The notes under the pieces were generated by a model, which saw nothing but the letters and a program-made list of their open reading frames with translations, did no database searches and was not told where the DNA came from. Of a stretch of DNA of 61,072 nt, positions 1-61,072 are shown one piece after another. Made by a program: the position numbers and the translations under genes. Position 1 is the first letter of the stretch. Every line of letters begins with the position of its first letter. This DNA is from Deltaproteobacteria bacterium (GTDB lineage Bacteria > Desulfobacterota > Binatia > DP-6): NCBI GenBank assembly GCA_005879795.1, contig VBKJ01000136.1:1-61072 (forward strand), in the 5' to 3' direction.

Positions 1-204
1 CTCGGCCCCGGCGCGTTCAACTTCATGCCCGCGAAGATGGTCCACGAGGTCTGGCTCCCCGCGGGCTCGTTGACGTTCATCACCGTCGATCGAGCTTGGG
101 ACATCAACTGGGTGGAAGGACCGTCCACGGCGGCAGACCTGGCGGCGTCACCGTCGCGGCGGGCTCATCGACGCCGGCCTCCTCACGCCGCCCCTCGAAC
201 TTGA
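1..204 (+). CDS. C-terminal fragment of a cupin-like protein (cut by window start)
   Basis: The reading frame is open from base 1 and stops at 202-204. It reads LGPGAFNFMPAKMVHEVW and continues through a segment containing WDINWVEGP. A glycine-proline turn, then FMPAKMVHEVW with a His, then a hydrophobic strand and WDINW, resembles the second half of a small single-domain cupin that guards a metal or ligand with a His. The last 25 residues are Arg/Pro-rich and look unlike a cupin end, so the native stop may have been lost by a small frameshift. Family assignment is tentative because the N-terminal half lies outside the window. Confidence 0.5.
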   Translation, partial: LGPGAFNFMPAKMVHEVWLPAGSLTFITVDRAWDINWVEGPSTAADLAASPSRRAHRRRPPHAAPRT

Positions 205-550
205 GAGGGTCCTACAAGGGCGAGCATTTCACCGCGCGCGTCGACGCGGACGGCCCGCTTCCGCTTGCCCGCCCGTGCTGTCCACGCCGAGCATCGCAGC
301 GCACTTCATCAGCATGATCCGGTAACAGCCCGCGATGGTGGTCAAGGTTTCGAGCATTCGCCGCAGCGAGGACTCAAACAGGGAATTGGGCACCGCACAA
401 CCGCTGCAAGCGGGCGACAAGGCAAGCGCCCGCGAGGGGTTTTCGGCGCGCCCCGGTCTGTCAGTCAGACGTCCGAGGACCACCGCGCCCGGCTGCGAGG
501 GTGCTCATTGTCAATGGCCTCGGGACACGGTACTCAAGGATCCGACGGCA
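205..550. other. Non-coding stretch with no recognised gene
   Basis: About 345 bases between the cupin-like tail and the next start codon. Open frames here have Arg/Pro/Gly-rich composition with no signal peptide, motif or ribosome binding site. It presumably holds the promoter of the secreted protein that begins at 551. I see no convincing terminator hairpin or RNA gene. Confidence 0.4.
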
Positions 551-1264
551 ATGCCCACGCCCCGGCGTTTCGGCGCGCTCACCCTGTTCACGGCCGTGGT
601 ATTGGCGGCAGGGGCACGACCGGCGGCGGGGAAGCTCTGCCCGTACGGGCGCTTCACCCTCACCCCCAAGAACTTGCCCGCCGTCGCGATGGTCCTCCAG
701 CTCGACGGGAACGGGGCGACGCTTGAAGGCCATTGTGCGGTCACGCCGCTCCGGCCGCGGTCGTACCCCGATGGTGTCCAGCTGCGGATGCGAGCCCGCT
801 GGGGTGCTCCATGCGGCCCGGGCCGTCTCGTCGCGATGCGTGCCCGGTTCGATCCACCGTGCGACACGCTCGTGGGCGTGCTGCGGGCACGCGGCGGCGC
901 CAAGACGCACTTCACCGCGATCCGTATCCCCGAGTGAGGCAAGGGGTACGTCGACGGCGGAGAGACCTGCGACGACGGCAACACCATCGCCGGCGATTGC
1001 TGCGCCGCGGATTGTCAGGCAGAGCCGGGATGCTTCATCCAGTGCGAGCGCACCGCCGACTTAAAGTCTGTCTTGCTGTGCGTGCGCCAGCCGGGGCAGT
1101 GCGATGGCTTGGGCGCATGCTGGCCCATCCGGTACGCGTACCTGCCCTCGTACGATCCGTGTGCCGACGGGCCTGTGTGCGGATGTGATGACAGGAGCTA
1201 CGTGAACTCGTGCGATGCCTGGGCGGTCGGGGTGACCGTGCAACGACCGGGGGCGTGCTCGTAG
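551..1264 (+). pseudogene. Secreted Cys-rich repeat plus Kazal-type protein, split by an in-frame TGA
   Basis: ATG at 551 is preceded by AAGGA and opens a signal peptide (MPTPRRFGALTLFTAVVLAA, then GARPAAG). An unrecognised domain of about 100 residues follows. The frame hits TGA at 935-937 and, in the same frame, continues uninterrupted to TAG at 1262-1264. The downstream part begins GKGYVDGGETCDDGN and has GDCCAADC, the Myxococcus-type Cys-rich repeat (DUF4215), whose consensus starts with Cys exactly where the TGA stands (ECGNG...). It ends with a Kazal-like module (PVCGCDDRSYVNSCD). A TGC-to-TGA nonsense change is the simplest reading. A 128-residue truncated product may still be made. 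Recoding of UGA as selenocysteine is possible in principle but no convincing SECIS hairpin is visible. Confidence 0.65.
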
Positions 1265-1461
1265 GAGACCAGGACGGGCGAGGGCGTCCGATTGCTGCCC
1301 GCGGCCGCAGTGCGGCGAGCCGTGCTTCAAGGGCAATCGCTGCGTCTTTCGTAGCGCGGACCAGAAGCGGCGTCGTGGCCTGCAGGTAACGGCTACCGGC
1401 TCTTCTTCTCCGCGACCTGGATCACCCACCGCTGCGTGAGGTGCAGCGGACTCAGTCCGCT

Positions 1462-3057
1462 TCAGTCGCTCGTGTCCGCCAGCGCCGATCGGAGCGCTTC
1501 GCGGCACTCGGGGGAGACTCTCCCGCTGCCCGCCGCCCGGGTCGCCACGGCAAGGGCCCCACGGAGCTGGCGCGCGGCGCGGCCCAGCAGCGCCTCTGCC
1601 GCATGCCCCCCGTGCGCGCCAGCGCGGGCGAGCAGACCCCCCGCTCGCTCGAGCCGCCGCTGGAGCCCCCGGGGCTCCCGCTCACCGCTGCAGGCCACCT
1701 CGATCGCGTCGAGCTGGGCCGCGACCCGCGCCACCGCGGGCTGGAGAAGGTCGCCGGTCGCCGTCGTGCTGCAAGTCGGCGTCAAAGCCCCGCCATTGTA
1801 CGTCGCCAGGATGCTCGCGTCGTGCATCATCGCCCGCTTGGTGGCCGAGCTCGCATCGACGCCGTACGGGAGCTTCCCGGCAAAGTCACTCAAGAGACCA
1901 TCCGCGTCCGCGATGGTGGCGGCGATTGGGGTCGGGTCGGAGCCATTCGCGATGTTGAGCTTGGCTGGGATGAGCTTGCGAGCCAGGAGCAGGCTCGCGT
2001 CACCCCCGACCCGCGCGGTGAGAAGCGTGAGCAGCTCGGCCTGCGAATAGGCTTGGCTGCCGAGTGTGAGCGAGCTGACGGGCCACAGCTCGGGATGGGT
2101 CTTCCAGAATCCCGAGCCCTCCGGGCACTGGTCTGTCGTCGGCGGCGCCGTCGTCGTCGTGGTCGAGATGCTGGTGGTCGCGGTCGGCGACGTCGTGCTC
2201 GACGTCGACGACGAGGTCGTGATCGTCGTTGGCCGAGTCGTAGTGGTCGTCGTTGAGGTGGTCGTGGGTCGCGTGGTGGTGGTCGGGGTCGTCGTGGACG
2301 TCGTGGTGGTCGTTGGCCCCTGTGTCCTCGTGGTGGTGGAAGTGGTCGTCGTGGAAGTGGTTGTCGTGGAACTCGTCGAGCTCGTGGTGGTCGGCGGTCG
2401 AGTCGTCGTCGTTGGCGGCCGAGTCGTCGTCGTTGGCGGCACGGTGGTTGTCGTCGTTGGCGGCCGAGTCGTGGTCGTGCTGGTGGTGGTAGACGGCCGG
2501 GGCCCGGTCGTCGTCGTGGTGCTCGTTGCAATGGTCGTGCTCGTGGTTGACGTGGTGGTCGACCCCGTGCCCGTCACCGACACGCTGCAGCCCGTTCCCG
2601 TCGCCGGGAGGATCGCCACGGAGTTGGTGTCGAAGAGGGTCTTCACCGTAAGGCCGATGGCCGTGGTCGCGCTCGCGGTCGCGGCGACATTGAAGGTGAT
2701 CATGGCGACGCTCACGACGCCCGTCGGCATCGTGAGGCTCGCGCTCTGGAAGGCCGAGATGTTGGTCGTCCCCGGCGTCGGCGTGTTCGTCGTCGGGCTG
2801 CCCGAAAACTGGGCCGTGCTTTCCCCCGCGACCGATGCGACCGTCAGGACGGCGGGATCGTACGTGACGGCGATCTCGTAGGCGCCGAGCGGCGTCGTCC
2901 CGACGTTGATCGCGATCTCGATCCCGAGCTGCGCGCCGGCCTGCACCGTCGCGGGACAGCCGAGAGTCGCCTGCGCCGCCGCGCTCTCCGCCGGCAGGCC
3001 GCCGACCGCGATGCCGAGCGTCAGTAGCACCACCAGGGTCGTCACCAGGGCGCGCAT
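1462..3057 (-). CDS. Secreted cohesin-like protein with Thr-rich linker and GFWKTHP domain
   Basis: A 531-residue exported protein. AAGGAG lies just upstream of the ATG. Order of parts: signal peptide (about 1-28), a cohesin-like beta domain (about 30-165; YEIAVTYDPAVLTVASV is typical of cohesin/dockerin-type or PEP-CTERM-type Ig folds), a linker of about 130 residues made of TTTTRPPTTT and related runs, a domain starting CPEGSGFWKTHPELWP (about 315-435), and an Arg/Ala-rich helical tail with two Cys. The GFWKTHP region is a recurrent uncharacterised module in exported proteins. Location is inferred to be cell surface or extracellular. It is convergent with the split Kazal gene. No catalytic motif is visible. 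Confidence 0.8.
   Translation of the reverse strand: MRALVTTLVVLLTLGIAVGGLPAESAAAQATLGCPATVQAGAQLGIEIAINVGTTPLGAYEIAVTYDPAVLTVASVAGESTAQFSGSPTTNTPTPGTTNISAFQSASLTMPTGVVSVAMITFNVAATASATTAIGLTVKTLFDTNSVAILPATGTGCSVSVTGTGSTTTSTTSTTIATSTTTTTGPRPSTTTSTTTTRPPTTTTTVPPTTTTRPPTTTTRPPTTTSSTSSTTTTSTTTTSTTTRTQGPTTTTTSTTTPTTTTRPTTTSTTTTTTRPTTITTSSSTSSTTSPTATTSISTTTTTAPPTTDQCPEGSGFWKTHPELWPVSSLTLGSQAYSQAELLTLLTARVGGDASLLLARKLIPAKLNIANGSDPTPIAATIADADGLLSDFAGKLPYGVDASSATKRAMMHDASILATYNGGALTPTCSTTATGDLLQPAVARVAAQLDAIEVACSGEREPRGLQRRLERAGGLLARAGAHGGHAAEALLGRAARQLRGALAVATRAAGSGRVSPECREALRSALADTSD
2130..2545. repeat. Low-complexity GTCGT-rich tract encoding the Thr/Pro linker
   Basis: The plus strand is a long run of gtc/gtg/gtt triplets (ACN Thr codons on the minus strand). 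A near-perfect 21-base unit, ggcggccgagtcgtcgtcgtt, recurs several times at about 2394-2470 and encodes TTTTRPP. Such tracts expand and contract by slippage, so linker length probably varies among strains. Confidence 0.8.
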
Positions 3058-3370
3058 GCCTCACTCTCCTTCTCTGTTGGTAAAGCCGACACCGAAGCCG
3101 ATGAAGCTCCTCATTGACATACAAACGGGTCGCAGGGGAAGGCGCAGATGCTAAGGCCCCACGGCGACGCTGCCCTGGACCGTGTGGCCGTCGCTCTCGG
3201 CGAGGAGCCCGTCCGTGGCGATTCGGCCGAAGCGCATGCCGATCGCGGGGCACGCCGTCTGCGTGATGCGGTCGCCGGCGCCGAGCGGGCGCGAGGAGAC
3301 GAGCAAGCGCGACAAGGAGCAGGACCGAGCGCCCGAAGGCGCAGGGTCGCCCGGGCGCGCGATGCAATCC
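3058..3370. other. Upstream region with possible remnant of a small exported gene
   Basis: The 90 bases next to 3057 should hold the promoter and leader of the cohesin-like gene (ribosome site AAGGAG at about 3066). On the minus strand, one frame ending at TAG 3151-3153 reads DRITQTACPAIGMRFGRIAT and ends QGSVAVGP, which looks like real protein. A hydrophobic stretch resembling a signal peptide (VLLLVALARLL) lies just upstream but in another frame. Together they suggest a small exported protein broken by one frameshift. Support is composition only. Confidence 0.3.
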
Positions 3371-4126
3371 TCAGCGCCCGCCGTCGGCCAGCCCGAGCAG
3401 CGCCCGCGTCTCCGGCGCCTGCGGCCGCTCCAGCACCTCGGCGGCCGTCCCGCTCTCCACGATCCGCCCTCCGACCAGTACCACCACCCGATCCGCCACC
3501 CGCCGCGCGAAGGCGATCTCGTGCGTCACGATCACCATCGTCTGCCCGGCGGCGGCGAGATCCCCGACGACGGCCAGCACCTCCCCCACCAGCCGCGGAT
3601 CGAGGGCCGAGGTCGGCTCGTCGAAGAGCATCACCACCGGCTCCATGGCGAGCGCGCGCGCGATCGCCACGCGCTGCTGCTGTCCGCCCGAGAGGGTCGA
3701 CGGGTACGCGTCCGCGTGCTCCGCCAGCCCGACGCGCGCGAGCAGCCCGCGCGCCCGCGCCGCGGCGGCCGTCGCGTCGAGCCCGAGCACCCGCCGCGGC
3801 GCCTCGGTCACGTTCGCGAGCGCGGTCAGGTGCGGGAAGAGGTTGAAGCTCTGGAACACCATGCCGACGCGCGTTCTCACCGCGCGCAGCGCCTCCGCGT
3901 CGGCCCGCTCGCTCATGCCCGGCCGGAGGGCGTGGCCCGCGATCTCGACCTCCCCGGCGGTGAAGGGCGTCAGGTAGTTGAGGGCCCGCAGCAGCGTCGT
4001 CTTCCCGCTCCCCGACGGCCCCACCACCGCCACCACCTCGCCGCCGCGCACCTCGAGGTCGACCCCGCGCAGCACCTCGGTGGCGCCCCGCCGCGTGCAG
4101 AGCCCCCGCGCCGTGACGACGTTCAT
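3371..4126 (-). CDS. Polar amino acid ABC transporter ATP-binding protein (GlnQ/HisP type)
   Basis: A 251-residue cytoplasmic ATPase that would drive amino acid import. Walker A is GPSGSGKTT (about 35-43), the Q-loop is MVFQSFNLFPHLT, the ABC signature is LSGGQQQRVAIARAL, Walker B is VVMLFDEPTSALDP and the switch His is in VTHE. The spacing and FQSFNLFPHLT wording are those of the polar amino acid transport ATPase family. Its ATG overlaps the stop of the upstream permease by 4 bases (ATGA at 4123-4126), which fixes the start and indicates coupling. Substrate cannot be told from the ATPase. Confidence 0.93.
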   Translation of the reverse strand: MNVVTARGLCTRRGATEVLRGVDLEVRGGEVVAVVGPSGSGKTTLLRALNYLTPFTAGEVEIAGHALRPGMSERADAEALRAVRTRVGMVFQSFNLFPHLTALANVTEAPRRVLGLDATAAAARARGLLARVGLAEHADAYPSTLSGGQQQRVAIARALAMEPVVMLFDEPTSALDPRLVGEVLAVVGDLAAAGQTMVIVTHEIAFARRVADRVVVLVGGRIVESGTAAEVLERPQAPETRALLGLADGGR

Positions 4127-5559
4127 GCCGGGGCGGGCGCGAGACGCCGCTCGAGGCGGCGCGCCAGGCGCGAGAGCGGGTAGCTCATCGCCAGGTAGAG
4201 GGCGGCGCACAGCACGCCCGGCCCGAGCCAGCCGCGCACGTCGACCGCCGTGATCGTCATCTGCTTGGTCAGCTCGACGACGGTGATGACCGAGACGAGC
4301 GAGGAGTCCTTCAGGAGCGCGATGAAGTCGTTGGCCACGCCCGGGAGTGCCACGCGCAGCGCCTGCGGCAGCACGATCCGCCTGAGCGCCAGCCAGCGCG
4401 ACATGCCGAGCGCCAGCGCCGCCTCGCTCTGCCCGACGGGCACCGCCTCGAGCCCGGCGCGGTAGAGCTCCGACTCGTAGGCGGCGTAGTTGAGACCGAG
4501 GCCCACGACGGCGGCGGTGAACGCGTCGAGCGTGAGCAGCGGCGCCAGGCCGTAGTAGAGCACGTAGAGCTGGAGCAGCACGGGCGTGCCGCGGAACACC
4601 TCGACGTACACGCCGGCCGCCGCGGCGAGCACGCGTCCTCCGTAGCGGCGCGCGACGCTCAGCACGAGCCCGCCGGCGATCGCGATCGCCATCGCGAGCA
4701 CCGAGATGACGATCGTGAACCCCGCGCCGTGGACGAAGAGCGGGACGTAGGCGAGCGTTCCGGCGGCCGCGGCGGCATCCACCGGCGGCGCGGGGGCGCC
4801 GGCGAGCGTCGCCTGCCGCGCGTCCCACAGCTGCCAGCGCTCGAGGATGCGGCGCAGCTCGCCCTCGCCCGTCGTGGCGGCGAGCGCGCCGTCGACCGCG
4901 GAGAGCAGCTCCGGCTCGCTCGGGCGCAGCGCGATCGCATACACGCCCTCACCGAGCGTCCCGGCGGCGCGCAGCGTCGGGCGCGGGAGGCCGTAGCGGG
5001 CAGCGATGATGTTGTCCAGGAGCACGGCGCGCACCCGCCCGCGCTCGAGGTCGAGGTACGGCTCCTCGACCCCCTCGTAGAGCACCAGCTCGACGCCGGG
5101 CGCGGCGCGCACGAGGTCGAGCGCGAGCGAGCCCTCGAGCGTGCCCACGCGCGCGCCGCGCAGATCGCCGAGGCCGTGCACGGACCGGTCGTCCCGGCGG
5201 ACGACAAGCGTCTCGGTGAACGCGTAGTACGGGCGCGTGAAGGCCACGCGCGCGCGCCGCGCCGGCGTCACCTCGATACCGTTTAGCGCCACGTCGAAGT
5301 CGCCGCGCTCGAGCGACGGGATCAGCGTCTGCCAGTCGTTCTGCACGAACTCGGCGCGCACGCCGAGGCGGCGTGCGAGCGCGTCGGCGATCTCGACCTC
5401 GAAGCCTGTCAGCCGGCGCCCGTCGCGCGGGTCCTGGAAGACGTAGGGCTCGCCGCCCTGCATGTCGCCGCCCCAGCGGAGCGTCCCCCGCGCGCGCAGG
5501 CGCGCGAGCGCATCGTCCGCCGCCGCGGCGCCGGCGGCCGCCATCGTCGCGACGAGCAC
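4123..5559 (-). CDS. Fused substrate-binding protein / permease of a polar amino acid ABC transporter
   Basis: A 478-residue fusion. Residues about 1-20 are a signal or anchor segment. Residues 22-240 form a periplasmic type II binding domain of the family 3 kind (GFEVEIADALARRLG, then NDWQTLIPSLERGDFDVALNG). Residues 265-475 are a HisM/GlnP-type permease with several membrane helices and the ATPase-contact loop EAALALGMSRWLALRRIVLPQA. In most bacteria these are separate proteins. The start is uncertain: GTG at 5559 has no good ribosome site, while a CTG eight codons upstream follows AAGGA and gives a more regular signal peptide (LGWLRGIVLVATMAAAG). The ATPase gene follows with a 4-base overlap, so the two genes suffice for a complete importer. 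Confidence 0.9.
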   Translation of the reverse strand: MLVATMAAAGAAAADDALARLRARGTLRWGGDMQGGEPYVFQDPRDGRRLTGFEVEIADALARRLGVRAEFVQNDWQTLIPSLERGDFDVALNGIEVTPARRARVAFTRPYYAFTETLVVRRDDRSVHGLGDLRGARVGTLEGSLALDLVRAAPGVELVLYEGVEEPYLDLERGRVRAVLLDNIIAARYGLPRPTLRAAGTLGEGVYAIALRPSEPELLSAVDGALAATTGEGELRRILERWQLWDARQATLAGAPAPPVDAAAAAGTLAYVPLFVHGAGFTIVISVLAMAIAIAGGLVLSVARRYGGRVLAAAAGVYVEVFRGTPVLLQLYVLYYGLAPLLTLDAFTAAVVGLGLNYAAYESELYRAGLEAVPVGQSEAALALGMSRWLALRRIVLPQALRVALPGVANDFIALLKDSSLVSVITVVELTKQMTITAVDVRGWLGPGVLCAALYLAMSYPLSRLARRLERRLAPAPA

Positions 5560-5648
5560 GATGCCACGGAGCCAGCCCAGAGCGTCCTTGCTTTAGCGGA
5601 GGGACGGCAGGTGGGCAAGATTTCTCGGCCCGTGCTATGGAGCGCCGC

Positions 5649-6542
5649 ATGCGAACAGCCATCGGAGCGCTCCTGATCGTGCTGGCGGTCGCGCGCGCGG
5701 CGCCCGCCGGTGATGCGACCGGCGCCTTCGCGCCCTACGAGGACCTGCTCGAGGTCCTGGCCGACCTGACCTGGCATCTCAGGGACGACACCTACCGCTT
5801 CCCGCCCCCCAAGGACCCGACCGGCCACGACCTCTACCAGCTCGCGCTCCGCCGCGTCGAGAACTGGGAGAAGCGCTACCCGGGGAGGCTGCGCGACGTG
5901 ACGGGGTTCGCACGCGCCGAGGCGCTCGAGCACCTGGGCGAGTACCAGCCCGCGGCCGACCTCTACCGCCAGGTGGCCGCGCTGCCCTCCCCCCTCGCCG
6001 AGCCCGCGCGCCAGGGCGCGGAGCGGGCCGGGGTCTTCGCGGGAGCCGCGGCGCTCCCCGAGGACGCCCCCGAGGCGGCGGGCGCGCTCGGCGCGCTGCG
6101 CCGGAAGCTCGACGCCTGGGGCACCGTAGTCGCCCGCTACGGGGGGACGCCGTGGGAGCCGGGGGCGCTCGCCGAGGAGGAGCGCCTCGAGGCGACGGCC
6201 GCCCGCCTCGTGGTCGAGCAGCGCCGCGCGCTCGAGGAGGGCCCCACCGCCGCCGAGCGCGCGCTCCGCTTCCTCGTCCAGAAGCACGCCGACTCGAAGG
6301 AGCTCCCGGGCCACATCCTCCGCCTCGCCGATTTCTATGCCGAGCTCGCGCGCGAGTACGTGCAGAGCCACGAGCGCCCGCTCGCCTTCGACGAGGACGA
6401 GTTCGTGCGCCAAGCCGACCGCGCCCTCGACACCTACCGCAAGGTCTCCACCTGGGACGGGGCGCGCGAGAAGCCCGAGGCGCAGGCGCGCTTCGCGGCC
6501 CTCGACGCCTACAAGACGGCGGTGCTGGGGCGGTATCGGTGA
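5649..6542 (+). CDS. Exported helical protein of unknown function, TPR-like
   Basis: A 297-residue protein starting with signal peptide MRTAIGALLIVLAVARAAPAG. ATG at 5649 has GGAG six bases upstream and is preferred over ATG 5637. The mature part is acidic/Arg-rich and almost wholly alpha-helical, with TPR-like helical pairs (YQLALRRVENWEKRYPGRL, AEALEHLGEYQPAADLYRQV). No catalytic motif is seen. Its TGA at 6540-6542 overlaps a GTG of the next gene's frame, and both products are exported helical-repeat proteins. They probably act together in the periplasm or at the outer membrane. I do not recognise a named family. Confidence 0.75.
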   Translation: MRTAIGALLIVLAVARAAPAGDATGAFAPYEDLLEVLADLTWHLRDDTYRFPPPKDPTGHDLYQLALRRVENWEKRYPGRLRDVTGFARAEALEHLGEYQPAADLYRQVAALPSPLAEPARQGAERAGVFAGAAALPEDAPEAAGALGALRRKLDAWGTVVARYGGTPWEPGALAEEERLEATAARLVVEQRRALEEGPTAAERALRFLVQKHADSKELPGHILRLADFYAELAREYVQSHERPLAFDEDEFVRQADRALDTYRKVSTWDGAREKPEAQARFAALDAYKTAVLGRYR

Positions 6543-6581
6543 CCCCGTCGGCCGGCGTGACCGCTCTCGCGGTCGGCCTCC
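6541..6581. repeat. 41-bp repeat copy 1 (hairpin-forming)
   Basis: This is exactly identical to 6646-6686. It contains the perfect hairpin GACCGC-TCTC-GCGGTC flanked by GGCC/GGC arms. It begins on the last two bases of the upstream stop codon. The structure looks like a REP-type intergenic element. Confidence 0.8.
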
Positions 6582-6645
6582 CAATCAGCCGGGGGCCCGT
6601 CCGCTGCTCGCGCGCTGCGCGCGCTCCGCTGCTCCGATGCCCCCG

Positions 6646-6686
6646 GACCCCGTCGGCCGGCGTGACCGCTCTCGCGGTCGGCCTCC
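6646..6686. repeat. 41-bp repeat copy 2 (hairpin-forming)
   Basis: Exact second copy of 6541-6581, offset by 105 bases (35 codons), so the reading frame through both copies is preserved. It contains the likely GTG start (6662) of the downstream exported protein and encodes the first residues VTALAVGL of its signal peptide. Confidence 0.8.
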
Positions 6687-8785
6687 GCCTAGCGCTCCTC
6701 GCGCTGCTCGCGGTGCCGGCGGGCGGGCGGGCCGACGACCTCCTCGCCGAGGCGGCGGCGGCCGACCCGGCGCTCGAGGCGCGGGTTCGCCTGATCGCCG
6801 TCCATCGCCTCGAGGGGAACGCCGAGCTCCTCGCTGCCGACCTCGCGGATCTGGAGGCGCGCGACGAGGCGCGCCGGTCCGCGGGCCTGCCCCGGACCGG
6901 TCTCGCCGACGACGCGCGCTACCTCGCCGCCGGGCTCGCGGCAACGCGCGACACGCAGCGCGAGGCGCTCCACGCGGTCTTGAGCGCCCACCCCGACCCG
7001 CTCGTCCGCCGCCTCGCCGAGCACGCGCTCGAGACGGACGACGCCGCCACCGCCGACCGCCTGCTCGCCGACGACCGCCACAATCGCCGCGCCGCGGTGC
7101 TGAACGACGCGGTACGCCCGCTCGGCATCTTCTCTGGCGGCGCCTTCCTGGCCGCGCTCAACCCGTTCCTCCTCGCCGGCAGCGTGGCCGACAGCCTGGT
7201 CACCACCGCCGTCAACCTCTGGCACTACGATCGCCTCTCCGCGCCCGAGCGCGAGGCGCTCGCGCGCTACCGCAGCCTCCTCGAGCGCGAGCCGCGCACG
7301 CAGGACGCGCCCGAGATCGCGCGCGCCGTCCGGCGGCTCGGCGCCAAGCGCGCGGCGGTGTTGTGCACGGGCACGCTCGAGCAGGCGAAGAAGGCGCTCG
7401 ACGCGAACGACCTCGACCACGCCGCCTTCTTCGCCCACGCGGCCGACCGGATCGACGGCTGCGCCGACGACGCGGCGCGCCCGCTCGCCCGGGTGAACGA
7501 GGCCCGCGCCCGGCGCGCGGCGCGCGAGGAGGCGGGCCGCTGGCCGATCGACGAGCCGCCGCAGCCGACCTCCGCGGACGAGCTCAGCGACTACCAGACC
7601 CTCCTGGTCGCCACCGCGCTCGCCGACCCGGGCGCGATGATCGAAGCCGCGAGCCGCTTCCGCGAGCGCCACGACGGGAGCCCGTTCGCGCCCTCGGCCC
7701 TGTTCGCGATCGCCGTGGCGCGTGACCTGGCCGGCCACCGCGACGCGGGCCGGGCGGCGCTCGAGGAGCTGGCCGGCAACCGCGGCTCGAGCGCCGGCCG
7801 CCACGCGGCCGCCGTCCTCGCCAGCGCCGACTACAGCGCCCTCGACGCCATCCGCGACGCCGAGCGCCGCCACGCGCGCGACACGGCGCGCTACGTCCTC
7901 CTCGGCGGGCGCGTCGACGGCCGCAACGCCCTTTACACGGCCTCCCAGTTCGGCACCGAGGGCGCGCACGCCGCCGAGTCCTTCGGCATCTTCAACCTGC
8001 TCGGCGTGCTGACCCGCGCCTGGCAGGCGTGGCGGCACGATCCGGTCTCGAACCAGGCCATCATCGAGCGCGGCGAGGCCTTCCTCGCGCGCGCACCGCA
8101 CTCACCCGACGCCCCCGCCGTGCACGCCCGGCTCGCCGACGCCTACGAGCGCGCCGGCAACTACGATCGCGCCCTGCTGCACTACCGTGCCACGCCCGGG
8201 CCGGATCCCAAACGCATCGAGCGGCTCGCGGGCAAGGCGGCCGACAAGCTCCTCGAGGACGCCGAGCGCGGCGGCGGCAAGCCGATCCTCCTCTCCGGCA
8301 TCATCCAGCGCTTCGGTGCGACGGCCGCCGCCGACAAGGCGCGGAAGCGCCTGCGCGCGCGGCACGCCGACGGCGAGACCGCGATCGCGCGCGAGGTCCT
8401 GGAGGCGGACCCCTCGCTCCTGGCCGCCTTCGACCTCGACCCGAAGCTCCTCGACGGCGACCACGACAACGGCGAGCTGGCCGACGGTGGCGTGACGCTC
8501 TCCCCAGGCCAGCTGCGGCTCACGCTCTACAACGTCGGCCAGGCGGGTCAGCACGTGGAGACGCGGAGCCTCACCTCCGAGGCCTACGAGCGCGCGCGCG
8601 CCGCCGCCGAGGAGGCGCTCTACGCGCGGCTCCTGACCGCCGAGCGGCGCGACCCGGACGCCGGCCGCTTCGAGCGCTACATCCCCTTCTTCCTCCAGGG
8701 CTCGGTCGACGACGGGGGCGTCTACGTCTTCCCGGGTGTCAAGATGCGGCGCTACCAGACGGACGAGCCGAAGCTCTACGAGTGA
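6662..8785 (+). CDS. Large exported TPR-like protein of unknown function
   Basis: About 707 residues from GTG 6662: VTALAVGLRLALLALLAVP, then AGGRADD, reads as a signal peptide. The same frame is open back to a GTG at 6539 that overlaps the upstream stop (GTGA), but that version would carry an internal Arg-rich segment encoded by the repeat. The mature protein is helical-repeat in character, with a hydrophobic helix at about 160-185 (GGAFLAALNPFLLAGSVADS) and later TPR-like units (ARLADAYERAGNYDRALLHY). The C-terminal 60 residues look more beta-like and end GVKMRRYQTDEPKLYE. Its 3' end overlaps addA tail-to-tail by 10 bases. Probably envelope-associated and paired with the preceding gene. Function unknown. 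Confidence 0.75.
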   Translation: MTALAVGLRLALLALLAVPAGGRADDLLAEAAAADPALEARVRLIAVHRLEGNAELLAADLADLEARDEARRSAGLPRTGLADDARYLAAGLAATRDTQREALHAVLSAHPDPLVRRLAEHALETDDAATADRLLADDRHNRRAAVLNDAVRPLGIFSGGAFLAALNPFLLAGSVADSLVTTAVNLWHYDRLSAPEREALARYRSLLEREPRTQDAPEIARAVRRLGAKRAAVLCTGTLEQAKKALDANDLDHAAFFAHAADRIDGCADDAARPLARVNEARARRAAREEAGRWPIDEPPQPTSADELSDYQTLLVATALADPGAMIEAASRFRERHDGSPFAPSALFAIAVARDLAGHRDAGRAALEELAGNRGSSAGRHAAAVLASADYSALDAIRDAERRHARDTARYVLLGGRVDGRNALYTASQFGTEGAHAAESFGIFNLLGVLTRAWQAWRHDPVSNQAIIERGEAFLARAPHSPDAPAVHARLADAYERAGNYDRALLHYRATPGPDPKRIERLAGKAADKLLEDAERGGGKPILLSGIIQRFGATAAADKARKRLRARHADGETAIAREVLEADPSLLAAFDLDPKLLDGDHDNGELADGGVTLSPGQLRLTLYNVGQAGQHVETRSLTSEAYERARAAAEEALYARLLTAERRDPDAGRFERYIPFFLQGSVDDGGVYVFPGVKMRRYQTDEPKLYE

Positions 8786-11700
8786 GCGGGAGCCGGGCCC
8801 CAGCAGCGTCCCACGTAGCCGCAGCCGAGCCGCTCGCAGGCGGCGGGATCCTCGGGGCGGCGCGGGAAGGCGTCCATCGCGCCCGACGCGAGCGCCTGGC
8901 CGAGCGCGACGCCCGCCTCCACCAGCGCCGCCTCCTCGTCCCTCGCGTCGACTGGCGGTAGCCGCCGCACGACCGGAGCGCCGCGCAGGAAGACCAGCTC
9001 GGTCTCGACCGCCGCCGCGCCCGCCGCCCCGACCGCGAGCTCGTAGGCGCCCAGCTGCGGCGCGTACCTCTCGACCGACGCGGCCGTCGGCCGGGCGTAC
9101 TTGTAGTCGCGCACAACGTGCGCCGGGCCGCGGCGGGCGAGAAGATCGAGCCGGCCGCGCAGGAAGACCCGCGGCGCGCCGGCCGGGAGGGCGAGGACGA
9201 AGGGCACCTCGCGGCCGACGATGGCGAGGCCGGCGGCGATCTCCCCCCGGAGCGCCACCGCCGCAGCGCGGAGGTCGGCCGCGAGCGCCTCCAGCTCGGA
9301 CCGCCGGAGCGCCAACGCCTCGGGGCGGGCGGTGACCAGGCGTGCAATCTCATCCTCGGGTGCCGCCGCGAGATCGACGGCCTCGAGGACGCCGTGCGCG
9401 GCCGTCCCGAGGCGCGTCGCGCGCCGCCCGCCGGTGCCCCGCTCGGGCAGCCCGAGGACGTGACGGTACCAGTGCTGGCGCGGGCAGCGCCGGAAGTCGG
9501 CGAGCGCGGTCGGGCTGGTCACGACCTCGCGCGGCGGAGGCGGCGCGAAGCCGAGCACGCGCGCCACCTGCGCGCGCTCGGCCTCGCCCGCGGGCGCGAC
9601 ACGCGGCTCGGGCATGGGCGGGCCCGCGCCGGCGGGCTCGAGGTAGCGCGCGGCGCGCTCGACGCGCACCGTCCCGCCATCGGCGAGCGCCAGGGTCTCC
9701 TCCGCCGCGCCACCCGCGACGAACGCCGCCATCTTCCCCCGCTCGAGCACGTCCCACACCTGGTGGCACCACACGTGGCGCTCCCCCCCGCCCTCGCGCA
9801 GGTAGCGTGCGTCGCCCTTGCCCTCGAGCAGGACGAGCACGTCCCTCGCCCGCGTGCAGGCGACGTAGAAGAGGCGGGCCTGCTCGGCGCGCTCGCGGTC
9901 GAGCTCCTTCCGGCGATGCTCCTCCAGGCCGAGGTGCCCGGTCGCCACGTGCCCGCTCGAGTCGATCGGCCCGCCCACCACGCCGAGCGCGTCGTCGAGC
10001 GCGGGTATGCGGTTGTCGAGCTTCAGCGGACGGCCCAGGTCGGGGACGACCACGGCGCGGAACTCGAGCCCCTTCGCCTGGTGGATGGTCATCAGGCGCA
10101 CCACGTCACCCTGCTCGGCGACCAGCGGCGCCTCCGGCTCGCGCGGCTCGGTCGCGGCCATGCGGCGGACGGTGCGCACGAAGTCACGCAGGGTGAAGAA
10201 GCGCCGGCGCTCCCAGTCGCGCGCCAGCTCGATCAGCTTGCGCACGTTGGCCACCTTTTGCGTGCCCTGGAACTGGGTGAGGCAGACGGCCTCGAAGTCG
10301 CTCGCCGCGCACGCCTCCTCGATCAGCTCCGCGATGGTGGCGCGGCCCGCGCGCGCGCGGAGCCCGAGCCACAGGTCGCGGACGGCGCCCAGCGCCGCCG
10401 CCTGCGCGGGCAGGTCGGCGAAGTCCTCCCCGGCGCGGAAGCGGCGCGGGAGCGAGGGGCGGTCCGCGCCCGGCGGCCAGGCGAGCCGCCAGAGCGTGTC
10501 GTCGTCGAGGGCGAAGAGCGGCGAGCGCAGCGCGGCGGCGAGCGCCACGCCGTCCTCGGGATCGAGGACGGCGGCGAGCAGGCTCACCACGTCGTTCACC
10601 TCCTGGCACTGGAAGAAGCCGCGCCCCTTGACGGCGTAGTACGGGATATCGCGCCGGCGGAGCGCATTCTCGTACGTCTTCACCTCGGTGAAGGCGCGCA
10701 GGAGAACGGCGATCTCGCCGTACTGGATGCCGTCCTCGCCGCGCAGGCGCTCCACGACGCCGGCCAGCACCCGCGCCTCCAGCTCGCGCGCCTCGGCGGC
10801 TTTCAGGTCGCGCTGGTCGTGCTCGTGGACGAAGGTGACGAGCCGCACCGCCGCCTCGGGACCGCTGGCGGTCCGGCGCGCCAGCAGGCGCTGCCCTGCG
10901 TCGAAGCGGGTCCAGTGGCTCGGGTCGCCACCCGGCGGCACCTGGAAGACCGCCGCCGCAAGCGCGTTCGCGAAGTCGAGGACCGCGGGGACGGAACGGA
11001 AGTTGGTCCCCAGGGGCAGCTCGCAGCCGAGCTGCTCGCGCATGTCCTGGAAGACCGACACGTCGGCGCCGCGGAAGCGATAGATCGACTGCTTCTCGTC
11101 GCCCACCACGAACACCAGCGGCGCGGGCGTGCCCGCGGCGAGCAAGCGCACGATCTCCGCCTGCACGCGGTCGGTATCCTGGAACTCGTCGACCAGGATG
11201 GCGCGGAAGCGGCGGGCGTAGCGCTCGCGCACGGCGGGGTGCGCCGCCAGGACGGCGCGCGTCTCGCCGATGAGATCGTCGAAGGTGAGGACGCCGTCCT
11301 CGTGCTTGCGGGCTCGGAGGGCGTCGGCGACCGAGGCGATCAGGGCGGCGAGGCGCTCGTTTTCCGGCTGGGCGCGGAGGAAGCCGTACGTCTCCGCGAG
11401 CGCCCCCACGAGACGCCCGCCCGGCTGCACCGCGAGCTCGGCCGCGACCGCGCTCGCGAGCGACCCCCCGGCGAGGAGCCGGCGCAGCGAGCGCAGCGCG
11501 AGGAACTCCTCGAGGGGCGTGCCGGGTCCGAGGTGTTGGAGTCGCTCCTTCCACGCCGGCCACGCCTGCGCGAGCGCCCGGATGCCCTTTCCCTTGCCGC
11601 CCGGAGCCAGGCGTGCGTCGATTGCGTCGATCAGGCGCGCCGCGGCGGCGCCGAGCGCCCGGGCGGCTTCGGGCGCCCGCTCCGCCTGCCGCGCCGTCGC

Positions 11701-12294
11701 CGCCACGAGCCAGGCGCCGTCCCGTCCGGTGCGGCCGAGCCGGGCGAGGAAGTCCGCGACCAGGCCGACGGCGCCCCCGCTCGCCCCGCCGGCGAGCCCC
11801 GCGCGGAGCACGAGCTCACGCGCCGCCGCGTCGCCGGCGCGGAGGCGCGCGAGCAAGGCGACCTCCACCGTGCTCTCGACGTAGCTCCGGCTCTCGTGCT
11901 CGTCGAGCACGACGGCGCGCGGATCGACGCCGGCCTCGAGCGGGTTCTCGCGCAGGACGCGCGCCGAGAAGGCGTGGATGGTGGAGATCTGCGCGCCCAG
12001 GAGATCGCGGCGCACGCGTCCCCAGTGCGCGCGGGCCGCCGCGTCCGCGCTCTCGACCTCCTCCGCGATCACCTGGCGGATCTTGCGCGTCATCTCCGCG
12101 GTCGCCTTCTCGGTGAAGGTGATGGCGAGGATCTGGCCCACCTCGGCCACCGGGCCACCCGACCGGAGCAGGTGAACGAAGCGCCGCGCCAGGACCGCGG
12201 TCTTTCCCGAGCCTGCCCCGGCGCGCACGGCGGCCGAGCCGGCGATCTCCACCGCCGCGCGCTGCTCGGCGGTCGGGCTCCAGGGGTCAGCCAC
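8776..12294 (-). CDS. addA: UvrD-type helicase/nuclease, AddA-like
   Basis: 1172 residues from GTG at 12294, which overlaps the addB stop by 8 bases. Walker A is AGAGSGKT at 25-32. Motif Ia is ITFTEKATAEM, motif II is ILVDEFQDTD, and downstream SF1 motifs include VGDEKQSIYRFRGAD, LGTNFRS, MTIHQAKGLEF and VACTRARD. The C-terminal part (about 1000-1130) is a PD-(D/E)XK RecB-type nuclease: RGRLDLLAR followed by VVRDYKYARPT and APQLGAYELAV. Together this is the AddA/RexA layout, acting with AddB to process double-strand DNA ends for RecA-dependent repair. Length fits AddA. Confidence 0.92.
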   Translation of the reverse strand: MADPWSPTAEQRAAVEIAGSAAVRAGAGSGKTAVLARRFVHLLRSGGPVAEVGQILAITFTEKATAEMTRKIRQVIAEEVESADAAARAHWGRVRRDLLGAQISTIHAFSARVLRENPLEAGVDPRAVVLDEHESRSYVESTVEVALLARLRAGDAAARELVLRAGLAGGASGGAVGLVADFLARLGRTGRDGAWLVAATARQAERAPEAARALGAAAARLIDAIDARLAPGGKGKGIRALAQAWPAWKERLQHLGPGTPLEEFLALRSLRRLLAGGSLASAVAAELAVQPGGRLVGALAETYGFLRAQPENERLAALIASVADALRARKHEDGVLTFDDLIGETRAVLAAHPAVRERYARRFRAILVDEFQDTDRVQAEIVRLLAAGTPAPLVFVVGDEKQSIYRFRGADVSVFQDMREQLGCELPLGTNFRSVPAVLDFANALAAAVFQVPPGGDPSHWTRFDAGQRLLARRTASGPEAAVRLVTFVHEHDQRDLKAAEARELEARVLAGVVERLRGEDGIQYGEIAVLLRAFTEVKTYENALRRRDIPYYAVKGRGFFQCQEVNDVVSLLAAVLDPEDGVALAAALRSPLFALDDDTLWRLAWPPGADRPSLPRRFRAGEDFADLPAQAAALGAVRDLWLGLRARAGRATIAELIEEACAASDFEAVCLTQFQGTQKVANVRKLIELARDWERRRFFTLRDFVRTVRRMAATEPREPEAPLVAEQGDVVRLMTIHQAKGLEFRAVVVPDLGRPLKLDNRIPALDDALGVVGGPIDSSGHVATGHLGLEEHRRKELDRERAEQARLFYVACTRARDVLVLLEGKGDARYLREGGGERHVWCHQVWDVLERGKMAAFVAGGAAEETLALADGGTVRVERAARYLEPAGAGPPMPEPRVAPAGEAERAQVARVLGFAPPPPREVVTSPTALADFRRCPRQHWYRHVLGLPERGTGGRRATRLGTAAHGVLEAVDLAAAPEDEIARLVTARPEALALRRSELEALAADLRAAAVALRGEIAAGLAIVGREVPFVLALPAGAPRVFLRGRLDLLARRGPAHVVRDYKYARPTAASVERYAPQLGAYELAVGAAGAAAVETELVFLRGAPVVRRLPPVDARDEEAALVEAGVALGQALASGAMDAFPRRPEDPAACERLGCGYVGRCWGPAPAHS

Positions 12295-15200
12295 CGGCCG
12301 TCTCCTCTTCGAGCTGCGGCCGCTGGTACCGACAGACGGCGCGGTACGGACAGTAGGGGTCGCACGGCTCGGGATCGACGTCGAAGCGGCCGTCGCACGC
12401 GCGCGCGCGCAGCGCCGTGATGCGTGCAGCCATGTCGTCGAGGAGCGGGCGCGGGAACTCCCGCACCAGCTCCATCTTCTCGGCCTGGAGCACGAGATAG
12501 CCGCCCTCGAGGGCCGCCTCGTCCGCCAGGCCGTCGAGTCCCCCGAGCGCGCCCAGGAGGTAGACGGGGATCTGGAAGCCCGTGCGGCCGAGCTCGCGTG
12601 CGGCATCGATGCGCGCCGCGTAGCGGGTCGCGGTGCGGCTCATCTTGTAGTCGACCACGCGCAGGCGGACGATCGCCGCCCCGTCGCGAAAGAGATCGAC
12701 GCGGTCCGGCGTCCCGGAGAGCGTGAGCGCCGGCCCGCCTCGCGGATCGGCGAGCACCCGCTCGACCTCCCGCTCGACGATGCGCTCGGGCGCTCCCCCC
12801 CACGCCTGCTCCTCCGCGTGCTCGTGCACGATGAGCGCGTCCACCGCGGCCGCGACCTGCCGCCAGGCGACGTCGAAGAGCCAGGGGTCCTTGGCGACGA
12901 TGGTGCGCGCTGCCTGCTCGCGGGTGTGGGCGGCGAGCTCCCGGCCGAGCGCGCGGGCCGCCGCGAGGTCGGCGGGCAGGCGCGCGTGGGCGCGGAAGAA
13001 CGCCTCGAGGACGGCGTGCGCCAGCGTGCCGCGCTCGAGCGTGCCGACCTGGGCTTCGGGATCGTCCTCGGGCACCAGGCCGAGCACCTCGCGGGCGTAG
13101 AACTTGAATCCGCAGGCGCCGAGCGCCTCGAGGCGCGTCGGCGTCCAGCGCACGGCGCCGAGGCGCGCCGCGAGCTCGGGCGGGACAGCGACGCGTCCCA
13201 CGAAGGCGTCGGCGAGCGCATCTTTTCGGGGATCGCCACGGCTGCAGAGGAAGTAGCGGCTCCGCCGCTCCTCGAGCGCGGCACGCCGGTCGATCGCGGC
13301 CAGACGACGGGCGAGATCCGGCCGCGCAGCGGCGAGCGCGCTGGTGAGGCGGTCCGGCGGCGCATCGGTGCGCCGTGGCCAGCGCGCGAGGGACGCGCGC
13401 CCCACCAGCTCCGCCAGCTCGCAGCACTCCTCGCCCGGCGGCAGCAGCGCGGCTGCATCGGGCGCCGTGCGCGGAAGCGGCCCCGCCGCGGTCGCCTGCA
13501 CCTCGTCGAGGAAGGGCGAGGGGACGGTCGGGTTCCCCTGCTCGTTCGTCTCCGGGTACGAGAGCACCACCTCGTGCTCGGCCATCGAGAGGGCGAGGAA
13601 GAAGAGAAACGGATCCTCGAGGCTCGCCTCGCGCGCGGTGCGGAAGAGCCCCCCGAGCGGCAGACCCGCGGCGCGCGGGCCGAGCTTGCGGCGGAGTCGC
13701 TCGGCCGCCGCGCGGTTCGCCTCGCGCTTCATCGCGTCAGGCCAGAGCGGGCTCTCGCCGCGCGGCGCCGGGAAGGTGCCGTCGTCGAGCCCGAGCAGGT
13801 AGACCACGTCGAAGTCGAGACCGCGCGCGTCGAGCACGCTGAGGGCGCGCACGCTGCCGGTGCGCTCGGCCGGGTCCTCGACCTGCAGCGGCTCGAGCAC
13901 GGCGACGAGGAGGCGGAGGAGCCCGGCGAGCGGTATGGGCGCCATGCCGAGCGTGCGTGCGAGCCCGGCGAGCTGGTCGAGGGCCTCCTCCAGGCCCTCG
14001 AGGGCGCGCACGTCCCGCCGCACGGTGGCGGGGACGAGGGCCCCCCGCGGCACGGGGCGGAAACCGAGGTCGCGGAGCACCCGGCGCAGCGCCCGCACGT
14101 GTCCGGCGGGCGTGCGTGGGCCGTCGAGCCCGCGCAGCGTCTCGACCAGCGCCACCAGGCGCGCCCCGTCGCCCTCGAGGCGGGCGCGCCGCGCCGCCGC
14201 CCGCTGCCGGCGCTCGGCCGGGACGCGCGTGTCGCCGGCCTCCTCGGCAAGCGCGGCCAGGCGGTGGGCGAGGCAGTCCGCGAGCGGCCGCGCCGCCTCG
14301 GCGACGAAGCCCAGGTGGCGGAGCACGCGCGCCAGCCGGGGCTTCGCCGCGCCCAGGTAGTCGGAGTCGAGCAGCGCCTCCAGGCGCGCGCGCGGAAAGC
14401 CGTCTGTCACGCACCGCACCACGTCGAGGCACGCCCTCACGAGGCCGCTGCCGAGGAGCGGGCGTCCCTTCCGGAAGTAGACCGGGATGCGGTAGCGCCG
14501 GCACACGTCCTCGATCAAGTCGCCGTACACGTCGAGGTCGCGGGCGAGGAACGCGATGCGCTCGGGCAGCGCGCCCCGCTCGAGGCGGGCGCGGATGTCG
14601 CGCCCCGCCGCCTCGACCTCGCGATAGCGGCTCGGCGCGACGGCGATGCGGATCGAGCCGTCGGGTGGCGTGGGCGCCGGCCGCTCGGCTGCGAACACGC
14701 CGCGCAGCGCCGCCGCGAGGCTACCGCTCCGGCCGCCGCGCACCACGAACGAGGGCAGGACCTGGTCGGCGATCGCCGCGTCGCCCACGAAGCGGTTCCA
14801 CGTTCGCTCGAGGAAGCGTGTCGCATCGACGTTCTCGGAGTGTGCGAAGGCGACGAGCTCGGCATCGCCGACCAGGCGGATCAGGCCGGTCGCGATGAGG
14901 AACTGGAGGATCGAGAAGTCGTAGATCTCCGCGAAGACGATCTTCCGCACCCCGGCGAGGGTCCGCGGGCACGTCCCCGCCGCCTCGGCGGCGGCGAGGC
15001 CCTCGTAGACGAGCCACTCGCGCCCGTGGCGGTCGACCGCGCCCACCCGCGCGAGCTCCGCCCGGTACGCGGCGTACGCGCGCCCCAGCTCGCCGAGGCG
15101 GGTGGCCGCGGGGCCGGAGGGGAGTGCGGCCGCGATGGCCGCCACGTCGGCGGGCGCCAGGTAGGCCGACTCGAGCTCGGCGATCACCCGCAGGAGCTCG

Positions 15201-15457
15201 TGCAGGAGCCCCCGCTGCGCGAGGCGGAGCGGCGCGGGAGTGCCGGGGGCCTCGAGTGCGCGCGCCAGGACCACCGCGGCCATCTCCGGCTCGAGCACGC
15301 GCGCGGGCGCACCCAGGTCGCGGGCGAGCGCATCGGTCAGCTCCGGAAAGGTCGTCACCCGATGGCCGAGGAGGCAGCCGGCCGCGCGTGCCCGCTCGCG
15401 CAGCACGCCCTCCCCCTTCAGGGCCGTCGGGTAGAGGTAGAGGACGTCGGCCGTCAG
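12287..15457 (-). CDS. addB: AddB-like helicase-nuclease subunit with Fe-S type nuclease domain
   Basis: About 1056 residues. The N-terminal helicase-like part lacks a working Walker A: where AddB should have GxxGxGKT it reads YLYPTALKGEGVLRE. The middle keeps UvrD-like features (LDARGLDFDVVYLLGLDDG, FPAPR). The C-terminal nuclease has GTLAHAVLEAFF, LSGTPDRVDLF, RVVDYKMSRT and GFQIPVYLLGAL, ending in the cysteine cluster CDPYCPYRAVC that, with an upstream Cys (ALGACGFKFYARE), matches an AddB-type 4Fe-4S nuclease. No ATG/GTG/TTG is usable near the N terminus; the frame joins the upstream CDGSH gene by CTGA at 15454-15457, so CTG is my best start. AddA follows with an 8-base overlap. Confidence 0.87.
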   Translation of the reverse strand: MTADVLYLYPTALKGEGVLRERARAAGCLLGHRVTTFPELTDALARDLGAPARVLEPEMAAVVLARALEAPGTPAPLRLAQRGLLHELLRVIAELESAYLAPADVAAIAAALPSGPAATRLGELGRAYAAYRAELARVGAVDRHGREWLVYEGLAAAEAAGTCPRTLAGVRKIVFAEIYDFSILQFLIATGLIRLVGDAELVAFAHSENVDATRFLERTWNRFVGDAAIADQVLPSFVVRGGRSGSLAAALRGVFAAERPAPTPPDGSIRIAVAPSRYREVEAAGRDIRARLERGALPERIAFLARDLDVYGDLIEDVCRRYRIPVYFRKGRPLLGSGLVRACLDVVRCVTDGFPRARLEALLDSDYLGAAKPRLARVLRHLGFVAEAARPLADCLAHRLAALAEEAGDTRVPAERRQRAAARRARLEGDGARLVALVETLRGLDGPRTPAGHVRALRRVLRDLGFRPVPRGALVPATVRRDVRALEGLEEALDQLAGLARTLGMAPIPLAGLLRLLVAVLEPLQVEDPAERTGSVRALSVLDARGLDFDVVYLLGLDDGTFPAPRGESPLWPDAMKREANRAAAERLRRKLGPRAAGLPLGGLFRTAREASLEDPFLFFLALSMAEHEVVLSYPETNEQGNPTVPSPFLDEVQATAAGPLPRTAPDAAALLPPGEECCELAELVGRASLARWPRRTDAPPDRLTSALAAARPDLARRLAAIDRRAALEERRSRYFLCSRGDPRKDALADAFVGRVAVPPELAARLGAVRWTPTRLEALGACGFKFYAREVLGLVPEDDPEAQVGTLERGTLAHAVLEAFFRAHARLPADLAAARALGRELAAHTREQAARTIVAKDPWLFDVAWRQVAAAVDALIVHEHAEEQAWGGAPERIVEREVERVLADPRGGPALTLSGTPDRVDLFRDGAAIVRLRVVDYKMSRTATRYAARIDAARELGRTGFQIPVYLLGALGGLDGLADEAALEGGYLVLQAEKMELVREFPRPLLDDMAARITALRARACDGRFDVDPEPCDPYCPYRAVCRYQRPQLEEETAGG

Positions 15458-15672
15458 CGACCCGTAGACATGCGCACATACCCGTCGGCCTGAAAGCCGA
15501 CTCTCTTGTGCGTGCCGTCGCAAAAGGGCTTCGACGCCGAGTGCCCGCAGCGACAGAGGTAGATCGGGTCCTCGTCCACCGGGGACAACGCCCCCTCCGC
15601 GTCGACCAGCGGCGGCTTCCCGGAGACCTGATACGGACCGTTCTTGAGCGGGCGGATGGTGACCTGCGCCAT
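15454..15672 (-). CDS. CDGSH iron-sulfur domain protein
   Basis: A 72-residue protein with the complete CDGSH motif CRCGHSASKPFCDGTH (three Cys and one His bind a 2Fe-2S cluster), then KRVGF. AAAGGAGGAG precedes the ATG at good spacing. Members are small electron-transfer or Fe-S transfer proteins. The gene is first in an overlapping operon with addB and addA. Since AddB appears to carry a 4Fe-4S cluster, a supporting role in Fe-S handling for AddB is plausible but is only inference from position. Confidence 0.92.
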   Translation of the reverse strand: MAQVTIRPLKNGPYQVSGKPPLVDAEGALSPVDEDPIYLCRCGHSASKPFCDGTHKRVGFQADGYVRMSTGR

Positions 15673-15819
15673 TGGGGCTCCTCCTTTGGGAGGGGGTTCT
15701 TTTGCACCGCCGCCGATGGCAGGTCAACGCATCTGCGCCCAATCGCGCAAACCTGCAGCAAGACGCACACGGCACGGCAAGGCGTTTTCCCCGGCACGCT
15801 CCCTGCTACGTCGCCGGGC

Positions 15820-16077
15820 ATGGCACGCTCGAGAGGAGCGACGGCAAGGGCGCCGCGGGAGCCCAAGGTGTCCCGCAGCACGGTCCGGGTGGAGGAGAAC
15901 TGCCTCGAGCTCGACGTGGCCAGCGCGCGCGAGATCAACGTCCTCAGGCGGTGGCTCAAGCGGGTGAACGGCCCGGCATATCCCCAGCCCTACCTGGTCG
16001 AGGGACCGCCGGGGCACTTCCGGCTCTACATCGGCGAGGCGGCCGAGCGCGTGCGCACGCGGCACGGCATGCTGTAG
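15820..16077 (+). CDS. Small conserved-looking protein of unknown function
   Basis: 85 residues from ATG 15820. A basic N-terminal tail (MARSRGATARAPREPK) precedes a compact part: VRVEENCLELDVASAREINV, LRRWLKRVNGPAYPQPY, then HFRLYIGEAAERVRTRHG. It alternates strand and helix and looks folded rather than a frame artefact. There is no strong ribosome site. It lies divergently from the CDGSH gene and 86 bases before uppP. It could be a small nucleic-acid-binding or regulatory protein, but no motif decides this. Confidence 0.55.
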   Translation: MARSRGATARAPREPKVSRSTVRVEENCLELDVASAREINVLRRWLKRVNGPAYPQPYLVEGPPGHFRLYIGEAAERVRTRHGML

Positions 16078-16163
16078 CCCGGGAACGATCCCCGCTCGGG
16101 CTGGACGCGGGGCGGTGGCACGCCGTTCGCGCCGAGGCTATGTTCGCACGGGAGGAGGGCGAC

Positions 16164-17009
16164 GTGCTCGCGTGGTGGCAGGCGATCGTGCTGGGGCTGG
16201 TGGAGGGCATCACGGAATATCTTCCGGTGAGCTCGACGGGGCATCTGATCCTCGCCTCGTCGCTCCTGCACCTGGATCGGCCGGAGACGAAGGAGGCGCT
16301 GGACGCCTACCTCGTCGTCGTACAGGGCGGCGCCATCCTGGCGGTCCTCGCTCTCTATCGGTCGCGCGTCGTGCAGATGGCGCGCGGCCTCGTGGGCCGC
16401 GACGCCGACGGTTTGCGGCTGGCTTGCAGCGTGGCGCTGGCGTTCGTCCCCGCGGCGGCTGCGGGCCTGCTCCTGAGCAAGGCCATCAAGGCGACGCTGT
16501 TCAGCGACTGGCCGGTGCTGGCGGCGCTGGCAGCGGGCGGGCTGTGGATGATCTGGCTCGGCGGATCAGGTGACCGCGGGAGCAGTGACGTGGCGGCCAT
16601 GTCGTGGCGGACGGCGCTCGGCATCGGGCTGTTTCAGACACTCGCCCTCTGGCCCGGCACGTCACGCTCGATGGTGACGATCGGCGGAGGCATGGTGCTC
16701 GGCCTGGGCACCGTGGCAGCGGCCGAGTTCTCGTTCCTGCTCGGTCTGCCCACGCTGGGAGCCGCCTGCGTGCACGACCTGGTCGGCAACCTGCGGCACG
16801 CGGCGGCCGCTGGCGGTCCCTCCATGTTCGAGCAGCTCGGCGCCCAGCCCATGATCCTCGGCTTCGCCGTGGCGACCGTGTCCGCCGCGCTCGCCGTGCG
16901 CTGGCTGGTGTCGTTCCTCACCCGCCACGGCCTTGCGCCCTTCGGCTGGTACCGGCTCGCGCTCTCGGCAATCCTCGCCGTGCTGCTCGTCTCCGGTGCC
17001 GTCGGCTGA
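16164..17009 (+). CDS. uppP: Undecaprenyl-diphosphatase (UppP/BacA)
   Basis: 281 residues, all membrane helices. The enzyme removes a phosphate from undecaprenyl diphosphate so the carrier lipid can be reused for peptidoglycan and other envelope polymers; loss or excess alters bacitracin sensitivity. Signature motifs are present: EGITEYLPVSSTGHL near the N terminus (catalytic Glu, Ser, His) and LWPGTSRSM at about residues 165-175. GTG at 16164 is preferred because GGGAGGAGG lies five bases upstream. An ATG at 16140 in the same frame would add eight residues. Single gene by spacing. Confidence 0.95.
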   Translation: MLAWWQAIVLGLVEGITEYLPVSSTGHLILASSLLHLDRPETKEALDAYLVVVQGGAILAVLALYRSRVVQMARGLVGRDADGLRLACSVALAFVPAAAAGLLLSKAIKATLFSDWPVLAALAAGGLWMIWLGGSGDRGSSDVAAMSWRTALGIGLFQTLALWPGTSRSMVTIGGGMVLGLGTVAAAEFSFLLGLPTLGAACVHDLVGNLRHAAAAGGPSMFEQLGAQPMILGFAVATVSAALAVRWLVSFLTRHGLAPFGWYRLALSAILAVLLVSGAVG

Positions 17010-17074
17010 GCGTCCCCCCTCCTCGACCACTCACGCGCCGTCCGCGTCCACGCGTGGTGGCCAGCAAGAGTAGC

Positions 17075-17269
17075 TCAGTCGGTCGGCGTCACCCGGAAGT
17101 GCTCGAAAACCTCGCCCAGCGCGGCGCCTCGGCTGACGCCAAGCTCGGGATGGTCTTCGCACAGGTGCCTCGCCATCGCCGTCGCCTCCGCGTCGCGGAT
17201 GCGGTCCACCGCGAGCCGCATCGCGCAGCTTTTACAGGCGACCTTGAATCTGGCGCTGCCGTCGAGCAC
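17075..17269 (-). CDS. Small Cys/His protein of unknown function
   Basis: 64 residues from GTG 17269. The pattern VACKSCAMRLAVDR, then MARHLCEDHPELG, gives C-x2-C followed by His, Cys and His, which could hold one zinc ion. The sequence looks compact and folded, like small conserved proteins I associate with deltaproteobacterial genomes. The ribosome site is poor (GAAGG only two bases from the GTG). Convergent with uppP. Confidence 0.6.
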   Translation of the reverse strand: MLDGSARFKVACKSCAMRLAVDRIRDAEATAMARHLCEDHPELGVSRGAALGEVFEHFRVTPTD

Positions 17270-17437
17270 GCCTTCACGGTACGTGCGTCGTGGCCGCGAT
17301 CATAGCCCGCAAGCGGCACGGCGCTCACCGCCGCGTGTCGGTACGACGGTCGGCTTGACCTACCCGGTTGAGTCGCGCACCATGCCCCGGAGCGCTTCCA
17401 TTGGTGATCACCTCAGCGCCCGGGAGGAGATCATCAG

Positions 17438-18634
17438 ATGAAACATCGACACATTGCCCTGCTGGCGGCGCGTGCCGCGGCAGCGCTGGCTGCGGCCAGC
17501 TTCGCCGGCGCCAGCATGCCCTCCAACGCTTCGGGCAGCGCCGGCTACTACGCGATCGTCAACCAGTGGGTCAGCCCGAACCGCGGCGTAAGCCCGAGCG
17601 CGGGCTGTGGCGGTGGTGGCTCCGCGCCGGCGCTGCACGTATCAGGCAACCGGCTGGTCACCTCCAGCGGCGCGACATACCGCCTGCTTGGGGTCAACCG
17701 CTCCGGCGGCGAGTTCGCCTGCATCCAGGGCACTGGCATCTGGGACGGCCCGATGGACCAGGCTTCGGTCACCGCGATCCGCTCGTGGAAGGTACGTGCC
17801 GTCCGCGTCCCGCTGAACGAGGAGTGCTGGCTGGGTACGAGCGACGTGCCGGTGCAGTACGGCGGCGCGACGTACCAGCAGGCTGTCAAGGACTATGTGA
17901 ACCTGCTCGTGTCCAACGGAATCACGCCGATCGTCGAGATGCACTGGAGCTATGGCCAGTACACCGGGCCGTCGGCCGCCTGCTCGGACGTCAAGGCGAC
18001 CTGCCAGAAGCCGATGCCGGACGCACAGTACGCGCCGTCCTTCTGGACCGGCGTGGCCAACGCCTTCAAGGGCAACAACGCGGTCGTCTTCGACCTGTTC
18101 AACGAGCCCTACCCGGAGCGGGCCAGCGGCAACGAGACCGCGGGCTGGGTGTGCTGGCGTGACGGTGGCACCTGTCCGGCCATCGCGTACCAGGTGGCCG
18201 GCTTCCAGAGCCTGGTCAACGCGGTCCGGGTCACCGGCGCGACGAACGTCATCCTGCTCGGCGGCCTGGCCTACTCCAACGACCTGACCCAGTGGCTGCA
18301 GTACAAGCCGACCGACTCGACCGGCAACCTCGCCGCGTCCGCGCACATCTACAACTTCAACTCGTGCTCGAACACCTCCTGCTACGACAGCCAGCTGGCG
18401 CCGGTTGCCGCGCAGGTGCCGCTGACGCTCGGCGAGATCGGTGAGAACGACTGTGCCCACGTCTTCGTCGACACCCTGATGAACTGGGCCGACTCGCACA
18501 CAGTCGGATACCTCGGCTGGACGTGGAACACCTGGGACTGCTCTTCCGGGCCGTCCCTGATCACGGACTACAGCGGCACGCCCACCGCTTACGGCCAGGG
18601 CCTGCACGACCACCTGGCCTCGGTCAGCAACTAG
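17438..18634 (+). CDS. Secreted glycoside hydrolase family 5 endoglucanase
   Basis: 398 residues. GGGAGGAG precedes the ATG, and MKHRHIALLAARAAAALAAA begins a signal peptide. From about residue 75 it is a GH5 barrel: YRLLGVNRSGGEFACIQG, then VRVPLNEECWLG, acid/base Glu223 in FDLFNEPYP and nucleophile Glu333 in LTLGEIGEND. These are the two essential glutamates for cleaving beta-1,4-glucans such as cellulose. Wording around RLLGVNRSGGE and the Cys pairs (CSDVKATC, CSNTSC) is most like actinobacterial cellulases. Neighbours are unrelated, so acquisition by transfer is plausible. No carbohydrate-binding module is attached. Confidence 0.9.
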   Translation: MKHRHIALLAARAAAALAAASFAGASMPSNASGSAGYYAIVNQWVSPNRGVSPSAGCGGGGSAPALHVSGNRLVTSSGATYRLLGVNRSGGEFACIQGTGIWDGPMDQASVTAIRSWKVRAVRVPLNEECWLGTSDVPVQYGGATYQQAVKDYVNLLVSNGITPIVEMHWSYGQYTGPSAACSDVKATCQKPMPDAQYAPSFWTGVANAFKGNNAVVFDLFNEPYPERASGNETAGWVCWRDGGTCPAIAYQVAGFQSLVNAVRVTGATNVILLGGLAYSNDLTQWLQYKPTDSTGNLAASAHIYNFNSCSNTSCYDSQLAPVAAQVPLTLGEIGENDCAHVFVDTLMNWADSHTVGYLGWTWNTWDCSSGPSLITDYSGTPTAYGQGLHDHLASVSN

Positions 18635-18781
18635 CGACAGTTCCGCCCGGCCGCCCGCGCGCACGCCGTGGACATACCACAGCATCGCGCCGCTGGCGGG
18701 CGACCATCGATGCTCCGGCGCTGTGGTAATGAAGGGTACGGCGACGCCGCCAAGGGGCGTATTCTACCTGGAGGAACGGCC

Positions 18782-21202
18782 ATGAGCCGAATGACTCCCC
18801 TGTTCAGTCTCTCGCTCCGCCTCGGGCTCTTGGCGATGACGGTGGCGGGATGGCCAGCAGCAGCGGAAAGCCCGCTCCTCGTCAAGGACATCAACCCCGG
18901 CAGCGGCAGTTCCGACCCCATCTCGCTGACGAACGTGAACGGGACGCTCTTCTTCGCGGCCGACGACGGTATCGACGGCATCGAGCTCTGGAAGAGCGAC
19001 GGCACCGCCGCCGGCACGGTCCTCGTCAAGGACATTGGCCCCGGTGGCCGCAGTTCATTCCCCGGAAACCTGAGGAGCGTGGACGGGACACTCTTCTTCT
19101 CGGCCGGCGACGGCACCAACGGCTTCGAGCTCTGGAAGAGTGACGGGACGGCCGCCGGCACGGCCCTGGTCAAGGACATCAACCCCGGCGGCAGTTCATT
19201 CCCCGGAGCCCTGACGAACGTGAACGGGACGCTCTTCTTCTCGGCCGGCGACGGCACCAACGGCATCGAGCTCTGGAAGAGCGACGGCACGGCCGCCGGC
19301 ACGGTCCTCGTCAAGGACATCAACCCCGGCGCCGGCAGTTCATTCCCCAGAAACCTGACGAACGTGAACGGGACGCTCTTCTTCTCGGCCGGCGACGGCA
19401 GCAACGGCTTCGAGCTCTGGAAGAGCGACGGCACGGCCGCCGGCACGGTCCTCGTCAAAGACATCAATCCCGGCGCCGCCAGTTCGCTACCCTTCCAAAA
19501 CATGACGAACGTGGCCGGGACGCTCTTCCTCCGGGCCGACGACGGCACCAATGGCATCGAGCTCTGGAAGAGCGACGGGACGGCCGCCGGCACGGTCCTG
19601 GTCAAGGACATCAACCCCGGCGCCGGCAGTTCAGACCCCCGCTTCCTGACGAACGTGAACGGGACGCTCCTCTTCGTGGCCGACGACGGCACCGATGGCA
19701 TCGAGCTCTGGAAGAGCGACGGGACGGCCGCCGGCACGGCCCTGCTCCAGGACATCAACCCCGGCGCCGGCAGTTCAGACCCCATCGCGCTGACGAACGT
19801 GGACGGGATGCTCTTCTTCTCCGCCGACGACGGCACCAACGGCATCGAGCTCTGGAAGAGCGACGGCACGGCCGCCGGCACGGTCCTGGTCAAGGACATC
19901 AACCCCGGCGCCGGCGGTTCACAGCCCCTCGACCTGACGAACGTGGACGGAACGCTCTTCTTCTCGGCCGACGACAGCACCAACGGCATCGAGCTCTGGA
20001 GGAGCGACGGCACGGGCGATGGCACGGTCCTGGTCCAGGACATCAACCCCGGCGCCGGCAGCTCACAGCCCTTCGACCTGAAGAACGTGAACGGGACGCT
20101 CTTCTTCAGCGCCTTCGAACCAACGACCGGCGTCGAACTCTGGGCCGACGTGATCGCGACCTCATCCACGACCACCTCCACGTCTACCACCACGACCACC
20201 TCCTCCACTACCGCGACTCACCCGCCGACGACCACCTCGAGCAGCACGACCACCTCGAGCACCACGACGACCGCGACATCGACGACGAGCACGTCCACGA
20301 CGACAACACGGCCGACGACCACTACCTCATCGACTATCACGACCCAGCCGACGAGCACGACCATCAGTGCGACGTCGAGCAGCAGCACGTCCACGACAAC
20401 GTCGATGTCGACCACGCGCCCCCCGACCACAACGACATCCACCACCTCCGCGACCAGCACGCGGCCGCCCACCACCACCATCCCGGGGAACCTCCCGCCG
20501 GATTGCAGCGCCGCAGCCACCAGCCCCGCCGTACTCTGGCCGCCGAACCACCGGTTCGTGAACGTGTCCGTCGTTGGCGTGACGGACCCGGACGGGGACC
20601 CGGTTGCCGTTACCATCACGGGCATCACGCAGGATGAACCATTCAATGGTCGCGGCGAGGGGAACACCTGTCCTGATGCGAGCGGTGTCGGGAGCCCGAC
20701 CGCCAGCTTGCGCGCTGAGCGCCAAGGAGGCGGCGACGGCCGCGTCTACCACATCGGCTTCACAGCCGGCGATGGTCGGGGCGGGCGCTGTACGGGGACC
20801 GTCACGGTGTGTGTGCCGCACGACCAGGGGAGGGGCCGAGCATGTGCGGATCAGGGATCACTGGTGGATTCGACGGGACCGAAGTGTGTGGGGGCGTGTA
20901 CGGGCGGGTGCGCCATCGAGATGGCCGTTACGCGGCCTCTCTGCACCGGCGAGAGCCTGCCGGCGGCGCTGGTCCAGCGACTCGATACAGCGCAGCAGTT
21001 GCTCTCTCGGGCGGCGCGCACGAGCGGCAAGAAGAAGGCCAAGCGACTGATGCGGAGAGGCATCAGGGCGCTGAAGCAGGCGGCCGGGCTCGCCGCCACG
21101 GCTGCGAAGAAGGGGACGATATCACCGGGCTGCGCCGCATCCATCGCGACGGAGTTCCGTAACGCCAAGATGGCCGCCGACCGTTGGCTCGGCAGCCGGT
21201 AA
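18782..21202 (+). CDS. Secreted ELWxxDGT-repeat protein with Thr/Ser linker
   Basis: 806 residues from ATG 18782 after TGGAGGAACGGCC. Signal peptide about 1-29. Residues 30-460 are nine tandem units of about 48 residues, each built around INPGAGSS, LTNVNGTLFFSADDG and GIELWKSDGTAAGTVLVKD (the ELWxxDGT repeat; probably beta-propeller or solenoid). Then come a linker of about 115 Thr/Ser residues, a domain starting PPDCSAAATSPAVLWPPNHR with a DPDGDPV turn (about 575-680, Ig/cadherin-like), and a Cys-containing helical tail. Expected to be extracellular or surface-bound, possibly adhesive. It shares the signal peptide/beta domain/Thr linker/helical tail plan with the cohesin-like protein at 1462-3057. 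Confidence 0.88.
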   Translation: MSRMTPLFSLSLRLGLLAMTVAGWPAAAESPLLVKDINPGSGSSDPISLTNVNGTLFFAADDGIDGIELWKSDGTAAGTVLVKDIGPGGRSSFPGNLRSVDGTLFFSAGDGTNGFELWKSDGTAAGTALVKDINPGGSSFPGALTNVNGTLFFSAGDGTNGIELWKSDGTAAGTVLVKDINPGAGSSFPRNLTNVNGTLFFSAGDGSNGFELWKSDGTAAGTVLVKDINPGAASSLPFQNMTNVAGTLFLRADDGTNGIELWKSDGTAAGTVLVKDINPGAGSSDPRFLTNVNGTLLFVADDGTDGIELWKSDGTAAGTALLQDINPGAGSSDPIALTNVDGMLFFSADDGTNGIELWKSDGTAAGTVLVKDINPGAGGSQPLDLTNVDGTLFFSADDSTNGIELWRSDGTGDGTVLVQDINPGAGSSQPFDLKNVNGTLFFSAFEPTTGVELWADVIATSSTTTSTSTTTTTSSTTATHPPTTTSSSTTTSSTTTTATSTTSTSTTTTRPTTTTSSTITTQPTSTTISATSSSSTSTTTSMSTTRPPTTTTSTTSATSTRPPTTTIPGNLPPDCSAAATSPAVLWPPNHRFVNVSVVGVTDPDGDPVAVTITGITQDEPFNGRGEGNTCPDASGVGSPTASLRAERQGGGDGRVYHIGFTAGDGRGGRCTGTVTVCVPHDQGRGRACADQGSLVDSTGPKCVGACTGGCAIEMAVTRPLCTGESLPAALVQRLDTAQQLLSRAARTSGKKKAKRLMRRGIRALKQAAGLAATAAKKGTISPGCAASIATEFRNAKMAADRWLGSR
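18883..20150 (+). repeat. Nine tandem repeats of about 144 bp encoding ELWxxDGT units
   Basis: Units of about 144 bases share blocks such as gagctctggaagagcgacgg and gacatcaaccccggcg. Units 3-7 are nearly identical in long stretches, which implies recent duplication or gene conversion. Unit 9 is diverged at its end (ELWADV). Confidence 0.9.
20160..20490 (+). repeat. Low-complexity Thr/Ser codon tract
   Basis: Dense runs of acg/acc/tcg triplets encoding TTTSSTTT-type linker with RPPTTT blocks. Same kind of linker as in the cohesin-like gene but with different DNA units. Confidence 0.75.
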
Positions 21203-21209
21203 ACGTGAG

Positions 21210-21299
21210 CGGAGAGGGAGGGATTCGAACCCTCGGTAGGGGTACTACCCCTACACACGCTTAGCAGGCGTGCACCTTCGACCACTCGGTCACCTCTCC
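21210..21299 (-). tRNA. tRNA-Ser(GCU)
   Basis: On the minus strand the acceptor stem GGAGAGG pairs with CCTCTCC, followed by discriminator G (typical of Ser). The anticodon arm is CACGC-CTGCTAA-GCGTG with anticodon GCT and canonical U33. It has a long variable arm (GTAGGGGT pairing with ACCCCTAC) and T arm GAGGG-TTCGAAT-CCCTC. CCA is not encoded. It decodes AGC/AGU. It lies tail-to-tail with the ELWxxDGT gene. Confidence 0.97.
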
Positions 21300-21395
21300 A
21301 AGCGCGGCGGACTCGGATACCACGTCGCCGGGCACGTCGCCACCGCGCGCGGTGCGCCCGGTTGAGCGGCGCGGCCGCGGGGGTATCCTCGTCGC

Positions 21396-21848
21396 ATGTC
21401 GCGTCTCGCGATCGTCGCGCTCGCGCTCCTCGCGACGGCGGCCGGCGCGGCCGCCCAGCGCGCGCCGGGCGTCCCCGGTCCCGTTCCCGGCGGGCCGCCG
21501 CTTCTCCTGAAGCTCGAGGGCGTGATCCAGCCGACCGAGGTGGCAGCCAAGCGGACCGGCTTCACGGTCACCTCCCTCGCCTTCCTCGGTGCGAAGACGG
21601 AGGCGCAGCGCTGGCTCGGCGTCACCAAGGCGCGCACCGTGGGCGGCGACCAGCCGCTCGACGGGAAGGACGTGCTCGCCGTGGTCGCACCCTTCACGCC
21701 GAACTTCCTCGTCGTGGGACCGGAAGCTCTGGTCGCCCAGCTGCGCGACGCCCCTCCCGGGACCGCGGTCCGGATCGAGGGCCTCGTCAACGGCGGCTCC
21801 CGTACCTACTTCCTCCGCCGCGTCGAGCGCGACGCCGGCGCCGGCTGA
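21396..21848 (+). CDS. Small exported protein of unknown function
   Basis: 150 residues. MSRLAIVALALLATAAGAAAQ is a clear signal peptide. The mature part reads LLLKLEGVIQPTEVAAKR, then FTVTSLAFLG, KDVLAVVAPFTPNFLVVGP and PGTAVRIEGLVNGGSRTYFL. It is a beta-rich sequence of OB-fold character. No Cys or catalytic motif. Ribosome site weak. Likely periplasmic; no family recognised. A similar short OB-like pattern occurs in the lipoprotein at 44555-44917. Confidence 0.7.
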   Translation: MSRLAIVALALLATAAGAAAQRAPGVPGPVPGGPPLLLKLEGVIQPTEVAAKRTGFTVTSLAFLGAKTEAQRWLGVTKARTVGGDQPLDGKDVLAVVAPFTPNFLVVGPEALVAQLRDAPPGTAVRIEGLVNGGSRTYFLRRVERDAGAG

Positions 21849-21977
21849 TTCCCGGGATCTTCACCGCGCAGACCGCACAGCAGACGCCCTTGACGGCGCG
21901 CACGGGTCCGCGCGAGAGTCCGCCCACGGCTCGGCCACCCCCGTGCAGGGCGGTCCGGGTCGAAAGGAGGGGCTCCG

Positions 21978-22313
21978 ATGCGACCGCAGACCGAGCGCGG
22001 GATCCTCGCGCTCGTGAGCGTGAACCTGGCGCTGCAGGTGTTCGACGGAATCGCGAGCTACGTCGGCATCCACGCCGGCGTGCCGGAAGGGAACCCGCTG
22101 CTCGTGTGGGCGCTTGCCCACGTCGGGCCCGGCTTCGCACTCCTCCTCTTCAAGCTGCAAGCATGCGCGTGCCTGCTGCTCCTCTGGCACGTGCGTCGGA
22201 GCCGGCTGGCGGCACCGGCCCTCGTCTTCAGCGCCGCGGTCTACGCGGCGTGCTCGCTCGCGCCGTGGGCCGCGGCGCTCGTGACGCTTCACTTCGAGTA
22301 CTGCATCTCATAG
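21978..22313 (+). CDS. Small membrane protein, DUF5658-like
   Basis: 111 residues with AAAGGAGG upstream of ATG. Three hydrophobic helices: about 8-30, 45-72 and 82-105. The first helix contains NLALQVFDGIASYVGIHAG, and a GNPLL follows before the second. A polar DG..Y segment in helix 1 followed by EGNP is the pattern of DUF5658-type membrane proteins of unknown function. Its end overlaps the convergent gene by 25 bases. Confidence 0.75.
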   Translation: MRPQTERGILALVSVNLALQVFDGIASYVGIHAGVPEGNPLLVWALAHVGPGFALLLFKLQACACLLLLWHVRRSRLAAPALVFSAAVYAACSLAPWAAALVTLHFEYCIS

Positions 22314-22672
22314 ATGCCCGCGGCCTCGACTGCAGCCGTCGTCGTGGACGGCCGATCGACGTAGTCGGAGCCGAAGAACTCGATCGGCTCCGTGCCCTCG
22401 AGCTCGGCGGGCGTGAGTAAGTAGGTCCCGCTCGCCGCCGGCACCCAGACGGCGTAGGCGGCGCGCAGGTCGCCGCCGGTGAGGAGGCCGGTTACGGCGC
22501 CGAGCGCGAGGCCGCCGAGCGCCACGATCCCCTTCACGGGGAGGTAGACGAGGTTGCCCGCCGCGGCGCCGACCGCCAGCCCGAACTCGGCGGCCGCGCC
22601 CTCCGCCCGGGCGGACGCCGGCCGGCCCAGCGCGACGCTCAGGATCACTAGGGCCACGAGGACTCTGCGCAT
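22289..22672 (-). CDS. Exported or membrane-associated small protein
   Basis: 127 residues. GGGAGGAGAG lies before ATG 22672. MRRVLVALVILSVALGRPAS is a signal peptide. A glycine-rich hydrophobic segment follows (VYLPVKGIVALGGLALGAVT), then a charged tail containing LEGTEPIEFFGSDYVD. The combination suggests an envelope protein with a short membrane hairpin; no family is recognised. Convergent overlap with the DUF5658-like gene. Confidence 0.7.
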   Translation of the reverse strand: MRRVLVALVILSVALGRPASARAEGAAAEFGLAVGAAAGNLVYLPVKGIVALGGLALGAVTGLLTGGDLRAAYAVWVPAASGTYLLTPAELEGTEPIEFFGSDYVDRPSTTTAAVEAAGIYEMQYSK

Positions 22673-22757
22673 CGCCGTTCTCTCCTCCCCGCCGCGTCGG
22701 CGCGGCGGCCTAGAATCCCTGTGCCACGCCGCGACCGGGGTCGCAAGCCGGCGCGGC

Positions 22758-23306
22758 TCAGGCCGGCGGGCCGGGCAACGCCGCGAGCGCCCTCTCGTAC
22801 GCGGCCAGGTCCGCCTCGCTGAAGAGGACGAAGCGAACCAGGGTGAGCGTGCCTGGCCGTGCCGCGAAGAAGCGGGCCACGGTGCCGAGGGCGACGGGCG
22901 CGGCCTCTGCGATGGGGAAGCGATAGGCGCCGGTCGAGATGGAGGGAAACGCGACCGACTCGAGACCGTGATCCACCGCGACCTCGAGGCTCCGGCGGTA
23001 GGTGCTCGCGAGCAGCTCGGGCTCCCCGTGCCGGCCGTCTCGGTAGACCGGGCCGACGGCGTGGATGACGAAGCGGGCCGGCAGCCGCCCCCCGCGCGTG
23101 AGCTTCGCGTCGCCGGTGGCGCAGCCGCCGAGCGTTCGGCACTCGGCCAGGATCCCTGGCCCGCCGGCGCGGTGGATCGCGCCGTCGACCCCGCCGCCGC
23201 CGAGCAACGTCGTGTTGGCCGCATTCACGATCGCGTCGGTCGCCTGCGCGGTGATGTCTCCGCGCACGAGCTCGACGGTCGCCCCGGCGAAGTCCCGGCG
23301 CCGCAC
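22758..23306 (-). CDS. Macrodomain protein (ADP-ribose hydrolase family)
   Basis: 182 residues, a single macrodomain. Hallmarks are VRGDITAQATDAIVNAANTT (ligand loop 1 with the conserved NAAN), LLGGGGVDGAIHRAGG, and the second ligand loop AFPSISTGAYRFPIAEAA. This is the MacroD/YmdB type that removes ADP-ribose from proteins or hydrolyses O-acetyl-ADP-ribose. It starts at GTG 23306 with no strong ribosome site. Stand-alone gene; no ADP-ribosyltransferase or sirtuin is in the window. Confidence 0.93.
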   Translation of the reverse strand: MRRRDFAGATVELVRGDITAQATDAIVNAANTTLLGGGGVDGAIHRAGGPGILAECRTLGGCATGDAKLTRGGRLPARFVIHAVGPVYRDGRHGEPELLASTYRRSLEVAVDHGLESVAFPSISTGAYRFPIAEAAPVALGTVARFFAARPGTLTLVRFVLFSEADLAAYERALAALPGPPA

Positions 23307-23410
23307 GTTCGCGGGTTACCACCCGCGCCCGCGCGAGGCAATCGTCGAGTTGCGCCCCCGCCCGGCGCGCGCTACAAGCGGCCGGCACATCGAGCCGCGG
23401 AGGTGACGGG

Positions 23411-23803
23411 ATGGAGAAGGCGGTGGAAGCGGAGCCCCGGGCCGTCGTCTTCGTGTGCGACCGCGAGGGCGCCGCGCTCGGACGGCGCGAGCGCTGCCTC
23501 AAGCTGGCCGGCATCGCGTTCGATATCGCGGCCGAGCGCCGCCCGTCGGGCACTTACTACAAGCTGTGCGTACGCGAGCGTGACGCCGTGGCGGCCCATC
23601 TCGCGCTCCAGATGGGCGGCTGCGGTCGCTCCTCGCGCCTGAAGCGGAGCCAGTCGGGCGTGGCGGCGAGCCTGCGCGAGATCACGCGTACCGTGTGGGA
23701 CGAGGCGGTGCTCCTCCTGGCGCGCCTGATCGATCTGCTGTGGACGCGCGCCCCGCGGCTCGTCTCCGGGCCCGCCGGCGAGGCGTCGCGCGCCGCCCGC
23801 TGA
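23411..23803 (+). CDS. Hypothetical protein
   Basis: 130 residues with GGAGGTGACGGG directly upstream of ATG. The first 75 residues look like a small alpha/beta fold (AVVFVCDREGAALGRRERCL, then TYYKLCVRERDAVAAHLAL). The C-terminal part contains a hydrophobic helix (DEAVLLLARLIDLLWTRAPR) that may be amphipathic or membrane-associated. No known motif. Divergent from the macrodomain gene and 60 bases before clpB. Confidence 0.6.
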   Translation: MEKAVEAEPRAVVFVCDREGAALGRRERCLKLAGIAFDIAAERRPSGTYYKLCVRERDAVAAHLALQMGGCGRSSRLKRSQSGVAASLREITRTVWDEAVLLLARLIDLLWTRAPRLVSGPAGEASRAAR

Positions 23804-23862
23804 CCGGTCTCGGCCGCGTCCTGCCTTGACGGGGCAGGCGCGCGTGCGCAGCTTGGGCCTCG

Positions 23863-26499
<2,637 letters not shown>

Positions 26500-26503
26500 G
26501 ATA

Positions 26504-27280
26504 TTACTCGCCCCCGAGCTGGCGGAGCGCCCCCTCCGCCGCGCGCCGGAGCGAGCGGTCGGCGCTGGCGCTCGCCGCGTGCAGCGCCGCCAGCACCGGC
26601 GCGCTCCGCTCGCCGAGGGCGCCCAGCCCCGCCGCAGCCGCGCGGCGCACGCGCTCGTCGCCGGTCTCGAGCGCACGGACGAGCTGCGCCGCCGCCCCAC
26701 CGCGATCGAGCGCGAGGCGCGCGAGCGCGGCGACGGCAGCGAGCCGCACGTCGCGCTCCTGGTCGCCGAGCGCGTGCAGCACCGCCTGCTCGACTTCAGG
26801 CGTCCGGGCCCCCAGGTCGCGCAGACAGTAGAGCACCATCTTGCGCTGTACGGCGTTGCCGGTGGTGAGCAGCGCGCGCAGGCTCTCGTCCACCGCGGCC
26901 CGGTCGCCCAGACGCACGACGATCGCCGCCGCCGCCCAGCGCAGGTCGCCGTCGTCGTCGCCGAGCGTCTCGAGCAGGACGGGGAGCGTCGCCGCGGGCG
27001 GGTTGCCCACGAGCGAGAGCGCGAAGGCCGCGCCCCAGCGCCGGCGCGGGAGCGGCGACGCGAGAGCGGCAAGGAGCACGTCCTCGACCGGGGCGCCGCG
27101 CGCCGCGAGCGCAGCGAACGCCTCGGCCGCCGGGCGCTCCACCACTTTGCGGCCGGCGCCCAGGCAGTCGGCGAGGGCGGCGAGTTCCTCGGGGGTCGCC
27201 CTGCCCCGCTCGGCCAGCTCGGCGATGGCCGCGCGGCAGATTTCGGGATCCGGCGCACGGAGGCGCTCGGCCCGGGTCAT
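26504..27280 (-). CDS. HEAT-repeat protein
   Basis: 258 residues of tandem helical HEAT-like repeats, e.g. LRWAAAAIVVRLGDRAAVDE, VRLAAVAALARLALDRGG and VRRAAAAGLGALGERSAP. Such solenoids are scaffolds or lyase-like bilin/PBS-type proteins; nothing catalytic is visible. Its ATG overlaps the stop of the lipoate-ligase-like gene (ATGA 27277-27280), so the two are co-translated. It is convergent with clpB, four bases apart. Confidence 0.85.
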   Translation of the reverse strand: MTRAERLRAPDPEICRAAIAELAERGRATPEELAALADCLGAGRKVVERPAAEAFAALAARGAPVEDVLLAALASPLPRRRWGAAFALSLVGNPPAATLPVLLETLGDDDGDLRWAAAAIVVRLGDRAAVDESLRALLTTGNAVQRKMVLYCLRDLGARTPEVEQAVLHALGDQERDVRLAAVAALARLALDRGGAAAQLVRALETGDERVRRAAAAGLGALGERSAPVLAALHAASASADRSLRRAAEGALRQLGGE

Positions 27281-28356
27281 GATGCGAGCGCCTGCGCGAT
27301 CGTCCCGGCCACCGTCTCGACGGGGCCGACGCCGAGGATGAAGTTCTCCGGCCGGGCGAAGACGCCGGCCACCATCGCCTCCACCGCGGCCGGCTCCGCC
27401 GGGCAGCCGTGCAGCGCCCGCTCGAGGCGCTCGACGGCCGGCGAGTTGGCGATGAAGTCGCCGGCCAGCATGGCCTCCTCGATGCGGCCGCCCGCGAGCG
27501 CCAGGTGCGCCTCGAGGACGCCCAGCTGGGTGGCGGCCGACGCGTGCCGGTCGAGGTGCGCGCCGAGGCGGCGCTGGCCGAGCCACCCCGCCTCGTCGCG
27601 GGCGGCGCCGCGCTCGAGCGTCCGCTCCCGGAAGCTCACGCCGAGCCGCCGCTCGTAGCCGCGCCGGAGGCGGTCGGCGACCTCCGCGGCGTCGAGCGCG
27701 CGGCCGAGCAGTCGTGCCAGGCTGGTCGTGTCCCCGGGCGTCAGCATGCCGGCCTTCACCACGCCGCGCGGGTCCGCGCGGTCGAGCAGGCCCGGCAGCA
27801 CGCTGAAGTCTCGCCCGCTGGCGATCACCGCCTCGAAGAGGAGCACCCCCGAGGCCTCGACCTCGAAGGACACCAGGGCGAGGATGCGGCGCCCGACGGT
27901 GATCAGGTCTCGGCCGGGGTAGAGGGCCGGGATGCCGCACAGCTCGCAGGCTTCGAGGATGCCGCGCACGCAGCGGTTCATGACCTGCTCGGGCGCGAGC
28001 GCGAGGGGATCGGACCCCACCAGCGCTCCGCGGTGGGGCAGCACGAGCGAGAGACCGACGAACCCCTCCCCCCACGGCATGGCGCGCCCGCCGGAGCGGC
28101 GCCGCCAGACGTCGACCCCCGAGCCGGCGGGCGCCTCCGGCGCCAGGTGGTAGCGGCCGAGCGACAGCACCTCGCCAGCGAGGTCGTAGACGCGGAGCGC
28201 CCCCTGCCCCGTCCGGGCCTCGTCGAGCAGCCGCCGATCGGCGGCCAGGCTCTGGCTTGGAGAGAGCCCGGGCTGCACGATCAGGTCGAGAGTGGGCGGC
28301 ACGGCGGCGAGCGCGCGGGCGCCGGGGCGCCCGCCGCGACGACGGGCGCGTACCAC
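27277..28356 (-). CDS. Lipoate-protein ligase A family protein
   Basis: 359 residues. The BPL/LPL catalytic fold is indicated by LRVYDLAGEVLSLGRYH (substrate-binding strand), RRRSGGRAMPWGEG (the RRxSGGGAV-type lipoyl-binding motif, here SGGRAM) and GRDLITVGRRILALVSFEVE in place of the usual DL.v.grKi.G. An accessory C-terminal helical region follows (about 220-359). Expected to attach lipoate or octanoate to E2/GcvH-type domains. The motif differences mean it could be a divergent amidotransferase or non-catalytic relative. Its partner gene is a HEAT-repeat protein, an unusual pairing. Confidence 0.75.
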   Translation of the reverse strand: MVRARRRGGRPGARALAAVPPTLDLIVQPGLSPSQSLAADRRLLDEARTGQGALRVYDLAGEVLSLGRYHLAPEAPAGSGVDVWRRRSGGRAMPWGEGFVGLSLVLPHRGALVGSDPLALAPEQVMNRCVRGILEACELCGIPALYPGRDLITVGRRILALVSFEVEASGVLLFEAVIASGRDFSVLPGLLDRADPRGVVKAGMLTPGDTTSLARLLGRALDAAEVADRLRRGYERRLGVSFRERTLERGAARDEAGWLGQRRLGAHLDRHASAATQLGVLEAHLALAGGRIEEAMLAGDFIANSPAVERLERALHGCPAEPAAVEAMVAGVFARPENFILGVGPVETVAGTIAQALAS

Positions 28357-28398
28357 GTCCGCCGCTGCCCGACAAACAAACGCGCCGGCGGGCGCGGC

Positions 28399-30258
28399 CT
28401 ACTCCCGCCCAGGCAGCCGGGCGACGAGGTCGGCGAGCGGCAGCGTCCGCTCGGCGTGCGCCTGCCCGGCGAGCGTGGCGGCGAAGGCGGTGGCTGCGTC
28501 GTCGTCACCGGGAATGAGCGCGGCGACCGGCGGCGGGTCACAGGCCGCGAGCTCGGCGACGAGGGCGTAGCCCGCCCGTCCGGGCAGCGCCAGGTCGATC
28601 ACCACGATCTCCGGCCGCTCCGTGCCGAACAGCTGGACGGCGCGCGCGCCGTCCCACGCCATCGAGACCGACATGCCCTCGCGCACGAGCGCCAGGCGGA
28701 GGCTGATGAGCGCATCCGCGTCGGCCCCGACGGTCAGGATCCGAGCGCCGCCCGCGGCGTGGCGCCGGAGGGTGGCGAGCACCGCGCCCGGCTCGACGGG
28801 CCGGACGACGGGCTCCACCGGGCCGAGGGGCAGCGCGCGCCCCGCGCCCGGCGTCGCGAGGCAGCCCCAGATGCGCGCGCTCGATCCGGGCTCGCGCAGC
28901 GTGGCGAGCGCGGCGAGCGCGCCGCGTGCGGCGAGGTTGACGACGACGCACGCGGGCGGCGTTCCGCCGAGAGACTGGAGCGCGGGGTCCCCGGGCGGAA
29001 TCACCCTCACCTGCCGTCCCCCGGCTGCGGCGGCCGCCCACGCCGGCTCGTCGTCCACGACCACGATGTCCGCGGGCGCGAGGCCGGACTGCGGCGGCCG
29101 CGCCTCACCCGCCACATGGCGCGTCGCCTCGGCCGCAAGGCAGTCGCGCTCGGCCTGCACTTCGGCCAGCGCCGCGCTCAGGCGGTCGCGCTCGGCCGCG
29201 ATGCTCTCGAGCCGGGCGCTCACGGCTACCACCTCCGCCTCGCGCTCCGCGCGCAGGCCCTCGACGCGCATCTCGAGATCGGCGTGGCGCGCACGTGCCT
29301 CGTCCTCCCGGGCCCGCGCTTCCGCCAGCTGCTCCCGCTCCGCCAGGAAGGTGCCCGTGTCCGCCATGAGCCGCGCGATCTCGTCGCCCGCCCGCTCCTC
29401 GCGCGTGGCGGCCTCGCGCAACTGGGCCGCGAGCTGCTCCCGCTCGCCCTCCGAGGCGCGCAGCCGCTCCCGCTCGCGCTCGGCGGCGGCCTCGGCCTCG
29501 GCGAGCCGGGCCATCAGGCGCTCGACCTCTTCGGCCTCGCGCGTCTCGTTCCCAACGGGCTCGGCCGCCGCCTCGCGCGCCTCCGCCGCGGCCACCGAGG
29601 TGACTGGCGACTGCACCCGCGCCGCCTCCCTCCGGTCGCGTTCAGCCGCAGGGCGGACGGGCGCGGGCGGCGTGCCGGCCGGCGCTGCCGTCGCCCCGCG
29701 CCGGCGCGCGGCCTCGATCATGTGCGCGAGGTCGCGCAGCGGCTCGGAGAGCGGCGCGAGCTGCTCCTCGGTGATCCGCTCCGGCGCGATTGCAACCAGG
29801 ACGAGGCTCGCGACCGGTGTCGTGCCGGCATAGAGCGGCACGCAGGCAACCGCCCTGACGGAGGTCGCCGCGTCGACCAGCGGCGGGACGTAGCGGTTCC
29901 GCGCCGCGCTCTCGATCAGGTAGACGCGGCGGTTGAGCAGGCCGTGGAGCGGCATGTCCCACCCGGCCGTCCCCCCACGGCGCACCTGGCGCAGCCGCTT
30001 GCAGCCCTCGTCCGAGAGCCCGACCTCCGCAGCGAGCCGGAGCAGGTCGTGGCGCTGGTCGAACAGGCAGACGGCACCGGCGCTGACACGGCTCGCCTCG
30101 AGCACGGCCCGCAGCGCGGGCTCGAGCATGTCCTCGGGAGCGGCGGCGCCGGTGGCGATCTCGCGCAGCTGCCCGGCGAGGCGCGAGGCCACCGGATTCT
30201 CGGCCGGACGCGGACCGGCCGGGCCGCGGCGGACCTGGGGCCCAGGGGTACTCTCCAC
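28399..30258 (-). CDS. GAF / coiled-coil / double-receiver signalling protein, paralogue A
   Basis: 619 residues from GTG 30258 (GAAGGA eight bases upstream). N-terminal GAF-like sensor about 20-180 (AGAVCLFDQRHDLLRLAAEV, then GLSDEGC). Long coiled coil about 215-395 rich in Glu/Arg/Ala. First receiver-like domain about 405-515 begins DIVVVDDEPAW but has Asn in place of the phospho-acceptor Asp (ACVVVNLAARGAL). Second receiver about 520-600 keeps the Asp (IVVIDLALPGRAGY) but lacks the usual acidic pair (VGADADALIS) and the conserved Lys after strand 5 (ALIPGDDDA). No DNA-binding or catalytic output. Cytoplasmic, possibly a localising or scaffold regulator. It has a tandem paralogue next door. 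Confidence 0.8.
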   Translation of the reverse strand: MESTPGPQVRRGPAGPRPAENPVASRLAGQLREIATGAAAPEDMLEPALRAVLEASRVSAGAVCLFDQRHDLLRLAAEVGLSDEGCKRLRQVRRGGTAGWDMPLHGLLNRRVYLIESAARNRYVPPLVDAATSVRAVACVPLYAGTTPVASLVLVAIAPERITEEQLAPLSEPLRDLAHMIEAARRRGATAAPAGTPPAPVRPAAERDRREAARVQSPVTSVAAAEAREAAAEPVGNETREAEEVERLMARLAEAEAAAERERERLRASEGEREQLAAQLREAATREERAGDEIARLMADTGTFLAEREQLAEARAREDEARARHADLEMRVEGLRAEREAEVVAVSARLESIAAERDRLSAALAEVQAERDCLAAEATRHVAGEARPPQSGLAPADIVVVDDEPAWAAAAAGGRQVRVIPPGDPALQSLGGTPPACVVVNLAARGALAALATLREPGSSARIWGCLATPGAGRALPLGPVEPVVRPVEPGAVLATLRRHAAGGARILTVGADADALISLRLALVREGMSVSMAWDGARAVQLFGTERPEIVVIDLALPGRAGYALVAELAACDPPPVAALIPGDDDAATAFAATLAGQAHAERTLPLADLVARLPGRE

Positions 30259-30368
30259 GCTGCGTCCTTCGCTCCGACCCCCCGCGGGCAAGCGCCTCCC
30301 GCCGGGGTCCTCCCTCCATTTGTCGGGCGAAAAGGGCGCCCACTTGAGGGGCCGCCGGGACTGGCCGT

Positions 30369-32258
30369 CTACCGCCCCCCCTGCAGCGCACGGACCTTCT
30401 CCAGCCGCTGCCCCGGCGACGCCTCGCTCTGCGCGAGCACGTCGGCGAGCAGACGGTCGCGCGGTACGGGGAGGCTCGCCGGGGCCTTGCGCGCGAGCGC
30501 GGCAGCGAAGCCGGCGGCGGTGTCGTCCTCGTCGCCGTAGACGAGCACGAGGCTCGGCACCGGGCTCGCGCCGGCCAGGCGGACAACCAGCTCGTAGGCG
30601 CTGCGTGGGCGCAGGTCGAGATCGAGCACCACCACCTCGGGGCGGACCGCGTCGAAGAGATCCACCGCCTGCTTGGCATCCCACGCCATCGACACCGACA
30701 GCCCCTGGCGCGTGAGGGCGTGGCGCAGGCTCATCAGCGTGTCGCCGTCCGCACCCGCGGTCACGACGCGCGTGCCGCGCTTGGCGTGGCCGGCGAGCAG
30801 GGCAAGGACCACGTCCAGGTCGAGGGGGCGCGTCGTCGCCTCGATCATGCCGAGCGGGAGGGCCTTGTCGCTCGTCGGGGAGGAGAGACAACCCCAGAAG
30901 CGTCCGCTCGCGCCGGCCGCGCGGAGCGCGCTCATGGCTGCGAGCGCGCCCGGGGCGGCCACGTTGACGACCAGGCGCGCGGGCGTCACCCCCGTGAGTC
31001 GGGTGACCACGTCGCCTGCTGGCTCGACGACTGCCACGTCGGTCCCGTCGATGGCTGCGCCCGCCCACGCCGGGTCGGTGTCGAGCACCGCGACCAGGCG
31101 CCGCGTCCTGCCCGCCTCACCCGCGAGCGGCTCGGCGGCGAGGGCCGGCGCTGCGGCCGGCACATGGGACCTCTCCACCGGCTCGAACTCTTCCCCCACG
31201 GGCGCGCTTACCGTGACGACGGGTATGACCTCGGGGTCCAACTCGGCCGTCTCGGACCCGAGCACGTCCTCGGAGGGCGTATGGGCTGGCCTCACCACCT
31301 CGGCGTCGGCGGCGAGACGGTCGCGCTCGGCCCGGAGCTCCGCCAGCGCAGCGTGCAGCTCATCGCGCCCAGCGGTGAGCACCTGGAGCTCGGTGCGCAG
31401 GGCGGCGACCGTCTCGCGCAGCGCGCCCGTCTCGCTCTCGACCGCGCTGCCGCGCGCGGCGAGCTCGTCGAAGCGCGCCCGGACCTCCGCCAGCTCCGTA
31501 TCCCTCCGCCCGCGCTCGTTCCGCACGCTCTCCAGCTCCGCCTCGACCGCCGCCCGCGCCGCTTCGGCCGCGCGCGCCTGCCCGGCGGCCTCTTCGAGCG
31601 CAACGGCCATCTCCGCGCGCTCCCGCTCGGCGACCGCGAGCAGCTCGGCCCTCTCGGCGGCGCCGGCCGCCACCGCATCCTCGGCCGCCGGGGTCGCCTC
31701 AGCGGCCCGCACGCGGCGTGCGGCCGCGATCATCCGCACTACTTCGCCGAGCGGGCCCTCGAGCTGCTGGATGTCCCCCTCGGAGAGCGCGCGCGGCTCG
31801 AGCGCCACCAGGACCAGGCTCCCGAACGGCGTCTCCCCGGCGCACAGCGGCACGCAGGCGACGCTGCGGATGGGTGCCTCGACGAGTGCCGGCAGATGAT
31901 GATGGGTACCCGGGGCGGCTTCGATGCGCTCTATCCGGCGATCACGCAGGCTCCGGAGCGGCACCTCCCAGCCCCGGGCATCGCCCTGCCGAACGCTGCG
32001 CAGCAACCGGCAGCCCTCGTCCGAGAGCCCGACCTCGGCGGCGAGCCGGAGGAGCCGGTAGCGTACGTCGAAGAGGCAGAGCGCTCCGGCCTGCGCGCCG
32101 CTCGCCTGGAGGATGGCCTGCAGCGCCGGCTGGAGCGCGTCCTCGGGCACCTCGCTGGCAGCGATCGCGCGCAAGCGGTCGGCGAGCGCCGCGGCGGGGT
32201 CCGCAGCAAGAGCCATCGCCGCGGACGCACGCGGCTGCAACCTGCGGAAGATGCCCAT
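30369..32258 (-). CDS. GAF / coiled-coil / double-receiver signalling protein, paralogue B
   Basis: About 629 residues. Same layout as the neighbour at 28399-30258: GAF-like domain (AGALCLFDVRYRLLRLAAEV, GLSDEGC), coiled coil, pseudo-receiver with Asn at the acceptor position (ARLVVNVAAPGALAAM) and shared FWGCLSSP, then a second receiver with Asp kept (VVVLDLDLRPRSAYELV) but GADGDT for the acidic pair and GDEDD where Lys is expected. The first receiver begins LVAVLDTDPAW. ATG 32258 has no good ribosome site; another ATG 14 codons in (MALAADP) is possible. The two genes are 110 bases apart in one direction and surely arose by duplication. Confidence 0.8.
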   Translation of the reverse strand: MGIFRRLQPRASAAMALAADPAAALADRLRAIAASEVPEDALQPALQAILQASGAQAGALCLFDVRYRLLRLAAEVGLSDEGCRLLRSVRQGDARGWEVPLRSLRDRRIERIEAAPGTHHHLPALVEAPIRSVACVPLCAGETPFGSLVLVALEPRALSEGDIQQLEGPLGEVVRMIAAARRVRAAEATPAAEDAVAAGAAERAELLAVAERERAEMAVALEEAAGQARAAEAARAAVEAELESVRNERGRRDTELAEVRARFDELAARGSAVESETGALRETVAALRTELQVLTAGRDELHAALAELRAERDRLAADAEVVRPAHTPSEDVLGSETAELDPEVIPVVTVSAPVGEEFEPVERSHVPAAAPALAAEPLAGEAGRTRRLVAVLDTDPAWAGAAIDGTDVAVVEPAGDVVTRLTGVTPARLVVNVAAPGALAAMSALRAAGASGRFWGCLSSPTSDKALPLGMIEATTRPLDLDVVLALLAGHAKRGTRVVTAGADGDTLMSLRHALTRQGLSVSMAWDAKQAVDLFDAVRPEVVVLDLDLRPRSAYELVVRLAGASPVPSLVLVYGDEDDTAAGFAAALARKAPASLPVPRDRLLADVLAQSEASPGQRLEKVRALQGGR

Positions 32259-32520
32259 CTGCGACACGATTCGACTGCAACCGCTGTGCCGCTTGTCCGT
32301 GACTACAAACCCGCGACCGCCGGCGCGCAGGTGGTCAAAAACCGCCACCCCCGTCGCGGATGCGTCGGCGCCGCTGGCGCCCCCTGCGGCGCGCAGGCGC
32401 GGAGGGCCCTCGGGATTCCGGCCAGGCGACGACGAGGGCCCCGCTCGGCGCGGACTTCCGGTTGCCGGCATCGAGCCGCGATTTGACATGGGCTGTCCTC
32501 GGAGGATCTGTTGATGAGGG

Positions 32521-32895
32521 ATGAGAATCATCGTCGCGCTCCTGGCGCTCACGGCCTTCCTCGTCGGCGCGGCACCACGCGCGCTGGCCGAGGAGGGCGA
32601 CGATGCGAGCGCGTCTCCTCCCGGGGTGACGGGCGGCCCAGCGCACGGGCAGGCTCCGGCCCCGGGCGGCAGCGTCGCCCCGGCGGCCCCGGGCGACGAC
32701 TCCACGCAGCTCGGCGCGCCGGAGAGCGAGGCCGCACGGCCGGAAGCCAATCCGGACCCGCGCGATCCGTCCGAGGACGAGGCAGGCACGGAGAACGACA
32801 GGCCGCAGCTCGGGCCCGGCGCGCCTGCCGTCGATCCGTACGCGGTCGATCCCACCGACACCGATCCCTCCGACGCCGACGCCGGGCTGGATTGA
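32521..32895 (+). CDS. Small acidic exported protein
   Basis: 124 residues. MRIIVALLALTAFLVGAAPR begins a signal peptide cleaved after ALA. The mature 100 residues are Pro/Ala/Asp/Glu-rich without Cys or predicted fold (DPTDTDPSDADAGLD at the end), so probably disordered. GAGG lies only a few bases upstream of the ATG. Divergent from the GAF/double-receiver pair. Function unknown. Confidence 0.6.
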   Translation: MRIIVALLALTAFLVGAAPRALAEEGDDASASPPGVTGGPAHGQAPAPGGSVAPAAPGDDSTQLGAPESEAARPEANPDPRDPSEDEAGTENDRPQLGPGAPAVDPYAVDPTDTDPSDADAGLD

Positions 32896-33078
32896 CGTCG
32901 GGCGCGAGGGGTCGCTACAGGCCGCTCCCATGCGGGCGGCCGTCCGCATCACCGACTTCGCTGCGCCACGGCGAGGTCGCTGAACTCCCGGAAGGCCGCG
33001 GTGGTGGCGAGCTGGGTCATGCGCCCCGATAAGCACAGGGACCGGCCAGCCGCCAGGGCGCGACCCGAGCCCGCGGCC

Positions 33079-33786
33079 TCAGGCGACGATGTGCTTCCGC
33101 ATCGCGAAGCGGACCAGGTCGGCGGTGGTGTGGAGGTCGAGCTTCTCCATGATCCGCTTGCGGTGCGTCTCGACGGTGTTGACGCTGATCGAGAGGACGC
33201 CAGCGATCTGGCTGTTCACCTTGCCCTCGGCGACGAGCTGCAGGACTTCGCGCTCGCGGTCCGTGAGCAGCGTGAGATCATCCTCGAGGGCCCCTCCGTC
33301 CTCGTTTTCGACGTAGTCCTTGAGGAGGATCTGCGAGACCATGGGGCTGAAGGCGGACTCGCCGCGTGCGACCGCCTTCACCGCCTTCAGAAGCTCCAGG
33401 CCCTCCGAGTCCTTGAGGAGGTAGCCGGACGCTCCAGCCCGTAGGCCGCGACGGACGGCCAGGTCGTCAGAGACCGAGGTCAGGATGAGCACCCTGACGC
33501 GTTTGTCACGCTCCACGATCCGCGCGGTCGCGTCGATGCCGTTCAGCTCGGGGAGCGTCACGTCCATGACAACGACGTCGGGACGGAGCCGCTCCGTCAT
33601 CTCGACCGCGGTGCGCCCGTCTCCGGTTTCACCCACGATCTCGATCGCGTCGTCCGTCTCCAGGATGCGGTGGAGGCCCTGGCGGACGATGGTCTGGGGA
33701 TCGACGAGGAGTACCCGGGTACGCGTCCTTGGTTCCAGACCCGTCTTCGACGTCGATGACGGACGCACCATCGTCCCGGAGTGCAT
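33079..33786 (-). CDS. NarL/FixJ-type two-component response regulator
   Basis: About 235 residues from ATG 33786; ATG 33771 or a TTG at 33822 are alternatives. Receiver domain begins VLLVDPQTIVRQGL, phospho-acceptor Asp75 lies in VVVMDVTLPE, and Thr/Lys follow in ILTSVSDD and YLLKDS. The C-terminal LuxR-type helix-turn-helix is LLTDREREVLQLVAEG, then ISVNTVETHRKRIMEKL. The acidic pair is reduced (VDP instead of DD). It is expected to bind DNA when phosphorylated. No cognate HisKA_3-type kinase is adjacent, so its partner is elsewhere or is one of the island kinases. Confidence 0.93.
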   Translation of the reverse strand: MHSGTMVRPSSTSKTGLEPRTRTRVLLVDPQTIVRQGLHRILETDDAIEIVGETGDGRTAVEMTERLRPDVVVMDVTLPELNGIDATARIVERDKRVRVLILTSVSDDLAVRRGLRAGASGYLLKDSEGLELLKAVKAVARGESAFSPMVSQILLKDYVENEDGGALEDDLTLLTDREREVLQLVAEGKVNSQIAGVLSISVNTVETHRKRIMEKLDLHTTADLVRFAMRKHIVA

Positions 33787-34028
33787 GAAAGGTTTCGTGC
33801 CGTCCGAAACGCCATCGGTCAATCACCACTTTCGGGTAGGGCCCGGTGCCCACGTGGTCGGGGTGGAAACACCGGCCAGCTGGGCGGTTCCTTCACCCGA
33901 TCCAGCTCGTGCTCCTCCCCGCGGCACGGCGCGGATGGGCGCTGGGCGGACACGTCTCCGCGCACGGGGGCGCCATGGCAGCGCCTGCCCGCCAGGGCGC
34001 TCCGCCGGGCGGGCCCCTCGCTGCGCGC

Positions 34029-35876
34029 CTACCCGCCTTCCTCCATCAGCAGGATCACGCCGTGCGGCTGGTTGTCGGGCGCGGCGAGCGGGAAGCACAC
34101 CACGGGGCACCTGAAGGCCTTGCCACGCCGGTTGCGCGCTTCGAGTTTCAGCTCGTGCGGGCCGCTGTTCCCGGCCACGCACTCGCGCAGCGGCGTCCTC
34201 AGCTGCTCCACGGGCAGGCCGATGTCGAGGTTCAGGAAGTTCTGCCCCCGCACCTCGTCGGCGCGCAGCCCCCAGAGGTCCTCGGCCTTGCGGTTCCAGA
34301 TCTGGACGGCGAGGTTCGCGTCGAGGACGACGACCCCCGACTGCATGCTGGCGACGATGGACTCGAGGAAGACGTTGGCGCGGTTCAGCTCGCCCGTGCG
34401 GCCGTGCAGCTGGTCGTTCGTCGTCTGGAGCTCCTGGTTGGTCGACTGCAGCTCTTCGTTCATGGTCTCCATCTCTTCGTTGGAGGACTGCAGCTCCTCG
34501 TTGGTCGTCTCGAGCTCCTCGACGGTCGATTGCAGCTCCTCGTTGGTGGTCTGCAGCTCCTCGTTGGTCGACTGCAGCTCCTCGTAGGCCGTCTCCAGCT
34601 CGGCGTTCGACCGCTCGAGCTCCTCGTGGAGCTGCGCGTAGCGACTGACGTCCGTGAACGTGATCGCCACCCCGAGCGCCGGGCCGCCGTCGTCGAGGAG
34701 CGGCGCCACCTGCACGTCGTAGTACCGCGCCTGCGCGTTGGGGCCGGGACGCTCGACGTTCGCCATCCCGACCGGCCGGCGCTCCGCGACCGCCTGCTCG
34801 ATCAGCGGCCGCAGCTCGACCGGCCGGTAGCACAGCTCCACATCGCGGAAGGGGCGCCCGATGTCCGCGGCGCTCAGCCCGAAGCGGACACGCGTCTGCT
34901 CGTTGGCGAGCACGATCGCGTCGTTCGTGTCGACCACCACCTGCGCCACCGGGATGCCGTCGACCGCGAGCTCGCGCAGCCTGACCTCGCGTGACACGCG
35001 GCTCCCGGCCTCCTGATCGCCGGTCTGGGCGAGGATCATCAGGCGATCGCGCAGGTTGATCTTCGCGGTCTTCACGAAGACGCGGTGCTTCAGGTTGACC
35101 GGACTGAACACGCTGGTGTGCATGAGGAGCATCTCCGCCCGCCCCAGGAAGAGGAAGCCCGCGTCGTTGAGCGCGAAGTGGAAACGGGCGAGGACCTGGC
35201 GCTGGGTCTCGAGGTTGAAGTACATGAGGGTGTTGCGGCACACGAGCAGGTCGAGACGCGAGATCGGCGCGTCCTGGACCAGGTTCAGGTTCCCGAAGAT
35301 AATCGCCTGGCGCAGCTCCTTGCGGAAGACGTGGCGGGCCGCCGCACGCTCGAAGTACCTGTCGCGGAGGTCGGGGGGGACGGGCTCGAGATCCTGGGCG
35401 CTGTAGCTTCCCTGACGGGCCTGCGTGACCGCGTCCTCGTCGACGTCGGTGGCGTAGATCTTGACGCGCTGGTTGAACGCGTCTGCGCCGAGCACTTCCG
35501 CCAGCGTCATCGCGAGGCTGTACGCCTCCTGGCCGCCGGCACACCCGGCGCTCCAGACACGGATGGGCTCCGCGTCGGCCTTGGCGGCCAGCAGCTGCGG
35601 GAGGATCTCGGCGCGAAGGTATTCCCACGCGGGGGAGTCGCGAAAGAAGCTCGAGACGTTGATCAGGACGGTATTGAAGAGGTTGGTGAACTCCCCGGGA
35701 TGGGTCTCGAGGTATTCGAGGTAGTCGCCGTAGCCCTGCAGGTTGAGCATCTGGGTGCGCTTGCTCACGCGCCGCGCGAGGCTCGACCGCTTGTACCCGG
35801 TGAAGTCGAATCCGCGGCTGCTCCGCAGATGCTCGAGCAGCGCCTCGAGCGCCCGGCCGTCTTCCACGTCCTTCAT
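34029..35876 (-). CDS. CheR methyltransferase fused to PAS domains through a heptad coiled coil
   Basis: 615 residues. CheR part about 1-270: SSLARRVSKR, then NVSSFFRD, SAM motif VWSAGCAGGQEAYSLAM, ATDVDEDAV and LLVCRNTLMYF, which is the complete set for an MCP-glutamate methyltransferase. A PAS domain is at about 310-410. Residues about 415-500 are a striking chain of ELQSTNEEL/ELETTNEEL heptads forming a coiled coil. A second PAS (about 500-610) ends at the stop, with no kinase attached. Related proteins usually continue into a histidine kinase. Its ATG overlaps the cheB stop (ATGA 35873-35876). Confidence 0.92.
   Translation of the reverse strand: MKDVEDGRALEALLEHLRSSRGFDFTGYKRSSLARRVSKRTQMLNLQGYGDYLEYLETHPGEFTNLFNTVLINVSSFFRDSPAWEYLRAEILPQLLAAKADAEPIRVWSAGCAGGQEAYSLAMTLAEVLGADAFNQRVKIYATDVDEDAVTQARQGSYSAQDLEPVPPDLRDRYFERAAARHVFRKELRQAIIFGNLNLVQDAPISRLDLLVCRNTLMYFNLETQRQVLARFHFALNDAGFLFLGRAEMLLMHTSVFSPVNLKHRVFVKTAKINLRDRLMILAQTGDQEAGSRVSREVRLRELAVDGIPVAQVVVDTNDAIVLANEQTRVRFGLSAADIGRPFRDVELCYRPVELRPLIEQAVAERRPVGMANVERPGPNAQARYYDVQVAPLLDDGGPALGVAITFTDVSRYAQLHEELERSNAELETAYEELQSTNEELQTTNEELQSTVEELETTNEELQSSNEEMETMNEELQSTNQELQTTNDQLHGRTGELNRANVFLESIVASMQSGVVVLDANLAVQIWNRKAEDLWGLRADEVRGQNFLNLDIGLPVEQLRTPLRECVAGNSGPHELKLEARNRRGKAFRCPVVCFPLAAPDNQPHGVILLMEEGG
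34420..34635 (-). repeat. Heptad-encoding tandem repeat inside the CheR-PAS gene
   Basis: Repeated 21-base blocks such as gtcgactgcagctcctcgtt encode EELQSTN-type heptads, about eleven copies, giving a signalling coiled coil between two PAS domains. Confidence 0.8.
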
Positions 35877-36475
35877 TGCACCTGCCCCTTCATCAGCGTC
35901 ACCAGCGCGGACGCGATCTCCTCGAGGGGCAGGACGAAGTCGACGTTGCCGCTGTCGATGGCCGCGCCGGGCATGCCGAAGAACTCCGATGTGTGCTGGT
36001 CCTGGGCGATGACGGTGCCGCCCATCTTCTTGATGGCCTTGACCCCCATCGAGCCGTCGCCGCCGCTGCCGGAGAGCACGACGGCGATCGCACGGTCCCT
36101 GTAGCTCGCCGCCACCGACTCGAACAGGAGGTCGGCGGAGGGGCGCACGAAGTGCACCAGCTCGGACTGCGTGAGCGAGAGGCTGCCGTCGGCGTTCAGC
36201 AGCAGGTGCCGGTTGGGCGGGGCGATGTAGACCCGCCCAACCGCCAGGCGGTCGCCGTCCGCCGCCTGCCTCACCTCCAGGCGCGTGCGGTGGCTCAGGA
36301 TGTCGGCCATGAGGCTGCGGTGGCGCGGGTCGAGGTGCTGCACCACGAGGATGCAGGCCGGGAAACCGGCCGGCAGGTCGCTGAGCACGCTGCTGAGCGC
36401 GGTGAGTCCTCCGGCCGACGCAGCGAACGCGACCACGTCGAAGGCGGCGTCCTCGGGCGAGGCGCCGTGCGTCAT
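35873..36475 (-). CDS. CheB-type methylesterase without receiver domain
   Basis: 200 residues, only the catalytic domain. Motifs: FAASAGGLTAL with nucleophile Ser, ILVVQHLDPRHRS with catalytic His, YIAPPNRHLLL and VLSGSGGDGSMGVKAI with the Asp. Classical CheB has an N-terminal receiver that controls the esterase; none is present here. Paired by a 4-base overlap with CheR-PAS, so the two set a methylation state. There are no chemoreceptor, CheA or CheW genes in the window, so a non-flagellar role is likely. Confidence 0.93.
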   Translation of the reverse strand: MTHGASPEDAAFDVVAFAASAGGLTALSSVLSDLPAGFPACILVVQHLDPRHRSLMADILSHRTRLEVRQAADGDRLAVGRVYIAPPNRHLLLNADGSLSLTQSELVHFVRPSADLLFESVAASYRDRAIAVVLSGSGGDGSMGVKAIKKMGGTVIAQDQHTSEFFGMPGAAIDSGNVDFVLPLEEIASALVTLMKGQVQ

Positions 36476-36645
36476 TTCCCGAGCCCCGGGAACGGATCTG
36501 TGGCCAACGTGAGGCCTCCCGACCGGGCGAGGATGGACGGGAGCAGCACTTTCACGCCCAGCCGGGCAGCCACCCTAGGACGGGTCGAGGAGACCGTCAA
36601 GCAGCCTCGCCCCCCATCGCCCGTCCGCACCAGCGACAACACGCG

Positions 36646-37089
36646 TCATGCCTTGAGGCGCCGCCTGGCGGCGTCGAGGTCGAGGACCACCCACAGCACG
36701 ATATCGTCGGAAGGGCGTGGGCTCCGTCGCGCCGAGGCGAGCATCTCCCAGTGCCGCGCTCCGCGCGGGCTGAGCCCCGCCACGTGGAGCCGCCCGTCGC
36801 GCGTACGGGCCAGCCGGAGCGCGCCGATGGTGTTGAGGAACCCGGGCGGCCGGGTCCTCAAGAAGCGGAGGAAGCGCGCAGCCCCCCGGACCGGCAGCCC
36901 GAGACCGACCAGCTCGTTCGCCAGCACGAACTCGATCAGGTTGTCCTCGGAGTAGAGGCGCGGCTTCCCGGCGCCGACGGTATCCGCGATCTCGGGCCGC
37001 ACGACGCCCTTCTCCGCCCAGTCGATGACCTGCCGCGGCTGGAGCCCGACCCTCGTGCAGACCGCTGCGCGCGAGTAGCCGCGCGTCAT
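36646..37089 (-). CDS. MerR-like transcriptional regulator
   Basis: 147 residues. The N terminus (YSRAAVCTRVGLQPRQVIDW, then AEKGVVRP) is a winged helix-turn-helix of the MerR type. GKPRLYSEDNLIEFVLANEL and GLGLPVRGAARFLRFLR follow as in MerR wing and linker. No Cys cluster for metal sensing; the C-terminal 50 residues are an unrecognised effector or dimer part. ATG 37089 sits only a few bases from an inverted repeat and promoter-like elements, suggesting a leaderless, self-regulated transcript. Divergent from the small protein/hybrid kinase operon, which it may control. Confidence 0.82.
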   Translation of the reverse strand: MTRGYSRAAVCTRVGLQPRQVIDWAEKGVVRPEIADTVGAGKPRLYSEDNLIEFVLANELVGLGLPVRGAARFLRFLRTRPPGFLNTIGALRLARTRDGRLHVAGLSPRGARHWEMLASARRSPRPSDDIVLWVVLDLDAARRRLKA

Positions 37090-37092
37090 ATA

Positions 37093-37125
37093 CGTATTTG
37101 TGTACGCGCCAGAGCGATTCGTCAA
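37093..37125 (-). promoter_or_regulatory. Putative promoter and operator of the MerR-like gene
   Basis: On the minus strand TTGACG (37120-37125) could be a -35 box. About 16-18 bases on is the AT-rich stretch TACACAAAT. The inverted repeat CGTA-N6-TACG at 37093-37106 overlaps it and ends four bases before the ATG. In this GC-rich DNA the AT-rich patch stands out. An autoregulatory site is inferred, not shown. Confidence 0.35.
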
Positions 37126-37237
37126 GAGCGCTCGCCCCACGACTTTTTTTTTCGCCCCTCCCGCATGCGCGGGAGGCCGTCGCAACGGAATTGCGATAAG
37201 CGGTTCACGAGAAGAGATCCGCGCGGGAGGAGGTCGC

Positions 37238-37687
37238 GTGAACAACCACGCATCAGATCACTCGCAGCGCGAGCAACGGAACTCGAAGGCGGGCGAAGTC
37301 CCCGGACGCGAGCCCGGGGCCGCCCCGGAGGGCGCTGCGGAGGCGGACGTCCGCCTCCTCGCGCCCGAGACCATCCTCGCCTCACAGTTCCTCGGCGAGC
37401 GCGTGTCACCCACGACGTTCAGCGGCGAGGCCCGGCTCGCGCTGGCGATCCTGCAGGACGCGATCCAGATCTACTGCAAGCCGGAGGCGTCCCTGCGCCT
37501 CCGTCGGGAGGCCGCGAGCTGGCTCGGCAGCAGCGATCGCTCCTGGTGCTTCTCGTTCGAGCGGATCTGCGAGGCGCTCGGGCTGGAGCCGGAGTATGTG
37601 CGCCGCGGCCTCGGCCCGCCGGGGAAGCACCTGCCGACGGCGCCGGGGTCGCGAGGGATCGTGTGCCGCCGAGCGAGGGCCGCGTGA
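37238..37687 (+). CDS. Small conserved-type protein coupled to a hybrid kinase
   Basis: 149 residues from GTG 37238, five bases after GGGAGGAGG. The first 45 residues are polar and disordered. The rest reads LLAPETILASQF, RLALAILQDAIQIYC, RRREAASWLG-type helices and WCFSFERICEALGLEPEYVR. The FSFERICEALGLEPEYVRRG end resembles a short helix-turn-helix and recurs in small proteins I associate with deltaproteobacteria. Its stop overlaps the GTG of the histidine kinase (GTGA 37684-37687), indicating a shared mRNA and probably a shared pathway. Confidence 0.72.
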   Translation: MNNHASDHSQREQRNSKAGEVPGREPGAAPEGAAEADVRLLAPETILASQFLGERVSPTTFSGEARLALAILQDAIQIYCKPEASLRLRREAASWLGSSDRSWCFSFERICEALGLEPEYVRRGLGPPGKHLPTAPGSRGIVCRRARAA

Positions 37688-39348
37688 CGGAAGAGCGCCG
37701 GGGCCGGGTCGCCGAGCAGATCGAGGTTCTGCGCGAGCGTGGGGAGGAGCTCGCCCGAGGGACGCGCACGCGCGACGCGTCACTCGAGATCGCCCCGGCG
37801 GAATCCTCTGCGGGGTTGCGGAGCGCGCTCGAGGCCGAGCGAGAGCTGATGGCCGCGATCCTGCGGAGCACGGGCGATGGCCTGGTGGCGGTCGATCGGA
37901 CGGGCAGCATCACCCTGGTCAACGACGTCGCCGAGACGCTTCTCGATGTGCGGAGGGAGAAGCTCCTGCGGCGGCGGCTCGCGGATACGCTCGCCTGCGC
38001 CGGGCGCCCGGTGCGCCTGACCCCTACCGCCGGCGCCGAGGGTGTAGCCTACGAGGTGACGCTCGAAGCCCCACAACAAATGCTCGATCTGCGCATCAGC
38101 CCCATCGCGAGCGGCGGCTACGTCCTCCTGGTGCGGGAGGTGACGGCCGAGCGCGCAGCCCGGGAGAGGGCGGAGCAGCAGGTGCGGCTCGCCGCCACCG
38201 GGCAGCTCGCCGCCGGCATCGCGCACGACTTCAACAATATCCTGTCGGTGGTGCTGACCCACGCGCAGTTGCTGCGCAACGACCCCACGCTCCCCGACGA
38301 CGTGCGCGTCAAGCTCAGGGCCATCGCCGACCAGGCGCGCCGGGGCGGACAGCTGGTCCGCCAGGTTCTGGATTTCAGCCACCGCACACCCACGCGTCGC
38401 CAGCGGGTCGATCTCGCCGCGTGCGTCAGGCAGACCGTGAACCTGCTCGAGCGGACCATCCCCGAGAACATCGTCATCGGCACCGCGCTGGCTCCGGGGG
38501 AGTGCGTGGCCGACGTCGACCCGGTCCGAGTCGAGCAGGTAGTGGCCAACCTCGCCTTCAACGCGCGCGACGCGATGCCGGGTGGGGGACGCCTTCGGAT
38601 CGAGCTCTCCCGCCGCACGCTGAAGGAAGGCGAGCGCCCGCCGCTCGCGGGCATGACGCCGGGGGAATGGGCCACGCTCTCGGTAGCGGACACGGGCTTC
38701 GGCATGTCGCCCGCCGTCCAGCGGCGACTCTTCGAACCCTTCTTCTCCACCAAGGCCGGGAAGGGAACGGGGCTCGGGCTGGCACAGGTCTACGGCATCG
38801 TGAAGGAGCACGGAGGTCATGTCGACGTGACGAGCGAGGTCGGCCGGGGAACGACCTTCACCGTGTACCTGCCGCTCGCGGACGTCCGCCGCGAGCCGCA
38901 GACGAGGGCTCCCGACGGGCCGCGGGAGGCGAAGGCGCCCGACGTCTTCGACTCCGCCGACGAGACGCTGCCGACTGGCGGGGGAGAGCTGGTCCTTCTC
39001 GTCGAGGACGACGCGACCTCGCGCGTCGCGAGCGCCGAGGCGCTCGAAGCCCTCGGATATCGCGTCCTCGCGGCGGAGACCGCGGAGCAGGCGTGGGAGC
39101 TGTGGGTGCGGCACGAAGACGAGGTCGCGCTCGTGCTCACCGACCTGGTGCTGCCGGGCGTGAGCGGCGCGTATCTCTGCTCGGCGCTGAGGCGTCAGGA
39201 CCGTGCCCCCGTCATCGTGATCTCCGGGTATCCGATCGACGGGAAGGACAGCCGGCTGGTCGGGGTGGCTCACCGGCTCCAGAAGCCCTTCGGGATCGAG
39301 CGCCTCGCCCGGGTGATCCACCACACGCTCGCCGGGTCGCGGCGCTGA
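37684..39348 (+). CDS. Hybrid sensor histidine kinase with PAS and C-terminal receiver
   Basis: 554 residues. N-terminal coiled region, PAS about 55-150 (LRSTGDGLVAVDRTGSITLV), HisKA dimerisation with phospho-His181 in GIAHDFNNIL (the HDFNN subtype), then an HATPase_c domain: NLAFNARDAMPGGG (N box), VADTGFGM (G1), KGTGLGLAQVYGIV (G2). Receiver about 435-550 with LLVEDD acidic pair, acceptor Asp487 in LVLTDLVLPG and Lys in LQKPFG. No membrane segment, so it is a cytoplasmic sensor. Complete in all catalytic residues. Overlaps the small upstream gene by GTGA. Confidence 0.95.
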   Translation: MTEERRGRVAEQIEVLRERGEELARGTRTRDASLEIAPAESSAGLRSALEAERELMAAILRSTGDGLVAVDRTGSITLVNDVAETLLDVRREKLLRRRLADTLACAGRPVRLTPTAGAEGVAYEVTLEAPQQMLDLRISPIASGGYVLLVREVTAERAARERAEQQVRLAATGQLAAGIAHDFNNILSVVLTHAQLLRNDPTLPDDVRVKLRAIADQARRGGQLVRQVLDFSHRTPTRRQRVDLAACVRQTVNLLERTIPENIVIGTALAPGECVADVDPVRVEQVVANLAFNARDAMPGGGRLRIELSRRTLKEGERPPLAGMTPGEWATLSVADTGFGMSPAVQRRLFEPFFSTKAGKGTGLGLAQVYGIVKEHGGHVDVTSEVGRGTTFTVYLPLADVRREPQTRAPDGPREAKAPDVFDSADETLPTGGGELVLLVEDDATSRVASAEALEALGYRVLAAETAEQAWELWVRHEDEVALVLTDLVLPGVSGAYLCSALRRQDRAPVIVISGYPIDGKDSRLVGVAHRLQKPFGIERLARVIHHTLAGSRR

Positions 39349-39595
39349 CCGCTCGCCACGGCGTGGTGGTTGGCCCCGGACGTCCGTGCCCTGTGGGGGC
39401 TACGCCGCTTGCTTGCGAAGGAGCGCGAGGCGACCCCGTCACAGCGTGGCGATGCGCTCGCGGCCGAGCGAGGATGCCCGCGACAGTCTCTATGTTACGA
39501 GGATGTTACGGCCCGAGCCCAACGGCATGTTGATCGGCGCAACCCGGGCAGGATATGCAGCCGGTCATCCTCCTCCCCAAGGTGCGGGGTTTCGA

Positions 39596-39793
39596 ATGAA
39601 GGGTTGGGAAGACGACCTGCTGGACCACCTCGTGTGGCTGACGCTCATGCACGCTGGTTGCGGAATCACCCGGGACGAAGCGGTGGCCGAGTTGAAGCGT
39701 GAGTTTCCCCCGCTCGCGGACGAGGCGCTGGCACGCAGCCGCAGCCGCCGTCCGGGTCGGGCGGTGGACACGACAGTGCCGACCGCCCGGTAG
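39596..39793 (+). CDS. Possible small protein
   Basis: 65 residues from ATG 39596: MKGWEDDLLDHLVWLTLMHA, then ITRDEAVAELKREFPPLADE. The first 45 residues look like two amphipathic helices of real protein character, while the end is Arg-rich. No clear ribosome site. It lies in a gene-poor region beside a presumed element scar. Could be a small regulator or a chance frame. Confidence 0.35.
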   Translation: MKGWEDDLLDHLVWLTLMHAGCGITRDEAVAELKREFPPLADEALARSRSRRPGRAVDTTVPTAR

Positions 39794-40101
39794 CTCCACC
39801 GCCTTCGCCACTCCTCGGCACCCCGCGTGCGCGGGCGTCGTGCTCCGCCCAAGGTTGACGCCGTCCTTGGCGGCGCGCCGCCGTCCCCCCGGCTTGTCAA
39901 AGGCCGCGGTCATCGCCTGACAAGCCTCATGCTGCGTCACCTGCGTGGAGGGTTGGGGCCGCGAACACGACGGGACCGCGCGCAAAACCGAACGTTGGAG
40001 GGCGCCGGTCGCTGCCGGCATGACGCCAGCGCGGCCAGTCGTGCCCTCGCCTGGTTGCCATCGCGCTGGCCGCTCGTTTGCTTGAGCTGCGCGGAGGCTT
40101 C
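39794..40101. other. Intergenic, no gene seen
   Basis: About 300 bases with short Arg/Pro-rich frames only and no RNA fold or motif that I recognise. Confidence 0.4.
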
Positions 40102-40242
40102 ATGGGGCAGGCAGGCAAGCACTGGGGATTCGCGCTCGTCGTAACCGCTCTCGCCGTCACCGGCGTTCTCACCGCCCTCGGGATACCGCAGTTTCACACG
40201 GACTCGGCGTGGAGGCAGATCTGCCTCGCTTTCCTGCCCTGA
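40102..40242 (+). CDS. Possible 46-residue single-span membrane peptide
   Basis: ATG 40102 follows GCGGAGGCTTC, a good ribosome site with short spacing. The peptide MGQAGKHWGFALVVTALAVT continues VLTALGIPQFHT and ends CLAFLP. One hydrophobic helix (about 9-28) follows a positively charged start. A cleaved signal peptide is also possible. Directly after it, in another frame, TTLTVSRPFRLD and following residues look like a decayed piece of a further small protein. Confidence 0.4.
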   Translation: MGQAGKHWGFALVVTALAVTGVLTALGIPQFHTDSAWRQICLAFLP

Positions 40243-41007
40243 CACGGCCGCCCTCGAGCGCACCACGCTGACAGTCTCGCGCCCGTTTCGGCTCGATCAC
40301 CTGGAGCTGGGCGAGCTGCGTGCTGCCGTGCCGCCGTTGCCGCTCGCTGGCGCCTGACTACCCGCCCCCGCGAGCGTGCCCAGCAGCGCTCGGCGGGCCT
40401 GCTCGTTGTGCCGTACGTGTCGGCCTAACAACGCCGACCCGCATCACTCAGGCGGCCGCAGTCGGCCGGATGCACACCGCAAGGCGAAGCGACCAGCCCT
40501 GATCGGGACGGCGGGCCGCGGCCCGACAGGCATGAGCACGGTCACGGCAAAGGAAGGGATACCCAAGACCTGTCTCGCCCGGCGCCGGAAGAAGTACGAG
40601 CGTCGGTTGCACACCGTGACCGCACGCGGGCAGCACACTCCGGCAGCCGACGGCAACCTGTACAGGCCACTTTGGCTGGGTAAGGAAGCGTTCCTCGTCG
40701 CCGCCAGCGACCGATGCGCACCGCGCCACTCCGCACCTACCGCGCTCGTGCAAGCCGTATGGGTGCGCGAGATTCCCGTCGGCCCGGGGACGAGACGCTC
40801 GCCCGCGTTGGGCGCATCCCGCGGGGCGCGAACATTCCCTTCGCCGTCGCGGGCGGGTTCGCGATGGTCGAGGATGGCCAGCAGATAGCAGCAGGGCAGA
40901 TAGGCAGATGACCGATATCAGCGGCCTTTCTCGGGCCCGCGTACGTGACACCCGAACGCGGACGTTCGCCGACCACTACGTCCGATAGGACCCGAGTAAC
41001 TGGCTAG
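40243..41007. other. Gene-poor stretch with decayed fragments
   Basis: About 765 bases. Frames are Arg/Pro/Thr-rich with mixed composition. A fragment TTLTVSRPFRLDHLELGELR (frame ending at TGA about 40357-40359) resembles the middle of a small exported or regulatory protein but has no start. Nothing else is supportable. Base usage is more even than in flanking genes, consistent with non-coding or imported DNA. Confidence 0.4.
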
Positions 41008-41382
41008 CTAGCTGATCCTGATCTTGCAGGAGGCATCCCGATCAGGTAGCCGCGTGGCGTTCGTCGACGGGCTGACGAAGTCGAAGTTCCACCAGCCGTC
41101 GTTCGGTTCCGCAAACGTCCCGCTCCAGGTGCCGTCTGGGTTGACGGCGAGGGGGCCGTAGGTGTGCGTCGGCGCCTCGTAGTTCGTGACGACCAGGTCG
41201 ACCTCGACTCCGGTCGGTAGGCCGACCGCGTTGACCGTGAACGACTGCCCGACTAGGGCGGTGCTGGGGGTGAAGGAACATGAGCCCGATCCGTTCCCGT
41301 GGCTGTAGCCGCCGCCGTGTGCATCGGGCGCGACCGCAACCGTAGCGAAGACGACAGCTGCTGCCAAAACCAGGGGCTTCAT
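41008..41382 (-). CDS. Small exported Ig-like protein
   Basis: 124 residues. GAAGGAGGAC lies nine bases before ATG 41382. MKPLVLAAAVVFATVAVAPD is the signal peptide. The mature part has SCSFTPSTALVGQSFTVNAV, GLPTGVEVDLVVTN, DGTWSGTFAEPNDGWWNFDF and a terminal Cys (ASCKIRIS). That is an Ig-like beta sandwich with one probable disulphide. Secreted or periplasmic, function unknown. It lies next to the integrase remnant, so it may be cargo of the former element. Confidence 0.75.
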   Translation of the reverse strand: MKPLVLAAAVVFATVAVAPDAHGGGYSHGNGSGSCSFTPSTALVGQSFTVNAVGLPTGVEVDLVVTNYEAPTHTYGPLAVNPDGTWSGTFAEPNDGWWNFDFVSPSTNATRLPDRDASCKIRIS

Positions 41383-41523
41383 CGCGCGTCCTCCTTCATC
41401 GCGTTTTCTGGGCATAGCTCTCACTGGCCAAAGTTGACGTAACCGCCCAGAGCACAGTTCGGGCAATACCCAGCCGGTGCGTGTTCGGGTATCCCCTCAA
41501 ACCGTGATGCCAGAGTCGCCGCC

Positions 41524-41808
41524 GTGCTCCGCGCCAAACCCGCCCCGCTCCACGCGACCGACGAAACGTTCCTCTTCACGACGCCGACCGGGCGCCCGAT
41601 CGACGAGGAACGGTTCGTCGAGAAGCACTGGCACCGCGCCATCCGGGCGACCGGCATCCGCCCGCGGAAGTTCTACGCCACCCGGCACACGTTCATCTCG
41701 GCCGCGCTCAGCAAGGGGGCGAGCCTCAAGTGGGTCGCCCGGTACTGCGGCACCTCGGTCGAGATGATCGACGAGCACTACGGGAAGTGGCTCGGTGACG
41801 ACGGCTGA
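41524..41808 (+). pseudogene. C-terminal remnant of a tyrosine recombinase (phage-type integrase)
   Basis: Open frame of 95 codons encoding DETFLFTTPTGRPIDEERF, KHWHRAIRATGIRPRKFYAT, RHTFISAALSKGASLKWVAR, YCGTSVEMIDEHYGKWL. The RHTF box (Arg of the catalytic set) and the Tyr in EHYGKW fit the C-terminal catalytic half of site-specific integrases. A full protein has about 350-400 residues, so the core-binding domain and first catalytic Arg are missing. Upstream DNA does not continue the family in any frame. The end lies 95 bases from a tRNA-Ser-like repeat. Confidence 0.8.
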
Positions 41809-41903
41809 CAGCTCGCCATCCTGGCGACCCGACCGACCGGGCCTCGGAGGTGCAACCTTTGGTGAAACCTTTCGCGGAGCGCCGGAAAACGTAGAGCAGG
41901 CAA

Positions 41904-41970
41904 GAGGGGGGGAAATTCGAACTCCCGAGGGCTTTCGACCCTGGCGGCTTTCAAGACCGCTGCCTTCAAC
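41904..41970 (-). repeat. Partial tRNA-Ser(UGA) copy, probable attachment-site duplicate
   Basis: 67 bases matching 42793-42859 in the same orientation with three mismatches. It covers tRNA nucleotides about 20 to 86 (D loop to 3' end) but lacks the 5' acceptor strand, so cannot make a tRNA. Anticodon loop is CTTGAAA with canonical U33. A duplicated tRNA 3' portion beside an integrase remnant is the classic footprint of integration into a tRNA gene. Confidence 0.8.
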
Positions 41971-42044
41971 GGCGCTCCTCCTCGCTACTCCGGACGCGTC
42001 GAGCGCCCCGCAGGCCGCCGCCACCGCCGAGCGTTCACCACGAG

Positions 42045-42734
42045 CTATGACGCTGATGCGGCGAAGCTCCCGAGGAAGCGGCCAACCTCTTCCTCGATCG
42101 GGAGCGGCTCCGCTCCCGGGGGAAACTCGTCGAAGAACCCGATCTGAACGAACCGTGAGGTGGCAGTCAGCGCCGGACACCAGAAGGTGGTGCCGCGACG
42201 GACCTTGCGGACGGTCGGCCAGCTGGGACGGTCCATCGTGTGAAACACGACGCGGACGCATGGGCGCCCGAGGGAACGGTCCACCGAGACGTCGGCCTCT
42301 GCGCGCTCGTACTGTAGTCGGTCACGAATCTCCGCTCGTACCCCCTGCTCGACTCGCGCATGCAGGGCCACCATGTCCGCACCGACGATCGACGGTCGCC
42401 GGATCAGGATGAACGCGCCGGCGCGTCGGTAGTCCGTGCTCGCCATTCTCGCGAACTTGAGCAGGTTCGCGTGCTTGCGCGCCACGTGGTCGCCATCGGC
42501 CGGGTCGAGCCATGATCCGCTCTCGTTGCCCCGTGCGAAGGCGAAGCGCCAAGGCCCCTGGGGAGGCAGCACCGACACGCCTTGCAGCTCGTAGCGCTCG
42601 TTCTCGTTCGGAACGGGATGGAATGGCCTGAGCGACTGTTCCAATGCATGAAGCTCCGGTCCGCAACCGACCAAGGCACCCACGGCGAGCCCCAGAAGGC
42701 CGCCCCCGATAGCCGCCCTTCCCCATCGCTCCAT
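42045..42734 (-). CDS. Putative lipoprotein of unknown function
   Basis: 229 residues from ATG 42734. Signal MERWGRAAIGGGLLGLAVGA ends in lipobox LVGC (Cys about 24). The mature part is soluble: YELQGVSVLPPQGPWRFAFA, WLDPADGDHVARKHANLLKF, VVFHTMDRPSWP and FVQIGFFDEFPPG. It resembles lipoproteins that have an N-terminal beta strand region and a trailing helix, but no named family. It is the only gene between the two tRNA-Ser copies, so it is either cargo of a small element or was enclosed by the duplication. Ribosome site weak. Confidence 0.65.
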   Translation of the reverse strand: MERWGRAAIGGGLLGLAVGALVGCGPELHALEQSLRPFHPVPNENERYELQGVSVLPPQGPWRFAFARGNESGSWLDPADGDHVARKHANLLKFARMASTDYRRAGAFILIRRPSIVGADMVALHARVEQGVRAEIRDRLQYERAEADVSVDRSLGRPCVRVVFHTMDRPSWPTVRKVRRGTTFWCPALTATSRFVQIGFFDEFPPGAEPLPIEEEVGRFLGSFAASAS

Positions 42735-42790
42735 CGGTGAGTCAGATTGGGATCGGCATGGGCTCCGGGTCATCTCAAACCAGCATAAAG

Positions 42791-42878
42791 CGGAGGGGGG
42801 GAGATTCGAACTCCCGAGGGCTTTCGACCCTGGCGGTTTTCAGGACCGCTGCCTTCAACCGGGCTCGGCCACCCCTCC
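42791..42878 (-). tRNA. tRNA-Ser(UGA), with atypical C33
   Basis: On the minus strand acceptor GGAGGGG pairs with CCCCTCC, with discriminator G. D arm GCCGAGCCCGGTTGAAGGC. Anticodon arm GCGGT-CCTGAAA-ACCGC gives anticodon TGA (decodes UCA/UCG and others by wobble). Long variable arm and T arm GGGAG-TTCGAAT-CTCCC. Position 33 is C, not the near-universal U. All else is normal for a class II tRNA-Ser. CCA not encoded. Confidence 0.9.
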
Positions 42879-43006
42879 CGGCGCGCGCGCCCCACCTCTT
42901 ACACGTGACGGCGCGCGAGCTAAAGGGCACATGAGCCCGCACGGCGCCCGCTGCCGCGGGCGCGGGCTTGAGCGACCCGCTGAGTCTGCGGACAATGTGA
43001 GGAACG

Positions 43007-43408
43007 ATGCGGACGTGGACGACGCTCGGCGCGGCCCTCGGGATCGCCCTCTTCCTTCACGCCCCTGCGTGGGCGCAGACGCTCGGCGAGTTGTCCGCCG
43101 CCCAAGGGGTCGGCGGCAGCGTCACGGCGGCCGGGGCGAGCGGCGCCACGACTGCGCGCGCCGTGCGCGACGCCATCACGAGCCACCTCTCCGGGAGCGG
43201 CGTCTCTTCGAGCGGCGGCAAGAGCGCGTGGGTTGACGGCGACTCGCACGGCCAGGCGAGCTCGGCCAAGGGCTGGGCGAGTGCGCGCTCCGGGTCGGGC
43301 GCCGGCGCGAAGGGCTGGCTGACGGCGAGCGCCGGACGGGCAGCGCCCGGCGCCGCCAAGGGCTGGGCTAGCCGGGACAGGGGGCAGGCCGCCCCCCGCC
43401 GGAAGTAG
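43007..43408 (+). CDS. Small exported Gly/Ser/Ala-rich repeat protein
   Basis: 133 residues. MRTWTTLGAALGIALFLHAP begins a signal peptide ending AWAQ. Mature part: a short helical region (TTARAVRDAITSHLSG) and then imperfect repeats of AKGWASA / AKGWLTA / AKGWASR in a Gly/Ser-rich background, ending basic (APRRK). No Cys. Probably a disordered envelope protein. Only a weak ribosome site. Function unknown. Confidence 0.6.
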   Translation: MRTWTTLGAALGIALFLHAPAWAQTLGELSAAQGVGGSVTAAGASGATTARAVRDAITSHLSGSGVSSSGGKSAWVDGDSHGQASSAKGWASARSGSGAGAKGWLTASAGRAAPGAAKGWASRDRGQAAPRRK

Positions 43409-43420
43409 CTGTTCCGCGTC

Positions 43421-44443
43421 CTACGACGGCGACACGCCCTTCGCACTCAGCTCCTCGTCGATCAGCTCTTTGAACTTCTCGAAGGGCTGCGCGCCGGAGA
43501 GCATGCGTCCGTTGATGAAGAAGGCGGGCGTGCCGTTCACGCCGACCTTCCCGCCGTCGGCGATGTCCTTGTCGATCGCCGCCTTGAACGGCTTGTCCTT
43601 CAGGCACTGCTCGAACTTGGCCTCGTCGAGGCCGACGTCCTTCGCGTATTCCTTCAGCTTGTCCTCGCCGAGCGCTGTCTGGTTGGCGAACAGCTTGGCG
43701 TGGTACGGCCAGAACTTGCCCTGGGCATGGGCGCAGTTCGCCGCCTCGGAGGCGGGGCGCGCCTGCGGGTGGAACGGCAGCGGATAGTCGCGGTAGACGA
43801 TCCGCACCTTCTCGCCGTAAGCCTTCAACACCTCGTCGACGGTGCCCTCCGCCCGGCCACAGAACGGGCACTGGTAGTCGGAGAACTCGATGATCGTGAC
43901 CGGCGCCTTCGCGCCCCCACCCCGCTCCGGGCGGCCCGCCGTCGCCACGTCGATCACGGGCGGCCGGAGTGCGACCGTCGTCTTGTGCTTCTTCTTGAGG
44001 TCCGCGACGAAGGCCGCCTCTCCCTGCTCCGCGCGCTGCTGCTTCAGGTACTCGACGATGCGGGGCCTGACCTGTTCGAGCGTCTGCGAGCCGAGTTGCG
44101 CCTTGTTGTCGTCGTAGACCTTCTGGATCTCGGCGTCGGTCGGCTCGGTCACCTTGGCGGTCACCTCCTGCTTCCTGAGCTCCTCGACCGACGTGCCGCG
44201 CGTCTTCGCCTCCTGCTTGAAGAGCTCGTCGGCGATCATCTCGTCGAGCCCCTCGCGCAGGGTCTCGTAGCGCTGGTTCTCGAGCTCGATCAGCTTTGCG
44301 CGCACGTGGTCCTCGAGCTCGGCACGCGTGATGGTGCGCTCGCCGACCGTGGCGACCTTGCCGGCCTGAGCGGCCAAGCTCGCGGGCACGACGGCGAGAG
44401 ACGCGGCGAGAGCCACGACCGTCAGGGCGCTCGCTATCTTCAT
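43421..44443 (-). CDS. Exported SurA-like chaperone region fused to DsbA-type thioredoxin domain
   Basis: 340 residues. GGAGGATTCCCGG before ATG; MKIASALTVVALAASLAVVP is the signal peptide. Residues about 25-160 resemble the helical SurA/PpiC N-terminal region (VGERTITRAELEDHVRAKLI, MIADELFKQEA). Residues about 165-335 are a DsbA/DsbG-like thioredoxin fold (VTIIEFSDYQCPFCGRAEGT, then GVNGTPAFFINGR with cis-Pro). The CPFC active site suggests disulphide formation or thiol reduction on exported proteins. A domain fusion of chaperone helices with a thiol oxidoreductase is known in deltaproteobacteria-like genomes. No parvulin catalytic domain. Confidence 0.88.
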   Translation of the reverse strand: MKIASALTVVALAASLAVVPASLAAQAGKVATVGERTITRAELEDHVRAKLIELENQRYETLREGLDEMIADELFKQEAKTRGTSVEELRKQEVTAKVTEPTDAEIQKVYDDNKAQLGSQTLEQVRPRIVEYLKQQRAEQGEAAFVADLKKKHKTTVALRPPVIDVATAGRPERGGGAKAPVTIIEFSDYQCPFCGRAEGTVDEVLKAYGEKVRIVYRDYPLPFHPQARPASEAANCAHAQGKFWPYHAKLFANQTALGEDKLKEYAKDVGLDEAKFEQCLKDKPFKAAIDKDIADGGKVGVNGTPAFFINGRMLSGAQPFEKFKELIDEELSAKGVSPS

Positions 44444-44554
44444 CCGGGAATCCTCCTTCCGAAAGGACGCAAGCTACGGGGCGGAACCGGCGACGTCAAG
44501 CACCGGCTGCGCTTTGCTTTTCGACATATCGCGTGCTACCCGCCCGCAGCCGCC

Positions 44555-44909
44555 ATGCGGCTCCGCGCGATCCTGCTCGTCGCCCTGCTGGTGCTCCCGC
44601 TCGCGGGTTGCGCGGCGTCCATCGCGAGCATCAACGCGCGGCCGGACAAGTACTACCAGCACAAGGTCAAGGTCGTCGGGCATATCGAGCGGATGCAGTT
44701 CCTGCCCCACGCGACGCTGCTCGAGGTGGCCGACGCCCGGGGTCGGCGGCTCCTCGTGCGCTCCGTGGACCCGGTCGAGGCCGAGACAGGCGACTGGGTG
44801 CGCATCGAGGGCGTCTTCGTGCCCGAAGTGAACGTCGAGGACGCGACCCTCTACGACGTGCTCAGCGCCGAGCGCATCGCGCGCACGCGGGCGCCGCGCT
44901 TTCGGAACC

Positions 44910-44917
<8 letters not shown>
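44555..44917 (+). CDS. Small OB-fold-like lipoprotein
   Basis: 120 residues. [19 protein letters not shown] is a lipoprotein signal with Cys19. The rest reads [40 protein letters not shown] and [20 protein letters not shown], a five-strand OB-fold pattern. Likely anchored in the outer or inner membrane facing the periplasm. Divergent from the SurA/DsbA gene and overlapping serS tail-to-tail by 8 bases. No specific ligand known. Confidence 0.75.
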
Positions 44918-46193
<1,276 letters not shown>

Positions 46194-46559
46194 CTAGCCA
46201 GCCACCTCGAAGGCACCGCGCACGTGCTCGACCGCCGGCGGCTCCCGGTCGAAGCGGATGCCGATCACGTCGAAGCGCGCGTCGCGCTCGTGCCAGCGCC
46301 GCTCGGCCAGGAAGTGGCGGGCGACACGTGCCACGCGCGCTTGCTTGCGGCCGTCGACCGACTCGAGCGGGGTGCCGGCGGCGCTGCCCCGGCGGCTCCG
46401 CACCTCGACGAACACCAGCACCGGCCCGTCGAGCGCCACCAGATCGATCTCCCCAGCGCGGCAGCGGTAGTTGCGAGCCACGATCGTGTAGCGGTGCGTG
46501 CGGAGGAACGCTTCCGCAACTGCCTCGCCCCGCCGCCCGAGCTCGCCCCGCCCGTCCAC
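46194..46559 (-). CDS. YraN family protein (UPF0102)
   Basis: 121 residues from GTG 46559. A restriction-endonuclease-like fold: [20 protein letters not shown], then [20 protein letters not shown] and [10 protein letters not shown], i.e. the E...D...ExR/K arrangement (GEIDLV, VFVEVR). The family is widespread and its role is uncertain, possibly in DNA processing. It is first in the yraN-serS pair and divergent from gatC with about 84 bases between, which must hold both promoters. Confidence 0.9.
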
Positions 46560-46643
46560 GCGCCCGCGACATTACCCGCCGCTTCTCGCCCTCGCAAGGC
46601 GGTCGTCGTTGCGCGGCAGCGGGCGGTACGCTACCAAGGCGCG

Positions 46644-46931
46644 GTGGCCATCACCCGCGACGAGGTGCGGCGGATCGCGGCGCTCGCGCGGCTGCGCCTC
46701 GAGCCCGCCGAGGAGGAGCGCCTGACCGCCGACCTCGATCACATCCTCGAGGCGTTCGCGCGCTTGAGCACGCTCGACACGAGCGCGGTCGAGCCCACCG
46801 CGCAGGTCGAGGAGGACCGCCCCGCCTTCCGCGACGACGTGGTCGCGAATCCGCCGGCCACCGAAGCACTCCTCGCGAACGCCCCCGCGCGCGACGGGCG
46901 CTTCTTCCGCGTGCCGAAGATCATCGAGTGA
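46644..46931 (+). CDS. gatC: Glutamyl/aspartyl-tRNA amidotransferase subunit C
   Basis: 95 residues from GTG 46644, the standard GatC size. [20 protein letters not shown], the [16 protein letters not shown] helix and the tail FFRVPKIIE are typical. GatC wraps around and stabilises GatA. The stop overlaps the gatA GTG by 4 bases (GTGA 46928-46931). Presence of GatCAB implies that Gln-tRNA, Asn-tRNA or both are made by amidating misacylated tRNAs. Confidence 0.95.
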
Positions 46932-48388
46932 CGGCTCTCGCCGACCTGTCGCTACGCGAGGCGGCGGCGCGCGTCCGCCGGCGCGAGATCTCCGCCACGG
47001 ACCTCGTGCGGGACGCCTTCGCGCGCATCGCCGCGGTGGACGGCAAGGTCGGCGCGTTCCTCACCCTGAACGAGGCCGAGGCGCTGGCGGCCGCGGAGGC
47101 GATCGACCGCAAGGTCGCCGCCGGCGAGGACGCGGGGCCGCTCGGGGGCGTGCCGATCGGCGTGAAGGACATCATCTGCACGGCCGGGCTCCGCACCACC
47201 GCCGCCTCGCGCATCCTCGAGCGCTTCGTGCCCTCCTACGACGCGACCGTGACGGCGCGCCTCCGCCGGGCGGGCGCCGTCATCGTCGGCAAGCTCAACT
47301 GCGACGAGTTCGCGATGGGCTCCTCGACCGAGAACTCGGGGTTGGGCACGACGCGCAACCCCTGGGACGGGGGGCGCGTCCCGGGCGGCTCCTCGGGCGG
47401 GTCCGGCGCGGCCGTCGCGGCGCGCGAGTGCCACGCCGCGCTCGGCACCGACACCGGCGGCTCGGTGCGCCTGCCGGCGGCGTTCTGCGGCGTGGCGGGG
47501 ATGAAGCCCACCTACGGCCGCGTCTCGCGCTACGGCGTCATCGCCTACGCCTCGTCGCTCGACCAGGTGGGACCGCTCGCGCGCGAGGTCGCCGACGTGG
47601 CCGTCGTGCTCGAGGCGATCGCCGGCCACGACCCGGCGGACTCGACCGCGTCGCCGCGGCCCGTGCCGTCGTATCTCTCGGCGCTCGACGGCTCGGTGCG
47701 CGGCCTCCGCCTCGGCCTCCCGCGCGAGTACTTCGTCGAGGGCATGCAGCCCGAGGTCGAGGCCGGCGTGCGCGCCGCGGTCGCGGAGCTCGAGCGCCTC
47801 GGCGCCGCCGTCGAGCCGGTGTCCCTGCCCCACACCGAGTACGCGATCGCCACCTATTATCTCATCGCCACCGCCGAGGCGTCCTCCAACCTGGCGCGTT
47901 ACGACGGCATCCGCTACGGGCTGCGCGCGCCGCGCGCGGCGCTCACCGAGATGTACGAGGCGACGCGTGCCGCCGGCTTCGGCGCGGAGGTGAAGCGCCG
48001 CATCATGCTCGGCACCTACGCGCTCTCGGCCGGCTACTACGACGCGTACTATCTCAAGGCGCAGCAGGTGCGGACGCTCATCCGGCGCGACTTCCAGCAG
48101 GCGCTCGCCCGCTGCGACGCGCTGGTGACCCCGGTCGCGCCGACCACGGCCTTCCGCCTGGGCGAGAAGACGGCCGATCCGCTCACCATGTACCTCTCGG
48201 ACATCTTCACCATCTCGGTCAACCTGGCGGGCCTCCCCGCCCTCGCCCTCCCCTGCGGCTTCGACGGCAGCGGGCTGCCGATCGGGCTCCAGGTGATCGG
48301 CCGGCCGTTCGACGAGGCGAGCGTGCTCCGCATCGGGCACGCCTACGAGCAGGCGACCGGGTGGCACCGGAGGCCTGCGCCGCTGTGA
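46928..48388 (+). CDS. gatA: Glutamyl/aspartyl-tRNA amidotransferase subunit A
   Basis: 486 residues, amidase-signature family. It hydrolyses glutamine to supply ammonia for GatB. The Ser-cisSer-Lys triad is present: Lys in IGVKDIICT, and both serines in the amidase signature [20 protein letters not shown] followed by [16 protein letters not shown]. Length and C-terminal [15 protein letters not shown] are typical. Starts and ends with 4-base overlaps with gatC and gatB, so the three subunits are translationally coupled in order C-A-B. Confidence 0.98.
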
Positions 48389-49830
48389 GCGCCTTCGAAC
48401 CCGTCATCGGCCTCGAGGTGCACGCGGAGCTGCTCACGCGCTCCAAGATCTTCTGCGCCTGCACCGCCGAGTTTGGCGGCCCGCCCAACACGAACGTCTG
48501 CCCCGTCTGCACGGGGATGCCGGGCGTGCTGCCGGTCCTGAACCGCCGTGTCGTCGAGTTCGCGATCCGCGCCGGCCTCGCGACCCACTGCACGGTCGCG
48601 CCGCGCTCGCGCTTCGCACGCAAGAACTACTTCTACCCCGACCTCTCCAAGGGCTACCAGATCAGCATGTACGAGCTGCCCCTGTGCACCGGCGGGCACC
48701 TCGACGTGCTGGTCGACGGCCAGGTGCGGCGCATCGGGCTCACGCGCATCCACATGGAGGAGGACACGGGCAAGAACATCCACGACGCGCACGGCGACGC
48801 GAGCCTGGTCGACTTCAACCGCTCGGGCGTGCCGCTCCTCGAGATCGTGAGCGAGCCGGACATGCGGAGCGTCGCCGAAGCCGGCGCCTATCTGCGCAGC
48901 CTGCGCTCCATCCTCCAGTATCTGGAGATCTGCGACGGCAACATGGAGGAAGGGAGCTTCCGCTGCGACGCGAACGTCTCCGTGCGGCCGGCGGGGAGCA
49001 CCACGCTCGGCACCAAGGTCGAGGTCAAGAACATGAACTCCTTCCGCGCGGTCGAGAAGGCGCTCGCCTACGAGATCGAGCGGCAGTCGGAGGCGCTCGC
49101 ACGCGGCGAGCGGCTGGTGCAGGAGACGCGCCTGTGGGACGCGGAGCGCGAGGAGACGCGCTCGATGCGCAGCAAGGAGTACGCGCACGACTACCGCTAC
49201 TTCCCCGAGCCGGACCTGCTGCCGCTGGTGGTCGAGCGCGGCTGGGTGGACGAGATCCGCGCCACCCTCCCCGAGCTGCCCGGCCCGCGCCGCGAGCGCT
49301 TCGTGCGCGACCACCAGCTCTCGCCCTACGACGCCGACGTCCTCACGCAGCGCAAGGACCTCGCCGACTACTTCGAGGCCGGGATCGGGGCCGGAGCGGC
49401 CCCGAAGGAGATGGCGAACTGGGTGATGACCGAACTGCTCCGCGTCGTGCGCGACGAGAAGCTCGACCGCGCGCTCGTGATCCGGGACTGGCCGCTCGCG
49501 GCCGCGCAGCTCGCCGGGCTCGTCAAGCTGGTCGACGCGGGCACGATCACCCGCAACACGGCGAAAAGCCTGATCCCGCGCCTGCGCGGCACGGACCGCG
49601 ACCCGGCCGAGCTGGTGGCCGCCGAGGGCCTCGCGCAGGTGAGCGACCGCGGCGCGCTCGACGCGGCCGTCGCCGACGTGCTCGCCAAGCATCCGGCGCA
49701 GGTCGCCGAATTCCGCGCCGGCAAGGAGCGCGTGCTCGGCTTCCTCGTCGGCCAGGTGATGAAGGCGACGGGCGGCAAGGCGAACCCGCAGGTGGTGCAG
49801 GAGCTGCTGCGGAAGGCGCTCGCGGGCTAA
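48385..49830 (+). CDS. gatB: Aspartyl/glutamyl-tRNA amidotransferase subunit B
   Basis: 481 residues from GTG 48385 (GTGA overlap with gatA). It kinases and amidates Glu-tRNA-Gln or Asp-tRNA-Asn. [16 protein letters not shown], the zinc site cysteines (CACTAEFGG and [11 protein letters not shown]), HMEEDTGK and the PET112-type block [16 protein letters not shown] are all present. The C-terminal YqeY-like tRNA-binding helical domain ends [13 protein letters not shown]. Length normal. Confidence 0.98.
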
Positions 49831-49964
49831 CGGCCGGGCAGGAGCTCGTCGACCGCGACGCACGCGTCGGGGAGCGCGGCGAGGTTGATGCGCTCGCCGC
49901 GGCCGGCGATGGCGGTTTCGCAGTAGCGCCTCGCCTTCCGGTCCGGTGCGCGCAGGATCTCCAC
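49827..49964 (-). CDS. Possible small protein or C-terminal gene remnant
   Basis: The frame gives VEILRAPDRKARRYCETAIA, then GRGERINLAALPDACVAVDE and LLPGR, 45 residues from GTG 49964. The frame is open a further 15 codons upstream (DIAFARQLGRNVDC) to a TGA at about 50008-50010. The protein character is good, but there is no good start or ribosome site and the upstream DNA codes the CPBP protein in another frame. It may be a short gene or the 3' remnant of a longer one. Overlaps the gatB stop by 3 bases. Confidence 0.3.
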   Translation of the reverse strand: MEILRAPDRKARRYCETAIAGRGERINLAALPDACVAVDELLPGR

Positions 49965-50013
49965 GCGTTCGTTGCAATCGACGTTGCGCCCGAGCTGCCG
50001 AGCGAAGGCGATG

Positions 50014-50871
50014 TCACCGGAACATCAAGCGCCGACGAGCGAGCAGCGCTGCGGCGACGCCCACCGCGATCCACCCCGCGACACCGCCGACGAGCGGCGG
50101 CCAGCCCGTGCCGACGAGCCAGGCGGGCGTCGGCCGGATTCCGAAGAAGAGCCGCCCGACGCGGAACGTTGCCACCCAGGCGGCGTGGATGCCGATCGGG
50201 AGCCAGAGCGCGCTGCTGCGGAGACGCGCCACGGCCAGGAGCCAGCCGAGCAACGCGAGCCCGAGGAGCTGCGGCAGCGCCGCGCCGCTCGCGAGCGGCG
50301 CGAAGAGCGTGATCGTCTGCGCCACCCCCGACCACGCGTCCCCGGGACCGCCAAAGCTCCGGGCACGGATCACGTGCACGGCCGCATAGAGGAGCGCCGT
50401 CGCCGCGACCGCGAGCACGTCTCCCGCGTCGCGCCGGATGCGCCGCAGCACGATGCCGCGGAAGAGCGTCTCCTCGCCGACCGCGAGCACGACCGCCGCG
50501 CCCGCGCCGAGGAGCGCCTTGCGGACCGTCTTCCCCGGCGAGAACCGGAGCGCGGGCACGAGGCCGCCGAAGAGCGCGGCCACCGAGAGCCCGACGGCGA
50601 GGCCGGCGAACCCGATCGCGAGGCCCCGCGCGAGCTCGCGCGCCCAGGCGTGCCGCCGAAAGCCGAGGCCCGCCGCGCTGCCCAGGTCGAGGCGGCGCCA
50701 CGAGGTCAACACGCCGGCCACGAGCAGCACCTCGAACACCCGGTCGTAGACCCGCGCGAAGCCGAAGGGACGGCCGACGATGGCCGCCGCGCCCCACGCC
50801 ACCCACGGGCTCGCGAGCGCGGTCACCGCCAGGACGGCGGCGACGAGGCCGAGGAGCCCGACCGTCCGCAC
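50014..50871 (-). CDS. CPBP-family intramembrane protease
   Basis: 285 residues with about eight membrane helices. Metal-site motifs of the CAAX/Abi (CPBP) family: VGEETLFRGIVL (EExxxR), then a His in YAAVHVIR and GIHAAWVATF (HxxxB-type third motif). Such proteases process prenylated proteins or bacteriocins or act in envelope traits. Starts at GTG immediately after the argJ stop (TGA-GTG), so it is transcribed and probably translated with argJ. Confidence 0.88.
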   Translation of the reverse strand: MRTVGLLGLVAAVLAVTALASPWVAWGAAAIVGRPFGFARVYDRVFEVLLVAGVLTSWRRLDLGSAAGLGFRRHAWARELARGLAIGFAGLAVGLSVAALFGGLVPALRFSPGKTVRKALLGAGAAVVLAVGEETLFRGIVLRRIRRDAGDVLAVAATALLYAAVHVIRARSFGGPGDAWSGVAQTITLFAPLASGAALPQLLGLALLGWLLAVARLRSSALWLPIGIHAAWVATFRVGRLFFGIRPTPAWLVGTGWPPLVGGVAGWIAVGVAAALLARRRLMFR

Positions 50872-52074
50872 TCAGGTGGTATACTCGGCGTTGAAGCGCA
50901 CGTAGGCGACCGACAGGTCGGCGGCCAGGATGCGCCCCTCGCCGCGCCCGAGGTGCAGGTCGAGCGCGATCGTGAACTCGCGCGCCCGCATCCGCCGCCG
51001 CGCCCGCGCGAGCGCCCGCGGGAGCGGCCGCCCACGCCGCGCGACCGCCACGCCGCCGATCGTCACGTCGACCCGCGCCTGGTCGATCGGCACGCCCGCG
51101 TTCCCGGCCGCCATCACGAAGCGCCCCCAGTTGGGATCGCCGCCGTGGAACGCCGCCTTGCAGAGCATCGAGTCGCCGATGGCGCGCGCCACCCGGCGCG
51201 CGCCATCGGCGGAGCGCGCCCCGCGCACCACGATCTCGACCACGCGCGTCGAGCCTTCGCCGTCGAGCACGACCAGGCGGGCGATCTCGCCCAGCACCTC
51301 GGTCACCGCTCGCGTGAGCCGGAGGTGATAGCGCGAGCCGGCGGCGACTGTCCGGTTGCCGGCCGCGCCGCCCGCGAGGAGGAGCACGGTGTCGTTGGTG
51401 CTCGTGTCGCCGTCGACCGTGATCGCATTGAGCGTCGGGGCCACCGCGTCGTGGAGCGTGCGCCGGGCGGCCGCCGCCGCGACCCGTGCGTCGGTCACCA
51501 CGAACACGAGCAGCGTCGCCATGTCGGGCGCGATCATGCCCCCGCCCTTGCCGAGCGCCGCGACGGTCACGGGCCGGCCGCCGAGCCTGAGCCGCCGCAC
51601 GGCCGTCTTCGGGAACGCATCCGTGGTGGTGATCGCCTGCGCGGCCGCGGACAGGCCGGCGGGCGAGAGCGCCGCGACCGCCGCGCGCACGCCGCGCAGC
51701 AGCCGCGGCCGGTCGACCTGCACACCGATACGCCCGGTCGCGCCAGGCGCCACCTCGCCCGGCACGCACCCGAGCAGGCGCGCCGCGAGCGCCGTCGACA
51801 CCTCCACCGTGCGGAGCCCCTCGGCCCCCGTACACGCGTTCGCGTTCCCCGCATGCACCAGCACCGCCGCCACCCTCCCCCCCGCCACCCGCCGCCGCGC
51901 CACCCGCACTGGCGCCGCCGGCGCCCGATTCACCGTGAACACGCCGGCAGCGACCGCCGGCGGCTCCGCAACGATCAGTGCGACATCCGGCCCCCGCTCC
52001 TTCATCCCGCACCGCACACCAGCGAACCGAAACCCGGGCACGCGGATGCGATGCGCGCCGCGCGCGAGCCTCAC
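50872..52074 (-). CDS. argJ: Glutamate N-acetyltransferase / amino-acid acetyltransferase ArgJ
   Basis: About 400 residues from GTG 52074. Part of arginine synthesis: transfers acetyl from N-acetylornithine to glutamate, and in bifunctional forms from acetyl-CoA. The precursor self-cleaves at a Thr; here ALGKGGGMIAPDMATLLVFV places nucleophile Thr at about residue 187. TVDGDTSTNDTVLLLAGG, GDPNWGRFVMAAGNAG and the terminal NAEYTT are all ArgJ signatures. Start is a choice: VRLARGAHRIRVPGFRFAG gives the usual N terminus. Follows secA after 163 bases. Confidence 0.95.
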   Translation of the reverse strand: MRLARGAHRIRVPGFRFAGVRCGMKERGPDVALIVAEPPAVAAGVFTVNRAPAAPVRVARRRVAGGRVAAVLVHAGNANACTGAEGLRTVEVSTALAARLLGCVPGEVAPGATGRIGVQVDRPRLLRGVRAAVAALSPAGLSAAAQAITTTDAFPKTAVRRLRLGGRPVTVAALGKGGGMIAPDMATLLVFVVTDARVAAAAARRTLHDAVAPTLNAITVDGDTSTNDTVLLLAGGAAGNRTVAAGSRYHLRLTRAVTEVLGEIARLVVLDGEGSTRVVEIVVRGARSADGARRVARAIGDSMLCKAAFHGGDPNWGRFVMAAGNAGVPIDQARVDVTIGGVAVARRGRPLPRALARARRRMRAREFTIALDLHLGRGEGRILAADLSVAYVRFNAEYTT

Positions 52075-52237
52075 CGGCCCGCGCCCGGCGGGCGCCGGGG
52101 GTGCCCCCACCGCGACCCCCGCAGGCCCATGCGCGCGCACACGGCCGGCGGGGGGGCGCCACGGCCCCGAGGCGCGCACGGGCCGAGGATCGGGAGCGGA
52201 GGGGGCACCCCCGGCGCCCGCGGGCCGCGCGTGAGCG

Positions 52238-55744
<3,507 letters not shown>

Positions 55745-55875
55745 GGGGAACGCAGTATTGTCGTCGTGGGGTTGGGGGAGGTCAAGGCTCGACGGGCCAG
55801 CCACTCACCTCGACGGATCTCGGCTCGACCTCCTTCGATGGCGCCGCTCGACCCTTCTTCCATGCACCGTCGGTC

Positions 55876-56676
55876 TCACCGCTCGATCCGCACCGCCGAC
55901 TCGAGCCGGGCGCCCAGGAAGCGCTGGCCGATGCGGACGAAGCGGTCCGGCACGTCGGTCACGAAGAAGCTCGCCGACCCGGCCCCACGCTGGCGCTCCA
56001 GGCCTTGTCCGCCCAGCAGCTCGGCGACCGCGCGCGCCGTCTCCTCGGCCGAGTCGATGAGCACCACCCGCTCGCCCATCGCCTCGGCGATCAGCGCCTT
56101 GAGCAGCGGATAGTGGGTGCAGCCGAGGACGAGCGTGTCGATGCCGCTCTTCTTCAAGGTCGCGAGGTAGGTCTCGACGACTGCGCGCGGGATCGGCCCC
56201 TCGACCCAGCCCTCCTCGGCGAGCGCGACCAGGAGCGGGCACGGACGCGTGTATATCTCGAGCCCCGGGCGGAGCGCGCGCAGCGCCGCCGTGTACGCGC
56301 CCGAGGCGATGGTCCCCTCGGTGCCGATGACGCCCACACGGCCGTTGCGGGTGCGCGCGGCCGCGGCGCGCGCACCCGGCTCGATCACGCCGATGACCGG
56401 CACGGGGTAGCGCGCGGCGAGCGCAGCGAGGGCTACGGAGGAGGCGGTGTTACACGCGACCACGAGCAGCTTGACGCCCTTCGCGATCAGGAAGTCGACG
56501 TTCTCGATGCTGTAGCGGGTGACCGTTTCCGCCGACTTGGTGCCGTAGGGGTAGCGGCCCGTGTCGCCCAGGTAGACGAGATCCTCGCGCGGCAGCGCCG
56601 CGAGGAGGGCGTGCAGGACGGTGAGCCCGCCGACGCCCGAGTCGAAGATCCCGATCGCGTCGTCCCTGCTGGCCAT
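55876..56676 (-). CDS. murI: Glutamate racemase
   Basis: 266 residues. Converts L- to D-glutamate for peptidoglycan. IGIFDSGVGGLTVLHALLAA, LGDTGRYPYG, both catalytic cysteines (LLVVACNTASS and LVLGCTHYPLL) and VIEPGARAA are all present. Length normal. It lies between engB (36 bases) and secA in a long codirectional series. Confidence 0.97.
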   Translation of the reverse strand: MASRDDAIGIFDSGVGGLTVLHALLAALPREDLVYLGDTGRYPYGTKSAETVTRYSIENVDFLIAKGVKLLVVACNTASSVALAALAARYPVPVIGVIEPGARAAAARTRNGRVGVIGTEGTIASGAYTAALRALRPGLEIYTRPCPLLVALAEEGWVEGPIPRAVVETYLATLKKSGIDTLVLGCTHYPLLKALIAEAMGERVVLIDSAEETARAVAELLGGQGLERQRGAGSASFFVTDVPDRFVRIGQRFLGARLESAVRIER

Positions 56677-56711
56677 GCCCGGGCGTCTTATCCCCCACCG
56701 CACCGTCCGCC

Positions 56712-57290
56712 TCAAGCTACCCAACCGTCGACGACCCGCCAGAGCGCGGCCCGTCCCTCGCCCGTGCGCGCGGAGAAGCCGATCAGCGGGACCGTGCCCC
56801 CGAGCCGCCGGCCGGCGGCCGCGAGCGCGCGCCGCGCCTCCTCGCGCCCGAGCTTGTCGAGCTTGGTCGCGGCCACGGCGGCGGCCTTTCCGAGCGCCGC
56901 GAGATACGCGAGCAGCTCCTCCTCCGCGGCCGCGATGCCGCGCCGCGCGTCGACCACGAGCAGCACCCCGCGCAGGGTGGGCCGCTCGCGGAGGTAGGTC
57001 TCGACCAGCGGCTTCCACGCGCGCCGCTCCGCCTCGGGGCCAACCGCGAACCCGTAGCCCGGCAGGTCCACCAGCACCAGCCGCGCGTCCAGCGCGAAGA
57101 AATTGAGCTGGCGGGTCCGCCCCGGCGTGCGGCTCGTGCGCGCGAGGCCACGCCGGCCGACGAGCGCGTTGATGAGCGCGGACTTGCCGACGTTCGAGCG
57201 CCCCGCGATCGCGACCTCCGGGGGACCGGGCGGCGGCCCGCCGCCGGGAGTGGCCGCGGCGCCGAGGAAGCGCGCCGCGATGACCTTCAT
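56712..57290 (-). CDS. engB: Ribosome biogenesis GTP-binding protein EngB (YihA/YsxC)
   Basis: 192 residues. G1 AIAGRSNVGKSALINAL, G2 region TSRTPGRTRQLNFF, G3 VLVDLPGYGFA, G4 TKLDKLGREEA, G5 GFSARTGEG. A compact EngB acting in assembly of the 50S ribosomal subunit and often needed for division. Length normal. Between murI and the SRPBCC gene (13 bases). Confidence 0.97.
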   Translation of the reverse strand: MKVIAARFLGAAATPGGGPPPGPPEVAIAGRSNVGKSALINALVGRRGLARTSRTPGRTRQLNFFALDARLVLVDLPGYGFAVGPEAERRAWKPLVETYLRERPTLRGVLLVVDARRGIAAAEEELLAYLAALGKAAAVAATKLDKLGREEARRALAAAGRRLGGTVPLIGFSARTGEGRAALWRVVDGWVA

Positions 57291-57303
57291 GGCGCGCCGC
57301 CGC

Positions 57304-57927
57304 TCAGCCCGCGGCGCGCTTCTCCGGCATCGGCGCGAGCCCGAGCGCGCGGTTCACCGCGCGCACCTGGGTGATGTAGGTCTCGCGGATCGCGCCCTTC
57401 TGCAGCGCCTCGACCAGCGCCTGCTGCTTCTGCTTGCTCGACTGCGTGAAGGTGAGCAGCGTCTTCCCGTCGGAGGTGGACGTGAACCTGTAGTCGGAGT
57501 CGATGTCGGCCAGCTTGAAGTCGATCGTGCGGCTCGTGATGCGGTGCTCCTCGGGATAGACGGTGTACTCGGTCACCAGGTCCTGCACCTTGAACCCCGG
57601 CGGCAGGATGTCGAGCGTCCCGATCACCTCGACCCGCTTGGTGTTGCCGCTCTCGCTCCCCTCGACGATCTCGGACTTCATCACGTTCTCGGGTGCGAAT
57701 TCCTTCACGCGCTCGGGGTGCTGGAAGGCGTCGAACACCTTGTCGAGCGGTGCGTCGAACCTCGAGACGAACTTCACGTGCCAGGTGTCGCCCGTCTTCT
57801 CCATGCTCTCGCTGACGATCTCCTTCGCCGCACCGGTGGCCGCCTGCTGGATCTGCCGGTACTTCACGAACACGTAGGCCAGGGCGACGAGCACGACGAT
57901 CCCGACGACGGCGAGGATAGCTTTCAT
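57304..57927 (-). CDS. Membrane-anchored SRPBCC/START-like protein
   Basis: 207 residues. One N-terminal membrane helix (MKAILAVVGIVVLVALAYVF), then a soluble domain. From about residue 48, WHVKFVSRFDAPLDKVFDAF, QHPERVKEFAPENVMKSEIV, YTVYPEEHRITSRTIDFKLA and DYRFTSTSDGKTLLTFTQSS is the strand-helix grip pattern of SRPBCC lipid/ligand-binding proteins. The helix is uncleaved-looking, so the domain is probably periplasmic and anchored. Ligand unknown. Confidence 0.85.
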   Translation of the reverse strand: MKAILAVVGIVVLVALAYVFVKYRQIQQAATGAAKEIVSESMEKTGDTWHVKFVSRFDAPLDKVFDAFQHPERVKEFAPENVMKSEIVEGSESGNTKRVEVIGTLDILPPGFKVQDLVTEYTVYPEEHRITSRTIDFKLADIDSDYRFTSTSDGKTLLTFTQSSKQKQQALVEALQKGAIRETYITQVRAVNRALGLAPMPEKRAAG

Positions 57928-57971
57928 GGAACGGCCTCTTAGCCGAACCCGCTCCGGCGATACAAGGTCGG

Positions 57972-58655
57972 TCAGCCGCTGGGGAGAAGGAGACGGAGGA
58001 CCGTCCAGATGATGCGCAGCGTGTCCCGGCCGGGGCGGAAGTGGCTCACCCGCTCGGCCACCGGCGGGTAATAGACCTCGACCGGGACCCCGAGGAGTGG
58101 CATGCCGCAGCGCGCCGCGCGCAGCAGGACCTCGGTCTCGAAGTCGTAGCGGGCGCCGCGCACGCCGAGTGCGAGCGTGGCCGCGACCGGGTAGACGCGG
58201 AAGCCCGACTGCGTGTCCGGCAGCGTCCGCCCGGCGATGGCCCGCAGCAGGCGATCGGCCATCCAGTTGCCGAAGCGGTTCAGGCGCGCGATCGTCTGCC
58301 CCTGCTTGCGGCGCGCGCCCACCACGATCGCCCCGGGCACGGCGTCGGAGGCGGCGAGCAGGGCCGGAATCTGGCTCGCGAGGTGCTGGCCGTCGGCGTC
58401 GAGCGTGACGGCGCGCCCCACGCCGGCCGCCTCGAGCGCGCGCAGCCCGGTCACGATGGCGGCCCCTTTGCCCGCGTTGGCCGGGTGCCGGTGGACCTCC
58501 GCGCCGGCGGCGCGCGCGCGGCGCCCCGTGTCGTCGTCCGAGCCGTCGTCGACCACCACGACCCGCGCGCAGTGGGCGCGCGCACCCCGCACCACGTCCC
58601 CCACCGTGGCCGCCGCCCGGTAGGCGGGAATCACCGCCGCGACGTCGGTGCGCAC
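57972..58655 (-). CDS. Family 2 glycosyltransferase (dolichol-phosphate mannosyltransferase-like)
   Basis: 227 residues. GT-A fold: VAAVIPAYRAAATVGDVVRG, VVVVDDGSDDDTG (nucleotide site), the DxD-like TLDADGQH and the GFRVYP-type acceptor segment (DTQSGFRVYP). No membrane helices. Family members transfer a sugar from a nucleotide donor to a lipid phosphate or lipid-linked glycan. Gene is 7 bases after the radical SAM gene. Confidence 0.9.
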   Translation of the reverse strand: MRTDVAAVIPAYRAAATVGDVVRGARAHCARVVVVDDGSDDDTGRRARAAGAEVHRHPANAGKGAAIVTGLRALEAAGVGRAVTLDADGQHLASQIPALLAASDAVPGAIVVGARRKQGQTIARLNRFGNWMADRLLRAIAGRTLPDTQSGFRVYPVAATLALGVRGARYDFETEVLLRAARCGMPLLGVPVEVYYPPVAERVSHFRPGRDTLRIIWTVLRLLLPSG

Positions 58656-58662
58656 CCGCGAC

Positions 58663-60111
58663 TTACGAAGCGAGCGCCGACCGGGCGGGCGCGGCGAAGA
58701 GCCAGTCCGCCACGCCGACGCGCACGTAGGCGGCGAGCCGGCGGAGGTAGCGCGGCTCGCCGGCGAGCGTCCGGGCGAGCCCCCACAGCACGTCGGGACG
58801 CGTGTAGAAGACGCGGTAGGCGCGCCGGAAGTAGCGCTCCAGCACCTCGGCCGTGAGCCCGTGCGGCACGAACACCCAGTTCATGGCGTTCATGCGCTCC
58901 CAGTCCTCGGCGAAGGCGCCGTGCTGGCGGACCGTGACGTAGGACGGTGTCCCCGGGTAGGGCGTGAACTTCGTCACCTGCGCCAGGTCGAGGGGCGCCC
59001 TGCGCAGGAAGTCGACCGTCTCGGCGAGGCTCGCCTCGTCCTCGGTCGGGTGCGCCATCATGAGGAGGCCCTTCACGCGGATGCCCGCGGCGCGCGTCTG
59101 CCACAGGGTCTCCCGCAGGCGCGGGATCTTCACCTCGTGCTTCACGACGTCGAGCACGCGCTGCGAGCCCGACTCGATGCCGTACGCGATCTGCCAGCAC
59201 CCCGCGCGGCGCATGAGCCGGAGGTGCTCTGCGTCGAGCAGGTTCGGGTGGCTGTTGCAGCTCCAGGTGAAGCGGAAGCCCTCGGCGAGGAACCGCTCGC
59301 AGAGCTCGGTCACCCGCCGCCGGCTCACGGTGAAGAGATCGTCGTAGAAGAGGATGTGGCGCACGCCGAGCCGCTCGAGGCGCCGGCACATCGCGACCAC
59401 GTACTCGACGCCGTGGAAGCGGCCGCGCCGGCCCGAGGTCGAGCGGTCGCAGAAGGTGCACGAGAAAGGGCAGCCGCGCGACGTCACCACGCTCGCCACC
59501 GGCGTGGCGCGGTAGTTGAAGACGTTCGGCTGGAAGCGGAGCGGGAAGTCCGGCACCAGGTCCCACGCCGGCTCGGGCAGGCGATCGAGGGCCTCGCCGT
59601 CGAGATACTCGGCGCGCGGGTTCGCGTGCACACGCTCGCCGTCGCGCCAGACGAGGCCCGCGACGGCGCGCGGATCGCCGCCCGCGATCAGCTCCGGGTA
59701 CGAGCGCTCGCCCTCACCGACCACGCCGTAGTCGAAGCCCGGGAACATGGCGAGCGTCGGCTCGGGCACGGCGCTCACGTGCGGGCCGCCGACGGTGACG
59801 ACGACGCCCGGCACGAGCGCCTTCAGGCGCGCCGCGATGCGGGCCGCGTTGTGGATCGAGATGGTGGTGGCCGAGATGCCGACGTGGTCGGGGACCAGCG
59901 CCGCCACCTGCCGCGCCACCTGCTCGACCGGCGTCCCCGTGCGCTTCCCGTCGACGATGTGGACGCGGTGGCCGTGCTCACGCACGACCGCCGCGAGCGT
60001 CAGCGTGCCGATACCCGGGATCTCCTCCTCGCCCTCGCGCACCCGGTCGCGGCGGCGGTCCCAGCACACGTAGGGCGGCTCGACGAAGACCACCGTCCGG
60101 GGCCGCACCAT
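58663..60111 (-). CDS. B12-binding-type radical SAM protein
   Basis: 482 residues from ATG 60111. N-terminal cobalamin-binding-like Rossmann part about 1-150 (VVFVEPPYVCWDRRRDR, GIGTLTLAAVVREHGH, IVDG, VTVGGPHVSAV), then the radical SAM core with the cluster CPFSCTFC (Cys214, 218, 221), and a FYDDLFTV strand. GIESGSQRVLDVVKHEVK and AHPTEDEASLAETV are typical of the HpnP/BchE-like group. The canonical DxHxxG B12 motif is not evident (KRTGTP region), so binding of cobalamin is uncertain. The adjacent glycosyltransferase points to lipid or glycan modification. Confidence 0.9.
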   Translation of the reverse strand: MVRPRTVVFVEPPYVCWDRRRDRVREGEEEIPGIGTLTLAAVVREHGHRVHIVDGKRTGTPVEQVARQVAALVPDHVGISATTISIHNAARIAARLKALVPGVVVTVGGPHVSAVPEPTLAMFPGFDYGVVGEGERSYPELIAGGDPRAVAGLVWRDGERVHANPRAEYLDGEALDRLPEPAWDLVPDFPLRFQPNVFNYRATPVASVVTSRGCPFSCTFCDRSTSGRRGRFHGVEYVVAMCRRLERLGVRHILFYDDLFTVSRRRVTELCERFLAEGFRFTWSCNSHPNLLDAEHLRLMRRAGCWQIAYGIESGSQRVLDVVKHEVKIPRLRETLWQTRAAGIRVKGLLMMAHPTEDEASLAETVDFLRRAPLDLAQVTKFTPYPGTPSYVTVRQHGAFAEDWERMNAMNWVFVPHGLTAEVLERYFRRAYRVFYTRPDVLWGLARTLAGEPRYLRRLAAYVRVGVADWLFAAPARSALAS

Positions 60112-60224
60112 GGCGGGCGTATAGCGGAAGCGAGAGCGGCGGGGAAGGAACGGTTGCGGCGTGTCCTGCGTGGCCGGTAACCCGGAGCCATGAGACCCGC
60201 GAAGCGGACTGCCGAACGGGCAAA
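60112..60224. other. Short intergenic gap
   Basis: About 110 bases between the ammonia-lyase stop and the radical SAM start. A GGAAGGAA tract is present on the plus strand; no clear hairpin. Confidence 0.3.
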
Positions 60225-61072
60225 TCACCCCGCCACGCGCCCGAGCGCCCCCGCCAGGCGTTCGACGTCCGCGCCGAGCGGCCGGTCCTCGAGCAGCGGC
60301 GGCACCAGCTCGCGCACCCGGCCGTAGACCGCGTGCGTGCCGGCGCCCAGGTCCTCCGCGCCGACCAGGTCGACGGCCTCCGCGACGGCGAGCAGCTCGA
60401 TGGCGACCACGCGGCGCGCGTTGTCGAGCAGCCGGCGCGCGTGACGCACCGCCACCGTACCCATGCCGACCACGTCCTGGTTGTTGGCGTTGGTCGGCAC
60501 CGAGCCGAGGCTCGCCGGGTGCGCGAGGACGGCGTCGTCGGCGACCGTCGAGCTGGCGCAGTACTGGAGGCCCATGAGGCCGCTGCGCACCCCGACCTGG
60601 TCGCGGATCAGGAAGGGCGGGAGGCCGCCGCTGGTCGTCGGATCGAGGAGGCGCGCGAGCCGCCGCTCGGAGAACAGCGCCACCTCGGCGAGCGCGACCT
60701 TCAGGTGATCGACGGCGAGCGCGACCGGCTGCCCGTGGAAGTTCCCGGCGTGCAGGACGGCGTCCTCCTCGGGGAAGAAGGTGGGGTTGTCGGTCACGCT
60801 GCACACCTCGACCTCGACGACATCGCGTACGTGGGCCACCGTGGCGCGCACGGCGCCCAGCACCTGCGGCACGCAGCGGAGCGTGTAGGCATCCTGCACC
60901 GGGACCAGGCGGCCGTTCCCGCTCCTTTGCCCCGCCGCGCCGTCGCGCAGGCGGCGGCTCCCGGCGAGGAGCGCGCGCAGGTGCGCGGCCGACGCCTCCT
61001 GGCCCGCGTGCGCGCGCGCCGCGTGCACGCGCGCATCGAAGGCCTCGCTCCGGCCGCCGAGCACCTCGATGA
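60225..61072 (-). CDS. Aromatic amino acid ammonia-lyase, HutH-like (5' end outside window)
   Basis: C-terminal half, about 282 residues. GNFHGQPVALAVDHLKVALA, SVTDNPTFF, VQDAYTLRCVPQVLGAV and VLAHPASLGSVPTNANNQDV (VGMGTVAVRH follows) are signatures of the histidine/phenylalanine ammonia-lyase family. The MIO-forming Ala-Ser-Gly lies in the missing half, so substrate (His, Phe or Tyr) cannot be settled; HutH is the commonest bacterial form. It is followed by the radical SAM gene in the same direction. No hutU/hutI is visible. Confidence 0.9.
   Translation of the reverse strand, partial: IEVLGGRSEAFDARVHAARAHAGQEASAAHLRALLAGSRRLRDGAAGQRSGNGRLVPVQDAYTLRCVPQVLGAVRATVAHVRDVVEVEVCSVTDNPTFFPEEDAVLHAGNFHGQPVALAVDHLKVALAEVALFSERRLARLLDPTTSGGLPPFLIRDQVGVRSGLMGLQYCASSTVADDAVLAHPASLGSVPTNANNQDVVGMGTVAVRHARRLLDNARRVVAIELLAVAEAVDLVGAEDLGAGTHAVYGRVRELVPPLLEDRPLGADVERLAGALGRVAG

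Follow-up and report, generated by a model that had tools for sequence, protein, structure and literature searches.

A tandem pair of GAF-coiled-coil proteins with an invariant Asn in a candidate pseudo-receiver

What might a receiver domain do once its phospho-acceptor is gone? The question is raised by two neighbouring genes, referred to as B and A, on a 61,072-nucleotide stretch of DNA from a Deltaproteobacteria bacterium (GCA_005879795.1, VBKJ01000136.1:1-61072; "the window" means this whole stretch). A 2025 review called the switching of pseudo-receivers a mystery and found that few residues, if any, are favoured in them (PMC12632262). We report that the first receiver-like domain of both proteins (REC1) belongs to a family from one bacterial class in which Asn is invariant at the phospho-acceptor position and some relatives are encoded among chemotaxis genes, so that the dead switch seems to serve a function in its own right. 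Specifically, we give about an even chance to the reading that A and B are dimeric scaffold or adaptor rods that act independently of phosphorylation, with a GAF input and a docking module composed of REC1 and the second receiver, REC2.

The genes occupy positions 28399-32258 on the minus strand, B followed by A with 110 bases between them (Table 1), and a plausible AAGGA site is present upstream of the GTG of A. The third-position GC on this strand is 0.93 and 0.91 for the two genes, and the long antisense ORFs opposite them have the mirrored codon-position pattern; codon-position GC thus supports both frames, with the antisense ORFs as mirror images. Pattern matching predicted a terminator-like hairpin downstream of A but none in the B-A gap, which fits one B-A transcript. 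Pairwise alignment (39% over 370 aa, and 48% in the C-terminal module) indicates that A and B are paralogues. In the AlphaFold model of B (mean pLDDT 75) a GAF domain (residues 21-186) is followed by a continuous helix (193-321), a disordered linker and two receiver-like domains (388 to ~610), and Pfam predicted neither an output domain nor a GGDEF domain in A or B. The initial annotation, which described tandem paralogues with a GAF domain, a coil, an Asn pseudo-receiver, a second receiver and no output domain, was therefore right about both the layout and the position of the two genes.

Table 1. Predicted features of genes A and B and of the neighbouring genes in the window
Feature	Position	Strand	Basis or remark
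Terminator-like hairpin	28381..28396	-	Directly after A; pattern match only
Gene A, paralogue of B, same layout, 619 aa	28399..30258	-	GTG start
A REC2; Asp555 kept; acidic pair, Lys lost	28402..28743	-	Pfam; family alignment
A REC1	28741..29076	-	Profile comparison
A Asn441 codon, invariant residue	28936..28938	-	75/75 members
A coiled coil, approximate	29110..29559	-	Sequence; heptad-type signal, period 3.5
A GAF	29710..30180	-	Pfam; family profile
Gene B, GAF - coiled coil - REC1 - REC2, 629 aa	30369..32258	-	ATG start
B REC2; Asp546 kept; acidic pair, Thr, Lys lost	30426..30770	-	Pfam; family alignment; model
B REC1, Asn at phospho-acceptor position	30774..31103	-	hhalign; PDB profile search; AlphaFold; VIA-align
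B Asn432 codon, invariant residue	30963..30965	-	75/75 members
B long helix / coiled coil, residues 193-321	31296..31682	-	Model; coiled-coil Pfam matches
B GAF, residues 21-186	31701..32198	-	Pfam; model; Foldseek
LuxR/NarL-type response regulator, ordinary, outside the family	33079..33822	-	Pfam/NCBIfam
CheR with PAS domains and coil	34029..35876	-	Pfam
CheB methylesterase domain	35873..36475	-	Pfam
Hybrid histidine kinase PAS-HisKA-HATPase-REC	36751..39348	+	N-terminal start uncertain

Pfam GAF_2 matched B at 2.4e-8 and A at 1e-5, the latter just under the curated cut-off. GAF structures took the top ranks when the full model was subjected to Foldseek, from which the placement of the B domain came; phmmer with the B GAF against the PDB returned nothing. 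In some branches of the family, including several chemosensory members, no GAF domain was detected. The heptad signal in B is weak, and because the stretch separating GAF and REC1 varies between 114 and 1,514 residues among family members, the middle region appears to act as a spacer rod and not as a fixed domain.

REC1 gave no match in Pfam or NCBIfam. The REC1 profile (75 sequences) was compared with 40 canonical receivers encoded at the same loci, and hhalign aligned the two with a probability of 88.6% (E 2.6e-6), placing the REC1 Asn on the phospho-acceptor Asp of the canonical domains. With a 34-row REC1 profile the best match in the PDB was residues 154-271 of PleD, i.e. the D2 adaptor pseudo-receiver (E 1.4e-9), whose own Asn was aligned to that of REC1; PhoP-type receivers followed at 1.7e-7. 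PleD was ahead of ordinary receivers by only ~7 bits, a margin that does not appear to establish any special closeness of REC1 to PleD. A REC1-type profile also finds a bona fide CheY at 3.7e-9. Modelled alone with AlphaFold (pLDDT 86), REC1 has a receiver-like fold in which strands 4 and 5 are joined without helix alpha4. This helix is part of the usual output face of receivers, and its loss is proposed tentatively because the AlphaFold alignments were shallow (11 and 10 rows). Foldseek with REC1 alone gave weak matches (E 0.056 and worse), with receivers mixed with other Rossmann-like folds, and VIA-align returned mostly receivers at Z 6-8 (below 8); the fold assignment therefore rests on the profiles together with the model. 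On this basis we conclude that REC1 is, by prediction, a true relative of receivers, and the domain search and the structure prediction agree in finding it receiver-like. With Asn for Asp in 75/75 members and the Lys lost, its phosphotransfer set is that of a pseudo-receiver.

How strictly is the Asn kept? It is present in every one of the 75 aligned members. REC1 strand 1 ends in an acid (D or E) in 74/75, whereas the residues at the Lys, Thr and second acid positions change freely; the tree of the family is 44.5 substitutions per site long. Asn accounts for only 16% of the replacements at the acceptor site among Asp-less receivers generally (PMC4395418), so its presence throughout the family is not due to chance. 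Nor does it follow from profile selection, since the same profiles also retrieve Asp-bearing receivers; among the borderline matches, those looked at were either canonical receivers or a fragment. On inspection, the apparent members without the Asn turned out to be a canonical hybrid kinase (L159), two ordinary receivers (L161 and L162) and a fragment (L160) from which this part of REC1 is absent. The initial annotation inferred selection from two copies; conservation in the relatives bears this out and makes the case stronger, the position being invariant and not occupied by random residues. Matches to the REC1-REC2 profile were found in 41 of 148 genomes of the class. Outside it there was no match at E 1e-15 in a phylum-wide sample of 297 genomes, the only three matching genomes in that sample being from the class itself. 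The named contigs that match are MAGs labelled Deltaproteobacteria or Polyangiaceae UTPRO1, and from these labels we infer that the class corresponds to GTDB Binatia/Binatota.

REC1 might instead bind a ligand. It could be a pseudo-receiver of the kind present in ShkA, in which c-di-GMP is bound by the dead receiver at the beta5-alpha5 face; small-molecule binding was proposed in that study to be frequent among pseudo-receivers (PMC7010744). GAF and REC1 would then be sensory alike, with the signal relayed by REC2 or the coil. The long, continuous strand 5 in the REC1 model and the nearly invariant L-G...P motif around it are compatible with such a role. However, the invariant residue is situated in the old active site and not at beta5-alpha5, and A and B have neither a kinase core nor a ShkA-type context, and we regard ligand binding by REC1 as unlikely, if not implausible.

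The genomic context bears on the partners of the scaffold that we favour. In 15 genomes representing five families a CheA gene is present in the same cluster as the family gene, and the clusters around relatives include CheA, MCP, CheW, CheB and CheR. In the window's own family one locus (L046) has the order CheA, MCP, CheW, CheR, CheY, CheB and family gene; elsewhere the family gene follows CheB (L116 and L128) or CheA (L142, L143 and L146), with a gap of 3 bases to the neighbouring frame in L116 and L146, and in the genomes of family f6 it is divergent from a REC-CheW-MCP-CheA set. Roughly 20% of the copies lie within 10 kb of a chemosensory cluster vs ~1% expected by chance, the latter being our own estimate that assumes one or two clusters per 5-Mb genome. 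Chemosensory genes are missing from the neighbourhood of most family loci, and the family is missing from many of the class's chemosensory genomes. Fifteen relatives are encoded with CheA/MCP/CheW and A and B are not: CheB and CheR-PAS are encoded ~2-4 kb from B, but neither CheW nor MCP was matched in the window's genome (99.6% complete), nor in several other genomes with intact family genes. The window's CheB/CheR-PAS pair is for this reason no evidence of an array, and A and B must work outside one. The chemosensory link is strong in some branches and absent in that of the window; the link to chemotaxis drawn earlier is better supported by relatives inside real chemosensory clusters than by the window's own CheB and CheR-PAS genes. 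Among other neighbours, a hybrid kinase abuts the family gene convergently in four genomes of the window's family. PilT-type ATPases were found in all 24 genomes tested, that of the window included. At the remaining loci most neighbours have metabolic functions (wax ester synthase, acetolactate synthase, Mur ligase and sulfatase) and give no functional clue.

These clusters, together with the proximity of CheB and CheR-PAS to B, could also mean that the family is a dedicated output or adaptor of arrays that binds CheA, CheY-P or CheB, the window copies being leftovers that bind the products of the nearby CheB and CheR-PAS genes. We find this rather unlikely, given the genomes in which intact family genes occur in the absence of a CheW or MCP match; moreover, the window's genome keeps four copies, which is unlike decay.

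REC2 is a degenerate receiver. Pfam Response_reg (PF00072) matched it above the cut-off of 30.2 bits in A (1.7e-8, 35.0 bits) and below it in B (9e-5, 23.0 bits), where it is clearly homologous in the family profile. As had been described from the sequence, the Asp is kept (D546 in B and D555 in A) and the acidic pair and the Lys are lost; Gly-Ala stands in place of the pair, and the Thr position is lost as well. Across the family the Asp position is D in 61/75 and H in 14/75. Could the proteins then be slow response regulators or phosphate sinks, REC1 regaining an acceptor by Asn to Asp deamidation or REC2 being phosphorylated on the Asp that 61 members keep? Reversion of Asn to Asp is reported for a receiver in work cited in PMC4395418. 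Both domains, however, lack the second acid, the Thr and the Lys, and with His in 14 members in REC2 we consider phosphorylation of either domain very improbable. The earlier suggestion of a phosphate sink is accordingly not supported, as REC1 is without Asp and REC2 without the acidic pair and Lys and, in 14/75, without the Asp itself.

The window's genome carries two further paralogues with longer coils, i.e. four copies in all, and adjacent copies are also present in f7 (L061, L132) and f11 (L130, L131, L145). Tandem pairs hence recur in three families, with those in f7 and f11 apparently the result of separate duplications, and they are compatible with heteromers. A and B form long branches in a poorly resolved part of the tree in which a sister relation is not supported, and no clear orthologues of either were found in the sampled genomes. 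These branches would suit decaying, functionless copies, a reading that we consider extremely unlikely because both frames are intact with a coding-type base composition and the invariant residues are kept in A and B despite divergence of the C-terminal module to 48% identity.

We return to the phosphorylation-independent scaffold or adaptor, a reading suggested by the precedents of FrzS, PleD D2 and RitR put together. The protein would work in the manner of FrzS/AglZ, with a head similar to PleD D2. The GAF domain would sense a ligand or a partner, the coiled coil would join two chains and set the reach, and the C-terminal REC1-REC2 pair would dock irrespective of phosphorylation. The invariant Asn may face the near-invariant acid of strand 1 and probably locks the dead pocket in one conformation, with REC1 as a structural adaptor similar to PleD D2. 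A CheA-type chemosensory complex is the probable docking partner of the module in several relatives; the window's lineage may have rewired it to a different one, e.g. a hybrid kinase or the machinery of type IV pili. Dimerisation, the partner and any localisation are likewise put forward as predictions, and of the roles that the initial annotation had listed, the scaffold or polar-marker type appears by analogy to be the best reading. Somewhat short of even odds, we extend the proposal to the class as a whole: variable-length GAF-coil rods in which the dead pocket itself, with its strictly selected Asn-acid lock, would be the conserved functional site, docking the rods to chemosensory arrays in some lineages and, where these are lost, to other partners. 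If true, a dead pocket as functional site would be a counter-example to the view that functionally important residues are few or absent in pseudo-receivers (PMC12632262). With the Asn fixed in 75/75 beside a changeable REC2 Asp, the question of how pseudo-receivers switch becomes open to single-residue mutants, and chemosensory clustering in relatives vs its absence in the window's genome provides a natural experiment on the rewiring of signalling modules.

How does this layout compare with known systems? We found no described system with it, and literature searches on Binatota chemotaxis and on Asn pseudo-receivers with PleD returned nothing on the family. The suspicion voiced in the initial annotation thus holds for the layout, but the parts (pseudo-receivers, FrzS/AglZ and PleD D2) are known. 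Pseudo-receivers and coiled-coil scaffolds are of a known kind; as far as the literature covered shows, their combination here has not been described before, nor have the strict Asn and the clustering with chemosensory genes. Within the class, a GAF-HisKA-HATPase-REC-REC kinase from another family (L159:3575-6460) has a REC pair with a full-length match to the family profile (2.6e-26), but it differs in its kinase core and in the canonical Asp of both receivers. A shared origin with such proteins was considered and set aside, as the receivers fit and the GAF, which has no match to the family GAF profile, does not.

In the Caulobacter hybrid kinase ShkA, as in A and B, a pseudo-receiver is situated directly ahead of a second receiver, but ShkA differs in its kinase core and in a REC2 that can be phosphorylated, and its REC1 lacks helix alpha3 (PMC7010744) whereas alpha4 is missing from our model. 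FrzS and AglZ of Myxococcus share with A and B a pseudo-receiver on a coiled coil without a classical output domain, and are tied to chemosensory (Frz) signalling much as some relatives of A and B cluster with chemosensory genes. In FrzS, which lacks the Asp, a dead receiver joined to a coiled coil can control function through its surface without Asp phosphorylation (PMC1974792). The differences are that FrzS/AglZ have one N-terminal pseudo-receiver and no GAF, where A and B have two C-terminal receiver-like domains after GAF, and that the site residue is Ala in FrzS and Asn in REC1; FrzS chains match the REC2 part only, and weakly. FrzS/AglZ are further marked by pole-to-pole localisation and a motility role, in respect of which the window's genome offers no more than its PilT-type ATPases.

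PleD D2 of Caulobacter is the closest solved profile match and resembles REC1 in having Asn at the acceptor position and in lying beside another receiver. It is described as a pseudo-receiver adaptor, i.e. an Asn-type dead receiver that can act within a dimer as a structural adaptor (PMC12632262; PMC8999164). In PleD, however, the pseudo-receiver comes after a working receiver and before GGDEF, whereas in A and B it precedes a degenerate receiver, GGDEF is lacking, GAF and the coil come first and the REC1 model is without helix alpha4. RitR also has Asn at the acceptor position, and there the Asn hydrogen-bonds the strand-1 acid Glu9 (PMC4395418). RitR is a DNA-binding regulator in which mutation of Asn53 is without effect, in contrast to the A/B family, where the Asn is invariant throughout.

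The family profile, covering the Asn-type pseudo-receiver REC1 and the degenerate receiver REC2, was matched end to end by the REC-REC pair of a hybrid kinase in another genome (G138), and it is possible that its GAF-HisKA-HATPase-REC-REC architecture represents the ancestor type of the family, with the kinase core being lost later. Moreover, the REC2 Asp position is occupied by His in 14 members (loci L062, L113-L125 and L144), which appear to match a single 14-row tree clade spanning taxonomic families f15, f13, f11 and f8. Family genes are also paired in tandem in two further families of the class (f7 and f11), where the pairs apparently originated independently.

Coordinates of the features discussed (L-numbers, loci with family matches in other genomes)
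Feature	Location	Strand
GAF-HisKA-HATPase-REC-REC hybrid kinase	L159:3575-6460	
Tandem pair (f11)	L130:2005-7446	
Tandem pair (f11)	L131:7924-12294	
Tandem pair (f11)	L145:7409-11551	
Tandem pair (f7)	L061:1005-7399	
Tandem pair (f7)	L132:6531-12719	
CheR-PAS and CheB genes, adjoining	window 34029-36475	
Lipoate-protein-ligase-like gene (weak), then HEAT-repeat gene	window 26504-28356	as A
Solute-binding protein family 3/chorismate mutase type II fusion	L115:4187-5593 and relatives	
Bacterial alpha-2-macroglobulin gene	L046:13174-18795	
Bacterial alpha-2-macroglobulin gene	L040:3121-8949	

No MCP or CheW domain was detectable in the window's genome, though CheR-PAS and CheB genes are present, and hence their customary methylation substrate seems to be missing from it. 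The weakly predicted ligase-like gene and the HEAT-repeat gene lie directly downstream of A, one of the window's paralogues. Elsewhere, seven genomes carry the fusion gene at a distance of two genes from a member of the family, and in two genomes of the window's taxonomic family alpha-2-macroglobulin genes are located near family genes.

Follow-up and report, generated by a model that had tools for sequence, protein, structure and literature searches.

U33 is taught as fixed in every elongator tRNA because the anticodon is presented by a sharp turn that this base forms. The serine tRNA of the Candida CTG clade has G33 and is linked to a changed genetic code. C33 itself is on record in the Sulfolobales, where it is fixed throughout the clade in tRNA-Cys(GCA), a tRNA that could not be isolated (PMC7668247), and in the metazoan initiator tRNA-Met, where it replaces U33; the latter source holds that exceptions at conserved positions in annotated eukaryotic genes are most likely pseudogenes (PMC9023262). 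A cost of C33 is seen in yeast, in which the U33C change in tRNA-Gln(CUG) gave a pseudohyphal phenotype (PMC3664417), and U33C abolished the tRNA-induced hydrolysis of acetyl-CoA by human Elongator (PMC11096365). The accessible text of a paper on natural non-canonical tRNAs mentions U33 for tRNA-Pyl only (PMC7609411), that of two others holds no mention of U33 or C33 (PMC13092985, PMC9897764), and no report of C33 in a bacterial tRNA-Ser(UGA) was found in the literature searched, which lay outside subscription journals and preprints.

Here, we analysed a stretch of 61,072 nucleotides (the window) from a draft genome of a deltaproteobacterium in which the only detected tRNA for UCA has C where nearly all elongator tRNAs have U. 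Judging from its sequence and surroundings, this tRNA-Ser(UGA) with C33 is probably a gene native to the high-GC bacterium and working in it, with C arisen by mutation from the usually invariant U33.

The tRNA-Ser(UGA) gene and the tRNA set of its genome

The gene has the cloverleaf, the long variable arm and the anticodon of a tRNA-Ser(UGA), and departs from that type in having no U at position 33 (Table 1). When the region was searched alone, the Rfam tRNA model matched 42791-42878 with 49.6 bits against a gathering threshold of 29, while the gene was absent from the list given by a default Rfam scan of the whole window; its start in a preliminary description of this DNA and in ARAGORN differs by one base. 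The anticodon stem, GCGGU/ACCGC, has five pairs, all standard in the register that gives the loop CCUGAAA, and this register is secure because the stem is fully paired. The preliminary description had stated that the full-length gene carries C33 and that a truncated copy nearby keeps U33, in a loop CUUGAAA, and both statements held. A better stem alignment that restores U33, which would have undone the first of them, was looked for and does not exist, the five standard pairs ruling out a shifted register. The marks of a pseudogene, broken stems or a score below the cut-off, were not found. A selenocysteine tRNA was also considered and rejected, since it would need the anticodon UCA where the full gene has UGA, and since only the truncated copy matches tRNA-Sec, with 29.1 bits against 47. 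The search for a promoter of the tRNA gene gave no match to the sigma-70 consensus, a result that carries little weight here.

Table 1. Coordinates of the features of the window referred to in the text.
Feature	Coordinates	Strand	Basis and details
tRNA-Ser(GCU), the window's other serine tRNA	21209..21299	minus	ARAGORN; U33
Tyrosine recombinase, C-terminal remnant	41500..41808	plus	Phage_integrase PF00589, E 4.6e-4, 20.4 bits, below the Pfam cut-off of 27.1
Truncated tRNA-Ser(UGA) copy	41904..41977	minus	U33 at 41954, C32 at 41955, G39, decayed 3' end
242-codon open frame between the two tRNA copies	42045..42773	minus	Lipoprotein-like start by eye; no Pfam match
tRNA-Ser(UGA), full length	42790..42878	minus	ARAGORN and Rfam; long variable arm, C33
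Anticodon loop CCUGAAA	42838..42844	minus	Anticodon UGA 42842-42840; C32 42844; C33 42843
DsbA/thioredoxin-like gene, conserved tRNA neighbour	43421..44443	minus	SurA-like N-terminus
serS, seryl-tRNA synthetase, conserved neighbour	44910..46193	minus	

The genome is a 4.1 Mb draft in 280 contigs (99.6% complete, 3.9% contaminated). A search with the tRNA model gave 36 matches, which ARAGORN reads as 36 distinct genes; U33 is present in 35 of them, the exception being Ser(UGA). There are four serine tRNAs, with the anticodons UGA, CGA, GGA and GCU. It had been suggested in the preliminary description that decoding of UCA and UCG could depend on another copy or on a tolerant tRNA. The first possibility finds no support, since no second Ser(UGA) was detected in the assembly by DNA similarity, by the tRNA model or by a loose U33 pattern, the single match to which is the D-loop of Ser(CGA), and for UCG a separate Ser(CGA) with U33 is at hand, so that reading of this codon does not rest on the C33 tRNA. 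Several needed tRNAs (e.g. Ala-UGC, Ile-GAU, Gly-GCC and Arg-ACG) are absent from the ARAGORN list; the assembly therefore has gaps, which may also hide a further Ser(UGA). In 69 open frames, picked by length and third-position GC and thus a rough gene call, UCA makes up 64 of 1598 serine codons (about 4%), or 1.9 per 1000 codons, and UCG, which Ser(CGA) reads, 18 per 1000. We infer that the anticodon loop with C33 would still turn well enough to decode, perhaps more slowly, and that selection on it may have been relaxed through the low use of UCA together with the separate tRNA-Ser(CGA) for UCG.

Conservation of the locus and the origin of C33

The order serS, dsbA-like gene, tRNA-Ser(UGA) is kept in all four family relatives fetched, which places the window's gene in the orthologous position, and each of these relatives has exactly one Ser(UGA), with U33, at this locus; in two further family genomes, both about 80% complete, no Ser(UGA) was found. 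Among 29 relatives' loci, all 28 called Ser(UGA) genes have U33, the remaining locus (L056) being a Ser(GGA). In a sample of 395 genomes of the phylum, a C33-specific pattern matched the window's genome alone; a pattern allowing C or U at position 33 matched 297, part of these matches being due to chance. Given U33 in the relatives and the restriction of the C33 pattern to a single genome of the phylum sample, C33 is derived here and lies outside the ordinary variation of the group.

The truncated copy aligns with positions 13-86 of the full gene at 93% identity, forming a 74-base near-repeat at a spacing of 0.8-0.9 kb. The differences are at position 33, at position 39 (the truncated copy has U31-G39), at one base of the T-stem and at the 3' end. 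In the alignment, two letters, one in the D-arm and one in the variable arm, are common to both copies and different in the relatives G002 and G005; a further relative, G003, has the variable-arm letter of the window's copies but not the D-arm letter. The recombinase remnant, upstream of which no open frame was found, stops roughly 96 bases short of the truncated copy. G003 has a related remnant (55% over residues 46-101, and 85% over 60 bases of DNA), situated some 120 bases behind its full tRNA. A second displaced island end further left was sought and rejected, since the tRNA 3' part did not recur at a tolerance of two to three mismatches.

These features raise the possibility that an integrating element delivered C33: a crossover within the tRNA would have exchanged the gene's 3' part for the element's own, C33-bearing copy, and what was displaced from the host gene, with its U33, would be the truncated copy. 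The window resembles the islands of the Islander type in having a full tRNA gene, a displaced fragment on the same replicon and an integrase remnant, the first two being the island signature, and the anticodon loop holds the crossover site in 2083 of 3919 Islander islands (PMC4383910). Moreover, Ser(UGA) fragments in related genomes start at C32 (L036; nine in G012), and an integrase remnant comes straight after the full tRNA in G003 and after the truncated copy in the window. Unlike in such islands, however, the two copies are only 0.8-0.9 kb apart and the remnant lies outside the pair instead of between its members. In addition, the match of the truncated copy goes beyond the loop, reaching the D-arm on its upstream side, and the letters common to both copies, unlike those of the two closest relatives, make both resemble copies of one host gene. 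Nor was a general link between C33 and integrases seen in other bacteria: of the 91 C33 loci described below, 80 were scanned (the last 11 were outside the scan), and an integrase motif was found near only two, L133 and L141, which are alike; this motif is an ad hoc regular expression that misses remnants, finding none in the window, and it matched at none of the 29 relatives' loci. We therefore consider delivery of C33 by an element to be unlikely, albeit with a real chance of being right.

The preliminary description had proposed that integration or gene conversion may have left the intact gene with the substitution. The part concerning integration stands insofar as a partial copy beside an integrase remnant is a typical trace of insertion into a tRNA gene. 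C33 may have come with it; the copies share two lineage-specific letters without counterpart in the two closest relatives, so that a point mutation arising afterwards in the full gene accounts for the facts equally well. The simplest account would start from an old integrase scar behind the tRNA, which at least G003 has too; later, in the window's lineage, some 0.9 kb would have been inserted or duplicated between this scar and the tRNA, leaving the dead 3' copy. The truncated copy may thus be a dead fragment from an earlier insertion at the tRNA that has, for this reason, kept the older U33.

Fragments of U33 tRNA-Ser(UGA) were also seen near the full gene at L036 (genome G018), where the fragment begins at C32, and at L057 (G025). 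On one contig of the window's class (G012:C87; L159, L160), nine tRNA-Ser(UGA) 3' halves, each beginning exactly at the anticodon loop, are spaced 1-6 kb apart (e.g. L159:997, 5916, 8381, 9341, 11844, 14575, 15510, 16526; L160:2404). In seven of them, a common left arm has CACCCCCGCA, CGCCCCCGCA or TGCCCCCGCA at its end and follows short repeats of the type GGACAGCAC. The copies are separated by single genes or pairs: ParE, HicB-like, Phd/YefM, DUF5615, GST, N-formylglutamate amidohydrolase and an IS3-type transposase. The whole looks like an integron-like array with tRNA-derived sites.

C33 in other bacteria

We scanned the contigs of 84,980 species (genome_contigs) for GGTCCTGAAAACC followed, 16-44 bases on, by GTTCGAATC. 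This C33 pattern occurred at 91 places, a number that is not a frequency because stem and T-loop are in part prescribed by the pattern. ARAGORN called a tRNA-Ser(UGA) with C33 at 86 of them (79 distinct sequences); 11 of these calls, with their unusual 5' ends, may represent odd tRNAs. The places, mostly in metagenome assemblies, belong to Aeriscardovia (13 places in 12 assemblies), Dehalococcoidia, Omnitrophota, Patescibacteria, Phascolarctobacterium, Butyrivibrio and many others. With the either-base pattern, a U33 match was absent from 40 of 50 C33 genomes; in the other ten, it was tRNA-like in eight, ambiguous in one (G460) and chance-like in one (G461). A looser U33 pattern, applied to 32 of the 40 and judged by eye, revealed no convincing U33 gene in any; it matched in 12, nowhere in a sequence resembling an anticodon arm, and one match was the D-loop of the C33 tRNA itself. 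Of 61 genomes sampled from the family of Aeriscardovia, 50 matched, 12 with C33 (all Aeriscardovia) and 38 with U33, and of 61 sampled from a Dehalococcoidia order, 37 matched, four of them with C33. The use of UCA is 8.1 per 1000 codons in Aeriscardovia and 9.1 in a Dehalococcoidales genome, both above that of the window's genome. The tolerant tRNA considered in the preliminary description fits these comparative data, in which a C33 gene is repeatedly the only Ser(UGA) detected.

Some of these loci had further features. At L105 (Omnitrophota) and at L140 (Spirochaetales), the genome carries C33 in Ser(CGA) as well as in Ser(UGA), and at L132 (a Bacteroidales MAG) the stretch bearing the C33 Ser(UGA) also carries tRNA-Cys(GCA) and tRNA-Arg(ACG) with C33. 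The C33 Ser(UGA)-like tRNAs at L079, L084, L089, L102 and L106, several of them from Patescibacteria, have GTCGCATAG and are reminiscent of the 'allo-tRNA' type. In Butyrivibrio and Lachnospiraceae (L090, L099, L100, L121, L154), a tRNA-like gene with a UGA anticodon and C33 has a short D-arm and is unlike serine tRNAs; the genome of L099 (G445) has two U33 matches besides it.

Philodulcilactobacillus myokoensis WR16-4 has been cultured and PacBio-sequenced (PMC10284405). In 62 of its open frames, UCA is the commonest serine codon, with 526 of 1598, the equality of this total with that of the window's genome being a coincidence. The only Ser(UGA) found has C33, and the next match (77% identical) falls at a gene read as Ser(GCU) by ARAGORN. 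The tRNA model gave 63 matches, and only fetched stretches were read, possibly leaving a few tRNAs unread; of the 42 distinct tRNAs so obtained, C33 is present in five genes (L094, L187, L198), one each for Ser(UGA), Trp(CCA) and a CAU tRNA and two for Tyr(GUA). The CAU gene among them we take to be the elongator tRNA-Met, the other two CAU genes resembling initiator and Ile tRNAs. In a sample of 121 genomes of the family, tRNA-Tyr also has C33 in at least G609, in both of its copies, and G668, in one of its two. Low UCA use may explain how C33 is tolerated in the window's genome, an explanation that fails for P. myokoensis. Growth of the latter is difficult to understand unless its C33 tRNAs decode or C33 is altered post-transcriptionally.

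C33 recurs in many unrelated bacteria, and the textbook rule on U33 is therefore broken more often than assumed. A broader reading, to which we give somewhat less than even credence, is that U33 may not be obligatory in bacterial elongator tRNAs and that C33 may have been fixed many times, chiefly visibly in tRNA-Ser(UGA); in P. myokoensis, it affects four isoacceptors, each the only reader found. If this were true, either the bacterial ribosome would accept a C-turn in certain loops or some unknown post-transcriptional step would convert or modify C33.

Remaining explanations and comparison with known systems

We considered the possibility that C33 is not in the organism at all and that the metagenome assembly shows instead an error, of consensus or of assembly, or the allele of a minority strain. 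The draft state of the genome, the near-repeat 0.8 kb away and the uniqueness of C33 among the 395 genomes of the phylum sample are all compatible with this. However, the nearby copy has T, so that mixing of the repeats would yield T and not C, and unrelated genomes, among them that of a culture sequenced with long reads, have the same substitution in their only copy. Thus, an artefact appears improbable. We think it about as improbable that the full gene is turning into a pseudogene while the genome has an ordinary Ser(UGA), with U33, in a part missing from the assembly: the gaps are real, as the missing tRNAs attest, but all stems are intact, the Rfam score is well over the cut-off, and the four family relatives with a match have one Ser(UGA) apiece, at this same locus. 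That C33 was selected as an altered crossover site, blocking entry or exit of elements at the tRNA, is very improbable, for although the loop appears to be a crossover site for elements in the window's class, C33 has no general link to neighbouring integrases or fragments, and U33 relatives carry fragments too.

The preferred reading, of a native and working tRNA-Ser(UGA) with C33, is a modest claim for a single draft genome, and the wider C33 pattern makes it worth testing. Natural genomes in which a C33 tRNA is the only copy, including that of a cultured bacterium with four isoacceptors of this sort, offer material for asking whether U33 is needed for the turn, by the modifying enzymes and by the ribosome, or whether the base is altered post-transcriptionally. 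Among the known systems, the serine tRNA of the Candida CTG clade is like that of the window in having a residue other than U at position 33, but this residue is G and not C, and no sign of a changed genetic code was seen in the window's bacterium. The metazoan initiator tRNA-Met shares C33 but acts as an initiator in the P site, whereas the tRNA of the window is an elongator. The tRNA-Cys(GCA) of the Sulfolobales, although archaeal, of another isoacceptor and mentioned with a G27-U43 pair, is, like the tRNA of the window, an elongator with C33.
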